Positions 1 to 64,000 of a DNA stretch of 64,000 nucleotides are shown here, piece after piece. Below the pieces are notes generated by a model. The model did not search any database. It saw nothing but the letters and a program-made list of their open reading frames with translations, and was not told where the DNA came from. A program made the translations under genes and the position numbers. This DNA is from Candidatus Desulfofervidus auxilii. GTDB lineage: Bacteria > Desulfobacterota > Desulfofervidia > Desulfofervidales > Desulfofervidaceae. How positions within the stretch are numbered: position 1 is the first letter of the stretch; each line of letters begins with the position of its first letter. The stretch lies in contig NZ_CP013015.1 in NCBI RefSeq assembly GCF_001577525.1, positions 504,227 through 568,226 of the forward strand, in the 5' to 3' direction.

Positions 1-638
1 CCAATCATCTTTATTTTAAGTAAAGCTCCCATAGTAAGTCCCTTATATCTCGAAAAATCAGGATACCTTACCAGAAGCCTCAACATCTTCTTGCTGTCTG
101 TATCACCAATCTCTAATATCTCAGGACATACTTCTAATAGCCTTTTTCGAAGCCTGTTTTGCAACCTTATCTTCTCATCTATCAGGGTTTGTTGATGCCG
201 AGACAGAATCTTTAACTTTTCATTGATTTTTGTTGCCTTCTCTACCGCAATGAATGCCTTTTCATTTTCAGCGTCTAAATAATCTCTTAATTTCAGCATT
301 TTTGCTAACATTTTTGCGTCCCTTTTATCGTTACGCCATTCTGCCCCAAATACATTCCGAAATTGTTTTAATTTTAAATTATCTACATTGTATAAGGTGA
401 ATCCGCTCTCTATAAGTATCCGATCAAATGGTGCTCCGTATCCATTCTTTCCTTCAATTGCAAATGATATTATCCCACCTTCTCTTTTCTCAATCTCTCT
501 AAATTCTCTAACTGCCTTATAAAATTCACTGAATTTGTGTGCTATCTTCTGGTCATACAAAATCTGTTCTTCATCATCCATGATAATTATGTGATGATTA
601 TCACTGCCAATATCGATTCCTCCAGATAACCTTTTCAC
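1..638 (-). CDS. IS110-family transposase/recombinase, 5' part (runs off the window)
   Basis: An open frame without stops runs from a GTG at 638, preceded by the ribosome site AAGGAGGG, to the window edge (about 212 codons). The translation begins VKRLSGGIDIGSDNHHIII, later has AIEGKNGYGAPF and then NDKRDAKMLAKML. These are the D, E and D-x-x-D elements of the RuvC-like DEDD domain that starts IS110 recombinases, followed by a charged helical stretch. The C-terminal serine-containing domain would lie left of base 1, so intactness cannot be judged. IS110 enzymes insert DNA using a structured RNA encoded in a non-coding end of the element; such an end lies immediately upstream here. Family assignment is strong; activity is unknown. 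Confidence 0.85.
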   Translation of the reverse strand, partial: MKRLSGGIDIGSDNHHIIIMDDEEQILYDQKIAHKFSEFYKAVREFREIEKREGGIISFAIEGKNGYGAPFDRILIESGFTLYNVDNLKLKQFRNVFGAEWRNDKRDAKMLAKMLKLRDYLDAENEKAFIAVEKATKINEKLKILSRHQQTLIDEKIRLQNRLRKRLLEVCPEILEIGDTDSKKMLRLLVRYPDFSRYKGLTMGALLKIKMI

Positions 639-664
639 GCCTCACCCTCCTTTATGTTTGATAT

Positions 665-800
665 TTTATGGCTCTGCCAATACCTTTATCCCGTCTATAA
701 TAGCCACTTAAAGGCACCTTTCCATTAGACAGGGTATTGGCAGGAGAACATCCGGCAATTCAAACCGAGTCACAATAATTCAACATTATTGACTGACCCC
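665..800 (-). ncRNA. candidate IS110 non-coding end / bridge RNA region
   Basis: The stretch upstream of the IS110 gene has no reading frame but strong secondary structure. An 11-bp perfect inverted repeat (CTGCCAATACC at 674-684, GGTATTGGCAG at 733-743) encloses a smaller stem (GTCTA at 693-697 with TAGAC at 726-730). A second hairpin, AATAAT at 774-779 with ATTATT at 785-790, follows. Known IS110 elements carry a bridge (seek) RNA with paired internal loops in an end next to the recombinase gene. Position and folding fit, but no target or donor loops have been matched, so this is inference. Confidence 0.35.
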
Positions 801-839
801 GTTAGCCACAAATGTTCCCCTAGCCATTTATCATTTATA

Positions 840-1040
840 TCACATAAAGAAGGCTTCTTAATTTCATTCCCTATTTTTTACTCTCACTTTTAATTATAGA
901 CCCCAATTCCACTACATTTGACTATTTCATCCCCTCACTATTTCACTACTCACTGATTTAATGTTTTAGCATTTAGACATTTGGATTTCATTTGGTATTT
1001 GGATTTTGAAATTTGGATTTTTTAGTTTTTGTTAAATTAC
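840..1040. other. non-coding, AT-rich low-complexity stretch
   Basis: Between the IS110 end and the glycosyltransferase stop there is no convincing reading frame. From about 960 the sequence repeats short ATTTGGATTT-like units several times. No clear terminator or promoter was seen. Confidence 0.5.
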
Positions 1041-2318
1041 TTATGGCCTGACTTTGACGTAGCCCTGCATCTTAGTCCATTTTTCTATTAAATAAGGCTT
1101 TATTTTCTCAAATACTTCACATTCATATTCAATGAGTTCCTCTGCTTCTTGTATAGACATTCTTTCTGTTTTTTTCACAAAAGAGAGCGTCTTACCATAA
1201 TAAAGGGGTATAATGGCATCTAAAATAAGTTTTTGGTCATCAACTTGATTTTTGTAAGCAACAGAAAAATCATATAGGATTTTTGCCCATAATTCTGTAG
1301 GGAAATCAAAATGCTCAAAGCGCAAGGTTTTTATTTCATTTAACTTATTCAAATTGGGTGTAAACAATATTTTGTTCCAAATGTTATGGTATTGTTTAAA
1401 ACCCAATAAAAATTTTTGGTAAAGTGCTTCTTGATCAACCCTCACTGGAGGAGGCAATTCAGTCTCTCCTAATCCAAAACCAAATATGGCTGTAGGTTTA
1501 CTCCATTTCACCATTTTCCAGAGGTCAAAGAAAGACTGCATTAAATTGAACATAGTGCCTACTACTTGGTAAAACATTTTTCCTAGAGATTGAGCTGGGT
1601 CTTTAGGACGATGAATCTTGGGTCGTCCCATAAATGATTGGCAAATAGGAATTCCTTCTGCTAAAGCCACAGTAGTCATCCATACATCTATACCAAATTG
1701 AGCTACTAATGCATCCCAATATTTTCCTTGGGCATAAATCTTTGCTATTTCACCAGAAAAACCAAAATCTCCACCAATAGGTTGACGGATTCTCCTACCA
1801 AAGAGACATCTGATTAAGGGATAAACAACATTATTAGTGATAGTTCCATCATATTTATGACGGACATAAAGAGGAGCCACAAAACCAAAATCTTCAAGTA
1901 TAGGCTCACCTAAATTGCGAATCCATTTAGGGGTAATACTAATTAAATCTGCATCTATAGTTATGATTGCTTTAGCTCCCATATCACATGCCTTATGAAA
2001 TAGCATTCTTAATACACTTCCCTTTCCTGTTATCTTAGGAGGTAAAGAAAGATAAATTTTGGGAATTTGATCAGTGGAAGTATTTAAAAATACTTCCTTT
2101 GTGCCATCTTTGGAATTTGCATCACAGTTTATGATGACAGAACGATATTTAGAAAAGTATTGTTTCAGCCCTTCAGCAGCTTGCTTAACCACAAATCCGA
2201 TAGTATCTGCTTCATTATAAGAAGGTATACCTACAATTATCTCTGCCTCTTTTACCTCTTGGGGATTTATTTCAATTCCGATTATCTCTGCCATAGAATA
2301 CTTTATATTATCATGCAT
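1041..2318 (-). CDS. family 2/81-type glycosyltransferase (glucosyl-3-phosphoglycerate synthase-like)
   Basis: A soluble GT-A glycosyltransferase of about 425 residues. Near the N-terminus it has the nucleotide-sugar binding start IIVGIPSYNEADTIGFVV and INCDANSKDGT, then the metal-binding DxD-type segment TIDADL at about residue 120. The layout resembles glucosyl-3-phosphoglycerate or mannosylglycerate synthases, which make compatible solutes, but the substrate cannot be read from sequence. Candidate starts are 2336, 2318 and 2294. I prefer the ATG at 2318 because it overlaps the aspS stop (ATGCATGA), a usual coupled arrangement; none has a strong ribosome site. It is the last gene of the ugd-hisS-aspS run, so it is probably co-transcribed with aspS. 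Confidence 0.7.
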   Translation of the reverse strand: MHDNIKYSMAEIIGIEINPQEVKEAEIIVGIPSYNEADTIGFVVKQAAEGLKQYFSKYRSVIINCDANSKDGTKEVFLNTSTDQIPKIYLSLPPKITGKGSVLRMLFHKACDMGAKAIITIDADLISITPKWIRNLGEPILEDFGFVAPLYVRHKYDGTITNNVVYPLIRCLFGRRIRQPIGGDFGFSGEIAKIYAQGKYWDALVAQFGIDVWMTTVALAEGIPICQSFMGRPKIHRPKDPAQSLGKMFYQVVGTMFNLMQSFFDLWKMVKWSKPTAIFGFGLGETELPPPVRVDQEALYQKFLLGFKQYHNIWNKILFTPNLNKLNEIKTLRFEHFDFPTELWAKILYDFSVAYKNQVDDQKLILDAIIPLYYGKTLSFVKKTERMSIQEAEELIEYECEVFEKIKPYLIEKWTKMQGYVKVRP

Positions 2319-4110
2319 CCTGGATTTTGGCCACATCTAGTTTAAGAGATAACTCATCTAATTGCTCGGCTGTCACAGGAGAAGGTGCATCGGATAAAAG
2401 ACAAGTAGCTTTTTGTGTCTTAGGAAAGGCAATCACCTCTCTAATGCTTTCACACCCACAAAGTAACATAAGTAACCGGTCAAACCCAAAGGCAATACCC
2501 CCATGGGGAGGAGCACCATAACTCAAGGCCTCCAAAAGAAAACCAAATTTTTCTTTGGCCTCCTTTTCTGAAAGTTCAATCACTTTAAAAATCAACTCTT
2601 GAATATCCCTGTGGTGAATACGGATACTACCTCCTCCGATCTCAGTCCCATTTAAAACAATATCATAAGAACGGGCTTTGACCTTTTCAGGGTGCTCAGG
2701 CAAGTAAAGCAAGTCTTCTTCTTTAGGCATGGTAAAAGGATGATGAACGGTTTGCCATCTTCCCTCAATAGCATCATATTCAAACATGGGAAACTCTGTA
2801 ATCCAGCAAAAGGAAATTGCATCTTCAGGGATTAAATTCATTTTTCTAGCCAATTCAACCCTTAAATTAGCCAATGCCTCATGGACAATTTGAGGCTCAT
2901 CAGCCACAAAAAATACCAAATCACCCTCTTTCATTTTAAGGCGCTGCGCAAGGGCATTTTTCTCTTCCTCAGAGAAAAATTTCACAATTGGGGATTGCCA
3001 TTCTGCACCCTTTACCTTTATCCACGCCAAACCTTTTGCCCCAAATTCTAGCACAAATTTAGTTAAATCATCAATCTCTTTGCGGGAAAAAACACTCCCT
3101 TTCTTTAAATTAATGGCCTTTATGACACCTCCTTTTTCTACCACAGAGGCAAAGACTTCAAACTTTGATTTAGTCATAATATCGGTAATTTCTTGCAATT
3201 CAAGGCCAAAACGCAAATCAGGTCTATCTGTGCCATAACGGCTCAATGCTTCAGCATAGGTAAGTTTGGGAAAGGGAGTAGATGGTTTCTTCCCAAATAC
3301 CTTCTCACAAAGATAAACCAGTAATTCCTCTGAGATTTCCATAACATCTTCTTCATTTACAAAAGACATCTCCATATCTATTTGGGTAAACTCAGGCTGT
3401 CTGTCTGCCCGGAGGTCTTCATCCCGGAAACATCGCACAATTTGAAAATACCGGTCAAAACCACTTATCATAAGTATTTGTTTAAACAACTGAGGTGATT
3501 GGGGAAGGGCATAAAATTTTCCAGGATGTAAACGACTAGGAACCAAAAAATCACGTGCTCCTTCAGGAGTGCTTTTAGTCAAAAAAGGTGTTTCTATTTC
3601 TAAAAATCCGTGTTCACTCAAAAATTGTCTCACTGCTTGAGCACATTCATGGCGTTTAATAATATTGCGCATCAAGCAAGGACGTCTCAGGTCTAAATAA
3701 CGAAAATTTAGACGAACAGCTTCTCCTATTTGAACATGGTCTTCAATTAAAATGGGCAATGAAGGAGAGGTATTTAATATTTTTATTTCATTGACCGCCA
3801 CTTCAAAATAGCCTGTAGCTAATTTAGGATTTTCCATACCCTGTGGGCGGTGTCTCACCCTTCCTTTTACGGCAATAACCCATTCTGCCCTTAAATAATC
3901 AGCCCTTTCATGAGCTTGTTTACTAATAGATGGGTCAAAAACTACCTGCACTAAACCTGTTCTATCTCTCAAATCAACAAAAATAACACCCCCATGATCT
4001 CGTCGCCTTTGAACCCATCCCATCAAAATGACTTCTTTCTTTAAGTCTTTCTCTGTTATGGCAGCACAAAAATGAGTCCTCTTCCAGTCTCCCAGAGAAT
4101 CTATATCCAA
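2311..4110 (-). CDS. aspS: aspartyl-tRNA synthetase
   Basis: Class IIb synthetase charging tRNA-Asp, 599 residues, the usual bacterial length. The N-terminal OB-fold anticodon domain contains GWVQRRRDHGG. The catalytic core shows FRYLDLRRP, the motif 2 segment FRDEDLRADRQPEFTQIDME and the motif 3 arginine in GGIAFGFDRLLML. The bacterial GAD insertion lies between, at about residues 290-410. Translation starts at a TTG (4110) with AAGGAGG six bases before it. It follows hisS by two bases, so the two synthetase genes form an operon. No GatCAB genes are visible here, so whether it also charges tRNA-Asn cannot be told. Confidence 0.97.
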   Translation of the reverse strand: MDIDSLGDWKRTHFCAAITEKDLKKEVILMGWVQRRRDHGGVIFVDLRDRTGLVQVVFDPSISKQAHERADYLRAEWVIAVKGRVRHRPQGMENPKLATGYFEVAVNEIKILNTSPSLPILIEDHVQIGEAVRLNFRYLDLRRPCLMRNIIKRHECAQAVRQFLSEHGFLEIETPFLTKSTPEGARDFLVPSRLHPGKFYALPQSPQLFKQILMISGFDRYFQIVRCFRDEDLRADRQPEFTQIDMEMSFVNEEDVMEISEELLVYLCEKVFGKKPSTPFPKLTYAEALSRYGTDRPDLRFGLELQEITDIMTKSKFEVFASVVEKGGVIKAINLKKGSVFSRKEIDDLTKFVLEFGAKGLAWIKVKGAEWQSPIVKFFSEEEKNALAQRLKMKEGDLVFFVADEPQIVHEALANLRVELARKMNLIPEDAISFCWITEFPMFEYDAIEGRWQTVHHPFTMPKEEDLLYLPEHPEKVKARSYDIVLNGTEIGGGSIRIHHRDIQELIFKVIELSEKEAKEKFGFLLEALSYGAPPHGGIAFGFDRLLMLLCGCESIREVIAFPKTQKATCLLSDAPSPVTAEQLDELSLKLDVAKIQDA

Positions 4111-4112
4111 TT

Positions 4113-5369
4113 TTACCTCCTTAACAATTTCAACAATTCAGACAATCCTTCCTGAGGTTGAATACTTACCTTTATTTGTTCTTTTGTATCCATATGGCGC
4201 AAAAGGGCCTTGCTTTCTTTTATCTCATTTTCACCAATAATCAATGCCAAAATGGCGTGAAGGCTATTAGCCCGATTCAATTGGGATTTTAAACTTCCTA
4301 GACGATAGTCTATTTCTGTATAAATATCCCTTTGTCTTAGCGTAGTTACCCAATCAAGACCAAACTTAATTGCCTTTTCTCCTAAAAGGGCCAAAAATAC
4401 GGGTCTGATTTCTTCTATAGCATCAGGCACACAAGGTAATAATCTGTCAGTCCCAATGGCAAAACCTATAGCAGGGGTAGGTTTGCCTCCTAATTCCTGA
4501 ACCAGATAATCATATCTGCCCCCACCTGCCACTGCATTTTGAGCCCCAATATCAGGAATTATCACCTCAAAAGTAGTTCTAGTATAATAATCCAATCCAC
4601 GAACTAATCTGGGGTTTAAAATAAATTTTATATCTAAGTGGGAAAGGTATAATTTGAGGGTTTCAAAATGACGTTTACACTCTGAACACAGATAATCAAC
4701 AATTAAGGGTGCATCTTTTACTACTTGTTGGCAACTTAATACTTTACAGTCAAATACCCTCAACGGATTTAATCTGACTCTTCTTTGACAATCAGGACAA
4801 AGATTAGGGTATTTTTGTTCTAAATAATTACCTAAGGCTTGTCTAAATTCCCTCCGACAATTTTTACAGCCTAAAGAGTTTAAATGAATTTCATAATGGG
4901 ATATCTTCAAAGATGCTAAAATTGTATTGAGAGCAAGGATTATTTCTGCATCCACTAGCGGGGAATCAAAACCCAATATTTCTGCGTCTATCTGCCAGAA
5001 TTGGCGGTACCGGCCTTTTTGTGGTCTTTCTCGACGAAACATAGGACCAATGGTAAATAACTTAGCACTTTTAGGTTGATGATAAAGGCTGTGCTGAATA
5101 AATGCTCTTACCACTGAAGCGGTAGCCTCAGGCCGGAGAGTGAGCTTCTCTCCATTTCTATCTATAAAGGTATACATTTCCTTTTCAACAATATCTGTAG
5201 TTTCACCAATGCTTCTGGCAAAAAGCGGTGTTTTTTCCAAAATAGGCAACCTGATTTCTTTAAAACCAAAAAGGAGTAATATCTTTCTAGCTGTCCCCTC
5301 CATATACTCCCATTTTTTTGCCTCTGGAGGTAAAATATCTCTAAAACCCCTTATAGTCCGAATCTCCAT
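4113..5369 (-). CDS. hisS: histidyl-tRNA synthetase
   Basis: Class IIa synthetase, 418 residues. It starts MEIRTIRGFRDILPPEA. Motif 2 is in the segment FTIGPMFRRERPQKGRYRQF, the histidine-specific signature is RGLDYYTRTTFE, and motif 3 is in GFAIGTDRLL. The middle carries CKNCRREF and CPDCQRR, four cysteines that look like a zinc-binding insertion found in some family members. The C-terminal part is the anticodon-binding domain. The ATG directly follows the ugd stop with no gap, and aspS starts two bases downstream. Confidence 0.96.
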   Translation of the reverse strand: MEIRTIRGFRDILPPEAKKWEYMEGTARKILLLFGFKEIRLPILEKTPLFARSIGETTDIVEKEMYTFIDRNGEKLTLRPEATASVVRAFIQHSLYHQPKSAKLFTIGPMFRRERPQKGRYRQFWQIDAEILGFDSPLVDAEIILALNTILASLKISHYEIHLNSLGCKNCRREFRQALGNYLEQKYPNLCPDCQRRVRLNPLRVFDCKVLSCQQVVKDAPLIVDYLCSECKRHFETLKLYLSHLDIKFILNPRLVRGLDYYTRTTFEVIIPDIGAQNAVAGGGRYDYLVQELGGKPTPAIGFAIGTDRLLPCVPDAIEEIRPVFLALLGEKAIKFGLDWVTTLRQRDIYTEIDYRLGSLKSQLNRANSLHAILALIIGENEIKESKALLRHMDTKEQIKVSIQPQEGLSELLKLLRR

Positions 5370-6689
5370 TTATCTCCCTATACCGAAGTAGATAAATCCC
5401 CTTGCTCTAAGCTCCTGAGGTTCATAAAGATTACGTCCATCAAAAATTACCTTTTCTTGCATTAATTCAGCCATCCGCTCAAAATCAGGGTGGCGAAACT
5501 GATTCCATTCGGTCACTAAGACTAAAGCTGAAGTTTCTTTTAAGGCTGCATATGCATTTTCAGCATATTGAATTTGATTTCCAAAAACTTTTTTTACTTG
5601 AGATGTAGCTATGGGGTCAAAGACCTTGACTTCGGCTCCTTCTAGAAGTAAGCGGGAAATAATCTCAATAGATGGCGCTTCCCGTATATCATCAGTATTA
5701 GGTTTAAAAGATAACCCCCAAATAGCTATTTTTTTGTCTTTTATACCCCCCCTATTTTTGAAATAATGAATTATTTTTTCAACTATTATCTTTTTTTGTC
5801 GGTCATTAACCGTTTTTACTGCCTTTAAAAGGACAGGATTAAACTCATGCTCTTCTGCCATGTGAATAAGAGCACTTAGGTCTTTGGGAAAACAAGAACC
5901 ACCAAAGCCTACACCTGGATAAATAAAGTAAGGGCCAATACGGTGGTCAGCACCGATGCCCTTTCTAACTAAGTTTACGTCTGCTCCCACTTTTTCACAG
6001 ATATTGGCAATTTCATTGATAAAGGAAATCTTGGTAGCCAACAAACAATTAGCCACATATTTGGTCATTTCTGCACTACGAGGGTCCATGACCATTAATT
6101 TGTCTCTAGAACGAGCAAAAGGGGCATAAACTTCTCGCATAATTGCAGCCGTATGTCCATTATTAGTACCAATAATTATCCTGTCAGGCTTCATAAAATC
6201 ATTTACAGCATCACCTTCCTTAAGAAATTCAGGATTGGAAACTACATCAAACTCCAAGTTAACACCTCTAGTCCTTAACTGTTGCTCAATGATGTGGGTC
6301 ACTTTTTCATTAGTGCCCACAGGTACAGTAGATTTGATGGCAATAATCCGATAGTCATCCATTACCCTTCCAATTTCCTCTGCTACTTGAAAAAGAGCGG
6401 TCAAATCACACTTCCCATCGCTTCCAGAAGGTGTGCCTACAGCAATAAATATTATTACACAATCCTTAATCCCTGTTGCTAAATCATCTGTAAAAAAAAT
6501 ACGTCCATCTTTTAAGTTCCTCTTTATTAAATCTTCTAAGCCTGGTTCATAAATGTGGATAATTCCTTTATTTAAATCTTCAATGGGGTCTTCTTTTCTT
6601 CCCACACAAACCACATTGTTTCCCATTTCCGCAAAACAGGCTGCAGTTACCAAACCTACATAGCCAGGTCCAATTACACAAAGTTGCAT
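5370..6689 (-). CDS. ugd: UDP-glucose 6-dehydrogenase
   Basis: NAD-dependent oxidation of UDP-glucose to UDP-glucuronate for surface polysaccharide. It is 439 residues long. The N-terminal Rossmann motif is VIGPGYVGLVTAACFAEMG; the catalytic cysteine lies in GVGFGGSCFPKDL at about residue 260. The C-terminal UDP-binding domain contains GLSFKPNTDDIREAPS, typical of the UDP-Glc/GDP-Man dehydrogenase family. It lies head-to-tail with hisS (no gap) and one base after the isochorismatase-like gene. GDP-mannose dehydrogenase is a less likely alternative. Confidence 0.93.
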   Translation of the reverse strand: MQLCVIGPGYVGLVTAACFAEMGNNVVCVGRKEDPIEDLNKGIIHIYEPGLEDLIKRNLKDGRIFFTDDLATGIKDCVIIFIAVGTPSGSDGKCDLTALFQVAEEIGRVMDDYRIIAIKSTVPVGTNEKVTHIIEQQLRTRGVNLEFDVVSNPEFLKEGDAVNDFMKPDRIIIGTNNGHTAAIMREVYAPFARSRDKLMVMDPRSAEMTKYVANCLLATKISFINEIANICEKVGADVNLVRKGIGADHRIGPYFIYPGVGFGGSCFPKDLSALIHMAEEHEFNPVLLKAVKTVNDRQKKIIVEKIIHYFKNRGGIKDKKIAIWGLSFKPNTDDIREAPSIEIISRLLLEGAEVKVFDPIATSQVKKVFGNQIQYAENAYAALKETSALVLVTEWNQFRHPDFERMAELMQEKVIFDGRNLYEPQELRARGFIYFGIGR

Positions 6690-6690
6690 T

Positions 6691-7230
6691 TTACTTTACC
6701 AAGGAAGAAATGGATTTAAACTCAGGGGCTTGAGCTGTTTTCAATAAATCGAATAAAACAGTTTCCACATTGGTAATCCATGCCCCCATGTTTTGCATTA
6801 ACTCTAAAGCATTATGCATGTGAATTGGAGAACGAGAGGATACACATTCTATAGGTATAAATACTTGATAACCATTCTTTAAAAGATCACGGCAAGTTTG
6901 AAAGACACAAACATGGGATTCTAGCCCAATCAGGATAACCTTTTTTTTACCTATTTTTTCTAAACAATCCTTAACTTCAGGAGTATAACCAGAAAAAGAA
7001 AGTTTAGAAAAAATGTTGGTTTCATCTAAAAATGAATCTATTTCTGGCAAGGTAGGTCCTAACCCCTGAGGATACTGTTCAGTAGTTATTGTAGGAAGCT
7101 GGAATATACTACATCCCTTGAGCAACTTTATGACATCCTGCAATAATTGTTCTTTCCTACTTATGACTTTAAAAAGTTCAGTTTGCATATCCACTATAAA
7201 TACCACTGTCTCTTCTCGGTTTAAATACAT
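6691..7230 (-). CDS. isochorismatase-family cysteine hydrolase
   Basis: A 179-residue alpha/beta hydrolase of the isochorismatase/nicotinamidase superfamily. The triad can be placed at D14 (FIVDMQ), K76 (IFSKLSFSG) and C108 (GLESHVCVFQT), with the usual cis-peptide region before the cysteine. The substrate is not predictable; close relatives are called hydrolases of unknown substrate. The frame extends upstream to a TTG at 7242, but that extension contains the ribosome site GGAGG, so the ATG at 7230 is the real start. It heads the operon that continues into ugd, hisS and aspS. Confidence 0.85.
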   Translation of the reverse strand: MYLNREETVVFIVDMQTELFKVISRKEQLLQDVIKLLKGCSIFQLPTITTEQYPQGLGPTLPEIDSFLDETNIFSKLSFSGYTPEVKDCLEKIGKKKVILIGLESHVCVFQTCRDLLKNGYQVFIPIECVSSRSPIHMHNALELMQNMGAWITNVETVLFDLLKTAQAPEFKSISSLVK

Positions 7231-7285
7231 AAAATCCTCCAAAGTTTTGGCTGATTTTAATCAGGAAACAGAGAATGTCAAGGGG

Positions 7286-7310
7286 AGACCTGACTCTAAG
7301 AGTCAGGTCT
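7286..7310 (-). terminator. perfect 11-bp hairpin downstream of lon
   Basis: AGACCTGACTC (7286-7296) and GAGTCAGGTCT (7300-7310) form a perfect stem with a three-base loop, five bases past the lon stop. There is no uridine tract in the lon direction, so it may be an mRNA-stabilising hairpin or a weak terminator. Confidence 0.45.
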
Positions 7311-7314
7311 TACT

Positions 7315-9738
7315 TTACATCATAACTGCTGGAAGCCTTTGATCAGGCCTTTGGGAAACAGCTTGAGGTGGAGGCGAAGGCTTTTCTTTGACAGAAATAG
7401 GTGTAGCTAAAGCCTCTTTCAACACCTCATCCATGTGGCTTACCAGGACAATTTGCAAGGCTTTTAAAATTTTATGAGGAATTTCTTTTAAATTCTTCTC
7501 ATTATCTCTAGGGATAAGAACCTTTTTTATATGACCCCGATGAGCTGCTAACAACTTTTCTTTCAGCCCACCAATAGGAAGCACTCTGCCTCTTAAGGTG
7601 ATTTCTCCGGTCATAGCCAAATCCCCTCTTACAGGTATCTTGGTCAAGGCCGAAACCAAAGCGGTAGCCATAGTAATACCAGCTGATGGTCCATCTTTAG
7701 GAACTGCTCCTTCTGGAACATGAATATGAATATCAATTTTTTTATGAAACTCAGGCTCTAAACCAATTTGGACCGCCCGTGTGCGGACATAGCTTTGAGC
7801 AGCTTGGGCTGATTCACGCATTACTTCTCCTAGTTTTCCAGTAATGATTAGTTTGCCTTCACCAGGCATTATAGCCACTTCTGTTTGTAACAATTCACCT
7901 CCAAATTCTGTCCAAGCTAATCCTGTAGCTACACCAACTTGGTCTTTTTCCTCGGTTTGGCTAAATCGATATTTGGGGACTCCTAAGTATTGAGCCACTG
8001 TTTTTTTGGTTACTTTAATCTGGGTCTTTACTCCTTTCTCAACAATCTGTTTAGCTGCCTTTCTACAGATAGAGGCAATACATCTTTCTAAATTCCTAAC
8101 ACCTGCTTCTTTGGTGTAAAAACGAATAATTTCATAAATGGCATTATCTGAAAAAGCAATCTGCTCCGGCTTGAGACCACAGGCATTTATTTGTTTTGGA
8201 ATAAGGAATTGAGTAGCAATACGATGTTTTTCAAGTTCTGTGTAACCTGGTATTCTAATAATCTCCATCCTATCTTGTAAAGGCCAAGGGATGGTAGGTA
8301 GAGTATTAGCTGTAGTTATGAACAATATCTCAGAGAGGTCGTAATCTACATCTAAATAGTGGTCATTAAAAGCATGATTTTGTTCTGGATCAAGCACTTC
8401 TAACAGGGCTGCAGCAGGGTCACCCCGAAAGTCTATTCCTAGTTTGTCAATTTCATCTAAGCAAAATACAGGATTATTTGTTTTTACCTTGCGTAGTGAT
8501 TGAATAATCTTTCCAGGCAATGCCCCAATATAAGTCCGCCGATGTCCTCTTATCTCTGCTTCATCTCTCACTCCGCCCAAAGAAAGACGCACAAACTCTC
8601 GTCCTGTCGCTCTAGCTACTGATTTAGCAAGTGAAGTCTTACCTACACCTGGCGGGCCCACTAGACAAAGAATAGGACCTTTTACTTTCTTTGCCAAATG
8701 ATGAACAGCTAAGTATTCTAAAATCCTCTCTTTAGGCTCTTCCAAGCTGTAGTGGTCTTCGTCTAAGATACGTTTTGCTTCATTTATATCCAAACGCACT
8801 TTAGCCCGTCTGTTCCACGGTAATGAAATCAGCCAATCTATATAATTTCTGACCACTGTGGCCTCAGCAGACATAGGAGCCATCATTTTTAATTTCCTCA
8901 ACTCCTGCAATGCTTTCTGTCGAGCTTCCCTAGACATAGGTGTATTTTTTATCTTTCGTTCAAGCACTTTAATTTCGTCCTTTGCATCTCCTCCTTCACC
9001 CATCTCCTTTTGGATAGCCTTCATCTGCTCTGTTAAGTAATACTCTTTCTGAATCTTTTCCATCTGTTTCTTGACTCGAGCCTTGATACGCTGTTCCGTC
9101 TTTATAACCTCAATCTCCCCTTTGGTAAGACCAAGCACTAATTCTAATCGTTTATTTACATCATAGGTTTCAAGTATCTTTTGTCTCTGTTCCACCTTGA
9201 CGGCTAAATGGGCAGCTACTGTATCACTCAAACGGCCTGGCTCTTTGATGGAGGACACAGTAGCTACAATTTCAGAATTAATTTTAGGATTAAGTTTAGC
9301 ATATTCTTCAAAGGCAGAGACTAATAACCGCATTATCGCTTCGGTCTCTATTGTTGACTTAAAAGTTTCTTTTATCTCTTCTACTTCAACAAGAAAAAAT
9401 TCGGGATGAGAAAGGTATTTTGAAATCCGGCCCCTGCTTTCTCCCTCAATAAGAACCTTTACTGTCCCGTCAGGCAACTTTAAGAGTTGGAGGATATGAC
9501 CTATAGTGCCTACTCTATAAATCCCACTTTCTGTTGGCTCGTCAACTTGTGCACTCTTTTGGGCAGATAAAAGGAGTTCTCTATTAAGAGCCATAGCATG
9601 TTCTAAGGCAGCAATAGATTTTTTTCTACCTACAAAAAGGGGAATAACCATTTTAGGAAAAATTACCACATCTCTTAAAGGTAACAAAGGCAAAGTTATT
9701 TTGTTGCTCCCTTCCTTATTGCGACTAAAAATAAACAT
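7315..9738 (-). CDS. lon: ATP-dependent protease Lon
   Basis: A LonA-type AAA+ protease of 807 residues. The N-terminal LON substrate domain begins with [21 protein letters not shown] coiled-coil middle precedes the ATPase with Walker A GPPGVGKT near residue 361. The C-terminal protease domain carries the Ser-Lys dyad, with the nucleophile in DGPSAGIT near residue 682. It ends in a short proline-rich tail. A GGAGG ten bases before the ATG supports the start. It is 194 bases downstream of clpX, so it completes the tig-clpP-clpX-lon order but could also use its own promoter: a TATAAT-like box lies at 9777-9782 on the minus strand. Confidence 0.97.
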
Positions 9739-9932
9739 AAACGTTCAAACCTCCATTTTATATTGCTTTATTTTATATTATAAACACTTTTCAAAATAAA
9801 AGAAAGAGAATTTTTTTGAAAACTTAGCATACGCTTGTATTCACGTTACTTCTCTACAGGGTGTTGAAAAAACCTATTTTTCGAACTGCCCTAGATTAGA
9901 AATTTGGCCCCATCCACCCACAAATGGTAAAC

Positions 9933-11183
9933 TCAAGCTGTTTTGGCCTTAGTTTCATAGAGGAGAATAGGCTGTGCATGTTTTAAAATCACATCTTCAT
10001 TGATTATACATTCCTTAACACCTTCTAAATCAGGAAGAATAAACATAATATCTAAGAGCACATATTCAATAATACTTCTAAGACCCCGAGCACCTGTTTT
10101 TTGCTTGATAGCCTCCTTTACAATGGCCCTCAAGGCCCCTTCGGTAAACTTTAATTCTACACCTTCCATTCTAAACAACTTTTGAAATTGCTTTACCACT
10201 GCGTTCTTGGGAGTCACCAGTATTTTCATTAAGTCTTCTTCAGTCAAGTCATCCAAAGTAGCACTTACTGGCATACGTCCTACAAATTCTGGAATCATTC
10301 CATACTTAATCAAATCCTCTGGCTGAAGGTGTTTTAAAATCTTACTTCTATCTTTTTCTCCCCTTCCTCTTATCTCTACACCAAAACCCATACCTTTAAC
10401 ACCTATGCGGCTACGTATAATCTCTTCTAAACCAACAAATGCACCCCCACAAATAAAGAGAATATTAGTAGTGTCAATCTTTAAAAACTCCTGCTGAGGA
10501 TGTTTTCGTCCACCTTTAGGGGGAATGTTAGCCACTGTCCCTTCTATAATTTTTAAAAGGGCCTGTTGAACACCTTCTCCAGAAACATCCCTGGTAATAG
10601 AAGGATTATCTGTCTTGCGTGATATTTTGTCAATTTCATCAATATAGACAATACCTTGAGAGGCACGTTCAACATCGTAGTCTGCTGCTTGAACAAGATA
10701 AAGAATGATGTTTTCTACATCTTCTCCAACATAACCTGCCTCTGTTAAAGTAGTTGCATCAGCAATAGTAAAAGGCACATTCAACATCTTGGCCAATGTT
10801 TGAGCTAAAAGGGTCTTTCCACAACCTGTGGGGCCAATTAATAAAATATTGCTTTTTTGTAACTCTATTCCATCAATTTCACGACGGGTATAAATGCGTT
10901 TATAGTGATTATATACTGCTACCGAAAGAATCTTCTTTGCCTGTTCTTGACCAATTACATATTCATCCAAAAATGCCTTTATTGCCCTTGGTTTAGGAAG
11001 AGTAATTCCTGGTTCAATGTCTTCTTTTTCATATTCTTCAGCCAATATCTCATTACATAATTCAATACATTCATCACAAATATACACAGAAGGACCTGCT
11101 ATCAACTTCCTCACTTCATTCTGGCTCTTCCCACAAAAAGAACAATAAAGTTTTTTCTCCCTTTTACTTGAAACTCTAGCCAT
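9933..11183 (-). CDS. clpX: ClpXP protease ATPase subunit ClpX
   Basis: An AAA+ unfoldase that feeds tagged substrates to ClpP. It is 416 residues long. The N-terminal zinc-binding domain has Cys14, Cys17, Cys36 and Cys39 (CSFCGK and CDEC). Walker A is GPTGCGKT at 117-124, Walker B is in [10 protein letters not shown], and the sensor region [10 protein letters not shown] is near the end. The ClpP-docking IGF-type loop corresponds to the segment around [12 protein letters not shown]. It starts one base after the clpP stop, in the conserved tig-clpP-clpX-lon order. Confidence 0.97.
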
Positions 11184-11184
11184 T

Positions 11185-11790
11185 TTAAGTCTCTGAATCT
11201 CCTTGTTTAACTCTTTCCATAATTACATTATCAATAATACCATATTTTTTTGCATCTTCACTGCTCATATAAAAGTCTCTTTCTGTATCTTCTTCTATTC
11301 TAGATAAGGGTTGTCCCGTATGTTTTGCTAAAATTTTATTTATCTCTGCCCTCAGCCGCAAAATCTCTCTAGCCTGTATTTCCACTTCTGTTGCTTGTCC
11401 TTGAAACCCTCCTAAAGGCTGATGGATCAGAATCCGTGCATGGGGAAGTGCGTATCTTCTACCTGGTGTTCCAGCAGCTAACAAAAGAGCACCCATACTA
11501 GCAGCTTGACCCACACAATAGGTACATACTGGTGCTTTTATATACTGCATGGTATCATAAATGGCCATCCCTGCTGTAACCAACCCTCCAGGAGAGTTGA
11601 TATAAAAGTGAACTTCTTTATCAGGGTCTTGGAACTCCAAAAAAAGCAATTGAGCTATTATGAGGTTAGCAATAGCGTCATCTATTGGACTCCCCAAAAG
11701 GATAATACGGTCTTTTAACAATCGAGAGTAAATATCATAAGCCCTCTCTCCTCGTCCTGTTTGTTCAATCACAATGGGAATTAAATTCAT
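11185..11790 (-). CDS. clpP: ATP-dependent Clp protease proteolytic subunit
   Basis: A serine peptidase forming the 14-mer chamber used by ClpX. It is 201 residues long, with nucleophile Ser98 ([14 protein letters not shown]) and His123 ([11 protein letters not shown]); the aspartate lies in the following helix region [15 protein letters not shown] short N-terminal propeptide may be removed. Its ATG overlaps the trigger-factor stop by four bases (ATGA), showing translational coupling. Confidence 0.97.
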
Positions 11791-13118
11791 TTTTCCACCT
11801 CATTTTGTTTCACATCTTCTCTCACTGTTTTTTTCTCCTGTTTATTTATTTCTTCTCTGCTAACTTCTTTTATGTTTGCATGTTCTTTGAGAAAAACAAG
11901 CGTTTTTTCACCTACAATTCTGGTTTTAATCCGAGTTATAACATAAGGAGTATGCATTTTTTCTAAAGGCACCTTTAAATTATCTGCCAGTAATTTTAAC
12001 TCTTCTTCCACTTCCTGTTCTTCAACATCAATATTTTCTTTCTTGGCAATGGCACTTAAAATAAGTTGACCTTTCACCTTCAAGACTGCATCAGGATATA
12101 AGTCTTTTCTTAATTTATCCAAGTCTAAGGATGCACGCACCTCAGGAGTAGTAAATTGAGTAGCCCTCTCTATCATACTTTTCAATTCCTCTTCAACCAA
12201 ACTTTCTGGAAGTTCAACATCCACTTTCTCTGCCAGAGAATTAAGCACATAATTTTTAATATATTCATCTCTAATCTTTTCTTTCCTTAGTTTTATTCGC
12301 TCCTTAAGGTCTTTTTTTAGTGCTTCTAAGTTTTGATAATCACCTATTGTTTTAGCAAACTCATCATCTAAATCAGGTAATACTTTCTCCTTCGCATCTT
12401 TTACAAATAAATGGAGCTCTATTTCTTTACCAGCCATTTTCTCATTCTGGTAATCTTTGGGATAATGAAGTTTAACCACTTTTTTATCACCAATGCTAGC
12501 CCCTATCAATTTTTTTTCTATATCTTCATTAATCTGTTTTTTCCCTAATTCTACCATATAGTCTGTGGCTTTAAAATCTTGTAAGGGAGTTTCGTCCATA
12601 TAACCTTGAAAGTCAAGTATCACATAATCTCCTACTTTTAATGGTCTCTGTTCTTCTATTTTTTTTAATTCAGCATGGGTTTCTCTAAGGGCGTTTAATT
12701 CTTTTTCTACCTCTTCATCCGTAACTTCTATGGGAGTAACTTTTACACTTACACCTTTATACTCTGGCAATTCAAACTCTGGGAGCACTTCTATAGTAAC
12801 TGCATATTTGAATACCTTTCCTTCTCTGATAGTCTCTGGTTGGATAGAGGTTTCTTTTATGGGCAACAGTTGAGTTTCTTTCAATGCCTCAGGATAAGTT
12901 TTTTCAATAAGATTGGATAAAGCCTGATTAAGAATTTCATTACGATATAATGATTTAACCACAGACATGGGTACTTTTCCAGGACGAAACCCTTTTATTT
13001 TTGCCTTTTTTTGCATCATTCTATAAAGACTTCCAATTTCTGCATCTACCTTTTCCTTCGGTATAGTCACTTCCAACTTACACCGTGCAGGACTAATTTT
13101 TTCGACTTTAACTTCCAT
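11787..13118 (-). CDS. tig: trigger factor (ribosome-associated chaperone and prolyl isomerase)
   Basis: Binds nascent chains at the ribosomal exit tunnel. It is 443 residues from [13 protein letters not shown]. The ribosome-docking signature is [13 protein letters not shown]; the central FKBP-type domain contains [15 protein letters not shown]; the rest is the helical chaperone domain, ending in a lysine/glutamate-rich tail. The open frame continues 32 codons upstream, but that extension (beginning MAELADAPDLGSGGYS) is the translation of the neighbouring tRNA-Leu and is not protein. A GAGGG site five bases before the ATG at 13118 fixes the start. Confidence 0.96.
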
Positions 13119-13136
13119 ATTTCCCTCATTTTCATT

Positions 13137-13220
13137 TGGTGCGAGAGGCGGGACTCGAACCCGCACGGAATAACCACCAGATCCTAAGTCTGGCGCGTCT
13201 GCCAATTCCGCCACCCTCGC
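13137..13220 (-). tRNA. tRNA-Leu (anticodon UAG)
   Basis: Read on the minus strand, the sequence folds as a class II tRNA. The acceptor GCGAGGG (from 13220) pairs with CTCTCGC ending at 13141, with one G-T pair. The anticodon stem CCAGA/TCTGG encloses the loop CTTAGGA, giving anticodon TAG, followed by a long variable arm and a T loop GGTTCGAGTCCC. Discriminator A and an encoded CCA occupy 13140-13137. It lies 18 bases upstream of the tig start codon. Confidence 0.96.
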
Positions 13221-13338
13221 CTTTTTAAAAATTATACTATTTACTTAAGATAGTCAAGATAAACTACAAACCCAAAATCCACCATTGATTTTTTATTCCA
13301 ACGTCTCCTCTCACAGAATAGAAAACAAAATAAAGGAT

Positions 13339-13697
13339 ATGAGATGGCCACAAAGGGAAATTGAAAAAATATTAGATTACTTCTGTTCAGAGATAATGGG
13401 GTTATATCTAAAAATGATGACAGGGTATTATATACTGTATGTAAGTATGGTAAGGAAGGTATTTTATACTGGAAGGCTACAAGGGGATAAGCTACATGAT
13501 GAATAGACTTAACCAAGCATTACCTGTCTGCTTACAGGCAGGAAGACAAAATAGCACCTGGTAGTGGCAAACACTGCCTTTTCAAGCTTTATCTGGATGA
13601 AAGTGTAGATATAAAAATAGCCGAGGGACCTAAAAGAAGGGGAATAGAGGTTTACGCTGCACTTCAAAACCAGCAATTTTTATTAATTGAAAATTAG
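13339..13697 (+). pseudogene. frameshifted remnant of an unrecognised protein gene
   Basis: Protein-like translation continues through three frames. From the ATG at 13339 it reads MRWPQREIEKILDY; then, from about 13378, LLLFRDNGVISKNDDRVLYT to a stop at 13490; then, up to 13697, KIAPGSGKHCLFKLYLDE followed by RRGIEVYAALQNQQFLLI. A small palindrome (13523-13542) sits between the second and third pieces and may have caused one disruption. I do not recognise the family. The surrounding 13221-13709 interval holds nothing else. Confidence 0.4.
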
Positions 13698-13709
13698 GAC
13701 AAACAAAAA

Positions 13710-14612
13710 TTATACTAATAATTTCTCTAACAGGGCCTTATGCAAATGTAGCTTGTTTTCTGTCTGATCAAATACCACTGATTGTGATCCTTCTATTACT
13801 TCTTCAGTGATTTCTTCTCCCCGATGGGCAGGAAGGCAATGCATAACAATAGCCTCTGGTTTGGCATAACTTAAGAGCTTTGAATTTACTTGATATGGGA
13901 AAAAACATTCTTTTGTCTTTTGCTCTCTTTCTTGACCCATACTCACCCACACATCGGTATTTATTACATCTGCTCCTTTTACTGCCTCAATAGGGTCATA
14001 GGTAAAGATAATGTTTTTTCTTTTTTTTGCATTTTCTAACACATCTAATGCTGGCTCATAACCCTTGGGACAGGCTAGATAAAGTGTAAAATCAAGCCTT
14101 ATCGCGGCATTGATCCAAGAATGACAAACATTATTGCCATCACCTATCCAAACAATCTTCAACCTCTCAAGGTCTCCTTTGTATTCTTGAACAGTCATTA
14201 AGTCAGACAATACCTGACAAGGATGATATTTATCTGAAAGGGCATTAATTATAGGAATATTAGACCACCTGGCTATTTCTTCAATAAGATTTTGACTATA
14301 GGTGCGCATAGCAACAGCATCTACATATCTGGAAAGCACCCTGGCAGTATCTTTAATGGGTTCTTCACGAGACATCTGGGTCACATCTTTAGTCAAAAAC
14401 ACCACTTGACCCCCTAGTTGATACATAGCTACTTCAAAAGATACCCGCGTTCTGGTAGATGGTTTCTCAAAGATTAAGGCCAAGGTTTTACCTACTAAAG
14501 GTATATATTTTATACCTGCCTTATAATTCTTTTTTAAAACTATCGCCCTATCTATAAGAGACAAAATTTCCTCAGAAGATAAATCCAAAATAGTAATCAA
14601 GTCCTTTTTCAC
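13710..14612 (-). CDS. argF: ornithine carbamoyltransferase
   Basis: Forms citrulline from ornithine and carbamoyl phosphate in arginine synthesis. It is 300 residues long. Carbamoyl-phosphate binding is seen in STRTR (52-56) and HPCQVLSD, the ornithine loop in MGQER, and the catalytic cysteine in MHCLPAHRGEE near the C-terminus. These distinguish it from aspartate carbamoyltransferase. The GTG or ATG region at 14612 overlaps the argD stop by four bases, so argB-argD-argF is one transcription unit. Confidence 0.96.
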   Translation of the reverse strand: MKKDLITILDLSSEEILSLIDRAIVLKKNYKAGIKYIPLVGKTLALIFEKPSTRTRVSFEVAMYQLGGQVVFLTKDVTQMSREEPIKDTARVLSRYVDAVAMRTYSQNLIEEIARWSNIPIINALSDKYHPCQVLSDLMTVQEYKGDLERLKIVWIGDGNNVCHSWINAAIRLDFTLYLACPKGYEPALDVLENAKKRKNIIFTYDPIEAVKGADVINTDVWVSMGQEREQKTKECFFPYQVNSKLLSYAKPEAIVMHCLPAHRGEEITEEVIEGSQSVVFDQTENKLHLHKALLEKLLV

Positions 14613-15790
14613 TGCTCTTCCCTTAATATCTTATCTAATACTTCTATAAATGCCTCTATCGCCTCCCTTTCAATTATTAAAGGTGGTAAGAGACGTAAGA
14701 CATTTGCTTGAACAGCATTAATAAGAAATCCCCTTTGCAGACATTTTTCTACAATAGTTTGGGCCTTTATATCAAGTTCTATACCTATCATAAGGCCACA
14801 TATCCTAACTTCCTTAATTATTTTATACCTTTCTTTTAATTGATGAAGTTTTTCTTTAAAAAATGCACTTATTTGTCTAGTGTATTCCAAGAGCTCTGTG
14901 CCAGTTAATATTTTAAGCACAGCTTTAGCTGCGGCACAGGAAACAGGGTTACCACCAAAGGTGCTGGCATGACTTCCAACAGAGAAAGCCATTGCTATCT
15001 GTTCTTTAGCCAACATGGCTCCAATTGGAAGGCCATTTGCTAAAGACTTAGCCAAGGTGAGAATATCTGGTTTCACCCCTTCATGTTCATAAGCAAACAG
15101 CGTCCCCGTCCTTCCCATCCCAGTTTGGATTTCATCAAAGATAAGCAATATTTGATTTTCATCACAAATTTTTCGGACTTTCTTTAAATACCGAGGAGAT
15201 GGTATTCTAATTCCCCCTTCCCCTTGTATAGGCTCTAACATAATAGCTACTGTTTCTTTATCAATGGCTCGTTCTATGGCTTTAACATTATTAAATGGAA
15301 CATGGATAAAACCTGGCAATAGGGGTGCAAAGCCTGATTTTACTTTTTGCTGTCCAGTGGCTGTAATAGTAGCCATGGTGCGCCCATGAAAAGAACCTTC
15401 TAATGTAATAATTTTATACTTCGGAGGAGAAAACTGGTTTCCCCATTTTCTAACCAGCTTAATCGCTGCTTCGTTGGCCTCAGCCCCACTATTGCTAAAA
15501 AAGACCTTATCTGCAAAGGAATGTTTGACTAGGAGTTCTGCTACCTCAATTTGAGGAAGGGTATAATAAAGATTAGAAATATGAAACAACCGATAAATTT
15601 GAGCCTCTACTGCCTTAACTACCTTAGGATGACAATGGCCCAGATTACACACAGAAATGCCAGAAAATAGATCAGTATACACTTTACCTTTATCATCCCA
15701 AACCTTATATCCCTTGGCCCTAGTTACTACCAAAGGAAGTCTCGCATATACATCCATTATATATTGTCTATCTTTATTTATCCAATCCAT
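14609..15790 (-). CDS. argD: acetylornithine aminotransferase
   Basis: PLP-dependent class III transaminase for N-acetylornithine, 393 residues. The features are FFSNSGAEANEAAIKLVRKW, the cofactor-binding FDEIQTGMGRTG, and the Schiff-base lysine in LTLAKSLANGLP. It starts right before argB ends (no gap) and overlaps argF by four bases. It may also serve succinyl-diaminopimelate in lysine synthesis, as in other bacteria. Confidence 0.95.
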   Translation of the reverse strand: MDWINKDRQYIMDVYARLPLVVTRAKGYKVWDDKGKVYTDLFSGISVCNLGHCHPKVVKAVEAQIYRLFHISNLYYTLPQIEVAELLVKHSFADKVFFSNSGAEANEAAIKLVRKWGNQFSPPKYKIITLEGSFHGRTMATITATGQQKVKSGFAPLLPGFIHVPFNNVKAIERAIDKETVAIMLEPIQGEGGIRIPSPRYLKKVRKICDENQILLIFDEIQTGMGRTGTLFAYEHEGVKPDILTLAKSLANGLPIGAMLAKEQIAMAFSVGSHASTFGGNPVSCAAAKAVLKILTGTELLEYTRQISAFFKEKLHQLKERYKIIKEVRICGLMIGIELDIKAQTIVEKCLQRGFLINAVQANVLRLLPPLIIEREAIEAFIEVLDKILREEQ

Positions 15791-16675
15791 TTATTCACCA
15801 ATAATTTCTGTCCCAATACCCCGGCTAGTAAACAACTCCAGTAAAATGGCATGAGGGATGCGGCCATCAATGATATGTGCTTTTTCTACACCTGATTTTA
15901 TAGCCTTAATAGCTGCTTGGATTTTAGGTATCATTCCTCCTGTAACAGTTTTGTTTCTTATCAGCCTTTCTCCGTCTTCAACCCTCATAGAAGAAATTAA
16001 GTTATGATGTTTGTCTAAAACTCCAGGCACATCAGTAAGAAAGATAAGTTTTTTGGCTTTAAGTGCACCAGCTATTTCCCCTGCTACCCAATCGGCATTG
16101 ATATTAAAAGTCTCACCTCCTTGCCCCATTCCTACCGGAGCGATTACCGGAATAAACTGTTTATTATTTAACAACTCTAAGACTTCTTTATTTATTTTAA
16201 CCACTTGGCCTACATGGCCTAAGTCTATGATTTCTGGTGGTTTATCAGCTAATTCTCCTTCTTGAAAATTAATCTTTTTGGCCTCAATTAAACAGCCATC
16301 CTTTCCACTAAGTCCAATTGCTCTACCTCCAACTTGGTTAATCAAATTAACAATCTCTTTATTTACCTTTCCTACTAATACCATCTGCACTATATCCATG
16401 GTAGCATCATCCGTCACCCTCAATCCTCCTACAAATCTTGAGGGAATATGCATTTTTTCTAAAAATTCTCCAATTTGAGGTCCGCCTCCATGAACAATGA
16501 CTGGATTTAGACCTACATATTTTAATAAAACCATATCCAAAATAAAATTCTTCTTTAATGTTTCATCCACCATAGCATGACCGCCATATTTAATCACAAA
16601 GGTTTTTTGATAGAATGCGCGCAGATAAGGTAAAGATTCTATTAAAACCTCAGCTCGTTTGATTAGCTCTTCCAT
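15791..16675 (-). CDS. argB: acetylglutamate kinase
   Basis: Phosphorylates N-acetylglutamate, the committed step of arginine synthesis. It is 294 residues long, with the amino-acid kinase start [13 protein letters not shown], the substrate loop [14 protein letters not shown] and the ATP-site residues in LTDVPGVLD and TGGMIPKI. The N-terminal helix before the kinase fold is the type found in arginine-inhibited hexameric enzymes, so feedback control by arginine is likely. It follows hslU by three bases. Confidence 0.96.
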
Positions 16676-16678
16676 TGC

Positions 16679-18037
16679 CTATAAAATATATCTACTTAAA
16701 TCCACATCCTTAACTACATCACTCAATTTACTTTGAACATAATCAGTATCAATTATTATCCTTTCTCCTTTTCTTTGTGGGGCTTCAAAGGAAATATCTT
16801 CTAACAATCGTTCCATAATAGTATAAAGTCGCCTAGCACCTATATTTTCCGTTTTTTCATTCACATCCACCGCAATTTTAGCAATTTCCTCAATGGCTTG
16901 TTCTTCAAACTCTATCTCTATGCCTTCTGTCTTTAAAAGTGCCTTATATTGTTTAACCAGAGCATTTTCAGGTTCAGTTAAAATTCGCTTAAATTCTTTT
17001 TCCCCTAAAGAGTCCAACTCTACCCTAATAGGCAACCTTCCTTGCAATTCAGGAATTAACTCTGATGGTTTTGCTACATGAAATGCCCCAGCAGCAATAA
17101 ACAAAATATGGTCTGTCCGCACCATGCCGTATTTAGTATTTACTGTAGTTCCTTCTATTACAGGCAATAAATCCCTTTGCACTCCTTCTCTAGAAACGTC
17201 AGGTCCCCGACGGGTAGAGTCTGAGGTAGTAACCTTGTCAATTTCATCTATAAATACAATGCCTGCTTCTTCTACCCTTTTTTTGGCTATACTTATCACC
17301 TTATCCATATCAATCAATTTTTGCGATTCTTCTTGAGTTAAAATTTCCAATGCCTCTGGAATTTTCACCTTTTTTCTTTTTTTCTTTTTGGGCAACATGG
17401 ATTCAAACATTTCTCTGAAACTAATATCCATTTCTTCCAATCCGGCAACAGAAAAGATCTCCATTACTGGCAAAGCTTTTTCCGTAGTTTCTAATTCAAC
17501 AAATCTTTCATTCAATTTTCCTTCCTTAAGCATATCTCTCATTTTTTCCCTAACCGGCTCATAAGAAGACCCTTTCTGCACTACTTCTAAATAGGCATCT
17601 TCACGAGAAACCCTCTTTTTAGGTCTAGGTAAAAGAAGGTCTAAGAGTCTTTCTTCAGCCATCTCTTTTGCTTGAAGTATCACCTTTTTTGTCTCTTCTT
17701 GCTTAACCATATTGACAGCCATATCTACTAGATCGCGAATTATAGATTCCACATCCCTTCCCACATAACCTACTTCCGTAAATTTGGTGGCTTCTACTTT
17801 CACAAAAGGTGAGTTAGTTAAGGTTGCTAAACGACGTGCAATTTCTGTTTTACCCACTCCTGTGGGTCCAATCATTAAAATATTCTTAGGGGCAATCTCA
17901 TCCCTTAAAGGTGGAGGGACTTGTTTTCTGCGCCAACGGTTACGCAAAGCAATAGCCACTGCCTTTTTAGCCTTATCCTGACCAATAATATATTTATCTA
18001 AGGCAGCGACGATTTCCTGAGGTGTCAAAAGAGACAT
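16679..18037 (-). CDS. hslU: HslUV protease ATPase subunit
   Basis: AAA+ unfoldase of the HslUV protease, 452 residues. Walker A is [15 protein letters not shown] near residue 56; the ClpX-like [18 protein letters not shown] precedes it. A charged intermediate domain occupies about residues 110-240, followed by Walker B in [11 protein letters not shown]. The C-terminus ends SRYIL, the tail that inserts into HslV to activate it. It lies ten bases after hslV and is followed directly by argB, an unusual but close coupling of proteolysis and arginine genes. Confidence 0.96.
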
Positions 18038-18047
18038 ATAACCTCCC

Positions 18048-18587
18048 TTAATCCAAGATTTCTAAAGCCAATTCTGTATTGGTAAAAGGACAAATAGAAG
18101 AAGCAATAAGCATAGCCTCTTTAGTAATTTGCTCTGCATCTAGATTAGAATATTTTAATAAGGCCTTGGCAGCAGCCAAGGCATAAGCACCACCTGAACC
18201 AATAGCGGCAATGGGTTCATCTGGTTCAATCACATCTCCTGTGCCAGAAATGATTAAAGTAGTAGACTTATCTGCTACTAATAAAAGGGCCTCCAACCGT
18301 CTTAACATCTTATCTGTGCGCCAATCCTTAGCCAATTCTACTGCTGAACGCTTTAGTTGACCATTAAATTGCTCTAATTTTTTCTCAAATCGCTCAAATA
18401 AGGTTAGGGCATCTGCACTAGTGCCAGCAAAACCTGCCAGCACTTTATTATAATAGAGTTTTCTTACCTTTTGTGCCTTATGTTTCATAATATAATTTTG
18501 GCCAAGTGTCACCTGGCCATCACCGGCCATAACTGTAACGCCTTGATGCCGAACACTTAAAATAGTAGTGCTTTTTATTATAGGCAT
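18048..18587 (-). CDS. hslV: HslUV protease proteolytic subunit
   Basis: Proteasome-like threonine peptidase, 179 residues. The mature N-terminus is expected at Thr7 (after MPIIKS), giving [19 protein letters not shown]. Lys, Gly and Ser elements follow in [16 protein letters not shown] and [16 protein letters not shown]. The six-residue leader is a little longer than the usual one. It lies between xerC (one base upstream) and hslU, the same order as in many Deltaproteobacteria and the Bacillus codV-W-X set. Confidence 0.96.
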
Positions 18588-18588
18588 T

Positions 18589-19467
18589 TTAACTCCGAGG
18601 ATGAGTTTTATCGTATACCTCCATCAATTTCTCTACTGTAACATGGGTATATTTTTGGGTAGTAGCCAAACTCACATGACCCAATAACTCTTGGACTACT
18701 CTTAAATCTGCTCCTTGGTTTAAAAGATGAGTGGCAAAACTATGTCTAAGCATGTGAGGATAAACATCCTTAAAGATGCTCTGGATACTATATTTTTTCA
18801 CTATTCTTTCTACACTGCGTGCGGAAAGCCGCTTACCTCTGAAATTAAGAAAAAATGCCCTTTCTCCCCTTTTTTTAACTGATTTCTTCCTTATCTGTAG
18901 ATAATTTTCCAATGCTTGCTTGGCCTTCTCTCCCATAAATACCAATCTATATTTTCTGCCTTTTCCATAAACAAAAATTTTACCTGTCTTTAAATCTACA
19001 TCATCAAGGTTTAATCCTACCAATTCACTCACTCGAATCCCAGTAGCATAAAGTAATTCTAAAATAGCCTTATTGCGAATATCTAAGAATGTTTCCACTT
19101 TAGGCCTATCTAAAAGTCTAAAAACCTCATCTACCGTGAGAAACTGAGGAAGTTCCTTTACCTGTTTAGGCCCAAAGATAGCCTCTGCTGGATGTATTTT
19201 TATATAACCTTTTTTAAGTAAAAACTTAAAAAAGGAACGAATAGAAGCCAGTTTCCTGTTTACTGTAGAGCGGCTTAAAGATTGTATTAAAAACATGAGA
19301 TAGGCGCGAATTTGCTGCGAGGTAATCTCTTGGAGTTGAAAAATATTTTTTTGCTCTAAAAAGTCTATAAACCCTTTTAAATCCAAATCATAGGCTCGGA
19401 TAGTATGAAGAGAAAGATTCCTTTCTACTTGTAAATATTGTAAAAATTGCTTTAAAAAGCTTCTCAT
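18589..19467 (-). CDS. xerC: tyrosine recombinase XerC/XerD-type
   Basis: Site-specific recombinase, probably for chromosome dimer resolution. It has 292 residues from the ATG at 19467. The N-terminal SAM-like core-binding domain runs to about 100; the catalytic domain has Arg145 (ATGIRVSEL), His238 and Arg241 ([12 protein letters not shown]), His264 ([11 protein letters not shown]) and Tyr273. An upstream GTG at 19491 would add eight residues but has no better ribosome site. The xerC-hslV-hslU order supports XerC rather than a phage integrase. Confidence 0.92.
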
Positions 19468-19580
19468 AGTTTTTAAATAACACAACCACACTTAAAATCA
19501 AGAGGAATATAATCACAATCTATATCTCTTATGGAGACTAATACCCCAAATCCATGATAATTTTAAAAGAGAACCCACCC

Positions 19581-19598
19581 GCCTGCCTGCGGGCAGGC
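19581..19598. repeat. GC-rich palindromic repeat
   Basis: GCCTGCCTGCGGGCAGGC, a self-complementary unit standing out from AT-rich surroundings. Related units occur at 13523-13542, 43988-44005, 63773-63792 and inside two attC sites (48940-48996 and 51484-51524). Confidence 0.75.
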
Positions 19599-19600
19599 AA

Positions 19601-19877
19601 ATGTAGTAAAATAAAGCAAATTTTTAAAAACATAGCTTCACCTAAAACATAGCCATGTTAAAGTTTCCATATTAAGACATTTTATTCCTTTACCCAACTC
19701 TACTTTTTAAAAAGCAGATTGCGAAGTGTCATCAAGACTGGCGAAAGCCACCCTGAAGGGCTTGGTCTTGATGGCTTAACGGAGCAATCTGCTAAGCTAT
19801 AAATAGGTTAGTGAAAGTTAACCTTGACGTATCACTGTCACCTAAAAGGTGAAACAACAAACACCAAAGGTTATAAG
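19601..19877. repeat. repeat element copy A (with a 123-bp insert)
   Basis: Three blocks match the region 62314-62411. An ATGTAGTAAAATAAAG-like block begins at 19601, CCTTTACCCAACTCTACTTTT lies at 19687-19707, and a 47-bp block at 19831-19877 is identical to 62365-62411. Copy A carries an extra 123 bases (19708-19830) between the second and third blocks, which include the large hairpin. The identical block contains CACCTAAAAGGTG, a small hairpin. It does not overlap any gene. Confidence 0.7.
19713..19793. other. large nested hairpin upstream of EET cluster A
   Basis: Three nested stems are visible: AGCAGATTGC (19713-19722) with GCAATCTGCT (19784-19793); CATCAAGAC (19730-19738) with GTCTTGATG (19765-19773); and TGGC-GAAA-GCCA (19739-19750), a GNRA-capped stem. 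It could be a palindromic mobile element or a structured leader RNA. It does not match the c-di-GMP-I riboswitch consensus. Confidence 0.6.
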
Positions 19878-19900
19878 CGGATTTTGGGTGTTATTTTTTT
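19860..19900 (+). terminator. rho-independent terminator-like hairpin before the cytochrome promoter
   Basis: AACACC-AAA at 19860-19868 pairs with TTTGGGTGTT (19883-19892), one bulged base, followed by a run of seven T. It would stop transcripts entering from the left before the promoter of the MtrA-like gene. Confidence 0.5.
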
Positions 19901-19901
19901 G

Positions 19902-19930
19902 TTGACTTTTGTCTTCGTTTGTGATAAAGG
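19902..19930 (+). promoter_or_regulatory. candidate sigma-70 promoter for EET cluster A
   Basis: TTGACT (19902-19907) is spaced 17 bases from a weak TAAAGG (19925-19930). The start codon follows at 19973 after the ribosome site GGGGAGGGGG. The -10 box is poor, so an activator may be needed. Confidence 0.4.
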
Positions 19931-19972
19931 AGTTGACAGGTAAAAAGGTGATTCCGTTAAAGGGGAGGGGGT

Positions 19973-20992
19973 ATGAAAAAGCACATTTTTTTAAGGTTGG
20001 TATGTGGTTTTGGCTTTATTGTATTGATTTTGGGTTTCTCTCGTTGTGCACATAGAGGTTTTGTAAAAGCAACATTACCTACCATTGAGGGGGCAAGTTA
20101 TGTAGGTAGTGAAACTTGTGCTAGTTGCCATGAGGAATTATATGCAGAGTTTAAAACCTCTATTCATGGACGTCTGGCCTCGTTTGAGGCAATAGGAATA
20201 AAGAAGGGCTGTGAAGGGTGCCATGGTCCAGGAAGTATCCATTCAGAAGAAGGCGACCCAGAAAAGATTTTGAGATTTGGCAAATTAAATTATGCAGAAA
20301 AATCAGAAATATGTCTTCAGTGTCACACTCAGTCATATTGGCGAACTAGTGAGCATGCTCTAAACGGAAATGCCTGTAGTGATTGCCATAAGATACATAA
20401 TCCGAAGGAGAAAAAACTTTTGGTTAAAACTGAGCCATCACTTTGCTATGAGTGTCATCAAGATATAAGGATGAAAACCCTTTATCCTTCTCACCATCCT
20501 ATCTGGGAATCTGAAAGGACAGGCAGAAGAAGGATGACCTGTAATAATTGCCACGATGTCCATGGCTCTCCTATTAAGTCTTTAAAGACAGAAGAAAGAA
20601 TAAATGACCTCTGTTTTAAATGCCATGCCGGTTATCAAGGACCTTTCATCTATGAGCATGAGCCAGTAGTAGAAGATTGCACTATCTGTCATGAACCTCA
20701 TGGAACAGTGGCAAACAATCTTTTAAAACAAAATGAACCATTTGTTTGCTTGCAGTGTCATGAGTTCCATTTTCATGCAGGTAAAGAAAGTGGAGTGGGA
20801 GAACTTAGTGTTCCTGAGCATAAAGATATCTTAATAGGAAATTCTGGAGAAACACCATACACTGGACCATTTCCTGCTCAGGGATTTAAAATGGCGTTTA
20901 CTACAAAGTGCACTCAGTGTCATTCCCAAGTTCATGGTTCAGACCTTCCTTCCTTGTCAGTGCCTGGGCAAGGAAGGGCATTAACTAGATAA
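19973..20992 (+). CDS. decaheme c-type cytochrome, MtrA/DmsE family
   Basis: A secreted electron carrier of 339 residues. An N-terminal hydrophobic signal (about 8-24) is followed by YVGSETCASCHEELYAEF, the usual start of DmsE/MtrA decaheme proteins. Ten CXXCH motifs run from C49 to about C313. In Shewanella and Geobacter such proteins sit inside an MtrB-type porin and carry electrons from the periplasm to the surface; the next gene is exactly such a porin, 16 bases downstream. The Cys in FSRC is not a good lipobox. A strong ribosome site (GGGGAGGGGG) marks the start. Confidence 0.92.
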   Translation: MKKHIFLRLVCGFGFIVLILGFSRCAHRGFVKATLPTIEGASYVGSETCASCHEELYAEFKTSIHGRLASFEAIGIKKGCEGCHGPGSIHSEEGDPEKILRFGKLNYAEKSEICLQCHTQSYWRTSEHALNGNACSDCHKIHNPKEKKLLVKTEPSLCYECHQDIRMKTLYPSHHPIWESERTGRRRMTCNNCHDVHGSPIKSLKTEERINDLCFKCHAGYQGPFIYEHEPVVEDCTICHEPHGTVANNLLKQNEPFVCLQCHEFHFHAGKESGVGELSVPEHKDILIGNSGETPYTGPFPAQGFKMAFTTKCTQCHSQVHGSDLPSLSVPGQGRALTR

Positions 20993-21008
20993 GAGGAGGG
21001 ATAAAGCT

Positions 21009-22802
21009 ATGATTAAAAAAATAGGTATATGTTTGATGGTGTTTGTCTGTATCCTATTTGTATCTTTAAGCTTTTCTGAAGAAAATAATAAAGATGTAAA
21101 TATAAAAGTTAAGACTGGAATTCATGGTGTAGGGGTAGATGGAAAGACCAAAGTAAAAGTGGGAGAATATGATGTTTTAGATACGGGAGTTAATCCTGAT
21201 GTTAGCTTTTCTTTAGATGGCAGGATAGAAAATACCTACTTTTCAGGCGAAGCCACCTATTATGAAGATGATGACCAGCAATACTCTGGTAATATAGACA
21301 TGCAAAGATATGTGACTGAAGAATTTAGCTATTATAGATTTTATCACTGGCTTGATCATGACCCATTAACCAATCTCCGTGCAGCCGCTACTAATGCAAA
21401 AGAAGGGGGCAAAGTCATACCACCTTTGGTAACATATACTGACCTTGAGCCATCTACCGAATATGGAATAATGCGCTCTGAGATGGAGAGTAAGACCACG
21501 GTCAGGGTTCCAATGGACTTACCTTTTGAATTAAAGGCATTCTTTAACTACAGAAAAGAAATGAGGAAGGGTAGAAGACAGGCCCTGACCATGGGTGGGA
21601 AGTGTTCTGCCTGTCATGTAGTAAGTAACGGTAAAGTAATCAATGAACATATTGAAGACTACAATCCTGGATTTGTTGCCACCTTCAGGAATAAATCAGT
21701 TCATGCCAGTTTTAGTTATGAATTTTTAGATAGAAAGTTTGGTGAAGATGCCTTAGCTCCTGAAATTTATTATGATGACCCAGTTCACCCTGGTGGGAAA
21801 GGATATATTTTTGATGATAGGATTCAATATCAAGATGCTAAACTACCATACAACCAACTTCCAAAGTCAAGAAAATTTTCACATAAGGCAAAACTTAATA
21901 CCTATATTCCTTCTATGAGTACAGGAATGTTTTTAGGTGGTATATATTCACGCACAGAAAATGAAGAACAAGACTTACAATTTAATCTTAAAAGTATCTT
22001 TTCTAGACTATCTAGTTCTATAATTCCTGGTCTGGCTATGAATGTTCACTTTAGGTGGCTAGACTTAGCCAATGAAAGTATATTTGTAGATACCAATGAG
22101 CCAACAGGTATTGCTGGTCCAAATGCCGGGCATACTTATGCTGACCCTTCACACGGAGGGAGTTATAATGCAAATGACCCCGACTTTGTGAGAGATTCAG
22201 CTATGTCTAGAAAACAATACGAAGTGGGTTTTGATGCTGCCTATCTGCTTATGAAAGGAATCACTTTAAGAGGGAGCTATCTTTGGAAACAGATTGAGAG
22301 AGACCACTATTATCTCTCAGGTGAAAATGAGACAGAAGAACATCGTCTAAAATTGGGTATAAATGCCAGATTTACACCTCCTATTATTAAAAAACCTATA
22401 AGAACCAGCTTAAGTTATAAATATCAAAGTATCTATGCTCCATTTGCTAATGAGAATGCAGCGTTTGTGGGAGAAGAATCAACTATTGCTGGAGGTCCAT
22501 TTAATGGAACTCAATATTGGGAACTCCAAGAGATGAGAAATAAAACACTCACCAATTTGCCCACCAGGAGAGACGAAATTAGATTTGATACTACAATTCC
22601 TATCTTGGATAGGCTTTCAATTACTGGTTTTTATCGTTTTATGAAAGAAGAAAATGATTCAGTGGGTTGGAAAAACTGGACCCATATGCCTTCTATAAGC
22701 CTTTGGTATGCCCCATTTGATAAGTTAAACTTCAGCATGTCTTATCTTTATAGGCATGGGAAGACAACTAATCCACTTTGTGTGCCCATTTATGATGGGT
22801 GA
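21009..22802 (+). CDS. MtrB/PioB-like outer-membrane porin, portion before an in-frame TGA
   Basis: The first 597 residues of a beta-barrel that would house the MtrA-like cytochrome. A signal peptide (1-23, ending SLSFSEEN) is followed by alternating aromatic/polar strands typical of MtrB-type barrels. Around residue 198 there is one CSACH motif, a heme-binding site unusual for the barrel itself. The frame ends in a TGA at 22800-22802, yet the same frame continues for 144 codons with matching barrel strands. So the gene is either interrupted by a nonsense mutation or sequencing error, or the TGA is read through. The ribosome site GAGGAGGG precedes the ATG. Confidence 0.85.
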   Translation: MIKKIGICLMVFVCILFVSLSFSEENNKDVNIKVKTGIHGVGVDGKTKVKVGEYDVLDTGVNPDVSFSLDGRIENTYFSGEATYYEDDDQQYSGNIDMQRYVTEEFSYYRFYHWLDHDPLTNLRAAATNAKEGGKVIPPLVTYTDLEPSTEYGIMRSEMESKTTVRVPMDLPFELKAFFNYRKEMRKGRRQALTMGGKCSACHVVSNGKVINEHIEDYNPGFVATFRNKSVHASFSYEFLDRKFGEDALAPEIYYDDPVHPGGKGYIFDDRIQYQDAKLPYNQLPKSRKFSHKAKLNTYIPSMSTGMFLGGIYSRTENEEQDLQFNLKSIFSRLSSSIIPGLAMNVHFRWLDLANESIFVDTNEPTGIAGPNAGHTYADPSHGGSYNANDPDFVRDSAMSRKQYEVGFDAAYLLMKGITLRGSYLWKQIERDHYYLSGENETEEHRLKLGINARFTPPIIKKPIRTSLSYKYQSIYAPFANENAAFVGEESTIAGGPFNGTQYWELQEMRNKTLTNLPTRRDEIRFDTTIPILDRLSITGFYRFMKEENDSVGWKNWTHMPSISLWYAPFDKLNFSMSYLYRHGKTTNPLCVPIYDG

Positions 22803-23234
22803 GCTGGTGGAACATGGACGAACCTGTATGGTTCAAAGATAGCAAATGGGCATTATTTTATGGAGGGTCACACTGGAGTTTTTAATATAAATTATATACC
22901 CACTAAAAAACTTAGTTTTAACATAGCTTCTGCCTATACTGATTCAAAGGCACACATAGAAGCCTTTAATTTCGCAGGCCCATTAGAATATGCCCCTGGA
23001 ACCGATGGAGCACGTGAGCGTTATTACAATTATGATTTTTCAAATGTAGCGGATTATTCTGACTTACATATAAGGGAATTGGACTTAACACTTTCTGCCT
23101 CTTATATAATAAATAAAAACTTCGCCCTTTCTGCAGGATACAATTACCTTTATTATGGAGATGCAGACCCATACCTTTATGATGGAACAGGAAGGGCTCA
23201 TATAGGAATGCTCACCTTGAATTATTGGTATTAA
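22803..23234 (+). CDS. MtrB/PioB-like porin, C-terminal continuation after the TGA
   Basis: In frame with the preceding portion. After the TGA it reads AGGTWTNLYGSKIANGHYF, then MEGHTGVFNINYIPTKKLSF, and ends MLTLNYWY with the terminal aromatic residue expected for an outer-membrane barrel. An internal ATG at 22860 could start a 124-residue fragment, but there is no ribosome site and such a fragment would lack a signal peptide. Joined, the protein would be 741 residues, within the range of MtrB-family barrels. No other stop or frame change was found in this part. Confidence 0.8.
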   Translation, partial: AGGTWTNLYGSKIANGHYFMEGHTGVFNINYIPTKKLSFNIASAYTDSKAHIEAFNFAGPLEYAPGTDGARERYYNYDFSNVADYSDLHIRELDLTLSASYIINKNFALSAGYNYLYYGDADPYLYDGTGRAHIGMLTLNYWY

Positions 23235-23263
23235 AAAAATAGTTACTTTTTTATATTTAAGTG

Positions 23264-23297
23264 AAAAGGCCTCTTAAAGGGGCCTTTTTTATTTTTT
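23264..23297 (+). terminator. rho-independent terminator after the porin
   Basis: AAAAGGCCTC pairs with GGGGCCTTTT around the loop TTAAA, followed by T-rich sequence. It separates the MtrA/MtrB-like genes from the 12-heme cytochrome genes. Confidence 0.8.
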
Positions 23298-23323
23298 AAT
23301 AGAGAAAAAGTCAGAGTTTTTAC

Positions 23324-23352
23324 TTGACAGAAATTATTATAAATGGTATCTA
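23324..23352 (+). promoter_or_regulatory. sigma-70 type promoter for the 12-heme cytochromes
   Basis: A perfect TTGACA (23324-23329), 17-base spacing and TATCTA (23347-23352), 32 bases before the ATG at 23384. Confidence 0.65.
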
Positions 23353-23383
23353 AGCTTGAAGATTAGGTAAGGGAGGAATCAGA

Positions 23384-24184
23384 ATGAATTTACCAAAAAA
23401 GAGGTTTTTGATAGTAGGTTTAGTATTTTCATTACTGATATTTTTAGGATATGGGAATGCATGGACCCAAGAACAACAAGTTGCGCAGTTAACCTCTCAG
23501 GATTGTATTAAATGCCACCCTAAAGTAGTTCATCAAGTAGAGGAAAAGGGAGCTAGGCATAAAACAGAAGTGAGCTGTGTAGATTGTCATGAAGGTCATC
23601 CCCCTATGGTAGCAAAAGAAGAGATTATCCCTAAATGTGACGTATGTCATAGTGGAGAGCCCCATTTTGAACTGAAAAACTGTGCAGGCTGTCATTCTAA
23701 TCCCCATACTCCTTTAGATATTAAATTCAAGGGAAAAATTAAAAAAGCTTGTTTAACATGTCATAAAGAAGAGCAACAACAGCTTAAAACGTATCCCAGT
23801 GCCCATACCAAGCTTGCATGTAATGACTGTCATACCGTCCACAAAGAAATTCCTCCTTGTTTACGCTGCCATGAGTCCCATACAGCAGAAATGAAAAACA
23901 AAGATTGTCTAAGTTGTCACCCTCCACATAAGCCACTGGTAATTACCTATGGAACAGAGGTACCAAATAGCTATTGCGGTGCTTGCCATTATGATATAGG
24001 AGATATTCTAGACAAAAACAAAACTAAACACCATGATTTGACTTGTGTTTATTGCCACAGAAACAAACATGGAATCCGTCCTACGTGTGAAACTTGCCAT
24101 GGTGCTCCTCATCCCAAAGAAATGGTAGCAAAGTTTCCTCAATGTATTATGTGTCACACAGATGCACATGATTTAACAAAATAA
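23384..24184 (+). CDS. 12-heme periplasmic c-type cytochrome
   Basis: 266 residues with a signal peptide ending near GNAWTQE (about 27). Twelve CXXCH motifs run from C41 (CIKCH) to CIMCH near the end, and many histidines lie between them for bis-His ligation. Its central and C-terminal half aligns by eye with the next gene product: both have a YPS-H-K/LACNDCH-type block, then CxxCHxPHK/S, CGACH or CASCHDDI, a KNK-K-HHD stretch and PHP/S-K. The two are paralogues. A probable role is periplasmic or surface electron transfer between the inner membrane and the porin conduit. GGGAGG precedes the ATG. Confidence 0.88.
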   Translation: MNLPKKRFLIVGLVFSLLIFLGYGNAWTQEQQVAQLTSQDCIKCHPKVVHQVEEKGARHKTEVSCVDCHEGHPPMVAKEEIIPKCDVCHSGEPHFELKNCAGCHSNPHTPLDIKFKGKIKKACLTCHKEEQQQLKTYPSAHTKLACNDCHTVHKEIPPCLRCHESHTAEMKNKDCLSCHPPHKPLVITYGTEVPNSYCGACHYDIGDILDKNKTKHHDLTCVYCHRNKHGIRPTCETCHGAPHPKEMVAKFPQCIMCHTDAHDLTK

Positions 24185-24194
24185 GGAGGGGGTT

Positions 24195-25058
24195 ATGAAA
24201 TCAGGAAGGTTTATATTATTAGGTGCCATATGTGTTTTAATAATCATTGCTTGTGCACAAGAGGGAGTTAAAAAACCAACTCTTCCCACCAAAGAAAGGC
24301 CACAGGTAGCAGAGTTATATCTGGAAAAACCTAAACCATTGACACCCATTCAGTGTGGGCAGTGTCATATGTCTCTTTATATGCTTGTTAGGAAAGAAGG
24401 AGGAAGACACCAAATTGAATGCACCAAGTGCCATACCCAATATCACGTATATAACCCTATAAAGCAAAATTGGTCTGAAATTATGCCCAAGTGCCAGAGG
24501 TGTCATGGACTATTCCATGGAGAAACGTTGCCTAAGTGTATGGAATGTCATATAGAGCCTCATGCCCCTAAGAGAATTCCTATGTCTACAGTGTTAGAAG
24601 ACAATTGTCTCACTTGTCACGGAAAGGTTGGTGATGAAATGAAGCAATATCCCAGTTTACATAAACAACAGGCTTGCTCTTTATGTCATGAAAGACATGG
24701 TTATATTCCCTCTTGTATGGATTGTCACGAGCCCCATACCACTAGTCTTACTAAAAATGAGCAATGCTTGGCTTGTCATCCCGTGCATAGCCCTACAAGG
24801 CGTTTAAAATATGCAAAAGAGACCCCTAATGAAATATGTGCTAGTTGTCATGATGATATAGCTACTACCTTGGCAAAAAATAAGAGTAAACACCATGATG
24901 TAGCCTGTGTGGCCTGTCATAATAAACACAAATATGTGCCTAAATGTGAGGAATGTCATAAAGAACCACATAGTAAACAGTTGCTTAAAAAGTTTAAAAA
25001 TTGTTTACAATGTCACATAGACCCTCATAATTTACCAGCAAAAACAGCAGTAAAGTAA
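24195..25058 (+). CDS. 12-heme c-type cytochrome lipoprotein
   Basis: 287 residues. The signal ends in a lipobox IIIAC with the lipidated Cys20, so the protein is membrane-anchored, most likely on the outer membrane. Twelve CXXCH motifs run from C54 (CGQCH) to CLQCH near the C-terminus. It is a tandem paralogue of the preceding 12-heme protein, which lacks the lipobox: one soluble and one anchored version. It lies ten bases after its neighbour with ribosome site AGGAGGGGG, so both are co-transcribed; a strong terminator follows. Confidence 0.9.
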   Translation: MKSGRFILLGAICVLIIIACAQEGVKKPTLPTKERPQVAELYLEKPKPLTPIQCGQCHMSLYMLVRKEGGRHQIECTKCHTQYHVYNPIKQNWSEIMPKCQRCHGLFHGETLPKCMECHIEPHAPKRIPMSTVLEDNCLTCHGKVGDEMKQYPSLHKQQACSLCHERHGYIPSCMDCHEPHTTSLTKNEQCLACHPVHSPTRRLKYAKETPNEICASCHDDIATTLAKNKSKHHDVACVACHNKHKYVPKCEECHKEPHSKQLLKKFKNCLQCHIDPHNLPAKTAVK

Positions 25059-25098
25059 AGAATTAACTTGATTTGGCCTTAGCTCAGCAAGGATTGTA

Positions 25099-25135
25099 AG
25101 CCCTGCAGGTTGATAACTTGCAGGGCTACTTTTTT
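25099..25135 (+). terminator. rho-independent terminator closing EET cluster A
   Basis: AGCCCTGCA (25099-25107) and TGCAGGGCT (25119-25127) form a perfect stem that can extend to 12 pairs, with a T run at 25130-25135. Confidence 0.88.
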
Positions 25136-25188
25136 ATGATTTGAGGATTTTTATACATAGCTAAATATTATTGAAATTTTAATAAAAA

Positions 25189-25217
25189 TTGACAAAATGG
25201 AAGGAATAATGTAGTAA
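25189..25217 (+). promoter_or_regulatory. promoter of EET cluster B, probably leaderless
   Basis: TTGACA (25189-25194), a 17-base spacer and TAGTAA (25212-25217). The expected transcription start is within a base or two of the ATG at 25225, and no ribosome site precedes that ATG. Confidence 0.5.
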
Positions 25218-25224
25218 AAACAGC

Positions 25225-26247
25225 ATGAATTGGGCTATTATAAGTTTCCTTCTGTGGTTTTTCCTTTTTCCTTCTGTTATTCAAGCCAAGGTAAAAGGAC
25301 AATGTGCTAATTGTCATACCATGCATTATAGTCAGCATGGGGGGGTGCTTTTAGAGTGGGGTACTAAAGGGCCTTACCAGAATTTGTTGGTAAATAGTTG
25401 TGTAGGTTGTCACACAGGAGTAAATGATGGCACAAATACTATTCCTTATGTCTTTTCTGAAAGTGAACCAACTTATGGAACAAATACCCTTGCTGGTGGA
25501 AATTTTTATTGGGTAGCTAATGGGTGTGATGAGTGTGGTCACAATGTAACTGATATTCCTGGTGTAAATCAAGATAGCAATTTTAGTCAAACTCCTGGTT
25601 TTGTGAGTGGTAAAACCTGCAGTAGTTGTCATGGTAGTGGCAATATGGTGCTTACTAAATGTATATTCTGTCATGACCCAAAACATCATGCAGATGATAG
25701 TGGCACGGTTGTAGGTGATGATGAAGAAGTTAAGTATAGATTTTTAAGCTTTACTGCCTTTCATCCATATACTTATCAGCAAGGTTCATATAATTTTTAT
25801 GGGGTTGCAGGTATAGAAGATGGTGATTGGGAATATACTGTAAGCTCAAGTGACCATAATGAATATTGTGGTGCTGCTAGTTCAGGGGATTATTCAGGTG
25901 CTTCTCATTCTATAAGTAGATATTGTGCTGCCTGTCATTGGGGATTTTATGGAGAGAATACTGAGCATTGGATAAGGCATCCATCAGATTATATCTTACC
26001 AAATAGTGGTGAATATGCAAATTATACAACTTATAATCCTTTAGCTCCTATAGCTAGACTTGAAAGCACTTTAACAGGTATGACAGTAGCCAGCTCAACT
26101 GTAACACTAGGAGAGGACCAAGTTTCGTGCCTTTCCTGTCATCGTCCACATGGTTCACCTTATCCAAAAATTATGCGTTGGGACTATCAAGGCTGGCCAG
26201 GTAGTGGAACAAATGGGTGTAATGTCTGCCATACAACAAAGGACTAA
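25225..26247 (+). CDS. secreted 7-heme c-type cytochrome
   Basis: 340 residues. A signal peptide (cleavage near VIQA-K, residue 21) is followed by CANCHTMHYSQHGG. There are seven canonical CXXCH motifs (CANCH, CVGCH, CSSCH, CIFCH, CAACH, CLSCH, CNVCH) and one CDECGH, which has an extra glycine. Long Gly/Ser/Tyr-rich spacers between motifs resemble extracellular cytochromes such as OmcS-type filament proteins rather than compact periplasmic ones; this is a resemblance only. It is the first gene of cluster B, transcribed from the promoter at 25189, with mntA starting three bases after its stop. Confidence 0.85.
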   Translation: MNWAIISFLLWFFLFPSVIQAKVKGQCANCHTMHYSQHGGVLLEWGTKGPYQNLLVNSCVGCHTGVNDGTNTIPYVFSESEPTYGTNTLAGGNFYWVANGCDECGHNVTDIPGVNQDSNFSQTPGFVSGKTCSSCHGSGNMVLTKCIFCHDPKHHADDSGTVVGDDEEVKYRFLSFTAFHPYTYQQGSYNFYGVAGIEDGDWEYTVSSSDHNEYCGAASSGDYSGASHSISRYCAACHWGFYGENTEHWIRHPSDYILPNSGEYANYTTYNPLAPIARLESTLTGMTVASSTVTLGEDQVSCLSCHRPHGSPYPKIMRWDYQGWPGSGTNGCNVCHTTKD

Positions 26248-26250
26248 TTT

Positions 26251-26655
26251 ATGAAAAAACTTTCAAAAAAAGAAAAAGAAAAAATCAGGCTATATTTTGA
26301 AAGACAGCCTGAAGTAATAGTAGTTTATCTATTTGGTTCTCAATGTCAAAAGGAAATAAAAACACCCAATGATGTTGACTTGGCAATTTTATTAAAAGAA
26401 GAAATATCCTTACGGAAACTGTTACAATTTAGGGCTGAGCTTAAAAGAATAATAGGAATTAGCAATTTAGATATAGTGGTTTTAAATAATGCTCCTCCAC
26501 TTCTTAAATATGAAATTATATCTTCTGGTGAGGTAATTTTAGTAAAGGATGATAATATTCAATTTAAATTTGAATCACAATCCTATTTACATTTTTTTGA
26601 TACTCATTATTTAAGAAAAGTTCAGGACAACTATTTATTGAGTGATGATTCTTAA
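26251..26655 (+). CDS. mntA: MNT-type nucleotidyltransferase antitoxin (MntA)
   Basis: 134 residues with the minimal nucleotidyltransferase motif GS-x10-DxD at G29-S30 and D41/D43 (LFGSQ, then NDVDLA). In characterised MntA-HepT modules this enzyme adds AMP units to a tyrosine of the HEPN toxin and silences it. The partner hepT overlaps its end by 11 bases. The pair interrupts a cytochrome operon, with only three bases to the cytochrome upstream, so it is probably co-transcribed with it. Confidence 0.85.
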   Translation: MKKLSKKEKEKIRLYFERQPEVIVVYLFGSQCQKEIKTPNDVDLAILLKEEISLRKLLQFRAELKRIIGISNLDIVVLNNAPPLLKYEIISSGEVILVKDDNIQFKFESQSYLHFFDTHYLRKVQDNYLLSDDS

Positions 26656-27073
26656 AGAGAGAATTATTAAGGAAAGAGTTAAAGAGTTGAAGGAAGTCAT
26701 TGAAAATCTTAAAGAAATTTCTCAATTATCTCAAGATGAGTTTGTTTCAAGTTATAAACATTATTGGTTAGCAGAAAGAGGATTACAATTAGCAGCGGAA
26801 ATTTTATTTGATATAGGAAACCATATTTTAGCTGGATATTATAAGATAAGTGCCAAAGACTATGAAGACATCCTTGACAAATTAAAGGAGATGAAAGTAA
26901 TAAGTCCTAATTTGAGAAACAGATTATTAGGTCTAGGTGGATTTAGGAATATCTTGGTGCATGAATATTTGATAATAGACCGAAATAAAATTTATGATGA
27001 GTTAAAAACAGGCTTGATTGATTTTGAAGACTTTATCAAAGAAACCATCTCTTGGCTTAAGAAAGTGAAATAA
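26645..27073 (+). CDS. hepT: HEPN-domain toxin (HepT/DUF86 type)
   Basis: 142 residues from the ATG at 26645 (a GTG one codon earlier is also possible). It is all-helical, with the HEPN RNase motif R-x4-H-x-Y in FRNILVHEYL, about residues 101-108. The tyrosine is the residue AMPylated by MntA in studied homologues. It overlaps mntA, the standard order for this toxin-antitoxin type. The next cytochrome gene begins 34 bases downstream. Confidence 0.85.
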   Translation: MILKERIIKERVKELKEVIENLKEISQLSQDEFVSSYKHYWLAERGLQLAAEILFDIGNHILAGYYKISAKDYEDILDKLKEMKVISPNLRNRLLGLGGFRNILVHEYLIIDRNKIYDELKTGLIDFEDFIKETISWLKKVK

Positions 27074-27107
27074 GGGACGATTATCTTGAATGACGCAGGA
27101 GAGGTTT

Positions 27108-28220
27108 ATGAAAAGCTGGTCAAATAAAATTTTATTGCCTCTTTTTTTCTTTTTTCTTTTTTACTCCGTGGCCTATGCTGGCTCATACACCTCCTCCGCC
27201 CATGGGAACTCTTCTTATGGAGTGAACAGGAGCTCCATATCTGGCTATTCCACGGGCAACTGTGCCCATTGTCATGAGCAGCATGCAATGATTGGAGGGA
27301 CTGAGCCAAAACCAGCATCTGGAAGTGCCTCACCATTTTGTCTATTTGCAGATAATTTCAGTGGAAAAACGAGCAATCCATACAATCAATCTGATAATTT
27401 TTGCTTTTATTGTCATTGTTACACTGATGCAACTAGTTTACAAACACCAAATTTTACCAATTATAATTATAGCCGCACCTTTGGTGGATATACTACTTCT
27501 AGCATTTACAGTATCTATAAAGCATTTAATCAGAATTCTTATCATAATCTTTATGATATTTGGGACTTTGCCAAAACAAATTTTTCCTCTTTTTTTAAAG
27601 AAGATTCAAACCCCTGCTCTGTCTGTCACAATGTGCATTTAGCTAAAAGAAATAAAGAAAATCCCGATGACCCTACTTATTCAGCTATTTCTAAACCTTC
27701 TGACCATTTCAATCTTTGGACTAATACAATGAATGATTATGCTCCTAATAAATATCAGGCACCTTATCGTTATTCTAGTGGTTGTGAGCCTGATGGAGGC
27801 AGTTGTAATGATTTAACTATCCAGGCACAGAAAACCCCTGATTATGTCACCTTCTGTCAAGATTGTCATGTTTATAATATGAGCAGTTATGGTCTTTCTC
27901 ACACTCCTATTAATTGGAATACAGATAAGCATGGAAATGCAATAAGAAGTAGAAACGAACGTATGGGACAACCTATAATAAAGCCTCCTTATGATGTAAC
28001 TGCGGTATTTAATTATGTCTTATCTTGTCTGGATTGTCATGAGCCTCATGGCTCTTATTCCTATAAGTATTTAATAAGGAAAGAAGTGAATGGCAATATT
28101 ACTAATGTTACAGCAGATACTCATGATGATTGGAAAACACTTTGTTTGCGTTGCCATTATAGAGAACATACAAATAAGTCTTGCTTAGAATGCCACTATC
28201 ACGGCAGCGGTAAGTTTTAA
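27108..28220 (+). CDS. secreted 7-heme c-type cytochrome
   Basis: 370 residues from the ATG at 27108, which has AGGAGAGG just before it; an upstream frame start at 27090 contains that ribosome site and is rejected. The signal peptide ends SVAYA-G near residue 24. Seven CXXCH motifs: CAHCH, CFYCH, CSVCH, CQDCH, CLDCH, CLRCH and CLECH, the last near the C-terminus (CLECHYHGSGKF). Long Tyr/Asn/Ser-rich segments separate the motifs, as in surface or filament cytochromes. It forms a probable pair with the 7-heme protein on the other side of mntA-hepT. Confidence 0.85.
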   Translation: MKSWSNKILLPLFFFFLFYSVAYAGSYTSSAHGNSSYGVNRSSISGYSTGNCAHCHEQHAMIGGTEPKPASGSASPFCLFADNFSGKTSNPYNQSDNFCFYCHCYTDATSLQTPNFTNYNYSRTFGGYTTSSIYSIYKAFNQNSYHNLYDIWDFAKTNFSSFFKEDSNPCSVCHNVHLAKRNKENPDDPTYSAISKPSDHFNLWTNTMNDYAPNKYQAPYRYSSGCEPDGGSCNDLTIQAQKTPDYVTFCQDCHVYNMSSYGLSHTPINWNTDKHGNAIRSRNERMGQPIIKPPYDVTAVFNYVLSCLDCHEPHGSYSYKYLIRKEVNGNITNVTADTHDDWKTLCLRCHYREHTNKSCLECHYHGSGKF

Positions 28221-28233
28221 AGGGTATGATAAT

Positions 28234-29637
28234 ATGGTAAATAAACTTAAAACCCTTTTCTGCACAAGGCATTTTTTATTTCTCATAGGCTTAATTGCAG
28301 TTCTCTTGGGCTGTGCCCAGTTCAAAAAACAAGCAGGTTTTGAACAAGGAACGCTGGTAGTTTATTTGAATTCAAAGACCACTCCTACTTCACTTAATTT
28401 TACTTTAGAAGAAATATGGATAGAAGATGCGTTAGGCACAAAGACCGTTCTACCTATTCAGCAAAAAGAGATTAATACTTCTCTGCCTAGTCAAATTATC
28501 CTGGCCCGAGGCGAACTGAAAACAGGAGTTTACACTAAAATATGTTTTAAAATAACCAGGGCTATTTTACTAAAAAGGGGTGAGATATACCCCTTAAGAT
28601 TACTTAACCAAGGCGTGGTAAGCATTCCTATTACTTTAAGGATTTTTCCTCATAAGACTAATAACCTGTTTTTAAATTGGGCACCTGAAACTTCTATAAA
28701 AGCAGAGACATTCTCACCTGATATAAAAGTCCAGAAAGGAAAAACAGGCTTAAAAAAACTGTTGCTTTATGTGAGTAATTCTGGAGAAGATTATCTCTCA
28801 GTAATAGATAGAGGCTCTCATCAAGTAATTGATGCTATTACCGTAGGAAGTGCACCTAAAGGGATGACCCTTTCAAAAGATGGTAATTATCTTTATGTAG
28901 CTAATTACTTATCTAATAGTATTTCTATTATAGAAACCATGACTAACCGATTAATGGATACCATTGCCTTAAATATAGGTTTTGGCCCAAATGAGCTTAC
29001 CATACCCCCATTTAGCCGCATCCTTTATGTCACAGCCACAGACTCTAATGCTGTAATAGCCATTGATACCTTAACTAAAAGCATCCTTAAAAAAATAGAG
29101 GTAGGACAAAGGCCTATAGGCATTGCCAGTAGTGCTGATGGTCAATATGTCTATGTAGCCAATACCTTTTCTAATAACATTTCAGTAATTGAAACATACA
29201 ACAATAAAGTGGTTAATACCATAGGAGTGGGAGGAGAACCTAAATATATTAGTATTTACCAAAGATATATCGTTGTCTCTAATAGTCAATCAAATAATTT
29301 AATGTTTATTGATAGTCATTCACTAAAGGTAGTCTCTACTGCCTTTGTCCCCAGCCAACCAGGGAGGATTATTCCTGGATTAAGGGGTTGGGTTTATGTA
29401 GCAGGTCAACGTAGTAATGATATTTCCTTTGTTACTCCTATGCTCAATATAGCCCCTAGGAAGCTTTCTGTAGGTAAGCACCCATCTGGGATGACCTTAG
29501 ATAAAGATAGAAAGCTGCTTTATGTAGCTAACCTTAGAGATAATACAGTAAGTGTCCTAGATTTGATAAAGGAAGAGGAAATAGACAAGATAGAGGTAGG
29601 AGATAAACCCTACGACTTAGTCTTAGTGGGCGATTAA
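28234..29637 (+). CDS. beta-propeller lipoprotein (YncE/YVTN type) with DUF4382-like N-domain
   Basis: 467 residues with lipobox VLLGC, lipidated Cys27. Residues about 35-150 resemble a DUF4382-type beta domain (GELKTGVYTKICFKI, then a VPI-x-L segment). From about 170 a seven-bladed propeller is built of YVTN repeats: LLLYVSNSGEDYLSVID, YLYVANYLSNSISII, YVYVANTFSNNISVIE and LLYVANLRDNTVSVLD. It was probably exported to the outer membrane. It ends one base before the barrel gene, so the two are tightly coupled; a scaffold or docking role for the conduit is inference. Confidence 0.82.
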   Translation: MVNKLKTLFCTRHFLFLIGLIAVLLGCAQFKKQAGFEQGTLVVYLNSKTTPTSLNFTLEEIWIEDALGTKTVLPIQQKEINTSLPSQIILARGELKTGVYTKICFKITRAILLKRGEIYPLRLLNQGVVSIPITLRIFPHKTNNLFLNWAPETSIKAETFSPDIKVQKGKTGLKKLLLYVSNSGEDYLSVIDRGSHQVIDAITVGSAPKGMTLSKDGNYLYVANYLSNSISIIETMTNRLMDTIALNIGFGPNELTIPPFSRILYVTATDSNAVIAIDTLTKSILKKIEVGQRPIGIASSADGQYVYVANTFSNNISVIETYNNKVVNTIGVGGEPKYISIYQRYIVVSNSQSNNLMFIDSHSLKVVSTAFVPSQPGRIIPGLRGWVYVAGQRSNDISFVTPMLNIAPRKLSVGKHPSGMTLDKDRKLLYVANLRDNTVSVLDLIKEEEIDKIEVGDKPYDLVLVGD

Positions 29638-31710
29638 ATGAAGTATCTGAGTTTAGTAATGATTTTGTGTATTTTGCCTACTTGTGCTTTAGCACAAGAT
29701 TTAAGCGGCACAGCAGATATCTCTTATAATAAATCATGGGCAGAATCAGATGGAGAGAAAACTCAAACCTGGAGCCTCTTTCAGACCTATTATTTAAATT
29801 ATAGCTCTTATTTAACGCCTGCTCTTATGCCTAGTGTGGGTATTCGCTATAGTCGCAAGGATAGTGATATGCCTGACCAAGAGATAATCTATCCTTTTGT
29901 AAATTTGGGTTTGAACAATAAATATGTTTCTGGCAATCTCAGTTATAATTATATGAATGTGAAAACCGAAGATCAACCTAGTCTTACTAATTCTTTCTGG
30001 AGTGTGAATCTAACTAGCCAATTAGAAGAATGGCCCAAAATGAATTTTCAATATACACAATCCAGAGAATATGACGAAAAACATAAGATAAATAGCTCTT
30101 TTGAACATGAAATAGATACCAAATCTACTAGCCTTTTAAGTGGTGTCACATACCAATATAGTATTTTTGATATGATGTATAATTATATGAGAAGTACTTC
30201 TTTAGATTATTTAACAGAAACAGACACCAAAAGTAATAACCATATTGGACGTCTGGGAATACATAAGACCTTCTGGAAGAATCGGATTTCCTTTTCTGCA
30301 GATGGGGGTTATAATTATTATGATTCAACTACTACCATACCAGAAGCAGGAGAAATAGAACAAAAACGCCTAGCAAAAGACGGCTTTTATGGTGTAGATA
30401 GCTCTCCCGAACACAGTAGTTTATCCACTGCTACTAGCCTTATTGATGGAAATCAGGATGTTTCTGTGTTAACTGTGCAAGAATATATGAATGTAGGAGT
30501 GGATCTCTTTTATCCCCAGACAGTAGATACTATTTATATTTATACTAATAAAGATTATGTTTATGACCCTGCCATTCCTTCAGAAGTGGTAGAATGGGCA
30601 GTTTACTATAGCAATGAAGAGGAACAGCCAAGAACATGGACAATTATTACTAACAATGCCTCTTTTTCCTATGATGAAATATATCATCGTTTTGAAATCA
30701 GTTTTGCTGCTCAAGAGGCAAGATATTTTAAGGTAGTCCATTATCCAGGCACTACCAGTCCTTCCTTTCAAATAACAGAGATAGAAACATATGGACTTGA
30801 GTATGTAGAGCAAAAATCTAAATCTGTCTCTAAGACCTATACAGGAAATTGTAGTTTATCTATACGTCCTTTGGAAAAATGGACTACTGCTTATTATCTA
30901 TCTTATTATCGAACTGATACCTTCCCTGAAGCTAACCTGAATTATACCTTAAGCCATGGGGTAAGTATCATAGGTGACCTCTCCAAGTATTTTTTACTTA
31001 CTTTGAGCTATCAAAGAACACGCTCTCGCACTCTAGAAACTATTACTAAAGTAGAGGCTTATACATTCAATTGGCGTTCTAATCCTTTAGAAACCTTAGA
31101 CACCACCCTCACCTTAAGTCATACAGAAACAGAAGAAAATGAAGAATTGATTTCTAAAGTTAATACTCTGGTTTTTAACTCTATTTTTATGTTGTGGAAA
31201 GATATAGATGTAAATTGGAACTTTAATATATCACATGCTAAAAACGAGCGTATTCCTAAAACCAAGTCTTTATCTATTTATTCTGACCTTTATCTCAGGG
31301 CTTTATTGACTAAAACCCTTTCTTGGGATATAGGTTATGACCAAAGCTGGCAGCGGACTACTAATGAAGAAACTATTAAGACTACTTATACTAACATTTA
31401 TAGTACCTTGGTCTATACTCCTTCTTCTCGACTTTATGGAAGGATTTTTTTACAATACTCCGCTGCAGAAGAAGAAAATAGATTATTACATGAATATAGT
31501 GTAGGATGTTTTATCACTCCTAAGGTGCAGATAAATGCTACCAGCAGTTTTATAGAGGCAGACACAGACCAGATGACCCATAGTATTGATATTAACTGGG
31601 ATATAGCCAGGTGGGCCAGTTTTAGAATGGGATATAGTTATTCACATAGTAATAATGATACTACGGAAAAAAGTCATAATTTTTATTCCCGTTTTTCAGC
31701 AAGTTTTTAA
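29638..31710 (+). CDS. outer-membrane beta-barrel with discoidin-like insertion (putative electron conduit porin)
   Basis: 690 residues. The signal peptide (1-20) ends CALAQ-D. Amphipathic strands rich in Tyr/Ser/Thr fill about 25-245 and 395-690, and the chain ends RFSASF with the C-terminal Phe of outer-membrane barrels. Between about residues 255 and 390 lies a soluble beta-sandwich-like segment (VDTIYIYTNKDYVYDP, then ARYFKVVHYP and FQITEIETYG), which resembles an F5/8 type C (discoidin) fold. It starts directly after the propeller gene without a gap. Its place among cytochrome genes suggests the porin of an Oet-like conduit; that is inference. Confidence 0.78.
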   Translation: MKYLSLVMILCILPTCALAQDLSGTADISYNKSWAESDGEKTQTWSLFQTYYLNYSSYLTPALMPSVGIRYSRKDSDMPDQEIIYPFVNLGLNNKYVSGNLSYNYMNVKTEDQPSLTNSFWSVNLTSQLEEWPKMNFQYTQSREYDEKHKINSSFEHEIDTKSTSLLSGVTYQYSIFDMMYNYMRSTSLDYLTETDTKSNNHIGRLGIHKTFWKNRISFSADGGYNYYDSTTTIPEAGEIEQKRLAKDGFYGVDSSPEHSSLSTATSLIDGNQDVSVLTVQEYMNVGVDLFYPQTVDTIYIYTNKDYVYDPAIPSEVVEWAVYYSNEEEQPRTWTIITNNASFSYDEIYHRFEISFAAQEARYFKVVHYPGTTSPSFQITEIETYGLEYVEQKSKSVSKTYTGNCSLSIRPLEKWTTAYYLSYYRTDTFPEANLNYTLSHGVSIIGDLSKYFLLTLSYQRTRSRTLETITKVEAYTFNWRSNPLETLDTTLTLSHTETEENEELISKVNTLVFNSIFMLWKDIDVNWNFNISHAKNERIPKTKSLSIYSDLYLRALLTKTLSWDIGYDQSWQRTTNEETIKTTYTNIYSTLVYTPSSRLYGRIFLQYSAAEEENRLLHEYSVGCFITPKVQINATSSFIEADTDQMTHSIDINWDIARWASFRMGYSYSHSNNDTTEKSHNFYSRFSASF

Positions 31711-31720
31711 GGAGTGAGTT

Positions 31721-32269
31721 ATGAGAAAAATAGCAATTTTATTTATGTGGTTGTTTATTTTGGCCTGTGGTGGTTTGCGTTATTATGTAAATCCTGCAGC
31801 CGACCTTTCCTATATAAAAAGGGTAGCTATCTTACCTTTACACAATTTCAGTAGAGATAATCTGGCCCATGAAAAGATAAGAGATATTCTAGAAACAGAA
31901 CTTTTAAAACTTGGTGAGTTTGAGGTAGTGGATAGAGGAGAGGTAGATGCAGTTCTCAGAGAATTAAGAATCAGAGAACCTTCGGATATATCCCCTGCAA
32001 TGCTTAAAAAGCTTTCTCAGAGACTACATGCTCAAGCCTTTTTGACTGGCTCAGTGGATGAATATAGAACAGAACAATCAGGAGGAATTTCCTTACCCTT
32101 TGTGGCTGTTTCATTAAAATTAATAGATGGCAAATCAGCAAAAGTCCTCTGGCAGATAACCGCCAGCGAGAAAGGAGGTGGTGCTTTAACTAGGCTATTT
32201 GGAGTAGGAGAAAAAAGCCTTATTGAAGTAAGTCATATTTTGATAAGAAAATGTTTAAAAAAATTATAA
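31721..32269 (+). CDS. CsgG/LpoB-like lipoprotein (first of three)
   Basis: 182 residues with lipobox FILAC (Cys16). The fold signature is KRVAILPLHNFSRDN, then FEVVDRGEVDAVLRELR and AFLTGSVDEYR, as in CsgG, LpoB and GNA1162-type outer-membrane proteins. CsgG forms a secretion pore for curli subunits, while LpoB activates a penicillin-binding protein; which applies here is not known. It is preceded by AAGGAGTGAG and overlaps the next gene by 19 bases. Confidence 0.75.
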   Translation: MRKIAILFMWLFILACGGLRYYVNPAADLSYIKRVAILPLHNFSRDNLAHEKIRDILETELLKLGEFEVVDRGEVDAVLRELRIREPSDISPAMLKKLSQRLHAQAFLTGSVDEYRTEQSGGISLPFVAVSLKLIDGKSAKVLWQITASEKGGGALTRLFGVGEKSLIEVSHILIRKCLKKL

Positions 32270-33732
32270 TATTTATCATGATATTGAATTTGAGCAAATT
32301 ATGTCTTTCTGCAGAATTTAGAAGAATTGCTTTCTTTCCTTTAGAAAATATAAGTGGAATAACTGAAATTCCAGAAGATATCCCCGATCGCATTGCAGAA
32401 GGTCTTAATAAGAAGTATGGTTTTGAAGTAATTTTACCTGCCGACTTAAGGAATTTCCTCTTAAAAAATCGGATTAGAAGAGTGGGCTCAGTTACTGAAG
32501 CCCAGGTTAAGGGATTAAAAAGGGAATTTAAAGCAGATGTTGTGGTTATCACCTGGCTTGACCTCTATGAAAGGAGTGATAACCCTAAAATAGGGATGGG
32601 TATAAGATTAGTAGAAACAGAAACAGCTATGGTTGTTTGGAGTGATTACGTTTCACTTACTGGTGATGATTTTACTACCTGGCTGGGATTAGGTAAGATT
32701 ACCTCTATTGACCGCCTGATATCTAAAGCCTTAAAAAGATTAATTGATAATTTTCCTCCTTCTTTAAAAAAGGTTTCAACAGAAAAGGCATTATTTGCCC
32801 TAGAAAGATTTTCTTTATTTCCTTTAGCTGTTCAGGGTGGGGCTACTGTAAATACTTCTCTGCATATTGTCTCTCTTGTAGAATCTCCTGAAAAAGTCTT
32901 TCTTTTATTGGGAGGCAGAGAATGGCCACTTAAAAAAAGGCAAAATGGATGGTGGGAAGGAGAGATAGAATCACCACAAGAAGAAGGCCATTACTTTGCC
33001 AGGATAAAAATCCTCACTAAAGCAGGAATCTTACATTTTTTGGACACAGCAAGTTATTTAACCGTAGATAATACACCACCTAAGTTACGTTTATCATACG
33101 AAAATCTTACTTTTTCTCCTAACAGAGATGGTAGAAAAGACGCTTTAATAGTGTTTCCGAAGCTTTTGAGTCCAGAAGATATAAAACTATGGTATTTTTA
33201 TATTTACAATGAAAAGGGAGAAATAGTAAGGAGATTTGAGGGAAGTGGTGATCTACCACTTGGTCTGGCCTGGCATGGAGAAACGGATGAGTTTAGCCAA
33301 GTAGAAGAGGGCATTTATTATATTGAAGGCAAATGCCAGGATAAAGCAGGAAATATTGGGATTACCTCAAGAAAAAAGTGCACCGTGGATAACACTCCTC
33401 CAAAATTACATGTATTGATGGATGTAAAGGAAAGCAAAGCAAAATTTGATATAAAGTATGAAGATGTCTTACCCATAAGTCAATGGGAGCTGAGTATTAT
33501 AGATAAAGATGAAAACATTTATTATAATTTGAGAAAAGAAAATGAAGAAATTCCTTCTAAAATAGAAGTATCTTTACCTAAAAAGAAAGAACTTTTTTTC
33601 TTTATAGAGGCATTTGATATGGCTGGGAATAAAACAGAATACAAAACTCCATTAATTTCTAAAAAGGTGGTTGCGGGTGAGAAACCTAAAAAAAAGAAAA
33701 AGGCACCTACTGTATGGGATTATAATTTTTAA
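32251..33732 (+). CDS. CsgG-like protein with C-terminal Ig/FlgD-like domains (second of three)
   Basis: 493 residues. A signal peptide ends near LCLSAEF. Residues about 22-165 repeat the CsgG/LpoB-like signature (RRIAFFPLENISG, FKADVVVITWLDLYER). From about 260 to the end there are two beta-sandwich repeats with VDNTPPKL, a segment typical of FlgD-like or bacterial Ig-like domains (FSPNRDGRKDALIV). The C-terminus is lysine-rich. The last 56 bases overlap the third gene in another frame. Its function is unknown. Confidence 0.72.
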   Translation: MFKKIIIFIMILNLSKLCLSAEFRRIAFFPLENISGITEIPEDIPDRIAEGLNKKYGFEVILPADLRNFLLKNRIRRVGSVTEAQVKGLKREFKADVVVITWLDLYERSDNPKIGMGIRLVETETAMVVWSDYVSLTGDDFTTWLGLGKITSIDRLISKALKRLIDNFPPSLKKVSTEKALFALERFSLFPLAVQGGATVNTSLHIVSLVESPEKVFLLLGGREWPLKKRQNGWWEGEIESPQEEGHYFARIKILTKAGILHFLDTASYLTVDNTPPKLRLSYENLTFSPNRDGRKDALIVFPKLLSPEDIKLWYFYIYNEKGEIVRRFEGSGDLPLGLAWHGETDEFSQVEEGIYYIEGKCQDKAGNIGITSRKKCTVDNTPPKLHVLMDVKESKAKFDIKYEDVLPISQWELSIIDKDENIYYNLRKENEEIPSKIEVSLPKKKELFFFIEAFDMAGNKTEYKTPLISKKVVAGEKPKKKKKAPTVWDYNF

Positions 33733-34240
33733 TTTATTAATTTTTGGCTGTGCCTATCTGCCTTGCTACTTAGATAAAAAGGAGATGGCTAGAGTCAAAA
33801 AGGTGGCTATTTTCCCCTTTAGAAATCTTACCCAAAATCCCCATGCCCGAGAAATAGTAACCCAAATATTCTTGGCAGAATTAGGAAAAAGTGAGCGTTT
33901 TAAAGTAGAAGAGTTGGGTAATATTATTGATTTTATGGTAGAACAGAGGCTTAGAATAGGCACCAGTCTTGATAGACCCAGGTTGCGAGTTTTGAGGAAA
34001 AGATATAAGATTGATGCTGTGATTTTAGGAAGTATCTTAGATTTTGGTGAAAGAGGCGGTGTGCCTTATGTAAATCTGACAGCACGGATGGTGACCACTG
34101 ATACAGGTAAGATTATATGGAAGGCCTGTATTGAAAGAAATGGAGATGATTATATTAAGATTTTAGATATAGGAAAGATAAGGTCGTTAAATCAACTCGC
34201 GAGTATAGTAGTGGAAGAATTAATAAATAGTATGGGATAA
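33677..34240 (+). CDS. CsgG/LpoB-like lipoprotein (third of three)
   Basis: 187 residues from a GTG at 33677 with AGGTGG six bases ahead; a TTG two codons earlier overlaps that ribosome site and is less likely. The N-terminus is Lys/Arg-rich, then hydrophobic, ending in lipobox LIFGC (Cys25). The fold signature KKVAIFPFRNLTQN and IDAVILGSILDFGERG matches the other two. It overlaps the second gene by 56 bases, unusually long, meaning its signal peptide is encoded inside the neighbour's lysine-rich tail. Confidence 0.72.
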   Translation: MRNLKKRKRHLLYGIIIFNLLIFGCAYLPCYLDKKEMARVKKVAIFPFRNLTQNPHAREIVTQIFLAELGKSERFKVEELGNIIDFMVEQRLRIGTSLDRPRLRVLRKRYKIDAVILGSILDFGERGGVPYVNLTARMVTTDTGKIIWKACIERNGDDYIKILDIGKIRSLNQLASIVVEELINSMG

Positions 34241-34253
34241 TAAGGAGTGTGAA

Positions 34254-35918
34254 TTGAATTCAAAATTTTACAGTTTGCAATTTTCATTTTTTATCTTTAC
34301 TATACTGTTCTCTTTAGTCTTCTCATCTATGAGTTTGGCCTATTTAGCCAAAGTAAATGATGAAGTAATCACAGTTGAAGACTTTAAAAAAGCCCTTTCT
34401 AGCGCTCATAGATATGCTCCTTTAAGGAAAGATAAGGCCGGGAAACTGAGCAAAAAGATAATAAAAGAAACTCTGGATAATATGATTGAACATTATCTGC
34501 TGGCCCAAGAGGCTCAAAGACTTAATCTAGATAAAGAACCTGATTATCTTAAAAATTTAGAAGATTATAAAAAAGACTTAGCTACCAGAGCCTTTTGGCA
34601 AGAGGAATTTAAAAAAATTAAGATAAGCGATGAAGAAATTAAATCTTATTATCAAGAAAAAAATACAAAATGGCACTTTTCTCAAATCTTTACCAAGAGT
34701 GAAAAAAAGGCCCAAGAGGCCTTAAAACGACTTCGGGCAGGAGAACCATTTCCCAAGGTAGCCAGAGAACTTTCAGAAAGTCCCTATGCCTCAAGGGGAG
34801 GAGATTTAGGGTTTATACGTAAAGGACAAATGGTCAAAGAGTGGGAAAGGGTGGCCTTTTCGCTAAAACCAGGAGAATTTAGTGACATTATAAAGACTTC
34901 TCAAGGTTTTCATATTGTTAAGTTGGAAGAGATAAAATTGCCTGATATGAAAAATTTTGAACAGAGAAAAAAAAGTATTAGAAAGGAACTAACAAAGAAA
35001 AGAAGGAAAATTGTTGAAAAACAATGGGAAGATTCATTAAGGACAAAGGCAAACATAAAAATAAATCAAAAATTGCTCAAAGAAATAAAAGAAGACTTTA
35101 AAGGCAAAGATGAGGAAGTCATTGCCTGGGTAAATGGAGCACCTATTTATTTAAAGGAATTTCTCCCTACCTTTAAAAGAAAGCTGTGGGGATATAATGC
35201 TATGAAAAAGAGGTGGAATATAAAAATAGATTTAAATGAGGTAAAAAATGAAATACTAGATGGATTGATTAATCAAAAAGTTATTGAGCAAGAGGCAATA
35301 AAAAGGGATTATTTCAGCAAAAATCAAGAAATTAAAAAACAATTAGATAATTACAAAAGGATGCTTCTAATAGAAGAATTCAAACGTAAAATTATCGCTC
35401 CTCAAATTATATTGAGTGAAAAGGAACTAAAAGATTATTATGAAGAGCATAAACAGGCGTATCTCAGCCCAAACCAATACAATTTAAGATTAATCAGGGT
35501 GAATTCTAAAAAAGAGGCTCAGGAAATCCTGGAAGAATTAAAGGCAGGAGGGGATTTTGCCTTTCTGGCTAAAAAGAAATCAATTGCAGACTCAGCTAAA
35601 AAAGGAGGAGCCATCGGCTGGCATTCAGAAAATCGTTTACCATCAAAAATCAGAGAGGTAGTTAAGGAATTAAAACCCGGAGAATTTAGCCCTATTATAG
35701 AAGATGGAAGACATTATTCTATTGTGTTTCTTGAAGAAAAAAAAGAAGGAAAACCCATTCCCTTTGAAGAAGTAAAAGAAAAGGTAAAAAAACAATTGTG
35801 GCAACAAAAATTTAACACTCTGTTAAATAAATATCTGAAACAATTGAGAAAAGTTTCTGATATAAAACTTGACAAAAATACTTTAAACAGGTTAGAAGAA
35901 GAATTTGGGATAAAGTGA
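34254..35918 (+). CDS. periplasmic peptidyl-prolyl isomerase with two parvulin domains (PrsA/SurA-type)
   Basis: 554 residues. TTG start with AAGGAG seven bases before it. The signal peptide runs to about 29 (SLAYLAKV). The first SurA-like N-terminal region and parvulin domain (about 135-220) hold ASRGGDLGFIRKGQ and SQGFHIVKLEE; a second copy near 415-505 holds AKKGGAIGWHSENR and LKPGEFSPII. Isomerases of this type are common in gene clusters for extracellular multiheme cytochromes, where they probably help fold the barrel or the cytochromes. Its stop overlaps the next GTG start. Confidence 0.88.
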   Translation: MNSKFYSLQFSFFIFTILFSLVFSSMSLAYLAKVNDEVITVEDFKKALSSAHRYAPLRKDKAGKLSKKIIKETLDNMIEHYLLAQEAQRLNLDKEPDYLKNLEDYKKDLATRAFWQEEFKKIKISDEEIKSYYQEKNTKWHFSQIFTKSEKKAQEALKRLRAGEPFPKVARELSESPYASRGGDLGFIRKGQMVKEWERVAFSLKPGEFSDIIKTSQGFHIVKLEEIKLPDMKNFEQRKKSIRKELTKKRRKIVEKQWEDSLRTKANIKINQKLLKEIKEDFKGKDEEVIAWVNGAPIYLKEFLPTFKRKLWGYNAMKKRWNIKIDLNEVKNEILDGLINQKVIEQEAIKRDYFSKNQEIKKQLDNYKRMLLIEEFKRKIIAPQIILSEKELKDYYEEHKQAYLSPNQYNLRLIRVNSKKEAQEILEELKAGGDFAFLAKKKSIADSAKKGGAIGWHSENRLPSKIREVVKELKPGEFSPIIEDGRHYSIVFLEEKKEGKPIPFEEVKEKVKKQLWQQKFNTLLNKYLKQLRKVSDIKLDKNTLNRLEEEFGIK

Positions 35919-37837
35919 AAAAGCTATTTTTTATCATTTCATTTTTGGTAAGTTTGGGTATTTTATTTACCTGTGCTGGGCCTGAAAGGAGGCCTTTGGC
36001 CAGAAAGTCCTGTGTGGAATGTCACCAGAAAGAGCTCCAGAAATTTCTGGCTCTAAAGAAGGTCCACTCTCCTATCAAAGAGAAAAATTGTGAAGCCTGT
36101 CACCGTCCGCACGGACTTATTGGTGGTGTGTGTTTGAAACAAGGACTCCCTCAACTCTGTTTTTCTTGCCATCAGGAATTAAAGAAACTTAAAGCGGAAA
36201 ATAAACATCCACCATTTGAAAAAGGTAATTGCATCAAATGCCATAATCCCCATAGTGCAGATTATGATTTCTTTTTAAACAAAGGTCCTAAACTCACTTG
36301 TCTGGTCTGCCACAAGTCAGAAAAGTTTAACCAAAAATTTCTCCATTCACCAGCCGAAAATTGTCAGACTTGTCATGTTTCTCATGCGGGAAACTTAGCT
36401 TCCTTATTAAAAAAATCACCAGATAAAATTTGTCTTGACTGCCATAAAATAAAAGAAAGTGCCTTTGTTAGTGTTCATAATAACTATCCTGTAACAGGCA
36501 ATCATTGTCTTTCTTGCCATAGCCCTCATAGTGGTAAACAAAAGCACCTTTTTAGACTCTATGCCCACTCTTCTTTAAAGGATTGTGATAATTGCCATCC
36601 TGGCGCAAAGGCAGACCGTCCCTTTTCTTCAAAAAAGAAAGGCAATGATTTATGTTATAGTTGTCATGATAAAAACAAACCACCATTCAATGCTGCTCAT
36701 GTCCATTCTCCTTTAAAGGATAAAACTTGTACTACTTGTCATGCACCCCATGCTAGTGATTTTAAAAGAATCACTGTAAGTGCAGAAAAAGACCTATGTC
36801 TTAGCTGTCATCAGAAAATGCAGGAAAAATTTACTGCCCCATATATCCATAAGCCTGTTGCTCAAGGAGAATGCAGTGTGTGCCACAATCCTCACTCTGC
36901 TCCAGAAAAAAAGCTCCTTCTTACGCCCATTGCCGGACTTTGTTACCAATGTCATAAAAAGGAAGGGTTTACCAAACTTTATAGACATTCTCCTGCTGAA
37001 AAGGAAAATTGCCTTATTTGTCATAAGCCCCATGCTTCTTCACAAAAATGGAATTTAACCCAAGCTTTGCCTAAACTCTGTTATGAATGTCACAAAAAGA
37101 CTGAAAAAGAATTTCAAAGGGTAAATGTCCATACCCCTGCCCAAAGGGGAGAATGTTATAATTGCCATAATTCCCATTCTAGCTCTTATAAGTTTTTCTT
37201 TCCTGTTAGCCGAAAAAAACTTTGTTTTCATTGCCATAAAAAAATGAAAAAGGGGTTAACTATTCTTCATCCACCTTTTGAAAAAGGCGATTGTGAAAAA
37301 TGCCATGACCATCATGCCTCTGATAATTCCTATCAAATAATTCATCCAGGAGCTGAGGGATGTTATTCCTGTCATCCTTCTATAGAAAAAAGGGTAAAAG
37401 CTGAGAAATATATTCATAAGCCTTTAGTAAAGGGAAACTGCACAGCCTGTCACAACCCTCATGGAAGTAAGATTAAAGGGCAACTTTATAGACCTCTAAA
37501 AGGCCTTTGTCTCTCCTGTCATTCAGATATAATCAAGACTGCTAAAACGCAAGTATTTGTCCATAAGCCTATAGAAGAAGGAAATTGTGATAAATGTCAT
37601 ACTCCTCATTATGGTAAGCTTAATAACCTGCTTTTGACTTCAGGTGCTGGTATTTGTAAAGACTGCCACTCACTTAGCAATAAGGCTCTTAAAGAAAAAC
37701 ACTTAAATCGTTCATTAACCAATATGGATTGCACAAACTGTCATACTCCTCATAGTGCTACCTCAAAACCATTATTTCGGCGGGTTATGCATAAACCATT
37801 TAAAGAAGGCCGATGTAGGGATTGCCATGAAAGTTAA
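35915..37837 (+). CDS. 26-heme c-type cytochrome (paired CXXCH repeats), probable lipoprotein
   Basis: 640 residues with 26 CXXCH motifs spread over the whole chain. The pattern repeats: NCxxCHxPH-S, about 20 residues, LCxxCHKK, then H-x-P before the next pair. This is the doubled-CXXCH arrangement (Cytochrom_C_paired). The signal ends GILFTC with Cys20, an imperfect lipobox. GTG start at 35915, overlapping the isomerase stop (GTGA). Such long heme chains could span or leave the outer membrane; the protein probably relays electrons beyond the conduit. About one heme per 25 residues. Confidence 0.88.
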   Translation: MKKLFFIISFLVSLGILFTCAGPERRPLARKSCVECHQKELQKFLALKKVHSPIKEKNCEACHRPHGLIGGVCLKQGLPQLCFSCHQELKKLKAENKHPPFEKGNCIKCHNPHSADYDFFLNKGPKLTCLVCHKSEKFNQKFLHSPAENCQTCHVSHAGNLASLLKKSPDKICLDCHKIKESAFVSVHNNYPVTGNHCLSCHSPHSGKQKHLFRLYAHSSLKDCDNCHPGAKADRPFSSKKKGNDLCYSCHDKNKPPFNAAHVHSPLKDKTCTTCHAPHASDFKRITVSAEKDLCLSCHQKMQEKFTAPYIHKPVAQGECSVCHNPHSAPEKKLLLTPIAGLCYQCHKKEGFTKLYRHSPAEKENCLICHKPHASSQKWNLTQALPKLCYECHKKTEKEFQRVNVHTPAQRGECYNCHNSHSSSYKFFFPVSRKKLCFHCHKKMKKGLTILHPPFEKGDCEKCHDHHASDNSYQIIHPGAEGCYSCHPSIEKRVKAEKYIHKPLVKGNCTACHNPHGSKIKGQLYRPLKGLCLSCHSDIIKTAKTQVFVHKPIEEGNCDKCHTPHYGKLNNLLLTSGAGICKDCHSLSNKALKEKHLNRSLTNMDCTNCHTPHSATSKPLFRRVMHKPFKEGRCRDCHES

Positions 37838-37868
37838 AACAGGCAAAAGTTAGATGTTGAGAGGTAAA

Positions 37869-39137
37869 ATGAAAATTTTGGGGGTTCGTATTATAGACCA
37901 TAGATTATGGGCAATGGGTAGGCATCTTTTATCCTCTATCTTCTATTGTCTATTATCTATTTGTATATTTTGCTTCATTTCTAGCTCTGCACAAGCAAAG
38001 GTAAATTGCCTTAAGTGCCATCCTCAAGTTAGAAATCAATTAAGTCGGGGTAATGTCCATAAGCCGTTAAGGAAAAGAAATTGTACCATCTGTCACAGTA
38101 CACATGCTTCAGATCAGCCCCATCTCCTGGTTAAACCTACAAAAGAATTATGCCTTTCTTGTCATAAAAAGGCGTTTAAGGTTAAATATCCCCATATGCC
38201 AGTGATGGAAGGAGATTGTGATAAGTGTCATGCTCCCCATGCATCTCCTTACACTGCCCTGCTAAAAAAACAAGAAAGGGAAATTTGTTTTGATTGCCAT
38301 CAAAAAGAAAAAATCTTCTTAGGTAAGAAGCTTCATAATCCTGTTAAAAAGTGTTTGTCCTGCCATAAGGCTCATGGCAGTAATTATCCGGGTCTGTTGA
38401 ATAAACCCCTTAAAGGACTTTGTTTCACTTGTCATCAAAAGACAAAGATAATAGTTCAACATAAGGGCTCTGCCTTGAAAGGAAACTTCTGCTTATCTTG
38501 CCACAATGCCCATTCCTCAAAAAAATCTCATTTATTAAGAACTTATGCTCATTCTCCTTATGCTAAAGGACAGTGTCAAAGTTGCCATCTCATGCAAGGT
38601 AAAAAGGTGGGTAAGGTAAAATCAGATAATCGTTTACTCTGTCTTACCTGTCATCCCCAGGTAGAAAATGCAGACCATTTTATTTATTCACATATCCAAC
38701 TTACCCCTGGCTCAAATGTATGCCTTGATTGTCATACTCCCCATCTCTCTGATATAAAGCCTTCTTTAAAAGGAAGTCCCAAACAGATTTGTTTTTCCTG
38801 CCACAGAGATACAAAAAACAGGCTTCTTAGCAACTCACCAGGATTTAAATATAAACATCCAGAGGCAAAAAAGGGTAATTGCTTAGTCTGCCATCAGGGT
38901 CATGGGAGTAATAAGTTATTTTTATTGAAAGAAGGTGGTATAAACACTTGCACATCTTGTCACAAAAGACATGCTAGATTCACACATCCCATTGGAGAAA
39001 AGGCTATTGACCCAAGGTGTAAGACCAAAATGGATTGTGTCACCTGCCACCATCCCATGGGGGCAAAGGATATTTATAACATTATCTTTGACCACCGAGA
39101 GGAGCTTTGTATCCAATGTCACAAGATAAGCACATAA
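37869..39137 (+). CDS. 16-heme c-type cytochrome (paired CXXCH repeats)
   Basis: 422 residues from the ATG at 37869 with GAGAGG just before it; an earlier ATG at 37854 contains the ribosome site. A long N-terminal hydrophobic segment ends SSSAQA-K. Sixteen CXXCH motifs, starting CLKCHPQVRNQL and ending CIQCHKIST, follow the same paired pattern as the 26-heme protein upstream, so the two are related. The N-terminal leader (HRLWAMGRHLLSS) is unusually long for a signal peptide and may have been extended by inserted sequence. The next gene overlaps its end by 22 bases. Confidence 0.85.
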   Translation: MKILGVRIIDHRLWAMGRHLLSSIFYCLLSICIFCFISSSAQAKVNCLKCHPQVRNQLSRGNVHKPLRKRNCTICHSTHASDQPHLLVKPTKELCLSCHKKAFKVKYPHMPVMEGDCDKCHAPHASPYTALLKKQEREICFDCHQKEKIFLGKKLHNPVKKCLSCHKAHGSNYPGLLNKPLKGLCFTCHQKTKIIVQHKGSALKGNFCLSCHNAHSSKKSHLLRTYAHSPYAKGQCQSCHLMQGKKVGKVKSDNRLLCLTCHPQVENADHFIYSHIQLTPGSNVCLDCHTPHLSDIKPSLKGSPKQICFSCHRDTKNRLLSNSPGFKYKHPEAKKGNCLVCHQGHGSNKLFLLKEGGINTCTSCHKRHARFTHPIGEKAIDPRCKTKMDCVTCHHPMGAKDIYNIIFDHREELCIQCHKIST

Positions 39138-40009
39138 GGATTTATGGGTTATTATTTCTGTTTGTATTTTGGAGTCTTTGTCCTCGACTATCTTGGGCCG
39201 GTCTTAAGGGAAAGATAATAGCAGTAATTTACGGTGGAGAAAAAATAGGAGCCTTTAATCAACCCCAAGCAATGTATTTTGACCCTCAACGTAAAAGGCT
39301 CTATCTGGTGGATACCTTAAATGACCGCCTTCTTTCCTTTGATAATCAATATAAGTTTTTATCTGCTTTTAATGCTGGAGGGAAACTCAAAACCCCTTTA
39401 GCTATGGTAAGAGACAGAAAAGGACACATTATTGTTACCAATAAAGGTGACAAATCAGTCCTTATTATAAACGTGAAGGAGAAGAAGATAAAATCGCTTG
39501 ACCTAAGTCATATTTATCCGCCTGTGGTCCCTCACTCTCTAGCCATAGCTTCCAATGGTTGCCTTTGTTTATTAGATAAAGCATACAAGCGTATCCTTAT
39601 TTTTTCTCCTGAGACATACCAAGTTCAAAAAATAATTGAGGAAGAAGGATCCAGTGGATTCAGTGATATAAAGGTAAATAATAATTTAGTCTATGCCTTA
39701 GACCCCATTTTTAAAAAAGTCTTCATCTATAGCCAAAAAGGTAATGTTGTTGGTTCTATTCTCCTTAAAGGTGTAGCTTTCCCCATAAGTTTAGCTGTAG
39801 ATAGAAGAGAACACTTATATATTTTAGATAGACATAAAGGAAAAGTTTTTATTTTTGATAAACAAGGAAAACCTATGGGAGAAATAGGGAAAAGAGGTTG
39901 GAAAGAGGGGAAACTTTATTGCCCTGGTTATATTTTTATAGACAATAAAAACATCCTCTATGTAGTAGACACAGGAAATAACAGAGTAGAAGTATTTAAG
40001 ATAAAATGA
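39116..40009 (+). CDS. NHL-repeat beta-propeller protein, secreted
   Basis: 297 residues from ATG 39116; AGGAG lies 11 bases ahead, and a TTG at 39107 is too close to it. A signal peptide (FLFVFWSLCPRLSWAG) is followed by six NHL-type blades, for example FNQPQAMYFDPQRKRLYLVD and ILYVVDTGNNRVEVF. Such propellers bind proteins or sugars. In cytochrome clusters they are frequent companions with unproven roles. Its sequence is related to the next gene. Confidence 0.8.
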   Translation: MSQDKHIRIYGLLFLFVFWSLCPRLSWAGLKGKIIAVIYGGEKIGAFNQPQAMYFDPQRKRLYLVDTLNDRLLSFDNQYKFLSAFNAGGKLKTPLAMVRDRKGHIIVTNKGDKSVLIINVKEKKIKSLDLSHIYPPVVPHSLAIASNGCLCLLDKAYKRILIFSPETYQVQKIIEEEGSSGFSDIKVNNNLVYALDPIFKKVFIYSQKGNVVGSILLKGVAFPISLAVDRREHLYILDRHKGKVFIFDKQGKPMGEIGKRGWKEGKLYCPGYIFIDNKNILYVVDTGNNRVEVFKIK

Positions 40010-40024
40010 AGAATTTGGACACAG

Positions 40025-41131
40025 ATGAATGCAGATTATCAAGATTTTAAAAATAAAAAGAATTTTCTGCGGTTATCGGCGAAACACTATGTCCTATGTT
40101 TTTTTATATTTTGCATTTTTTTTAATATTTCTTATGCTCAGGAATCTCCTCCAAAAGCAAAAGTCAAGTTAGTTCCATATGTTTTGCATCTATTTGATTT
40201 GCGAGAAGGCATGGAAAGGACTGACCGTATTTCTTTCCCATCTTATGTAAGCGTAGATGAAATCAACAGAGAGATATATGTAGTAGACTCAGGACATGGC
40301 CGTATCATTATCTATACCCAAGACGGTTATCCTTTATATATTTTGGATAAAGATAATAATGTAGAAGCCCCTACTGGTCTGTGGATAGATGAAGATGGGT
40401 ATATCTATCTGTGCCAAGTAAGGACAAAAGGTGAAGATAGAAGTAGAATTTCTATTTTTGACCCATGCTTAAAATGGGTAAGGGATATATTTTTTAAAGG
40501 TTTTGAGGAGGCAGATAAATTCAGACCAAGGACAGTAGCTGTGAGTAAAGATAAAAAAATTTATGTAAGTGGAGATGGTTTTAAAGGAGTAGTGGTTTTA
40601 GATAAAAACGGAGCTTTTTCTCATATCATTTCCCCTGAAGATGAACTATTAGGAATAAAAGACAAGGCAGATATTTGTGTGGTGTATATAGATAAAAATA
40701 ACAGGATTTATCTTTTAAGTGAAGGATATGGACGTTGCTTTGTCTATGACAAAAGGGAAAACTTTCTTTTCAAATTCGGGCAAAAAGGTGGAAGCACAGG
40801 CAAGCTAAGCCGTCCTCGTGGTTTAGGAGTAGATGAAGCAAAACACTGGATTTATATAGTAGATTATATGCGCCATACTATCAGTGTTTACAAATATGAA
40901 AATGGTCAATATCTGTTTGAAATCGGAGGAAAAGGATGGGGACCTGGTTGGTTTCAATATCCTCAATACGTCTATGTTGACCAGCAACAAAGGCTTTTGG
41001 TCGCAGATACATTTAACCAGAGGATTCAAATCTTAAAGGTCAACGCTCGAGAAACGGGTGAAATAACTAAACCGAAGGCCCTTACCCCAGGGTTTCAGAT
41101 CAAGTTAACCCCTGAAAAGAGTATAAAATGA
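40025..41131 (+). CDS. NHL-repeat beta-propeller protein, secreted
   Basis: 368 residues. After a polar N-terminal stretch a hydrophobic segment (VLCFFIFCIFFNISYAQ) marks the signal peptide. NHL blades include REIYVVDSGHGRIIIYTQDG, HWIYIVDYMRHTISVY and RLLVADTFNQRIQIL. It is the last gene of cluster B, 15 bases after the related propeller gene; no clear terminator was found after it. No heme motif is present, so any role in electron transfer would be structural. Confidence 0.8.
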   Translation: MNADYQDFKNKKNFLRLSAKHYVLCFFIFCIFFNISYAQESPPKAKVKLVPYVLHLFDLREGMERTDRISFPSYVSVDEINREIYVVDSGHGRIIIYTQDGYPLYILDKDNNVEAPTGLWIDEDGYIYLCQVRTKGEDRSRISIFDPCLKWVRDIFFKGFEEADKFRPRTVAVSKDKKIYVSGDGFKGVVVLDKNGAFSHIISPEDELLGIKDKADICVVYIDKNNRIYLLSEGYGRCFVYDKRENFLFKFGQKGGSTGKLSRPRGLGVDEAKHWIYIVDYMRHTISVYKYENGQYLFEIGGKGWGPGWFQYPQYVYVDQQQRLLVADTFNQRIQILKVNARETGEITKPKALTPGFQIKLTPEKSIK

Positions 41132-41135
41132 GAGT

Positions 41136-41335
41136 ATGCTTAATGTCCTATCAGGTGTAAATGGTTTTTTAGTTAGGTTTAAAGATATAGAAGAACTAAA
41201 AAAATTCAGTTACTTTTATCTCATCCTAGCTTAGTCCAAACTATTGGTGAAAAAGGAAGAGAAATGGTGGTTAAAAAATACAATTGGGAAGTTATTGGAA
41301 AAAGATTGAACCATTTATTTCTTTATGAAATCTAA
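41136..41335 (+). pseudogene. C-terminal fragment of a GT4 glycosyltransferase, frameshifted
   Basis: The first frame gives SGVNGFLVRFKDIEELKK; one base later the reading continues as QLLLSHPSLVQTIGEKGREM and then YNWEVIGKRLNHLFLYEI with a stop at 41335. This is the typical tail of a GT4 (group 1) glycosyltransferase: the G-x-NG-LV loop, then the KYNW end. The N-terminal 80 percent is missing. Confidence 0.65.
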
Positions 41336-41409
41336 CAAACAAGCACTAAGAATTTTCAAAAATTTTGTTTCTCTTTTATTTCATTAAATTATAGGTTAAA
41401 AACAGCATT

Positions 41410-42099
41410 ATGTCAAAAGCAAAGCAGTTTTGGGAATTTGCTATTCGCTCTATGAGACGTCGATTGGGAATAGAAATTACAGGAAGATTATTTTTGGCTA
41501 ATCCCGTGAAATCAATACAAGGGTCCTTAAAATATAGGCACTATTTATCTAAAAAGGCACTACCCAAAGTTTCTTTAGAAAAAATCTTTCTTTCTCGTCC
41601 ACTTTTTATAGGTGCATATTGCCAAAAACCCCCTGATTGCCCAACTAGACGGTTTAGTCATCAGTGTTTATTTGCAGAATCCCTAACTACACATTGCTCT
41701 TGCAAAGATTGTGAGCTTAAACAAATGGCAGAACTGGCTATGAGTCTTAAATGTCCTTTTTACATTATGACTACCGCTTTAGATGTGCTTTTAGATGTTT
41801 TTTTAAGGGAAAAATTTCCTTTTTTCTTGGTAATGATATGCAATTATGCCAAAGAGTTTTTTATACTTCCAGCCCTTGTTTTCGATATGAAAGGTTATTT
41901 TCTTAGTCTGGGGAAAGGAGGTTGCCGAAATTACCAAGAATTTTTATCTGCTGATAAAGGGCATAAACCAAATCAGACTTTTCTCTCCCCCATTGCTCAC
42001 AGGACATTTATGAAATTGCGTAACCAAATTATGATTAACCCAAGCCATTATCAAAAATTCATTCTTAAAGAAAATTTTTATATACCTCCTGACTCATAG
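41410..42099 (+). CDS. Cys-rich protein of unknown function
   Basis: 229 residues, not recognised. It has two cysteine groups: CQKPPDCPTRRFSHQC and then HCSCKDCELKQ (residues about 75-110), likely to bind zinc or an iron-sulfur cluster. A hydrophobic stretch FPFFLVMICNYAKEFFILPA lies near 135. The start ATG has no clear ribosome site. Its last 22 bases overlap ispF on the other strand. The intervals around it hold a broken glycosyltransferase, so the neighbourhood says little about function. Confidence 0.6.
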   Translation: MSKAKQFWEFAIRSMRRRLGIEITGRLFLANPVKSIQGSLKYRHYLSKKALPKVSLEKIFLSRPLFIGAYCQKPPDCPTRRFSHQCLFAESLTTHCSCKDCELKQMAELAMSLKCPFYIMTTALDVLLDVFLREKFPFFLVMICNYAKEFFILPALVFDMKGYFLSLGKGGCRNYQEFLSADKGHKPNQTFLSPIAHRTFMKLRNQIMINPSHYQKFILKENFYIPPDS

Positions 42100-42575
42100 C
42101 TCATCCGTTTTCTGAGCAGCACCACTGCATAAGCAGCTATACCTTGGCCTTGACCTAAATAGCCAAGCCCTTCGGCAGTTTTTGCCTTTAAATTGATACA
42201 CTCTAAAGGAATACCGAGTACAGCGGCAATCTCTTTTCTCATCTTCGGGAAATAGGGATTGAGTTTAGGGGCCTCTGCAACTATAGTGGCGTCAAGATTT
42301 ATTATTATAAATTTTTGGGCCTGTAACATCTCTTGCACTTTGGCTAGCATTTTTAAACTAGAAATGCCTTTTAAACTAAGGTCAGTGTCTGGAAAGTGTT
42401 GACCAATATCCCCTTTCCCCATGGCTCCAAAGACGGCATCAATAACTGCATGAACCAATGCATCTCCATCTGAATGTCCCAATAATCCTTTGGGAAAAGG
42501 AATTTTTACTCCTCCTAAAATTAAAGGTCTTCCTTCTACTAAACGATGCACATCGAAACCAAATCCTATCCGCAT
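42078..42575 (-). CDS. ispF: 2-C-methyl-D-erythritol 2,4-cyclodiphosphate synthase
   Basis: Non-mevalonate isoprenoid pathway, forms the cyclic diphosphate. 165 residues from MRIGFGFDVHRL, where Asp8 and His10 bind zinc; the third ligand is in GLLGHSDGDALVHAVIDA. An upstream ATG at 42596 would add seven residues, MGRSNNY, inside ispD; the conserved start is the one used here. It overlaps ispD by ten bases, the usual ispD-ispF pairing. Confidence 0.95.
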   Translation of the reverse strand: MRIGFGFDVHRLVEGRPLILGGVKIPFPKGLLGHSDGDALVHAVIDAVFGAMGKGDIGQHFPDTDLSLKGISSLKMLAKVQEMLQAQKFIIINLDATIVAEAPKLNPYFPKMRKEIAAVLGIPLECINLKAKTAEGLGYLGQGQGIAAYAVVLLRKRMSYESGGI

Positions 42576-43234
42576 GTAATTATTGCTTCTGCCCATTTTA
42601 AGTCTTCTATAGTAGTAATCTTGATATTATATGGCTCACCTAAAACAACATGCACTCTCACTCCTATTTTTTCCAACAGAGAAGCATCATCGGTAAATAG
42701 CCATTTTCTTGTCTGAGCCTGGACATAAGCCTCTTTTAAAAGGAGATATTTAAACCCTTGAGGAGTCTGAGCAGAATATAAGTAATCACGGGGTATGGTC
42801 TTTTTTATTACACTTCCTTCTACCCATTTAATGGTTTCCTTAACAGGCAAAGCAGGCACTACCGCTTCCCATTTATAAACCCCTTCTATCACCCTTTTTA
42901 TCAAATTTTTTGAAACAAAAGGACGCACACCATCGTGGACAAGAACAATGTCTGTTTGCTTTATGGTCTTCAATCCTGCCCATACAGATGCCTGACGCGT
43001 TTTGCCGCCAAATATAACACATTTCACCTTTGAAAATTCTTTAGCAATATTATTGCTCTCTTGTTCCCATTTAGGATTTATCACTAATAGAATTTCATCA
43101 ATAGCCGCGCTATATTGAAAGGCATAAAGTGTATGCCACAAAATAGGTTTTTCTTTCAATAAAAGAAATTGCTTGGGAATATCTTCTCCCATGCGCTTTC
43201 CTTCACCGGCAGCGACAATAATGGCAGTAACCAA
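42566..43234 (-). CDS. ispD: 2-C-methyl-D-erythritol 4-phosphate cytidylyltransferase
   Basis: Transfers CMP to methylerythritol phosphate. 222 residues. The nucleotide loop is AAGEGKRMGEDIPKQFLLL; VLVHDGVRPFVS and the TPQGFKY segment complete the active site. It precedes ispF and follows the yggU/yggT-like genes on the same strand, with 14 bases between. Confidence 0.95.
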   Translation of the reverse strand: MVTAIIVAAGEGKRMGEDIPKQFLLLKEKPILWHTLYAFQYSAAIDEILLVINPKWEQESNNIAKEFSKVKCVIFGGKTRQASVWAGLKTIKQTDIVLVHDGVRPFVSKNLIKRVIEGVYKWEAVVPALPVKETIKWVEGSVIKKTIPRDYLYSAQTPQGFKYLLLKEAYVQAQTRKWLFTDDASLLEKIGVRVHVVLGEPYNIKITTIEDLKWAEAIITCG

Positions 43235-43248
43235 GATTTCATATCCTC

Positions 43249-43536
43249 CTATGGTATCCCCAATTTTTCTTTTAAATCATCCAGCTTCATATTTTGGATA
43301 AAAAACATTTTTTCTCTTGCCTTTGCTCCAGAAATCAACTTTATTTCTTTTTTAGTTATACCCATGATTTTAGCCAACAAACTTATACAGGCCTGGTTGG
43401 CCTTGCCATTTTGCGGTGGCGCCTTCACTCTTAATCTTAACCTACCACCCTTTATACCTAAAATTTCATCCTGTTGTGCCTTGGGCTGGACCTTCACCTT
43501 AATGACCACTCCCTTCTTTGCCTCTTGTAAGGGCAT
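43249..43536 (-). CDS. yggU: YggU/DUF167 family protein
   Basis: 95 residues of the DUF167 fold: VVIKVKVQPKAQQDEILG and RLRVKAPPQNGKANQA are the family signatures. The biochemical function is unknown. Its ATG overlaps the yggT stop by one base (TGATG), so translation is coupled. This pairing of YggT with YggU is common in bacteria. Confidence 0.88.
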   Translation of the reverse strand: MPLQEAKKGVVIKVKVQPKAQQDEILGIKGGRLRLRVKAPPQNGKANQACISLLAKIMGITKKEIKLISGAKAREKMFFIQNMKLDDLKEKLGIP

Positions 43537-43835
43537 CAGGATAACCTATAGGCTAGTTGATATAAAGTGCTTACTAAGAACTTTTGGAGAAAAATAATAC
43601 CTAATATTACCACAATGGGAGAAAGGTCAAAACCACCAAACACCACTGGTAAATAACGACGAATACGGTAAAGAACAGGCTCAGTAATGGCATAAAGAAA
43701 ACGAACAATGGGATTATAGGGGTCAGGATTGACCCATGAAATAAGAGCCCTAATGACAATTACCCACATATAAATTGTTAACGCTACATCCAAAACTGCC
43801 GCTATAGCCTTTAAAAAATTAGCCAGGATAAACAT
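43536..43835 (-). CDS. yggT: YggT family membrane protein
   Basis: 99 residues with two hydrophobic segments: AIAAVLDVALTIYMWVIVIRALI and IVVILGIIFLQKFLVSTL. Between them is SWVNPDPYNPIVRFLYAITEP, the family signature. Inner-membrane protein linked in other bacteria to osmotic tolerance and division; here no further clue exists. It is the first gene of the yggT-yggU-ispD-ispF run. Confidence 0.88.
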   Translation of the reverse strand: MFILANFLKAIAAVLDVALTIYMWVIVIRALISWVNPDPYNPIVRFLYAITEPVLYRIRRYLPVVFGGFDLSPIVVILGIIFLQKFLVSTLYQLAYRLS

Positions 43836-43952
43836 AGAAGCCTCCCTTTAGCAAAGGTTATATCATAGACTCAATTTAACCTCAATAATAATTGAATTTT
43901 CCAGAGTCAAAAATTGTTACCAAAATGCACATTTTTTTCAATAGACCTCCAC

Positions 43953-44005
43953 CCAAAATCCGCGATCGATTTTGGATAAAATTCCAACCTGCCTGACGGC
44001 AGGCG
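43953..44005. repeat. palindromes in the glgB upstream region
   Basis: CCAAAATC (43953-43960) pairs with GATTTTGG (43968-43975), and a GC-rich CCTGCCTGACGGCAGGCG unit lies at 43988-44005. The rest of 43836-44113 has no gene; AATAAT-rich DNA surrounds the elements. Its role in glgB expression is unknown. Confidence 0.6.
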
Positions 44006-44113
44006 AGCGAGCACTCCTTGACGGGGAGGTTTGTGGGTTTTCTTTTAAGTTATTACGGATTGAAACCATAATTTTTTTGTGATAGCTTACATTGGTTTAA
44101 AAAGGAAAGAAAA

Positions 44114-46033
44114 ATGGATAAAGTAAGATATGATGTAAGTTTATTTACAGATTATGACATTTACCTTTTCAAACAGGGTAATCACTTCCGTTTATACGAA
44201 AAATTGGGAGCTCATTTAATGACGGTAAATAACATCCAAGGTGCTTTTTTTGGAGTATGGGCTCCTAATGCAGCTAATGTGTCTGTTATAGGTGATTTCA
44301 ATGGGTGGAATACAGAGACACATCCTTTGAGGATGAGAGAGGATGGTTCAGGCATCTGGGAAGGATTTATACCACATATTAAACAAGGTACCCTTTATAA
44401 GTATCATATTGTTTCCAAGTATAACCACTATGAAGTGGATAAAGGAGACCCTTATGCCTTTTACTGGGAAGTCTCACCCAAAACAGCCTCTATTGTCTGG
44501 GATTTGAGTTATGAGTGGAAAGATAGCGCATGGATGACAAATCGCTATAAATCAAATAACCTTCAATCACCTTTTTCTATTTACGAAGTCCACCTGGGGT
44601 CTTGGCGAAGAGTCCCAGAAGAAAACAATCGATTTCTTACCTACCGGGAAATGGCTGATTATTTAGTGAAATATGTAAAAGATATGGGATTTACTCATGT
44701 AGAGTTTATGCCTTTAATGGAACACCCCTTTTATGGTTCTTGGGGATATCAAACACTGGGATACTTTGCTCCTAGCAGTCGCTATGGAACACCTCAGGAT
44801 TTTATGTATCTAATAGACTGCCTTCATCAACATGGCATTGGGGTAATCCTAGACTGGGTTCCATCCCATTTCCCAAACGATGAATATGGATTGGCCTATT
44901 TTGACGGCACATATCTTTATGAACATGCTGAGCCTAAAAAAAGATTTCATCCTGAATGGAATAGCTATATCTTCAATCACGGGCGATATGAAGTGCGCGC
45001 CTTTTTAATTAGTAGTGCCCTGTTTTGGTTAGAAAAATACCATATTGATGGCCTCAGAGTAGATGCGGTGGCCTCCATGCTCTATCTTGATTACGGCAGA
45101 AAGGAAGGAGAATGGGTGCCCAACGAATATGGGGGGAGAGAAAACTTAGATGCTATTTGTTTCCTACAGAAATTCAATGAAATAGTTTATAAAAATCATC
45201 CTGATATCCAAACCATAGCCGAGGAATCAACTGCCTGGCCCATGGTCACTAGACCTACCTATGTGGGTGGTCTGGGCTTTGGCATGAAGTGGAACATGGG
45301 TTGGATGCATGATACTTTGGAATATTTCTCTAAAGAACCAATTTACCGTAAATATCATCATAACCAGTTAACCTTTAGTATATGGTATGCATTCTCAGAA
45401 AATTTTTTACTCCCTCTTTCCCATGACGAGGTAGTCCATGGAAAAGGCTCGCTTTTGAGTAAAATGGCTGGTGATGATTGGCAGAAATTTGCCAATCTTC
45501 GTCTTTTATTTGGTTATATGTACACCCATCCTGGTAAGAAACTTCTTTTTATGGGAGGAGAGTTTGGACAATGGCAGGAATGGTATCACGAAGAAAGCCT
45601 CCATTGGCATCTGCTTGAATACCCTCACCATCAGGGCATTCAGAAATGGATAAGGGATTTAAATCACTTTTATAGAAATGAGCCTGCTCTTTATGAATTA
45701 GATTTTCAGCCTGAAGGATTTGAGTGGATTGATTTTAGCAATTGGGAAGAAAGCATTATCATCTTCGTTAGAAGGGACAAATCCACTAAAGACATAATAC
45801 TTGTGGTTTGTAATTTTACACCTGTACCAAGATATAATTATAGAGTGGGTGTTCCTGAGGGTGGTTTTTGGAAAGAGGCATTAAATAGCGATGCCCAAGT
45901 ATATGGAGGAAGCGGTCACGGCAATCTTGGAGGTGCTGAGGCTGCTCCTATTCCTTGGCACGGAAAAAATTATTCCCTTTCCTTAACCTTACCTCCATTG
46001 GGAGTTTTAATATTTAAAAAGGAAATAAAATGA
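44114..46033 (+). CDS. glgB: 1,4-alpha-glucan branching enzyme
   Basis: Makes alpha-1,6 branches in glycogen, 639 residues. After an N-terminal CBM48 domain ([20 protein letters not shown]) comes the GH13 barrel with nucleophile Asp near 315 ([11 protein letters not shown]), acid Glu near 370 (IAEESTAW) and the third Asp near 437 ([13 protein letters not shown]). The C-terminal beta domain ends near 630. It is directly followed by malQ with a four-base overlap (ATGA). The pair suggests glycogen storage and turnover. Confidence 0.96.
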
Positions 46034-47526
46034 AAATAAGAAGGAGTGGCATACTACTTCACATAACCTCCCTCCCCTCTCCTTATGGTATTGGAGATTT
46101 AGGTCCCTGGGCTTACAAATTTGTGGATTTTCTTTTTGAGACCAAACAGGGATTTTGGCAAGTTCTTCCTTTAAATCCTACCGATCCTGCTTATGACAAT
46201 TCTCCCTATCACAGTATCTCCGCTTTGGCCAGCAATTCACTGTTAATTAGTCCTGAATTAATGGTTCAAGAGGGTCTGTTAAACAAAACCGACATAGAGC
46301 CTTTACCTCCTTTCCCCAAGGGGAAGGTGGATTATGATACAGTAATTGCATATAAAAAAAGGCTTTTTCATCTAGCTTATGAGCGCTTTAAAAAAAAGAA
46401 AAATTATGATTATCAAAGGTTTTGTTCAGAAAATGGTTATTGGCTAGAAGATTTTTCCCTTTTTGTCTCGCTTAAAACCCATTTTCAAGGGAAGGTATGG
46501 AGTAAATGGCCTCCTGAAATACGAGACAGGCAGCCAGAAGTTTTGTTATCCCTGAAAAGGGAGCTTCAAGACAGAATTGAACAGGAAAAATTCCTTCAAT
46601 ACATCTTTTATAAACAGTGGCTTTCACTCAAAGATTATTGCCACCAGAAAAACATTCATATCATTGGAGATATGCCTATTTATGTGGATTATGACAGTGT
46701 AGATGTTTGGGCAAATCCAGAAATATTTAAACTAGATAGTGAAAAGAAACCTTATGTGGTGGCTGGTGTCCCCCCTGATTATTTTAGTGAAACTGGACAA
46801 CGCTGGGGAAATCCTGTGTATAAATGGGAAGTATTAAAAGAAACAGGATATGCCTGGTGGATTCAAAGGATGGGGCGTGCTTTGAAGCTTTATGATGTAG
46901 TCCGCATTGACCACTTTCGGGGATTTGTTGGTTACTGGGAAATCCCAGCAAGTGAAAAAACAGCTATTAAAGGACGTTGGTTGGATGGGCCTGGAGAGGA
47001 TTTCTTTAAGGTCATGCTTAAGCGATTTCCTTGCCTCCCTATTATTGCTGAAGATTTAGGAGTGATTACCCCTGATGTCCGAGAGCTAGTCTCTCGCTTT
47101 CAATTCCCAGGTATGAAGTTATTAATCTTTGCCTTTGGCCCTGACTTACCCACCAATCCCTATATACCCCACAATTATACGCAAAATTGTGTAGTATATA
47201 CAGGCACTCATGACAATAACACTATAAAGGGGTGGTTTGAAAAGGAGATAACACCAGAAGATAAAAAAAGGCTGCTTCAGTATCTAGGCCACCAAGTATC
47301 AGGTGAGGAAATCCATTGGGAACTGATTAGATTAGCCATGATGTCTGTGGCCAATACGGTAATCTTGCCTATGCAAGATGTGTTGGGACTAGGTAAAGAA
47401 GCCCGGATGAACCGTCCTGCCACTACCAGCGGTAATTGGCGATGGCGATTTCTACCTGAACAATTAACACCTGAAGTAACCAGAAGACTTTTAGAAATGA
47501 CCAAAACTTATGGGAGGGCCTCTTGA
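46030..47526 (+). CDS. malQ: 4-alpha-glucanotransferase (amylomaltase)
   Basis: Transfers glucan segments, GH77. 498 residues. The nucleophile Asp lies near 293 ([15 protein letters not shown]), acid Glu near 340 ([14 protein letters not shown]) and the third Asp near 393 ([13 protein letters not shown]). The early segment [18 protein letters not shown] is typical. It starts inside the glgB stop, so the two form an operon for alpha-glucan metabolism. Confidence 0.96.
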
Positions 47527-47683
47527 GACAAATTTTTTGAATTATTTTAATTATTTTGTATTTTGTATTATGCGATATTTATGGCTATAGAAAGAGAAGC
47601 CAGGAAATGGAGAAATTCACAATTCAAGTAACTTGTCTCACTTCATAAGTGGATTAAGAAAACTGTATTTTGTAGGTTTGACA

Positions 47684-47932
47684 TCAACTCGTGCAAATTA
47701 TAAAAGTCCATCCAGAGGGCTTTGGACTCCTTGCTAGCCAGGTGAGAAATTGACTAACCTCCTCTTCTCCCATTTCCTCGGGATGGCGTTTACCGTTAAA
47801 AACAATAAACCTTTTAATCCACTGCACATAAGCCTCTTCTGTGCGGTAGCTGTAATGCTTTAGCCTCAGGACATTACGGACTTGATCTAGAAGTCTGAGT
47901 TTGGTTTGCTGATGTGAATGATGTTTTGCCAT
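47684..47932 (-). pseudogene. intI: truncated integron integrase (IntI-type)
   Basis: Only the N-terminal core-binding domain survives: LLDQVRNVLRLKHYSYRTEE and AYVQWIKRFIVFNGKRHPEE, then EVSQFLTWLA, a typical IntI start. After about residue 66 the sequence leaves the family and stops at TGA (47684); the catalytic R-H-R-Y domain is absent. It is oriented away from the cassette array, as in integrons, and lies at the attI side. The enzyme cannot be active, so any recombination would need another integrase. Confidence 0.85.
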
Positions 47933-48115
47933 GGCAAATACATAGTAGTCTAATCTGATTAATTTGGCAAGAGATTTTGCATTTTAGGATACCTAAACTT
48001 TTTATTTTTAGGCTTTCTAAAAATCACCAAATTCTTTCTAACGCATATTTATTTTAAATATATAAAATATTATACTGCCTAAGAGAGAAAAAGATAGATT
48101 GATTAAGAGTTTTTG

Positions 48116-48144
48116 TTGACAGAAATTATGAGGGATAGTAATAT
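48116..48144 (+). promoter_or_regulatory. candidate cassette promoter Pc
   Basis: TTGACA (48116-48121), 17-base spacer and TAATAT (48139-48144): nearly ideal sigma-70 boxes between the truncated intI and the first cassette. It reads into the array. Confidence 0.75.
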
Positions 48145-48210
48145 GGCTTTTAGGGAGTAGAATATATAGTTAAACCGCCAATAGATTGATAAGATATGAG
48201 AGGTAATTCT

Positions 48211-48531
48211 ATGACAGCGAAAGAAATTAAGACAAAAGAAAACGTTTTGGAGTTAATCCGTTCAAACCAAGACAAAATAAGGTCTTACGGAGTAAGGAAA
48301 TTAGGTCTCTTTGGCTCCTTTGTCCGTGGTGAACAGAAACCGGAAAGCGATATAGATTTACTAGTGGAGTTTCAGCAAGATAAGAAGAGCTTCGATAATT
48401 TCATACAACTCGCCTTTTTTTTAGAGGAAATCCTTGAACGTCGAGTAGAGCTAATCACAATTGATGCTCTCAGTCCGTACATCGGCCCACATATTATTAA
48501 AGAGGTGGAATATGTCAATTTTTCCTCTTGA
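48211..48531 (+). CDS. mntA: MNT-type nucleotidyltransferase antitoxin (MntA), integron cassette 1
   Basis: 106 residues from ATG 48211, with GAGG eight bases ahead; an earlier ATG (48196) overlaps that ribosome site. Motif GS-x10-DxD: LFGSFVRGEQ, Asp47 and Asp49 in SDIDLLVEF. It is the antitoxin of a MntA-HepT module, expressed from the candidate Pc. It overlaps hepT by 20 bases. It is only distantly similar to the pair at 26251-27073. Confidence 0.86.
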   Translation: MTAKEIKTKENVLELIRSNQDKIRSYGVRKLGLFGSFVRGEQKPESDIDLLVEFQQDKKSFDNFIQLAFFLEEILERRVELITIDALSPYIGPHIIKEVEYVNFSS

Positions 48532-48859
48532 GTACCTACGCCATATTATGGATGAAATTGAATATCTCATAGATCGATCAGCAAATTTAAGTAAAGAAGA
48601 TTTTCTCGGTGATGAAACCCTGAAAAGGGCCTTTGTACGAAGCATTGAGATTATTGGTGAAGCAGTTAAGAAGATTCCTTCTGATTTCAAGCAAAAATAT
48701 TCTCATATTGAGTGGAGAGCTATGGCAGGAATGAGAGATAAATTAATACACGATTATTTTGGAATAGACTATGAGATCGTGTGGGATGTTGTAACCAACA
48801 AGATCCCAACTCTTCGGCTGAAAATTAAGGAAATTCTGGATAAGGAGCGTCCCATCTGA
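48512..48859 (+). CDS. hepT: HEPN-domain toxin (HepT/DUF86 type), integron cassette 1
   Basis: 115 residues from ATG 48512 with GAGGTGG before it; the longer frame starts inside mntA and is rejected. The RNase motif is R-x4-H-x-Y in MRDKLIHDYF (Arg75, His80, Tyr82). Toxin-antitoxin cassettes are frequent in chromosomal integrons, where they may stabilise the array. The attC site 1 follows 31 bases after the stop. Confidence 0.86.
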   Translation: MSIFPLEYLRHIMDEIEYLIDRSANLSKEDFLGDETLKRAFVRSIEIIGEAVKKIPSDFKQKYSHIEWRAMAGMRDKLIHDYFGIDYEIVWDVVTNKIPTLRLKIKEILDKERPI

Positions 48860-48890
48860 ATAGGGCAATGGACACCTCGGTAAAAAGGCG

Positions 48891-49036
48891 GTTTAACAAG
48901 GCGCTGCACCGGTACCCTGCACCTGACCGCTATTCCGCTGGCCTGCCTGTCCCCGCCTGCCTGCGGGCAGGCCTGCCTGCCGTCGGGCAGGGGCAGACAG
49001 GCGCTCCATGGCGGCAGGTGAGCTTTGGCGTTATGT
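48891..49036 (+). other. integron attC site 1
   Basis: Starts GTTTAAC (48891, fits RYYYAAC) and ends with GTTATGT at 49030. The arms CACCTGACCGC and GCGGCAGGTG pair with one unpaired base, as attC stems do. The 146-bp length comes from GC-rich palindromes of the CCTGCCTGC type in the variable part. It shares its inner arms with attC site 4. Confidence 0.85.
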
Positions 49037-49062
49037 TTCTTAATTAATTAATCGGAGCAATT

Positions 49063-49449
49063 ATGCCGGATAAAACAACAATTCAAGAATATATTAATAA
49101 TTTTAGAAGAAGACTTGCTCGTTTCCTAAAACCCGGTATTGGCGTTACTTGTAATGTCTATCCTGCTAAATCTGGGGGAGCAATTTTAGAGTTTACAATA
49201 GGTCCTGGATTAAAAAATGATGATGTTTACCAAGAAGTAAGTCAAACTCTTAGCAAAATATTATCCAAAATAAAACAGCGCGCTTTTGGTGGTAATCTGG
49301 ATGGTTTTATATTCAGGGGTACAAATGTAATTCTTGAGGACAATAGAATTATCTTCATCAAAGATGATTCCCCTTCTGAATGGACTGATAAAGCAGCGGC
49401 GCATGATTTAGAACGCATTTTACCTAAATCTCGGAGAAATGCGCCATGA
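49063..49449 (+). CDS. cassette 2 protein A, unknown function
   Basis: 128 residues, soluble, not recognised. The middle has VTCNVYPAKSGGAILEFTIG and later LDGFIFRGTNVILEDNRIIF, beta-rich with no known motif. A GGAG lies seven bases before the ATG. It overlaps the next gene by four bases (ATGA), so both were acquired in the same cassette and are coupled. Confidence 0.6.
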   Translation: MPDKTTIQEYINNFRRRLARFLKPGIGVTCNVYPAKSGGAILEFTIGPGLKNDDVYQEVSQTLSKILSKIKQRAFGGNLDGFIFRGTNVILEDNRIIFIKDDSPSEWTDKAAAHDLERILPKSRRNAP

Positions 49450-49823
49450 AATTAGGAAAAATGGAAGGTACTCCAGAAGAAATTCGGGATTTCTTCCAAA
49501 ATAACGGACTCAATATAGAGGATTATTTGGAAAAACCTGACACTCCTATTAGCCGAATTTGGTTTGTAATCTCCGCCATTTTAATTGTTGCATCTATTGT
49601 TCTTTTAACGCTGGTACAGCCAACCTTGAAAGCAATTCGGACATTTCTATTTGTGTCTGGATGTGGTGGCGGTCTCTGGCTGGCGGTCATTATTCAAATA
49701 AGGTTCAAAAGTACATGGGCTGCTGGCTTTATCGCAGTAGGAACTATTTTACTTATGTTAGTTGCTATCGGAGCAATAACTCCAATAGAATTACTAGAAA
49801 ATATAAAATCATTAAAAAATTGA
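49446..49823 (+). CDS. cassette 2 protein B, three-segment membrane protein
   Basis: 125 residues. A charged N-terminus is followed by three hydrophobic segments: IWFVISAILIVASIVLLTLV, FLFVSGCGGGLWLAVII and WAAGFIAVGTILLMLVAIGA. No recognised domain. It was co-translated with protein A and the pair ends two bases before attC site 2; a membrane/soluble two-part system is possible but undescribed here. Confidence 0.55.
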   Translation: MKLGKMEGTPEEIRDFFQNNGLNIEDYLEKPDTPISRIWFVISAILIVASIVLLTLVQPTLKAIRTFLFVSGCGGGLWLAVIIQIRFKSTWAAGFIAVGTILLMLVAIGAITPIELLENIKSLKN

Positions 49824-49824
49824 A

Positions 49825-49896
49825 ACATAACAATGCAGTGCAGGGGACGCTTATTTCGCTGGCGCTCATAAGCGCCCCTGACTTTAGACGTTAGGA
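49825..49896 (+). other. integron attC site 2
   Basis: Left core ACATAAC (one mismatch to RYYYAAC), right core GTTAGGA at 49890. The stem arms CAGGGGACGCTTAT and ATAAGCGCCCCTG differ by a single unpaired base, the typical attC mark. Confidence 0.85.
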
Positions 49897-49918
49897 AACA
49901 TGAGAAACGAGGGTAAAG

Positions 49919-50311
49919 ATGAAAAATTTCAATGTATATGAACTTGAAGGTTATAAAATGGGAATAGGAAAAGGAATAATTCTCACTTTACTAACCTGTG
50001 GTATTTACAATCTGTTCTGGCAGAATCACCAGATAAAAACTGTTAACTTTCTTTTAAAACGAAATGAGTTGTCATTTTGGAAATGGTTTTTCTTTTCCTT
50101 GCTAACTTGTGGATTATATCATATCTATTATGAATATGTTATGGCACGGGCAATAATAGAAATTCAGAGCAAATATCAATTTCCTATTCAAAGTGGGAGT
50201 TTACCCACAGTTGCCATAATTCTCTCAATTATTGGGCTCCCCTTGGTAGTAGATGCTATTGAACAAAAAGAGTTAAATGGGATTATTGAGCATATCTTCA
50301 GTAGGAAATAG
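49919..50311 (+). CDS. DUF4234-type membrane protein, cassette 3
   Basis: 130 residues. Hydrophobic parts contain LLTCGIYNLFWQNHQIK and LLTCGLYHIYYEYVMARA, two copies of the LLTCG(I/L)Y motif of DUF4234 proteins. GAGGGT precedes the ATG. The function of the family is not known. It lies three bases before a DUF2752-type gene, both within the same cassette. Confidence 0.7.
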   Translation: MKNFNVYELEGYKMGIGKGIILTLLTCGIYNLFWQNHQIKTVNFLLKRNELSFWKWFFFSLLTCGLYHIYYEYVMARAIIEIQSKYQFPIQSGSLPTVAIILSIIGLPLVVDAIEQKELNGIIEHIFSRK

Positions 50312-50313
50312 CA

Positions 50314-50706
50314 ATGCAGCCAAAAAGATCTGTCCAAACATTTAGTGCAGTGATAATGAGTGGATGGATAGTAGTGGGTATTGGTATACAAATAAATTTT
50401 GTAAAGAGTGTGATTTTAAGGATTTTTGAATTTGTATTTTGTCCTTTTCATGAAATTACTGGAATTCCATGTCCTGGATGTGGCATGACTAGAGCATTTT
50501 TGGCCTTGTCCCAATTTAGAATAAAGGAGGCAATCCAGTATAATCCATTTAGCATTCTACTTTTTGGTTTATTGTTATGCCAAATAACTCCGTGGTCTAA
50601 AAAAGTAGAAATTTTATTTCGTAAATATTCAGTTTATGAAATACTACTTGGTGTGGTATTAACCTGGTGGGTTATTTGGAGAGTAATTCCATGTTTATCA
50701 AGATAG
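50314..50706 (+). CDS. DUF2752-type membrane protein, cassette 3
   Basis: 130 residues with the family signature CPFHEITGIPCPGCGMTRAF followed by a polar loop and YNPFSILLFGLLLCQ, then a final hydrophobic stretch. The C-P-G-C-G motif could bind metal. Coupled to the DUF4234 gene; such pairing suggests a shared membrane function, not yet defined. Confidence 0.7.
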   Translation: MQPKRSVQTFSAVIMSGWIVVGIGIQINFVKSVILRIFEFVFCPFHEITGIPCPGCGMTRAFLALSQFRIKEAIQYNPFSILLFGLLLCQITPWSKKVEILFRKYSVYEILLGVVLTWWVIWRVIPCLSR

Positions 50707-50741
50707 AAAGACAACTTTTCTTTTTAAAGAAAGGAGTGATT

Positions 50742-50801
50742 TCCTAACAAATCATTCCAGCGGACGGCGTTACACGCCGTCGCTGAATTTGGTCGTTAGG
50801 G
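50742..50801 (+). other. integron attC site 3
   Basis: TCCTAAC then CAAATCATTCCAGCGGAC on the left; CGCCGTCGCTGAATTTGG and GTTAGGG (50795) on the right. The arms CAGCGGACGGCG/CGCCGTCGCTG pair with one extra base. The right core also supplies the G-rich ribosome site of the next cassette gene. Confidence 0.9.
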
Positions 50802-50807
50802 GGGAAA

Positions 50808-51452
50808 ATGGAAGAAATCCAAGCAAAAAAAAGATTTGGCTTATTAAGTATTATGGGTGCAATTGTGGGGGTGGCAAGTCTGTGGTTTGTCGACCTGTAT
50901 TGTTTGCTATTGGGAGTAGTAGCAGTCTTTCTTTCGGTTTTCGGTTTGCGTAGAGGCGAAAGGCTTAATACACTGGGAATGATCTTAGGTAGCATAGCAA
51001 TTATTTTTGTCAACCTGCAGTTTATTGGTATTGTCAAAAGTAATTCAAAAACTAATGATGACATAGAACATCTTTTTAAATCAATTATAATTTCAAATCA
51101 AGCATATGAAATTCTTAAAAACTTACCACCTCATAAGCGGCTTAGTGATGAAGATACCCATAAGATGATCACTTTGTGGGAAAAAGCGATAGAAGAAGCA
51201 GAGAAAGTAGATGTTGACAATATCAACAGGTACATTCCTGAATTTAGCAAACATTACAAAGAAGAATTTATAAAAGGCCTCCACCTTTTAATAGATGGTT
51301 ATAAAAATTCTAATGATGGTAAAAAGCTGCAGGGTGCTTTCCTAATGGATAGCTGGGGTATTTGGAACAATAAAAATCACAATATATACAGAAAAATCAA
51401 AAAAAAGAAAATGTCTCTTATTGAACTACTATATGAAACTATAAAGTCCTAA
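50808..51452 (+). CDS. cassette 4 protein with N-terminal DUF4190-like membrane domain
   Basis: 214 residues. Two hydrophobic segments (LSIMGAIVGVASLWFV and LGVVAVFLSVFGLRRG, then LGMILGSIAIIFVNLQF) resemble DUF4190-type domains; the remaining C-terminal part is soluble, charged and helical. The ATG is 13 bases after the right core of attC 3, using GGGGGG as ribosome site. The stop TAA forms part of the left core of attC 4. Function unknown. Confidence 0.65.
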   Translation: MEEIQAKKRFGLLSIMGAIVGVASLWFVDLYCLLLGVVAVFLSVFGLRRGERLNTLGMILGSIAIIFVNLQFIGIVKSNSKTNDDIEHLFKSIIISNQAYEILKNLPPHKRLSDEDTHKMITLWEKAIEEAEKVDVDNINRYIPEFSKHYKEEFIKGLHLLIDGYKNSNDGKKLQGAFLMDSWGIWNNKNHNIYRKIKKKKMSLIELLYETIKS

Positions 51453-51559
51453 CAAATCACTCCACCTGACCGCTATTCCGCTGGCCTGCCTGTCCCCGCC
51501 TGCCTGCGGGCAGGGGCAGACAGGCGCTCCATAGCTGCAGGTGAGCTTGGTCGTTATAT
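51447..51559 (+). other. integron attC site 4
   Basis: Left core TCCTAAC overlaps the cassette 4 stop codon; right core GTTATAT at 51553. Inner arms CACCTGACCGC and GCTGCAGGTG plus GC-rich palindromes closely follow attC site 1, so they share a recent origin. Confidence 0.85.
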
Positions 51560-51628
51560 GCAAATAATTTACAGCATTGCAAGGCCTTACAAAAAATGAT
51601 AGGTTATTAAAAAGTCTATCTAGAGGTA

Positions 51629-51829
51629 ATGAAAATAAAAGTAATCATAGAAAAAGGTGAAGATGGCTATTTTGTGGCACACTGTCCATCATTAAAAAGT
51701 TGCTGGAGTCAGGGAAAAACAGAGGAAGAAGCACTAAAGAATATTCAGGAGGCAATAGAGTTATATTTAGAACCAGACGAAGAGCTGGTAAAAGATGAAA
51801 ACCACAGAATTTATGAAATAGCAGTGTGA
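51629..51829 (+). CDS. hicB: HicB-family antitoxin, cassette 5
   Basis: 66 residues, the short HicB type: IIEKGEDGYFVAHCPSLKSC then GKTEEEALKNIQEAIELYL. An AGAGG site precedes the ATG. Its partner hicA, downstream and overlapping by four bases, is broken, so this antitoxin is now an orphan. Confidence 0.85.
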   Translation: MKIKVIIEKGEDGYFVAHCPSLKSCWSQGKTEEEALKNIQEAIELYLEPDEELVKDENHRIYEIAV

Positions 51830-52027
51830 AACTTCCTTTATTATCAGGGTAGGAGGTATTGGCAGCATTAAAACGGATGGGATTTAAAGAAGTGCACAGG
51901 AAAGGCAGTCATGTAAAGATGAAACACCCTGATGGTAGGAAGATAGTTTTTCCCTATCATAATGAAGTTGATAAGATATACTCTAAAAGGTGCTTTAAAA
52001 GATGCAGGGATAAGTATTGAAGAGTTT
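51826..52027 (+). pseudogene. hicA: HicA toxin gene, disrupted twice
   Basis: From a GTG overlapping the hicB stop: VKLPLLSG, then TAG (51850-51852) where HicA has Lys, then EVLAALKRMGFKEVHRKGSH with the catalytic His region and KHPDGRKIVFPYHNEVDK. One extra base at about 51974 shifts the frame to YTLKGALKDAGISIEEF. Both lesions are clear against the HicA pattern. Loss of toxin while the antitoxin stays is the expected decay order. Confidence 0.85.
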
Positions 52028-52030
52028 TGT

Positions 52031-52076
52031 CCTGCGGACCCGCCTTACGGCGGGCCGCTGAATTTGGGCGTTAGGT
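52031..52076 (+). other. integron attC site 5, left core lost
   Basis: GCGGACCCGCC and GGCGGGCCGC pair with one extra base, and the right core GTTAGGT (52070-52076) is perfect. The left RYYYAAC core is not recognisable, apparently deleted together with the end of hicA. Confidence 0.75.
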
Positions 52077-52111
52077 TAATTGAGAATTCATAGTTCAAAA
52101 GAGGGCATAGC

Positions 52112-52288
52112 ATGTCTGAGGAAACAAAAATTGATAGGCAATCCTATGTGGACAAGGGATTAGTCGCCATGTTCTTAAGGATGTCGCCCGAGGAGCGACT
52201 GCAGGCCAACGACAACGCCTTTCGCACAATTCAGGAGTTGAGAGATGCCTACAGGCGGCAGAAAGCCAAGGAGCGCAAGCCTAGGTGA
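52112..52288 (+). CDS. small charged protein, cassette 6
   Basis: 58 residues: MSEETKIDRQSYVDKGLVAM, then RMSPEERLQANDNAFRTIQE and a basic tail. Helical and charged. Unrecognised. It overlaps the following nucleotidyltransferase gene by 44 bases. GC content is visibly higher than elsewhere in the window, suggesting a foreign donor. The order (small protein then transferase) fits a toxin-antitoxin type module, which is inference. Confidence 0.55.
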   Translation: MSEETKIDRQSYVDKGLVAMFLRMSPEERLQANDNAFRTIQELRDAYRRQKAKERKPR

Positions 52289-52790
52289 AGTTCTGGAGGG
52301 GCTGTTAGAGGCAGGTGTCGATTTTATTCTTGTCGGAGGCCTTGCAGCCGTAATCCAGGGAGCCCCAGTCACAACAATGGATGTGGATATCGTTCACAGC
52401 CAATCCGCCGAAAATATCTCTAGACTACTCGCCTTCCTTAAATCGGTTGAGGCTGTTCATCGGCGTTTGGATGACAAATTGATTGAACCCAAAGAGCGCG
52501 ACCTCTCGGGGAAAGGTCACGTGTTTCTTACGACCCGGATCGGCCCGCTAGACATATTGGGAGCTATTGAAGGGGGGAAATCCTATGAGGAACTCCTGGA
52601 GCACACTATCGAAATTGATTTCAGGGGCCACAGGCTTCGAGTACTGGACCTAAAGACGTTAATCGAACTCAAGAAGACTTCGACAGATCCCAAAGACAGG
52701 CAACGGCTTCCTGTGCTCAAAGAAACTCTGCGGCAGTTGGAGGAGAAATATACCCGCGAGGAGGATAAAGAAGACAGAGACAATGAGTAA
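52245..52790 (+). CDS. nucleotidyltransferase-fold protein, cassette 6
   Basis: 181 residues. The region GVDFILVGGLAAVIQGAP then TTMDVDIVHSQ gives the GG-x-DxD pattern of AbiEii/DUF6036-type nucleotidyltransferases, which often serve as the toxin of type IV-like modules. The C-terminus is charged (REEDKEDRDNE). It shows the same elevated GC content as the small gene before it. AttC 6 starts three bases after the stop. Confidence 0.7.
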   Translation: MPTGGRKPRSASLGEVLEGLLEAGVDFILVGGLAAVIQGAPVTTMDVDIVHSQSAENISRLLAFLKSVEAVHRRLDDKLIEPKERDLSGKGHVFLTTRIGPLDILGAIEGGKSYEELLEHTIEIDFRGHRLRVLDLKTLIELKKTSTDPKDRQRLPVLKETLRQLEEKYTREEDKEDRDNE

Positions 52791-52792
52791 TT

Positions 52793-52865
52793 GCCTAACA
52801 AGGGCACGCACCAGATTGCCACTCCGGGGGCACTTCGCGGCAACTGGTGATGCCTGTCGTTAGAT
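52793..52865 (+). other. integron attC site 6
   Basis: Perfect cores GCCTAAC (52793-52799) and GTTAGAT (52859-52865). Arms CACCAGATTGCC and GGCAACTGGTG pair with one extra base. Confidence 0.9.
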
Positions 52866-52888
52866 TAATAAAAAGGGGAATATAAAAA

Positions 52889-52972
52889 GTGGAAATAGAA
52901 CTTCGAGATGAAAAAAGATTATTAGATCTTTCAAAAACACTCCTGTTTGCCCCCAGGCAGGCCTGGGGATAA
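52889..52972 (+). pseudogene. remnant of a last cassette gene, cut by a palindrome
   Basis: A GTG-started frame of 27 codons, VEIELRDEKRLLDLSKTLLF, ends inside the palindrome CCCCCAGGCAGGCCTGGGG (52951-52969). No attC follows. The rest up to 53076 holds a piece TTTTTCAACAGCCTG similar to IS ends but no gene. Confidence 0.3.
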
Positions 52973-53076
52973 TATTTTGCTCTTGTTAGCCTATGAACGG
53001 GTCTGAGGAAAAAATGACTTTTTCAACAGCCTGTCTCTAATTGACAAGAAAATAAACCTGACATAAAACAAAAAAT

Positions 53077-53916
53077 ATGGGAAAAATCTCTATTTTAGAT
53101 TTACAGTCAAAAAAGCAAAAAGGTGAAAAAATCACTATGCTTACTGCCTATGATTACCCCTTTGCCCGATTATTAGATGAAGCAGGTGTAGATGCCATTC
53201 TGGTAGGAGATTCACTAGGGATGGTAATGCTGGGTTATGAATCTACTTTACCGGTAAGCATGGAAGAAATGCTACATCATGTTAAGGCAGTGAAAAAGGG
53301 AGTAAAAAGGGCATTTTTGATTGGTGACTTACCTTTTATGTCTTATCAGGCATCCAAAGAAGAAGCCATTAAAAATGCAGGTTTGTTGATGAAGGCCGGT
53401 TGTGATGCCGTAAAATTAGAAGGAGGTAAAGAGGTATTTGATACGGTGAAGTTTATAGTAGATATGGGCATTCCGGTTTTAGGCCATATAGGCCTTACCC
53501 CTCAAAGTATTTCCAAATTAGGTGGGTATCGTGTCCAAGGAAGAGATAAAGATTCGGCTTTGCGTATCTTAGAAAGTGCAATGGCTTTAGAACAAGCAGG
53601 GGCCTTCGGTATAGTCTTAGAATGTATTCCTTATCTATTAGCCAAGTTGATTACTGAGAAAATATCTATCATTACCATTGGAATCGGAGCGGGTCCATTT
53701 TGCGATGGTCAGGTCTTAGTATTACATGATTTATTAGGTATTTTTGAAGACAAAAAACCTAAATTTGTCAAGGTATATGCCAATTTATCCCCTATTATAA
53801 AAGAAGCAATTAGCAGTTTTATAGATGAAATAAAAACAAAAAAATTTCCAGACTTTTCCCATGCTTATGAATTGCCTGAAGAAGTTTGGGAAGAGATTTT
53901 AAAGAAGGTTAAATGA
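53077..53916 (+). CDS. panB: 3-methyl-2-oxobutanoate hydroxymethyltransferase
   Basis: First step of pantothenate synthesis, 279 residues. The TIM-barrel enzyme starts GKISILDLQSKKQKGEKI; the metal and substrate sites are VDAILVGDSLGMVMLGYEST and GLTPQS with GGYRVQGRD. The catalytic Glu lies in FGIVLECIPY. There is no evident ribosome site at the ATG. The next gene overlaps by four bases. Confidence 0.95.
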   Translation: MGKISILDLQSKKQKGEKITMLTAYDYPFARLLDEAGVDAILVGDSLGMVMLGYESTLPVSMEEMLHHVKAVKKGVKRAFLIGDLPFMSYQASKEEAIKNAGLLMKAGCDAVKLEGGKEVFDTVKFIVDMGIPVLGHIGLTPQSISKLGGYRVQGRDKDSALRILESAMALEQAGAFGIVLECIPYLLAKLITEKISIITIGIGAGPFCDGQVLVLHDLLGIFEDKKPKFVKVYANLSPIIKEAISSFIDEIKTKKFPDFSHAYELPEEVWEEILKKVK

Positions 53917-54482
53917 GCTATCATATACTTTCATTTTTTAATAGTATTTCTCACAGTTATGGAGCCTATTTTTTGCTTATTTTGGGAGCGGCTTTTATTG
54001 AGGGAGAGACGTTTATCTTTGCTGGAGGATATTTAGCCCGAGAGGGTATTCTTTCCTTTCCTCTGGTAGTTTTGTGCGGTAGCCTAGGAGGATTTTTAGG
54101 AGATATTTTATTCTTTCACATTGGCCGCCATTATCGTATTATAGTATTAAAACATCTTTATTTTCGCCAGCGTTTAAAAAAAATAGGGCGTTTTCTCACC
54201 TATGCTGATTGGATTACTGTACCTCTTTACCGGTTTCTTTATGGTCTCCGTATACCCATTTCACTCCTGTTTGGTTTAAGCAAAATAAAGGCAAAAAGAT
54301 TTATTGTCTTAAATGGCCTCTCAGCCCCGGTCTGGGCTACTATAGTAGCAGTCATCGGGTATGGAGTAAACCATATAATAACCTATATATTTAGACCAAG
54401 TTTTGGTATAAAAATAGTTGCTTTGGGCATTATTGTAGTTTTGGGTCTTCTTTTGGGAATCAAAACACTCAAAGATTTATGA
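53913..54482 (+). CDS. DedA-family membrane protein
   Basis: 189 residues with several hydrophobic segments. The family motif GGFLGDILFFHIGRHYR and FLYGLRIPISLLFGLSK are present. DedA proteins flip undecaprenyl phosphate or lipids in other bacteria. Overlaps panB by four bases. Confidence 0.88.
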   Translation: MSYHILSFFNSISHSYGAYFLLILGAAFIEGETFIFAGGYLAREGILSFPLVVLCGSLGGFLGDILFFHIGRHYRIIVLKHLYFRQRLKKIGRFLTYADWITVPLYRFLYGLRIPISLLFGLSKIKAKRFIVLNGLSAPVWATIVAVIGYGVNHIITYIFRPSFGIKIVALGIIVVLGLLLGIKTLKDL

Positions 54483-54492
54483 GAAATTAAAA

Positions 54493-56262
54493 ATGAAAGG
54501 GTATTGGAAAAAGCTACTGAAGATAAACCTCACCCATAAAAAAATTGAGACAGAAAAAATACCTAAAGAAGTCATTACTAAATACCTTGGAGCAAAGGGT
54601 ATTGGAGCCTATTATTTTATGAAAGATCTCCCACAAGGTATTGACCCCTTTTCTCCTGAAAACAGGATTATTTTAGCCACAGGGCCTTTTCAAGGAACTG
54701 ATATTTTATCTACCGGTCGTTTTGCTACTATTACTAAGTCTCCTCTTACAGGAATATTTTTAGATACTTATTGTGGAGGTATGTTTGGCCCCAGTCTTAA
54801 ACGTTGCGGATTTGATTTAGTTATTATTGAAGGAAGAGCGGAAAAACCAGTATATATTTCCATAACCAATGAAATGGCTCAGATAAAAGATGCCACAAAT
54901 CTGTGGGGAAAAACTACTGCTGAAGCAGAAAAATATATAAAGTCCCAGGAAGGTAAAGAAACCAAAGTAGTTTCTATTGGGATAGCAGGAGAAAATAGGG
55001 TACTTTTTTCCTGCTTGATAAGTGAAAAAAGAAGGGCATCTGGGCGTGGAGGAGCTGGGGCAGTATTTGGATCAAAAAACTTAAAGGCCATAGCAGTCAA
55101 TGGGACCATGAATATTTCTGTCCATGATCCTCAAAAGATAAAAGAATTAAATCAAAAGGCCACTCAGGCAGTGAAACAAATGCATAAAAATAAAGTACCT
55201 TTCTATTTTTATGGGACTTCTTGGGCCATAGAGTATGCCCATAAAACAGACCGTTTGCCTACGTTGAATTTTAAAAAAGGTGAATGGGAACATTATAAAG
55301 GGCTCAATGGAGACACTATTTACAGAGAAAACAAGATAATTCAAAATCCTTGTTGCCCCTGTCCTATTGCCTGTGGAGGTATTATTTCTGAAGGAAAAGA
55401 CCGGCCAGAATATGAGACCTTGGCTATGCTAGGGGCAAACTGTGGTTTAAAAAATTATCAGGCTGTGGTTGAAGCTAATGAACTATGTAATCTTTATGGT
55501 CTAGATACTATTTCTACAGGTAATGTGATTGCCTTTGCCATGGAATGTGCCGAAAAGGGAATAATAAAGGAAGAGATTAAATTTGGGGATGAGAAAACAT
55601 TACTTTCATTAATTGAAGAAATTGCTTTGGGCAAAGGCATAGGTGCTCAATTAGGATTAGGAACTAAAAGACTATCTAAAATTTGGGGATATGACTGTTC
55701 TTCCTTTGCTATGAATGTTAAAGGGCTTGAACTTCCTGCCTGGAACTGTCGGGGGAAGTTGGGTCAGGGCTTGGCCTATATGACTGCTGATATTGGAGGC
55801 AGTCACCTCCGGGATGCCCTTACAGACCATAGCCCACCTAAAGAATCTGCCTTAAAAGTAGTTAAAGAACTGATAGAGACTCAAAACAAAAATGTTATTA
55901 GAGATAATTATATAATTTGTGCCTTCGCCTTATTTACAGTTACTCCTGAAATGTGTGCTGAGTATTTTAAGGCCGTAACTGGTCAGGAAATAAATGAAGA
56001 AAAAATCCAAGAAATTGGGAATAGGATATTTACCCTTATTAGAAGCTTTAACTGTAGAGAAGGGATAAGTCGCAAGGATGACCAGCTTCCACTTAGGGCC
56101 CTAAAAGAAGGTTTACCCTCAGGAGTAGCTCAAGGTTGTAAGGCATTTATTAGTGAAGAAGACAAAGAGCAATGCCTAGATGAGTATTACCAACTTCGGG
56201 GTTGGGATAAAAACGGAATCCCTAAAAGAGAAACTTTGAAAAGGCTGGGTATAGATTTTTAG
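54493..56262 (+). CDS. aldehyde:ferredoxin oxidoreductase (tungsten AOR family)
   Basis: Oxidises aldehydes to acids with ferredoxin, using a tungsten-pterin cofactor and one 4Fe-4S cluster. 589 residues. The N-terminal domain has YLGAKGIGAYYF and TGRFATITKSPLTG; the cluster ligands begin at PCCPCPIACGG near 286-293, with a further Cys in the IICAFALF region near 476. Typical of anaerobes and thermophiles. It follows dedA by ten bases and converges with tsaB, overlapping by four bases. Confidence 0.9.
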   Translation: MKGYWKKLLKINLTHKKIETEKIPKEVITKYLGAKGIGAYYFMKDLPQGIDPFSPENRIILATGPFQGTDILSTGRFATITKSPLTGIFLDTYCGGMFGPSLKRCGFDLVIIEGRAEKPVYISITNEMAQIKDATNLWGKTTAEAEKYIKSQEGKETKVVSIGIAGENRVLFSCLISEKRRASGRGGAGAVFGSKNLKAIAVNGTMNISVHDPQKIKELNQKATQAVKQMHKNKVPFYFYGTSWAIEYAHKTDRLPTLNFKKGEWEHYKGLNGDTIYRENKIIQNPCCPCPIACGGIISEGKDRPEYETLAMLGANCGLKNYQAVVEANELCNLYGLDTISTGNVIAFAMECAEKGIIKEEIKFGDEKTLLSLIEEIALGKGIGAQLGLGTKRLSKIWGYDCSSFAMNVKGLELPAWNCRGKLGQGLAYMTADIGGSHLRDALTDHSPPKESALKVVKELIETQNKNVIRDNYIICAFALFTVTPEMCAEYFKAVTGQEINEEKIQEIGNRIFTLIRSFNCREGISRKDDQLPLRALKEGLPSGVAQGCKAFISEEDKEQCLDEYYQLRGWDKNGIPKRETLKRLGIDF

Positions 56263-56933
56263 CTCAATTCTGCATCTGAAGGTCTAATATAAAAAGGCAC
56301 TAAGGTAATAGGATCTGCCTCTTCTTTTTTCTCCAGGGCTTCTAAGGCTAATGTCCCTATTACCTCTGGATGGATACGGTGCAAGGGTAAAGGAGGAAAT
56401 ATGGCCCTTTCTTTTAGCTTACTTAAAATAAGGGATTTATAAATATCTACGCCTGTGCCCGCAAAGATAGTCTTACGACGAATAGACTTTAAAAGTATTT
56501 CAGGAGAGATAGATTTATAATCAGAAATACGCCTTATTTTACCGTTACTATCTTGATAAAAAGCAGTAAAAACTTGCTTTTTCCGGGCATCAAGCATAGG
56601 GCAGATAAGATAAGGAGTATGAAGAAAATTATGGGCTAAGGCATCCAATCCATTTATTCCTATAAGTGGTTTTTTTAAAGAATAGGCTAAACCTTTAGCT
56701 GTAGCTACCCCAATCCGCAGACCCGTGAAACTACCAGGTCCTTTTATGACGGCAAATAAATCTATTTCTTTAACAGCCACTGCTGTAAATTCTAAAAGGC
56801 ACTTTAAACTTCTTATAAGACGCTGATTATGGGTCAAGGGTAAATTTAAATCAAACTGTCCTTTAACTTCTCCTTTTTCTATTAAAGCTACACTTCCTAA
56901 AGCAGTTGAAGTATCAATGGTTAATATCCTCAT
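56259..56933 (-). CDS. tsaB: tRNA threonylcarbamoyladenosine biosynthesis protein TsaB
   Basis: 224 residues, ASKHA fold: MRILTIDTSTALGSVALIEK at the start, FAVIKGPGSFTGLRIGVATA with the core loop, and GINGLDALAHNF. It partners TsaD in tRNA t6A synthesis. It overlaps rseP by four bases, so they are co-translated. Confidence 0.93.
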   Translation of the reverse strand: MRILTIDTSTALGSVALIEKGEVKGQFDLNLPLTHNQRLIRSLKCLLEFTAVAVKEIDLFAVIKGPGSFTGLRIGVATAKGLAYSLKKPLIGINGLDALAHNFLHTPYLICPMLDARKKQVFTAFYQDSNGKIRRISDYKSISPEILLKSIRRKTIFAGTGVDIYKSLILSKLKERAIFPPLPLHRIHPEVIGTLALEALEKKEEADPITLVPFYIRPSDAELS

Positions 56934-58003
56934 GGCAAGGGACTTTTATGGATAAGCCTTAAAACATCATTATAGGTAACCATAATTATTAAGGCTATTA
57001 AAATAGCGAGGCCAATTTTTTGGGTAATCTCCAGAGTTTTGAGACTCAAAGGACGTCTTCTGACCGCTTCTATAGCAAATAGAAAAAGATGTCCACCATC
57101 TAATACTGGGATAGGAAAAAGATTGATAATACCTAAATTGATAGAAATGAGGGCAGCAAAAGAAAACAAGGCGGCCAGTCCTGCCTCAGCCTGATGGCTG
57201 GTTAACTGCACAATGCCTACCGGGCCAGCTAAAAGTTTTAGAGAAACCTTGCCCAAGATGAGATTTTTTAAGGTAATAATGGTTAATTTAGTGGTAATCC
57301 AAGTCTGTTTTGTGGCCTCAATACAGGCTGTCCAGGGAGAAAGTCGGGCAATTTTAACTTCACCTGCGGCCACAATGCCAATTACCGGTTTTTCCACTAT
57401 ATCTCCTAAAATGGTCTTTAGGCTTTTTACTTCAGGTTTTACTTCTATGGTGAACCTCTTTTTTTCTCTCTGGATAAGTAAAGTTAACACCTTCCCTTTG
57501 TGTTTTTGGATTTTTTGAGCTAAATCGTCCCAGGTCTTTATAAAGTCATTATCTACTGCTAAAATCAAGTCTCCCTTTTTTAAACCTGCCACGGCCGCTG
57601 GAGAGGCAGGTTGAACCTCTCCAATTTTAGGTAAAAGCCAAGGTTTACCTAATATAGCAAATAGAAAAATAAATATTACTAAAGCAAACAAAATATTAAA
57701 AATCGGACCTGCCAACACAATCAAACTCCGTTTCCAAAGGGGCTGATAAAGAAAAGCTATTTCCTTTTCTATTTCAGATACGCTTTCGCCTGGAGATTCA
57801 CCCACCATTTTCACATAACCACCTAGAGGAATAGCGGAAAGAACATATTCTGTCTCTCCTATTTGTTTACTCAATAATTTTGGACCAAAGCCCAAAGAAA
57901 AAGTCTTTACCCCTACGCGGCAAAGGCGAGCCATTAAAAAATGACCCCATTCATGCACAAAAATCAATGCCCCTAAAATAACGACTGTCCAAAACAGTGG
58001 CAA
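56930..58003 (-). CDS. rseP: site-2 zinc metalloprotease RseP
   Basis: 357 residues, membrane-embedded. The zinc motif HEWGH is at 17-21 (LIFVHEWGHFLMARL), with a central PDZ domain (VAGLKKGDLILAVDN) and the second ligand in PIPVLDGGHLFLF near 304. In other bacteria it cleaves anti-sigma factors and signal peptides. It overlaps tsaB by four bases. Confidence 0.94.
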   Translation of the reverse strand: MPLFWTVVILGALIFVHEWGHFLMARLCRVGVKTFSLGFGPKLLSKQIGETEYVLSAIPLGGYVKMVGESPGESVSEIEKEIAFLYQPLWKRSLIVLAGPIFNILFALVIFIFLFAILGKPWLLPKIGEVQPASPAAVAGLKKGDLILAVDNDFIKTWDDLAQKIQKHKGKVLTLLIQREKKRFTIEVKPEVKSLKTILGDIVEKPVIGIVAAGEVKIARLSPWTACIEATKQTWITTKLTIITLKNLILGKVSLKLLAGPVGIVQLTSHQAEAGLAALFSFAALISINLGIINLFPIPVLDGGHLFLFAIEAVRRRPLSLKTLEITQKIGLAILIALIIMVTYNDVLRLIHKSPLP

Positions 58004-58163
58004 TTTCCCCTCCTTAGATTATCTGATATTTTGAGCTGCTTGAACAACCCAATCTGGAATATTTTAAATCAAACATTCAACTTATACTAAGCCGAACAAA
58101 CCAATATTGTCAAGCTGATTGGAAATACATTGACTTTTTCCATTGTTTATTGATAATGGAGAT

Positions 58164-58895
58164 ATGAAAAAAATTGGGAATTGGCCGGTAGTAAGTTTAA
58201 AAGACAAGTTTCAGTTTTCCTGTCATAAAGGTCTTCCTTGTTTTACTCAGTGTTGTTTGCGCTTGGAAATCTCCCTTACTCCTTACGATATAGTGTGTTT
58301 AAAAAGGGTATTAAATATGTCTTCAGAGGATTTTTTAGAGAAATATACCCAGATAAAAATTTCTGAAAAAATTGGTCTTCCTATGGTGGCCTTAAAAAAA
58401 ATAAAGGGCAAATGCCCTTTTTTGGAAAATGATGGTTGCCAAATCTATGTCCATCGTCCCAGTGTTTGCCGACTTTATCCCTTAGGGCACGCCTTTTCAG
58501 CCACTAGAAAAGAAGGGGTTTATTTTTTATTAAAAGAGCCCGAATGCCTCGGCTTTAAAGAAAAAAAGACCTGGACCGTTGCTCATTGGATTGAATCACA
58601 AGGGTTACAAGGATATCAAAAAATGAATAAAGATTTTTCGGAATTGATTTTTTTAAAGACCAAATTTCGTCCTCATGGTTTAACCACTCAAGAAACCAAA
58701 ATGTTTTTTATGAGTTGTTATAATTTAGATGCCTTTAAAGAATTTGTATTAAAAAGCAGTTTCTTACAGAGATTTATACTTACTAAAAAGGAAATTAAAA
58801 AGATATCCAAAGACGATGAGGCTCTTCTTCAATTGGCTTTTAAATGGCTCAAATTTGCCTTATTTGGCCAACCTACCCTTAGATGTCAAAGATAA
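58164..58895 (+). CDS. YkgJ-family cysteine-cluster protein
   Basis: 243 residues from ATG 58164 with GGAG just before it; the TTG at 58143 is a poorer start. The zinc/iron-sulfur-like motif is spread as CHKGLPCFTQCC and CPFLENDGCQIYVHRP with CRLYPLG, the family signature. The last 17 bases overlap archease on the other strand. No known function for the family member. Confidence 0.85.
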   Translation: MKKIGNWPVVSLKDKFQFSCHKGLPCFTQCCLRLEISLTPYDIVCLKRVLNMSSEDFLEKYTQIKISEKIGLPMVALKKIKGKCPFLENDGCQIYVHRPSVCRLYPLGHAFSATRKEGVYFLLKEPECLGFKEKKTWTVAHWIESQGLQGYQKMNKDFSELIFLKTKFRPHGLTTQETKMFFMSCYNLDAFKEFVLKSSFLQRFILTKKEIKKISKDDEALLQLAFKWLKFALFGQPTLRCQR

Positions 58896-59295
58896 CTTGG
58901 GCCTGGAAATGATTATTGATTTTTTGGACTTTAAAATCATGATAGGTAACGGCCTTTATACAGGCATTTAAAGGATGCCTCTGTGGGTCAAATGTCTCCC
59001 CTTTTATCTTGGCCAGGATTGTCTTTTGCCCTATTTTTTCTATGCTTACTTCCCGACCCACAAATCCTTTGGTATCAAAAAGAAACAATAATTCATCCAG
59101 CCAATTAAAAAATAAATCTTCTAAATCATCCCCTTCTACTTCCAAATTAACTTCTTTTTTAGGAACTATGGTGTTTGGGTCTGTAATAAGAGCAAAAAAA
59201 GCCTGAGCCGCATTTAAAAACAAGCTCTTTTTATCCTCACCATAAACCTTGATACCTATATCTGCTGTGTGCTTGATCAATTCATATGGTTTCAT
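58879..59295 (-). CDS. archease (RtcB RNA ligase cofactor type)
   Basis: 138 residues from ATG 59295, which overlaps the upstream stop by four bases (ATGA) and fits the family start MKPYELIKHTADIG; five extra residues of the longer frame are rejected. Metal-binding residues are in HTADIG, and D/E residues occur near the C-terminus. Archease normally helps guanylylate the RNA ligase RtcB; no rtcB gene is in the window. Overlaps the YkgJ-type gene convergently by 17 bases. Confidence 0.9.
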   Translation of the reverse strand: MKPYELIKHTADIGIKVYGEDKKSLFLNAAQAFFALITDPNTIVPKKEVNLEVEGDDLEDLFFNWLDELLFLFDTKGFVGREVSIEKIGQKTILAKIKGETFDPQRHPLNACIKAVTYHDFKVQKINNHFQAQVIFDI

Positions 59296-60101
59296 GTTAG
59301 CCGCGGACAAGTCTTTAAAAAATTTTTTGTTTCATTTGGTAATTTATCCAAATAATCCAGGGAGTGCCAAAACGCTTCTTCAGTATGGGGTTCTAAAGTA
59401 AGAACAGGGTATAGTTTATATTTTTTTAACAGAGAAAAAAGAGAGAGAAAATCAATATTCCCCCTTCCTAAACCCAGGTGTTCATCTTTATGACCATGAT
59501 TATCATGTAAGTGGAGTTGTTTGATAAAAGGGAAAATTACTTCCCAGTCTTTAAGGGTAGTATGAGTAAAGGCATAGATATGGCCAATATCAAAACAAAT
59601 GCCTACATAGTTAGAAGAAAGTCTTTTTAGGAACATTAAAAATATGTCTGGTTGGGTCTCAAATACATTTTCTAAATTGAGATATACTTTTTTTCTTTCA
59701 GCAATAAGAATAAGCTTTTCCAAAGTTTGAACTGCATTTTCTAACCATTCTTCAAGACGATTATCATAGACCCTAGGGTCATAAGATAAGTGCACCACTA
59801 TAGAAAGGGGATGAAAAAAATCCACTAAATCCAATGTTTGTTCTAATCTTTCTTGAGTTGCCTTCCTTACCTTGGGTTCTATAGAACCCAGAGAGAGGTC
59901 AAAAAAAGGGGCATGAAAGGTGGTCTTTAAATTAAACTGTTCAATTTCCCTTGCTAAGGCCCTAAATTCTTCTTCAGGCCATTTGTCTAAAATTTCTGGG
60001 GGAAAATAAATTTCTGGGTTTAATAGCTGCTTGGCAAACAAAGGAAGGTATTTTTTTACCAATAAATCATAAGGAACATTGACAAAAAAATGGGTAAACA
60101 T
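59292..60101 (-). CDS. TIM-barrel sugar isomerase/epimerase-like protein
   Basis: 269 residues of the AP-endonuclease 2/xylose-isomerase-like fold. Metal site candidates are LNLENVFE, CFDIGHIY, HLHDNHG, and a late Glu in LTLEPH. The substrate is unknown. The gene lies between archease (four-base overlap) and the double Usp gene (three-base gap). Confidence 0.75.
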   Translation of the reverse strand: MFTHFFVNVPYDLLVKKYLPLFAKQLLNPEIYFPPEILDKWPEEEFRALAREIEQFNLKTTFHAPFFDLSLGSIEPKVRKATQERLEQTLDLVDFFHPLSIVVHLSYDPRVYDNRLEEWLENAVQTLEKLILIAERKKVYLNLENVFETQPDIFLMFLKRLSSNYVGICFDIGHIYAFTHTTLKDWEVIFPFIKQLHLHDNHGHKDEHLGLGRGNIDFLSLFSLLKKYKLYPVLTLEPHTEEAFWHSLDYLDKLPNETKNFLKTCPRLT

Positions 60102-60104
60102 GGT

Positions 60105-61043
60105 TTAATCTACTATCCAGACCCCTCCTTCTTCTATCATATTAAGCACCTTGGTAGAAACACTGCCTAAGAAAAAGGCCTTTAAACGAGACAGTCCTCT
60201 CCTCCCCATGGCTATAGTGCCTATTGCTTCTTTTTTCTGATGCTCAATAATTTCTTGAGCCACATCTTTATCACTGGGCTTAATTACTAAATTAATTTTT
60301 TCTTTAGGAAGACCGGCTTCAATTAACATATTTTGGGCCTGAGACATAAAAGAAGCCATCTTTTTTTCCGCTATTTCTTGCCATTTTTGGGGAGGCTTTT
60401 CCAATATAACAAATGGCTTTAAGTCTAATACATGAAAAACCGTTATTTCTACATCTGTCCTCCCAGAAAGGATAAACCCCACGTGGTCTACTGCCCGCAT
60501 GGCATTTTCGGAACCATCTATGGCCAAAAGTATTTTTTTAGAAAAAATAGGTTCTGCAATTATCCATATAGGCACCGTCTTTTGGGCATGAATAATTTTG
60601 TCGGTAACACTACCCATAATGATCTTTTCCCATTTAGTTTTCCCTCGCCTTCCCATAACCAAAGCATCAAACAGTCCCTGCTCCGCATAAAATAAAAGGT
60701 CTGGGGCTGGACCTGAACGTCCGGGTAAAGCAATATCTTCAAACTGTCCTTCTGTCCAACCACTATCTTTTAACATTTTTTTTACCTTCCCTAAAATCTC
60801 ATCTGCCTGTTGTCTATATTTCTTCTCTAATTTTGAGCGATAAGAGCTTTGCCAGTCAATTAGCTCCTGCTCTTCGGATGTTTCATAAAGAATAGGAGGT
60901 AAAGGGGGAATTACATAGATTATGCTTACTTTCAAAACAGGGTCTTCTTTAAAAATAGCCCCTATATATTCCACGGCCTTAAGGGCATTAAGAGAACCAT
61001 CCACCGCTACCAACAATCTTTTTTCTATCTTTTCTTTTTTCAT
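60105..61043 (-). CDS. tandem universal stress protein
   Basis: 312 residues made of two UspA domains. Each begins with KRLLVAVDGSLNALKAVEYI or KKILLAIDGSENAMRAVDHV, and each ends with an ATP-binding G-x2-G-x9-GS loop: GRRGKTKWEKIIMGSVTDK and GRRGLSRLKAFFLGSVSTK. The pair forms an intramolecular dimer. The role is in stress response; no regulator is seen nearby. Confidence 0.9.
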   Translation of the reverse strand: MKKEKIEKRLLVAVDGSLNALKAVEYIGAIFKEDPVLKVSIIYVIPPLPPILYETSEEQELIDWQSSYRSKLEKKYRQQADEILGKVKKMLKDSGWTEGQFEDIALPGRSGPAPDLLFYAEQGLFDALVMGRRGKTKWEKIIMGSVTDKIIHAQKTVPIWIIAEPIFSKKILLAIDGSENAMRAVDHVGFILSGRTDVEITVFHVLDLKPFVILEKPPQKWQEIAEKKMASFMSQAQNMLIEAGLPKEKINLVIKPSDKDVAQEIIEHQKKEAIGTIAMGRRGLSRLKAFFLGSVSTKVLNMIEEGGVWIVD

Positions 61044-61062
61044 TCTTAAAACCCCTAAAAAA

Positions 61063-62184
61063 TTAAACCGATTTCAATCGCTCTGTGATTAAGTTGACTG
61101 CCTCATCTATTTCCTTTTCTGTAGTGGGATATCCTAAGCTAAACCGCACAGCTCCTTTAGCCACACTAGGAGCCACTCCCATGGCTAATAAAATATTTGA
61201 AATCCCTGCCTTTCCACTTTGACAGGCTGCCCCTGTAGAGGCACAAATTTCAGGCACTTTTTTCAATACTTCCCACCCGTTTAGTCCCTTAAAACCTACA
61301 AATACAGTATTTGGTAAACAATGTTTGGAGTGGCCAAAACGCACTACCTCTAATTTTTCACAAAGAGATTGCCAAAGCTTATCCCTTAATTTAGCCAGAC
61401 GGAGGTTTTCTTTCTTTTCTAGTTTTTCCTTTAATAAATCACATGCTTTCCCCAAAGCTACAATAAAAGCGACGTTTTCTGTGCCTGCCCTATGGTTGTT
61501 TTCCTGACCCGAACCATGAATGAGAGGGGTAAAGGGTGTGCCTTTACGCATATAAAGGGCACCAATCCCCTTTGGGGCATAAAGTTTGTGACCAGCTATA
61601 GTTAATAAATCCACTCCTAATCTTTCCACATCTACCGGAATTTTCCCCAAACTTTGGGCAGCATCAGTATGAAAAAAGATTCCCTTTTCTCTGGCTATTT
61701 TTGCAATATCTTCTATAGGCTGAATAACTCCAGTTTCATTATTGGCATGGATAATAGAAATTAAAACAGTGCCTTTTTTTATCGCCTTTTCAACCTCCTC
61801 GGCTCTCACAATCCCTTCTGTATCTGGGGGGACAAAACTTATCTTAAAACCCAATTCTGTCATAAACATAGCAGGATTCACCACAGAAGGATGTTCTATT
61901 TGGGTAGTAATTACATGTCTGCCCTTCTCTCTTAAGGCCCACAAGACACCTTTAAATACTGTATTGTTACTCTCAGTGCCACCACTGGTAAAAATAATCT
62001 CTTCTGGGGAGGCATGAATAAAATGGGCTACTTGTTCTCGGGCCTTTTCAATGGCCTCCTTTGCCTCCTTGCCTAAAGAATAAATACAGCTTGGATTGCC
62101 AAATACTTCATTAAAATAGGGTAAAATGGCCTCTTTTACCTCTGGGAAAACAGGCGTAGTCGCATTGTAATCTAGATAAATCAT
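61063..62184 (-). CDS. cysteine desulfurase (NifS/IscS type)
   Basis: 373 residues. PLP-dependent removal of sulfur from cysteine for Fe-S and other sulfur carriers. The cofactor lysine is in AGHKLYAPKGIG near 198, and the persulfide Cys is in ASTGAACQSGKAG near 322. It lies at the end of a minus-strand group starting in a 435-base non-coding interval, which holds repeat copy B on its other side. No iscU follows directly; NifS-type subclass is likely. Confidence 0.93.
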   Translation of the reverse strand: MIYLDYNATTPVFPEVKEAILPYFNEVFGNPSCIYSLGKEAKEAIEKAREQVAHFIHASPEEIIFTSGGTESNNTVFKGVLWALREKGRHVITTQIEHPSVVNPAMFMTELGFKISFVPPDTEGIVRAEEVEKAIKKGTVLISIIHANNETGVIQPIEDIAKIAREKGIFFHTDAAQSLGKIPVDVERLGVDLLTIAGHKLYAPKGIGALYMRKGTPFTPLIHGSGQENNHRAGTENVAFIVALGKACDLLKEKLEKKENLRLAKLRDKLWQSLCEKLEVVRFGHSKHCLPNTVFVGFKGLNGWEVLKKVPEICASTGAACQSGKAGISNILLAMGVAPSVAKGAVRFSLGYPTTEKEIDEAVNLITERLKSV

Positions 62185-62310
62185 TATTTTCTCCTTTTAG
62201 CTAATTGAAGAACTCAATTTGGAACATCCATACATCATACTATGTCAATCAATCAAGTTTTGTCAACCTGTGCTGCGGAATAAAAATACTTTATAAGATA
62301 AGTAAAACCC

Positions 62311-62411
62311 ATAAATGTAGCAAAATAAAGAAAAAACTTTTTTCCTTTCACCAACTCTACTTTTATCACTGTCACCTAAAAGGTGAAACAACAAACACCA
62401 AAGGTTATAAG
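62311..62411. repeat. repeat element copy B
   Basis: Matches blocks of 19601-19877. ATGTAGCAAAATAAAG-like sequence, CCTTTCACCAACTCTACTTTT and the identical 47-bp block (62365-62411) follow one another without the 123-bp insert. The whole interval 62185-62619 otherwise shows no credible gene; an open frame at 62205-62501 is poorly composed. Confidence 0.7.
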
Positions 62412-62619
62412 GAAGGAGTCCTTAAAGATTTTGAAACTTGGGAGAAAAAACGGCAGTCCAACTCCCCGGTTTTTGCCAAGCTTTTATCCCTGTCATTTTA
62501 AAGTTATCAACAATTTGGCTTTGCCCTTTCCTTTGCTTATATTGCCTCCCTTGCACCTAGGTTTAATAGTCTTTTTGTTAAAGCTTCCTAGAAACCTTTC
62601 ATATTGATATAATCAAGTA

Positions 62620-63648
62620 TCATTCTATCACCAATACCTTTGCTCCCAGAATTTTCCCTGTTTTTAACTCATATAAGGCCTGATTGGCCTCCTCCAATTT
62701 ATACTCCTGGATGACTGGCTTTATAGGTATTTCAGATGCTAGACGCAAGAATTCCCTAATGTCTTTTCGGGTAACATTGGCCACAGATTTTATTTCCTTT
62801 TCCATCCATAGGTGTTTTTGGTAATCAATTTTGAGGAGGTATTCTTTATCTATATCTTCTTTCCGAATAGCATTAATTACCAGTCGTCCTCCCCTTTTTA
62901 AATTCTTTAAGGCCTCTACTACTGGTTTCCATACCGGAGTAGTATCAATTATCCAATCCAATTTTTCAGGTGAATAAGCCTCTATCTCCCCTGCCCAAAC
63001 AGCACCCAAATCTAAGGCAAACTCTCTCTGCTTTTTATTTCGGGCAAACACATAAATTTCTACCTGGGGATACTTATACCTCACCATTTTAAGCACTAGA
63101 TGCCCAGAAGCCCCAAATCCGGTAAGTCCTAATCTTTGTCCATCTTTTATCTCTGTCAATCGCAAAGACCGATAACCAATGCTGCCTGCACACAAAAGAG
63201 GGGCAGCTTCGGTATCAGAAAAAATATCTGGAATTTTATAAGCAAAATCCTCTGATATAGTCATATACTCAGCATATCCGCCATTTTTATCCCTACCGGT
63301 AGCCATAAATTTTTCACAAAGATTTTCTTCCCCTTTAAGACAATACTCACAACCCCCACAAGCAGAATATATCCACCCCACCCCTACCCTATCGCCAATT
63401 TTATATCTATGAGCATCAGGACCCATTTTTTCAACTCTACCAACAATCTCATGACCTAAAATAACAGGAAATTTTGGAGGTGGGGTTCTACCCTCAATTT
63501 CGTCTAATTCTGTATGGCAAACACCACAGGCACAAATCTTAATGAGGATTTCATTACCTTTAGGTTGTGGAATAGGCAAATCCACAAGCTTTAATGGATT
63601 TTTGTTTCTATCCATGGATACCACTTTAGATAAAACCATGGCTTTCAT
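62620..63648 (-). CDS. zinc-dependent alcohol dehydrogenase
   Basis: 342 residues of the medium-chain family. The catalytic zinc site is CGVCHTELD with Cys44, and His66-Glu67 in ILGHEIVGRVE. The structural zinc site has four cysteines, Cys97, Cys100, Cys103 and Cys111 (SACGGCEYCLKGEENLC). A nucleotide-binding segment with GFGASGHL lies near 180. Substrate not predictable. Confidence 0.92.
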   Translation of the reverse strand: MKAMVLSKVVSMDRNKNPLKLVDLPIPQPKGNEILIKICACGVCHTELDEIEGRTPPPKFPVILGHEIVGRVEKMGPDAHRYKIGDRVGVGWIYSACGGCEYCLKGEENLCEKFMATGRDKNGGYAEYMTISEDFAYKIPDIFSDTEAAPLLCAGSIGYRSLRLTEIKDGQRLGLTGFGASGHLVLKMVRYKYPQVEIYVFARNKKQREFALDLGAVWAGEIEAYSPEKLDWIIDTTPVWKPVVEALKNLKRGGRLVINAIRKEDIDKEYLLKIDYQKHLWMEKEIKSVANVTRKDIREFLRLASEIPIKPVIQEYKLEEANQALYELKTGKILGAKVLVIE

Positions 63649-64000
63649 TAAACTCTACCTCTTCTGATATAAAATATTGGTATCATGTACTGTATTCTAT
63701 GTAAATAGAATAACCACCTAAAAATAGGACTTCATCAAAGTAATTTTAACGGAGATCCAAATGTTAAGCGCACCTGTCTGCCGACAGGCAGGATGGCTCA
63801 ATGCAGAATGCAAATTGAAAAATGCAAAATCGCCTTCTGTTAAATTAGAACGTTAGCAGGTTAGAACGATGAGACGTGCTTAGTCCTTAGTCCCTAGTCC
63901 TTAGTCCTTAGTCTCTAGTCAATTCTAGTCTTCTTTTTGATTGAGGCATTACAAAGTTGCAAGTTGGAAAGTTGGCAAGTTTACACGTTAGCACGTTAGC
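63649..64000. other. repeat-rich non-coding end of the window
   Basis: The interval has no clear gene. It contains a CCTGTCTGCCGACAGGCAGG palindrome (63773-63792), a run of six TTAGTCC-like 7-base units (63880-63920) and, from 63956, repeated AAGTTGG and GTTAGCACGTTAGC-type pieces that continue past the window. Confidence 0.6.

Follow-up and report, generated by a model that had tools for sequence, protein, structure and literature searches.

The window, a stretch of 64,000 nucleotides from the genome of Candidatus Desulfofervidus auxilii, carries a decaheme cytochrome c gene directly upstream of an outer-membrane porin gene whose reading frame contains a single TGA. The features on which the analysis turns are the following.

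19973-20992, forward strand: gene of the decaheme cytochrome c partner, GSU2203/OmcK family, a DmsE/MtrA-type relative (by NF041028 and TIGR03508)
21009-23234, forward strand: full-length porin gene, GSU2204/OmcL family, MtrB/PioB type (by Pfam, NCBIfam and the read-through frame)
21603-21617, forward strand: single c-haem motif CSACH inside the porin, residues 199-203 (by alignment)
22779-22781, forward strand: codon of Cys591, partner in the C-x6-U motif (by homologue alignment)
22800-22802, forward strand: in-frame TGA, proposed codon of Sec598 (39 homologues have TGA at this column and two have TGC)
22820-22834, forward strand: predicted apical hairpin of a bacterial SECIS element (bSECIS), GAACC-UGUAU-GGUUC (by RNAalifold consensus, covariation and a recoding test)

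A porin gene with one in-frame TGA and its decaheme neighbor

From 21009 the porin frame runs to a TAA stop at 23232-23234 and comprises 741 codons when the TGA is counted as selenocysteine (Sec), with 143 residues following the TGA and ending in the aromatic C-terminus NYWY. The first-pass annotation had described the TGA, in the context YDG-TGA-AGGTW, as the single lesion of an otherwise intact MtrB-like porin whose frame goes on to an aromatic C-terminus, and in each of these respects it agrees with the sequence. No second gene divided in this way, with long coding sequence on both sides, came out of a six-frame scan of the window; the one further long ORF pair lies at 40007, where one gene seems to end in the ordinary way before the next begins.

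The porin matches the MtrB/PioB family of Pfam (PF11854, E = 1e-9) and falls below the curated cut-off of the MtrB/PioB subfamily TIGR03509 (28.4 versus 240 bits), and on these profile scores it is a relative within PF11854 that stands outside that subfamily. Against NCBIfam it scores 600.7 bits, over a curated cut-off of 350, with NF041027, the model titled “GSU2204 family CXXCH-containing (seleno)protein” (OmcL of Geobacter sulfurreducens); the match spans the full profile (residues 12-597) and ends at the last residue 5′ of the TGA. All aligned homologues that span this part of the protein keep the CxxCH motif, Sec-less ones included. A c-haem built into an outer-membrane barrel would be unusual in itself. 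A sequence search for relatives of solved structure returned none (best E = 0.25, an irrelevant match), and AlphaFold2 run on the full porin with a two-sequence input gave no usable fold (pLDDT 26).

The translation of the upstream gene contains ten CxxCH motifs and exceeds the cut-offs of both NF041028 (GSU2203/OmcK; 469.8 bits, cut-off 325) and TIGR03508 (DmsE-type decaheme; 235 bits, cut-off 192). The arrangement recurs in another genome (L016), where a homologous decaheme gene lies directly upstream of a porin gene with the same TGA.

Elsewhere in the window, the longest trigger-factor ORF (11787-13214) has a tRNA gene, on the reverse strand (13140-13220), within its 5′ end, and the true start of trigger factor is therefore probably further downstream. 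A second large probable outer-membrane barrel of 690 aa (29638-31710), encoded after a beta-propeller protein, had no match in Pfam or NCBIfam.

Conservation of the TGA column and of the hairpin behind it

Homologues were sought in 395 genomes of the phylum and found in 49. Nearly all of the full-length best matches, which are 25-69% identical, contain exactly one TGA. Among the 53 homologous sequences fetched and aligned for the column count, 39 have TGA at the Sec column, two have Cys (TGC, in L053 and L058), and 12 have another residue or a gap, most of these with a shortened or absent loop. The 39 come from many families, and in them the frame is open to either side of the TGA. Cys, which commonly stands in for Sec, is the sole sense residue at this column where the flanking loop is kept. 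The first-pass annotation had suggested such an alignment, naming Trp, Gly or Arg at the column together with missing Sec genes as a refuting outcome; what is found is the opposite, Sec or Cys wherever the loop is kept, in a genome with SelB, tRNA-Sec and SelD.

In a maximum-likelihood phylogeny built from the longer homologues (48 sequences), the Sec label takes three changes, and both Cys forms fall inside the Sec clade. The two genomes with a Cys form, G046 and G327, also have a separate Sec-type copy (L057 and L036, respectively), and the Cys form there is therefore a paralogue rather than a replacement that followed loss of the Sec machinery. The position of Cys591, seven residues before Sec598, is more variable, with Cys in 27, Ser in 10 and Trp in two of the 39 Sec homologues, and a strict C-x6-U rule was dropped because Ser or Trp replaces Cys in 12 of the 39. 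Judged from this alignment, Sec598 is the better conserved member of the pair and Cys591 is not essential.

Twenty-five of the homologues align without gaps from the TGA onward, and RNAalifold finds in them one 5-bp hairpin with covariation, including compensatory changes (G-C/A-U/C-G) at the middle pair, 23:33, of the stem. In the present gene the stem pairs 22820-22824 with 22830-22834 and encloses the loop UGUAU (22825-22829), which lies 22 nt after the UGA and has G at its second position, followed by U. Such features agree with the published bacterial SECIS model (PMC13188914). The first-pass annotation had instead paired 22810-22813 with 22831-22834, which is not the conserved hairpin, and its view that the loop lacks a convincing bSECIS signature is not supported. 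The published model includes a free-energy limit of −7.5 kcal/mol (PMC13188914), against which the isolated hairpin of the present gene is weak, at −6.7 kcal/mol, and with more sequence it reaches −7.8 to −11.2 kcal/mol, the last value with 54-61 nt of context.

As a null for the hairpin, each sequence was recoded synonymously at its own codon usage, which preserves the protein. In the 25-homologue set, 120 of 125 stem pairs are formed, versus 76.6 ± 4.2 under recoding, a value that none of 2,000 trials reached; 20 stems are perfect, versus 0.8 expected. In the 14 remaining Sec homologues, on which the stem was not defined, the stem in its fixed register is often lost (32 of 70 pairs, the chance level), and a hairpin that is shifted by one base or differently composed stands at equal distance (e.g., CCCCAAGUUUUGGGG). 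The fixed register was dropped for one subclade, where the stem has moved by one base with new complementary sequence. A general test for any bSECIS-like hairpin lacked stringency, as chance alone would give 10 of 14, and a narrower rule was used instead: a stem of at least 5 bp and a loop of 3-6 nt that starts 21-23 nt after the UGA and has G within its first two positions. All 39 Sec homologues pass, versus 3.4 ± 1.7 under synonymous recoding (maximum 10 in 1,000 trials), a very large margin, although the rule was settled on with the sequences in view and the test is therefore not blind. A candidate hairpin is missing from one of the two Cys forms; that of the other is chance-like and lies at another distance.

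Decoding machinery and competing explanations

The first-pass annotation had also called for a search for selA, selB and selC. The genome searched is a single contig of 2.54 Mb with stretches of N, at least 19 kb of them in one place (G000:C1:1805000-1824000). It contains SelB (392.8 bits), a tRNA-Sec with the anticodon UCA (TCA in DNA), and SelD (392.5 bits; G000:C1:304433-305359, L078:1396-2436 on the reverse strand). The SelD gene has an in-frame TGA of its own (KASG-U-AAKL) and is a second selenoprotein gene; SelD of the Sec type is a known form. Neither selA, present in five of five order-mates searched, nor the gene that adjoins it in relatives was found in the searched sequence, in which those 19 kb or more read N. 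Because the neighboring gene is missing as well and N stretches exist, selA presumably lies in the masked sequence. SepSecS, the archaeal-type route, was looked for in the genome since selA was missing, and was not found. Co-occurrence with SelB was dropped as evidence: SelB is present in 353 of the 395 phylum genomes (89%) and hardly discriminates. Three of the 37 TGA-bearing genomes, G012, G170 and G349, have no SelB match above the cut-off; SelB of G170 appears split across contigs, and G349 is 76% complete.

We place the probability that the TGA at 22800-22802 is read as selenocysteine at roughly 95%, on comparative evidence from sequences. SelB with Sec-tRNA would read the UGA, aided by the bSECIS hairpin that starts 17 nt downstream, and read-through would yield one continuous outer-membrane beta-barrel of 741 residues belonging to the GSU2204/OmcL family. 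The first-pass annotation had left three options side by side, namely Sec read-through, a nonsense mutation and a sequencing error; the first is strongly supported, and the other two are refuted by the 39 independently sequenced homologues with TGA.

Could the TGA be a true stop, with the downstream part made as a separate small protein and the barrel assembled from two pieces? An ATG at 22860 does open an ORF of 124 aa, and some termination at UGA would be expected if selenium were short. Yet the residues from the TGA to this ATG are conserved and in frame, the Cys and Sec-less homologues are continuous ORFs, and a two-piece barrel leaves both the hairpin and the Sec/Cys exchange unexplained, which makes it very unlikely. 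Another possibility is that read-through inserts not Sec but a near-cognate standard residue, Trp or Arg. UGA is the leakiest stop codon, and such leakiness speaks for this reading; however, Cys as the sole sense residue in the kept loop, together with a hairpin that fits the bSECIS model, leaves it even less credible.

A recent nonsense mutation would make the gene a pseudogene and leave the cluster without a functional porin, and a single in-frame stop in an intact frame, taken by itself, looks just like that. The same codon is nonetheless TGA in 39 homologues, a specific hairpin is conserved, and the 143 codons past the TGA are under purifying selection much like those before it (pN/pS 0.35 versus 0.33, against L019); we regard this explanation as exceedingly improbable. 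Since the TGA is conserved and selection after it resembles selection before it, neither a pseudogene nor an error can produce the pattern. Single-base errors are common in assemblies generally, but nothing specific favors a sequencing or assembly error at this site, and TGA at the same codon in independent assemblies of other genera makes that chance negligible. With Sec as the preferred reading of the codon, the porin gene is almost certainly intact and its product a selenium-containing outer-membrane protein. A whole porin gene removes the idea of a cluster without a porin; ordinary gene callers would end it at residue 597.

Known relatives, the probable conduit and the predicted place of Sec598

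Considering family and gene order, it is quite probable that the porin barrel houses or docks the decaheme encoded upstream, forming a trans-outer-membrane electron conduit in which OmcK would sit in the barrel within the outer membrane, as MtrA does in MtrB. The closest known system is the NF041027/OmcL family of G. sulfurreducens, which shares with the present porin the full-profile match, the porin's own CxxCH and an upstream GSU2203/OmcK decaheme, with no membership feature that differs. The porin thus belongs to a family already filed as selenoprotein (NF041027; PMC13188914). A 2026 review lists the GSU2204 family in its table of selenoproteins and gives no redox motif for it (PMC13188914), and the NF041027 model stops at the Sec codon. 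The present work adds to this the C-x6-U motif, RNA-level evidence in the form of the bSECIS hairpin, and the exchange of Sec and Cys. Both GSU2203 and GSU2204 show up-regulation in hematite and magnetite cultures (PMC4070692).

Two other systems invite comparison. The MtrB/PioB porins of MtrCAB type (PF11854, TIGR03509) likewise are outer-membrane barrels beside a DmsE/MtrA-like decaheme gene; unlike them, the present porin has its own CxxCH and Sec and scores under the TIGR03509 cut-off. The ExtKL system of Geobacter (PMC5877670) also pairs a porin with a predicted selenoprotein inside one electron-transfer cluster; compared by description, its Sec resides in a c-type cytochrome and that of the present cluster in the porin.

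The organism itself, as strain HotSeep-1, has been credited with an OmcKL conduit encoded by HS1_RS02760 and HS1_RS02765, homologues of OmcK and OmcL as are the genes described here, and expressed 4-fold above the oetABI conduit (PMC10553843). The two pairs are probably the same genes, given this homology and a locus-tag numbering that fits a position at 525 kb of the 2.54 Mb genome. Selenocysteine goes unmentioned in that publication, which treats the OmcK cytochrome as an extracellular one that lacks an adjacent periplasmic partner (PMC10553843); in contrast, the DmsE-type relationship found in the present analysis points to a role like that of MtrA.

Two predicted strands, KLNFSMSYLY and MEGHTGVFNINY, flank the Sec loop (about residues 585-616), and the turn that comes next, YIPTKK, is short and has no gaps. 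Strand counting from the C-terminal strand suggests that the loop is on the cell-surface side of the membrane, and by the same argument the CxxCH loop would be on that side too. Together, Sec598 and Cys591 might reversibly form a selenylsulphide. A redox function is the default view of the chemistry of Sec598; its likeliest role at the surface, tentatively and at somewhat less than even odds, would be that of a group at the conduit's outer mouth that is redox-active or protects against redox damage. It is a good deal more doubtful that Sec598, with Cys591 or the porin c-haem, is a catalytic or electron-relay center at the conduit mouth that makes extracellular electron transfer selenium-dependent.

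For the family, the RNA-level test shows that UGA recoding in these porins is real, and the conserved motif, mostly C-x6-U with Sec/Cys exchange, provides a handle for functional work. If the genes are those of the HotSeep-1 OmcKL system, then of the outer-membrane conduits of this organism the one with the stronger expression contains a Sec that its published account leaves unmentioned. Should Sec598 indeed act as a relay at the conduit mouth, the uptake of electrons by Ca. Desulfofervidus from its archaeal partner would depend on selenium.
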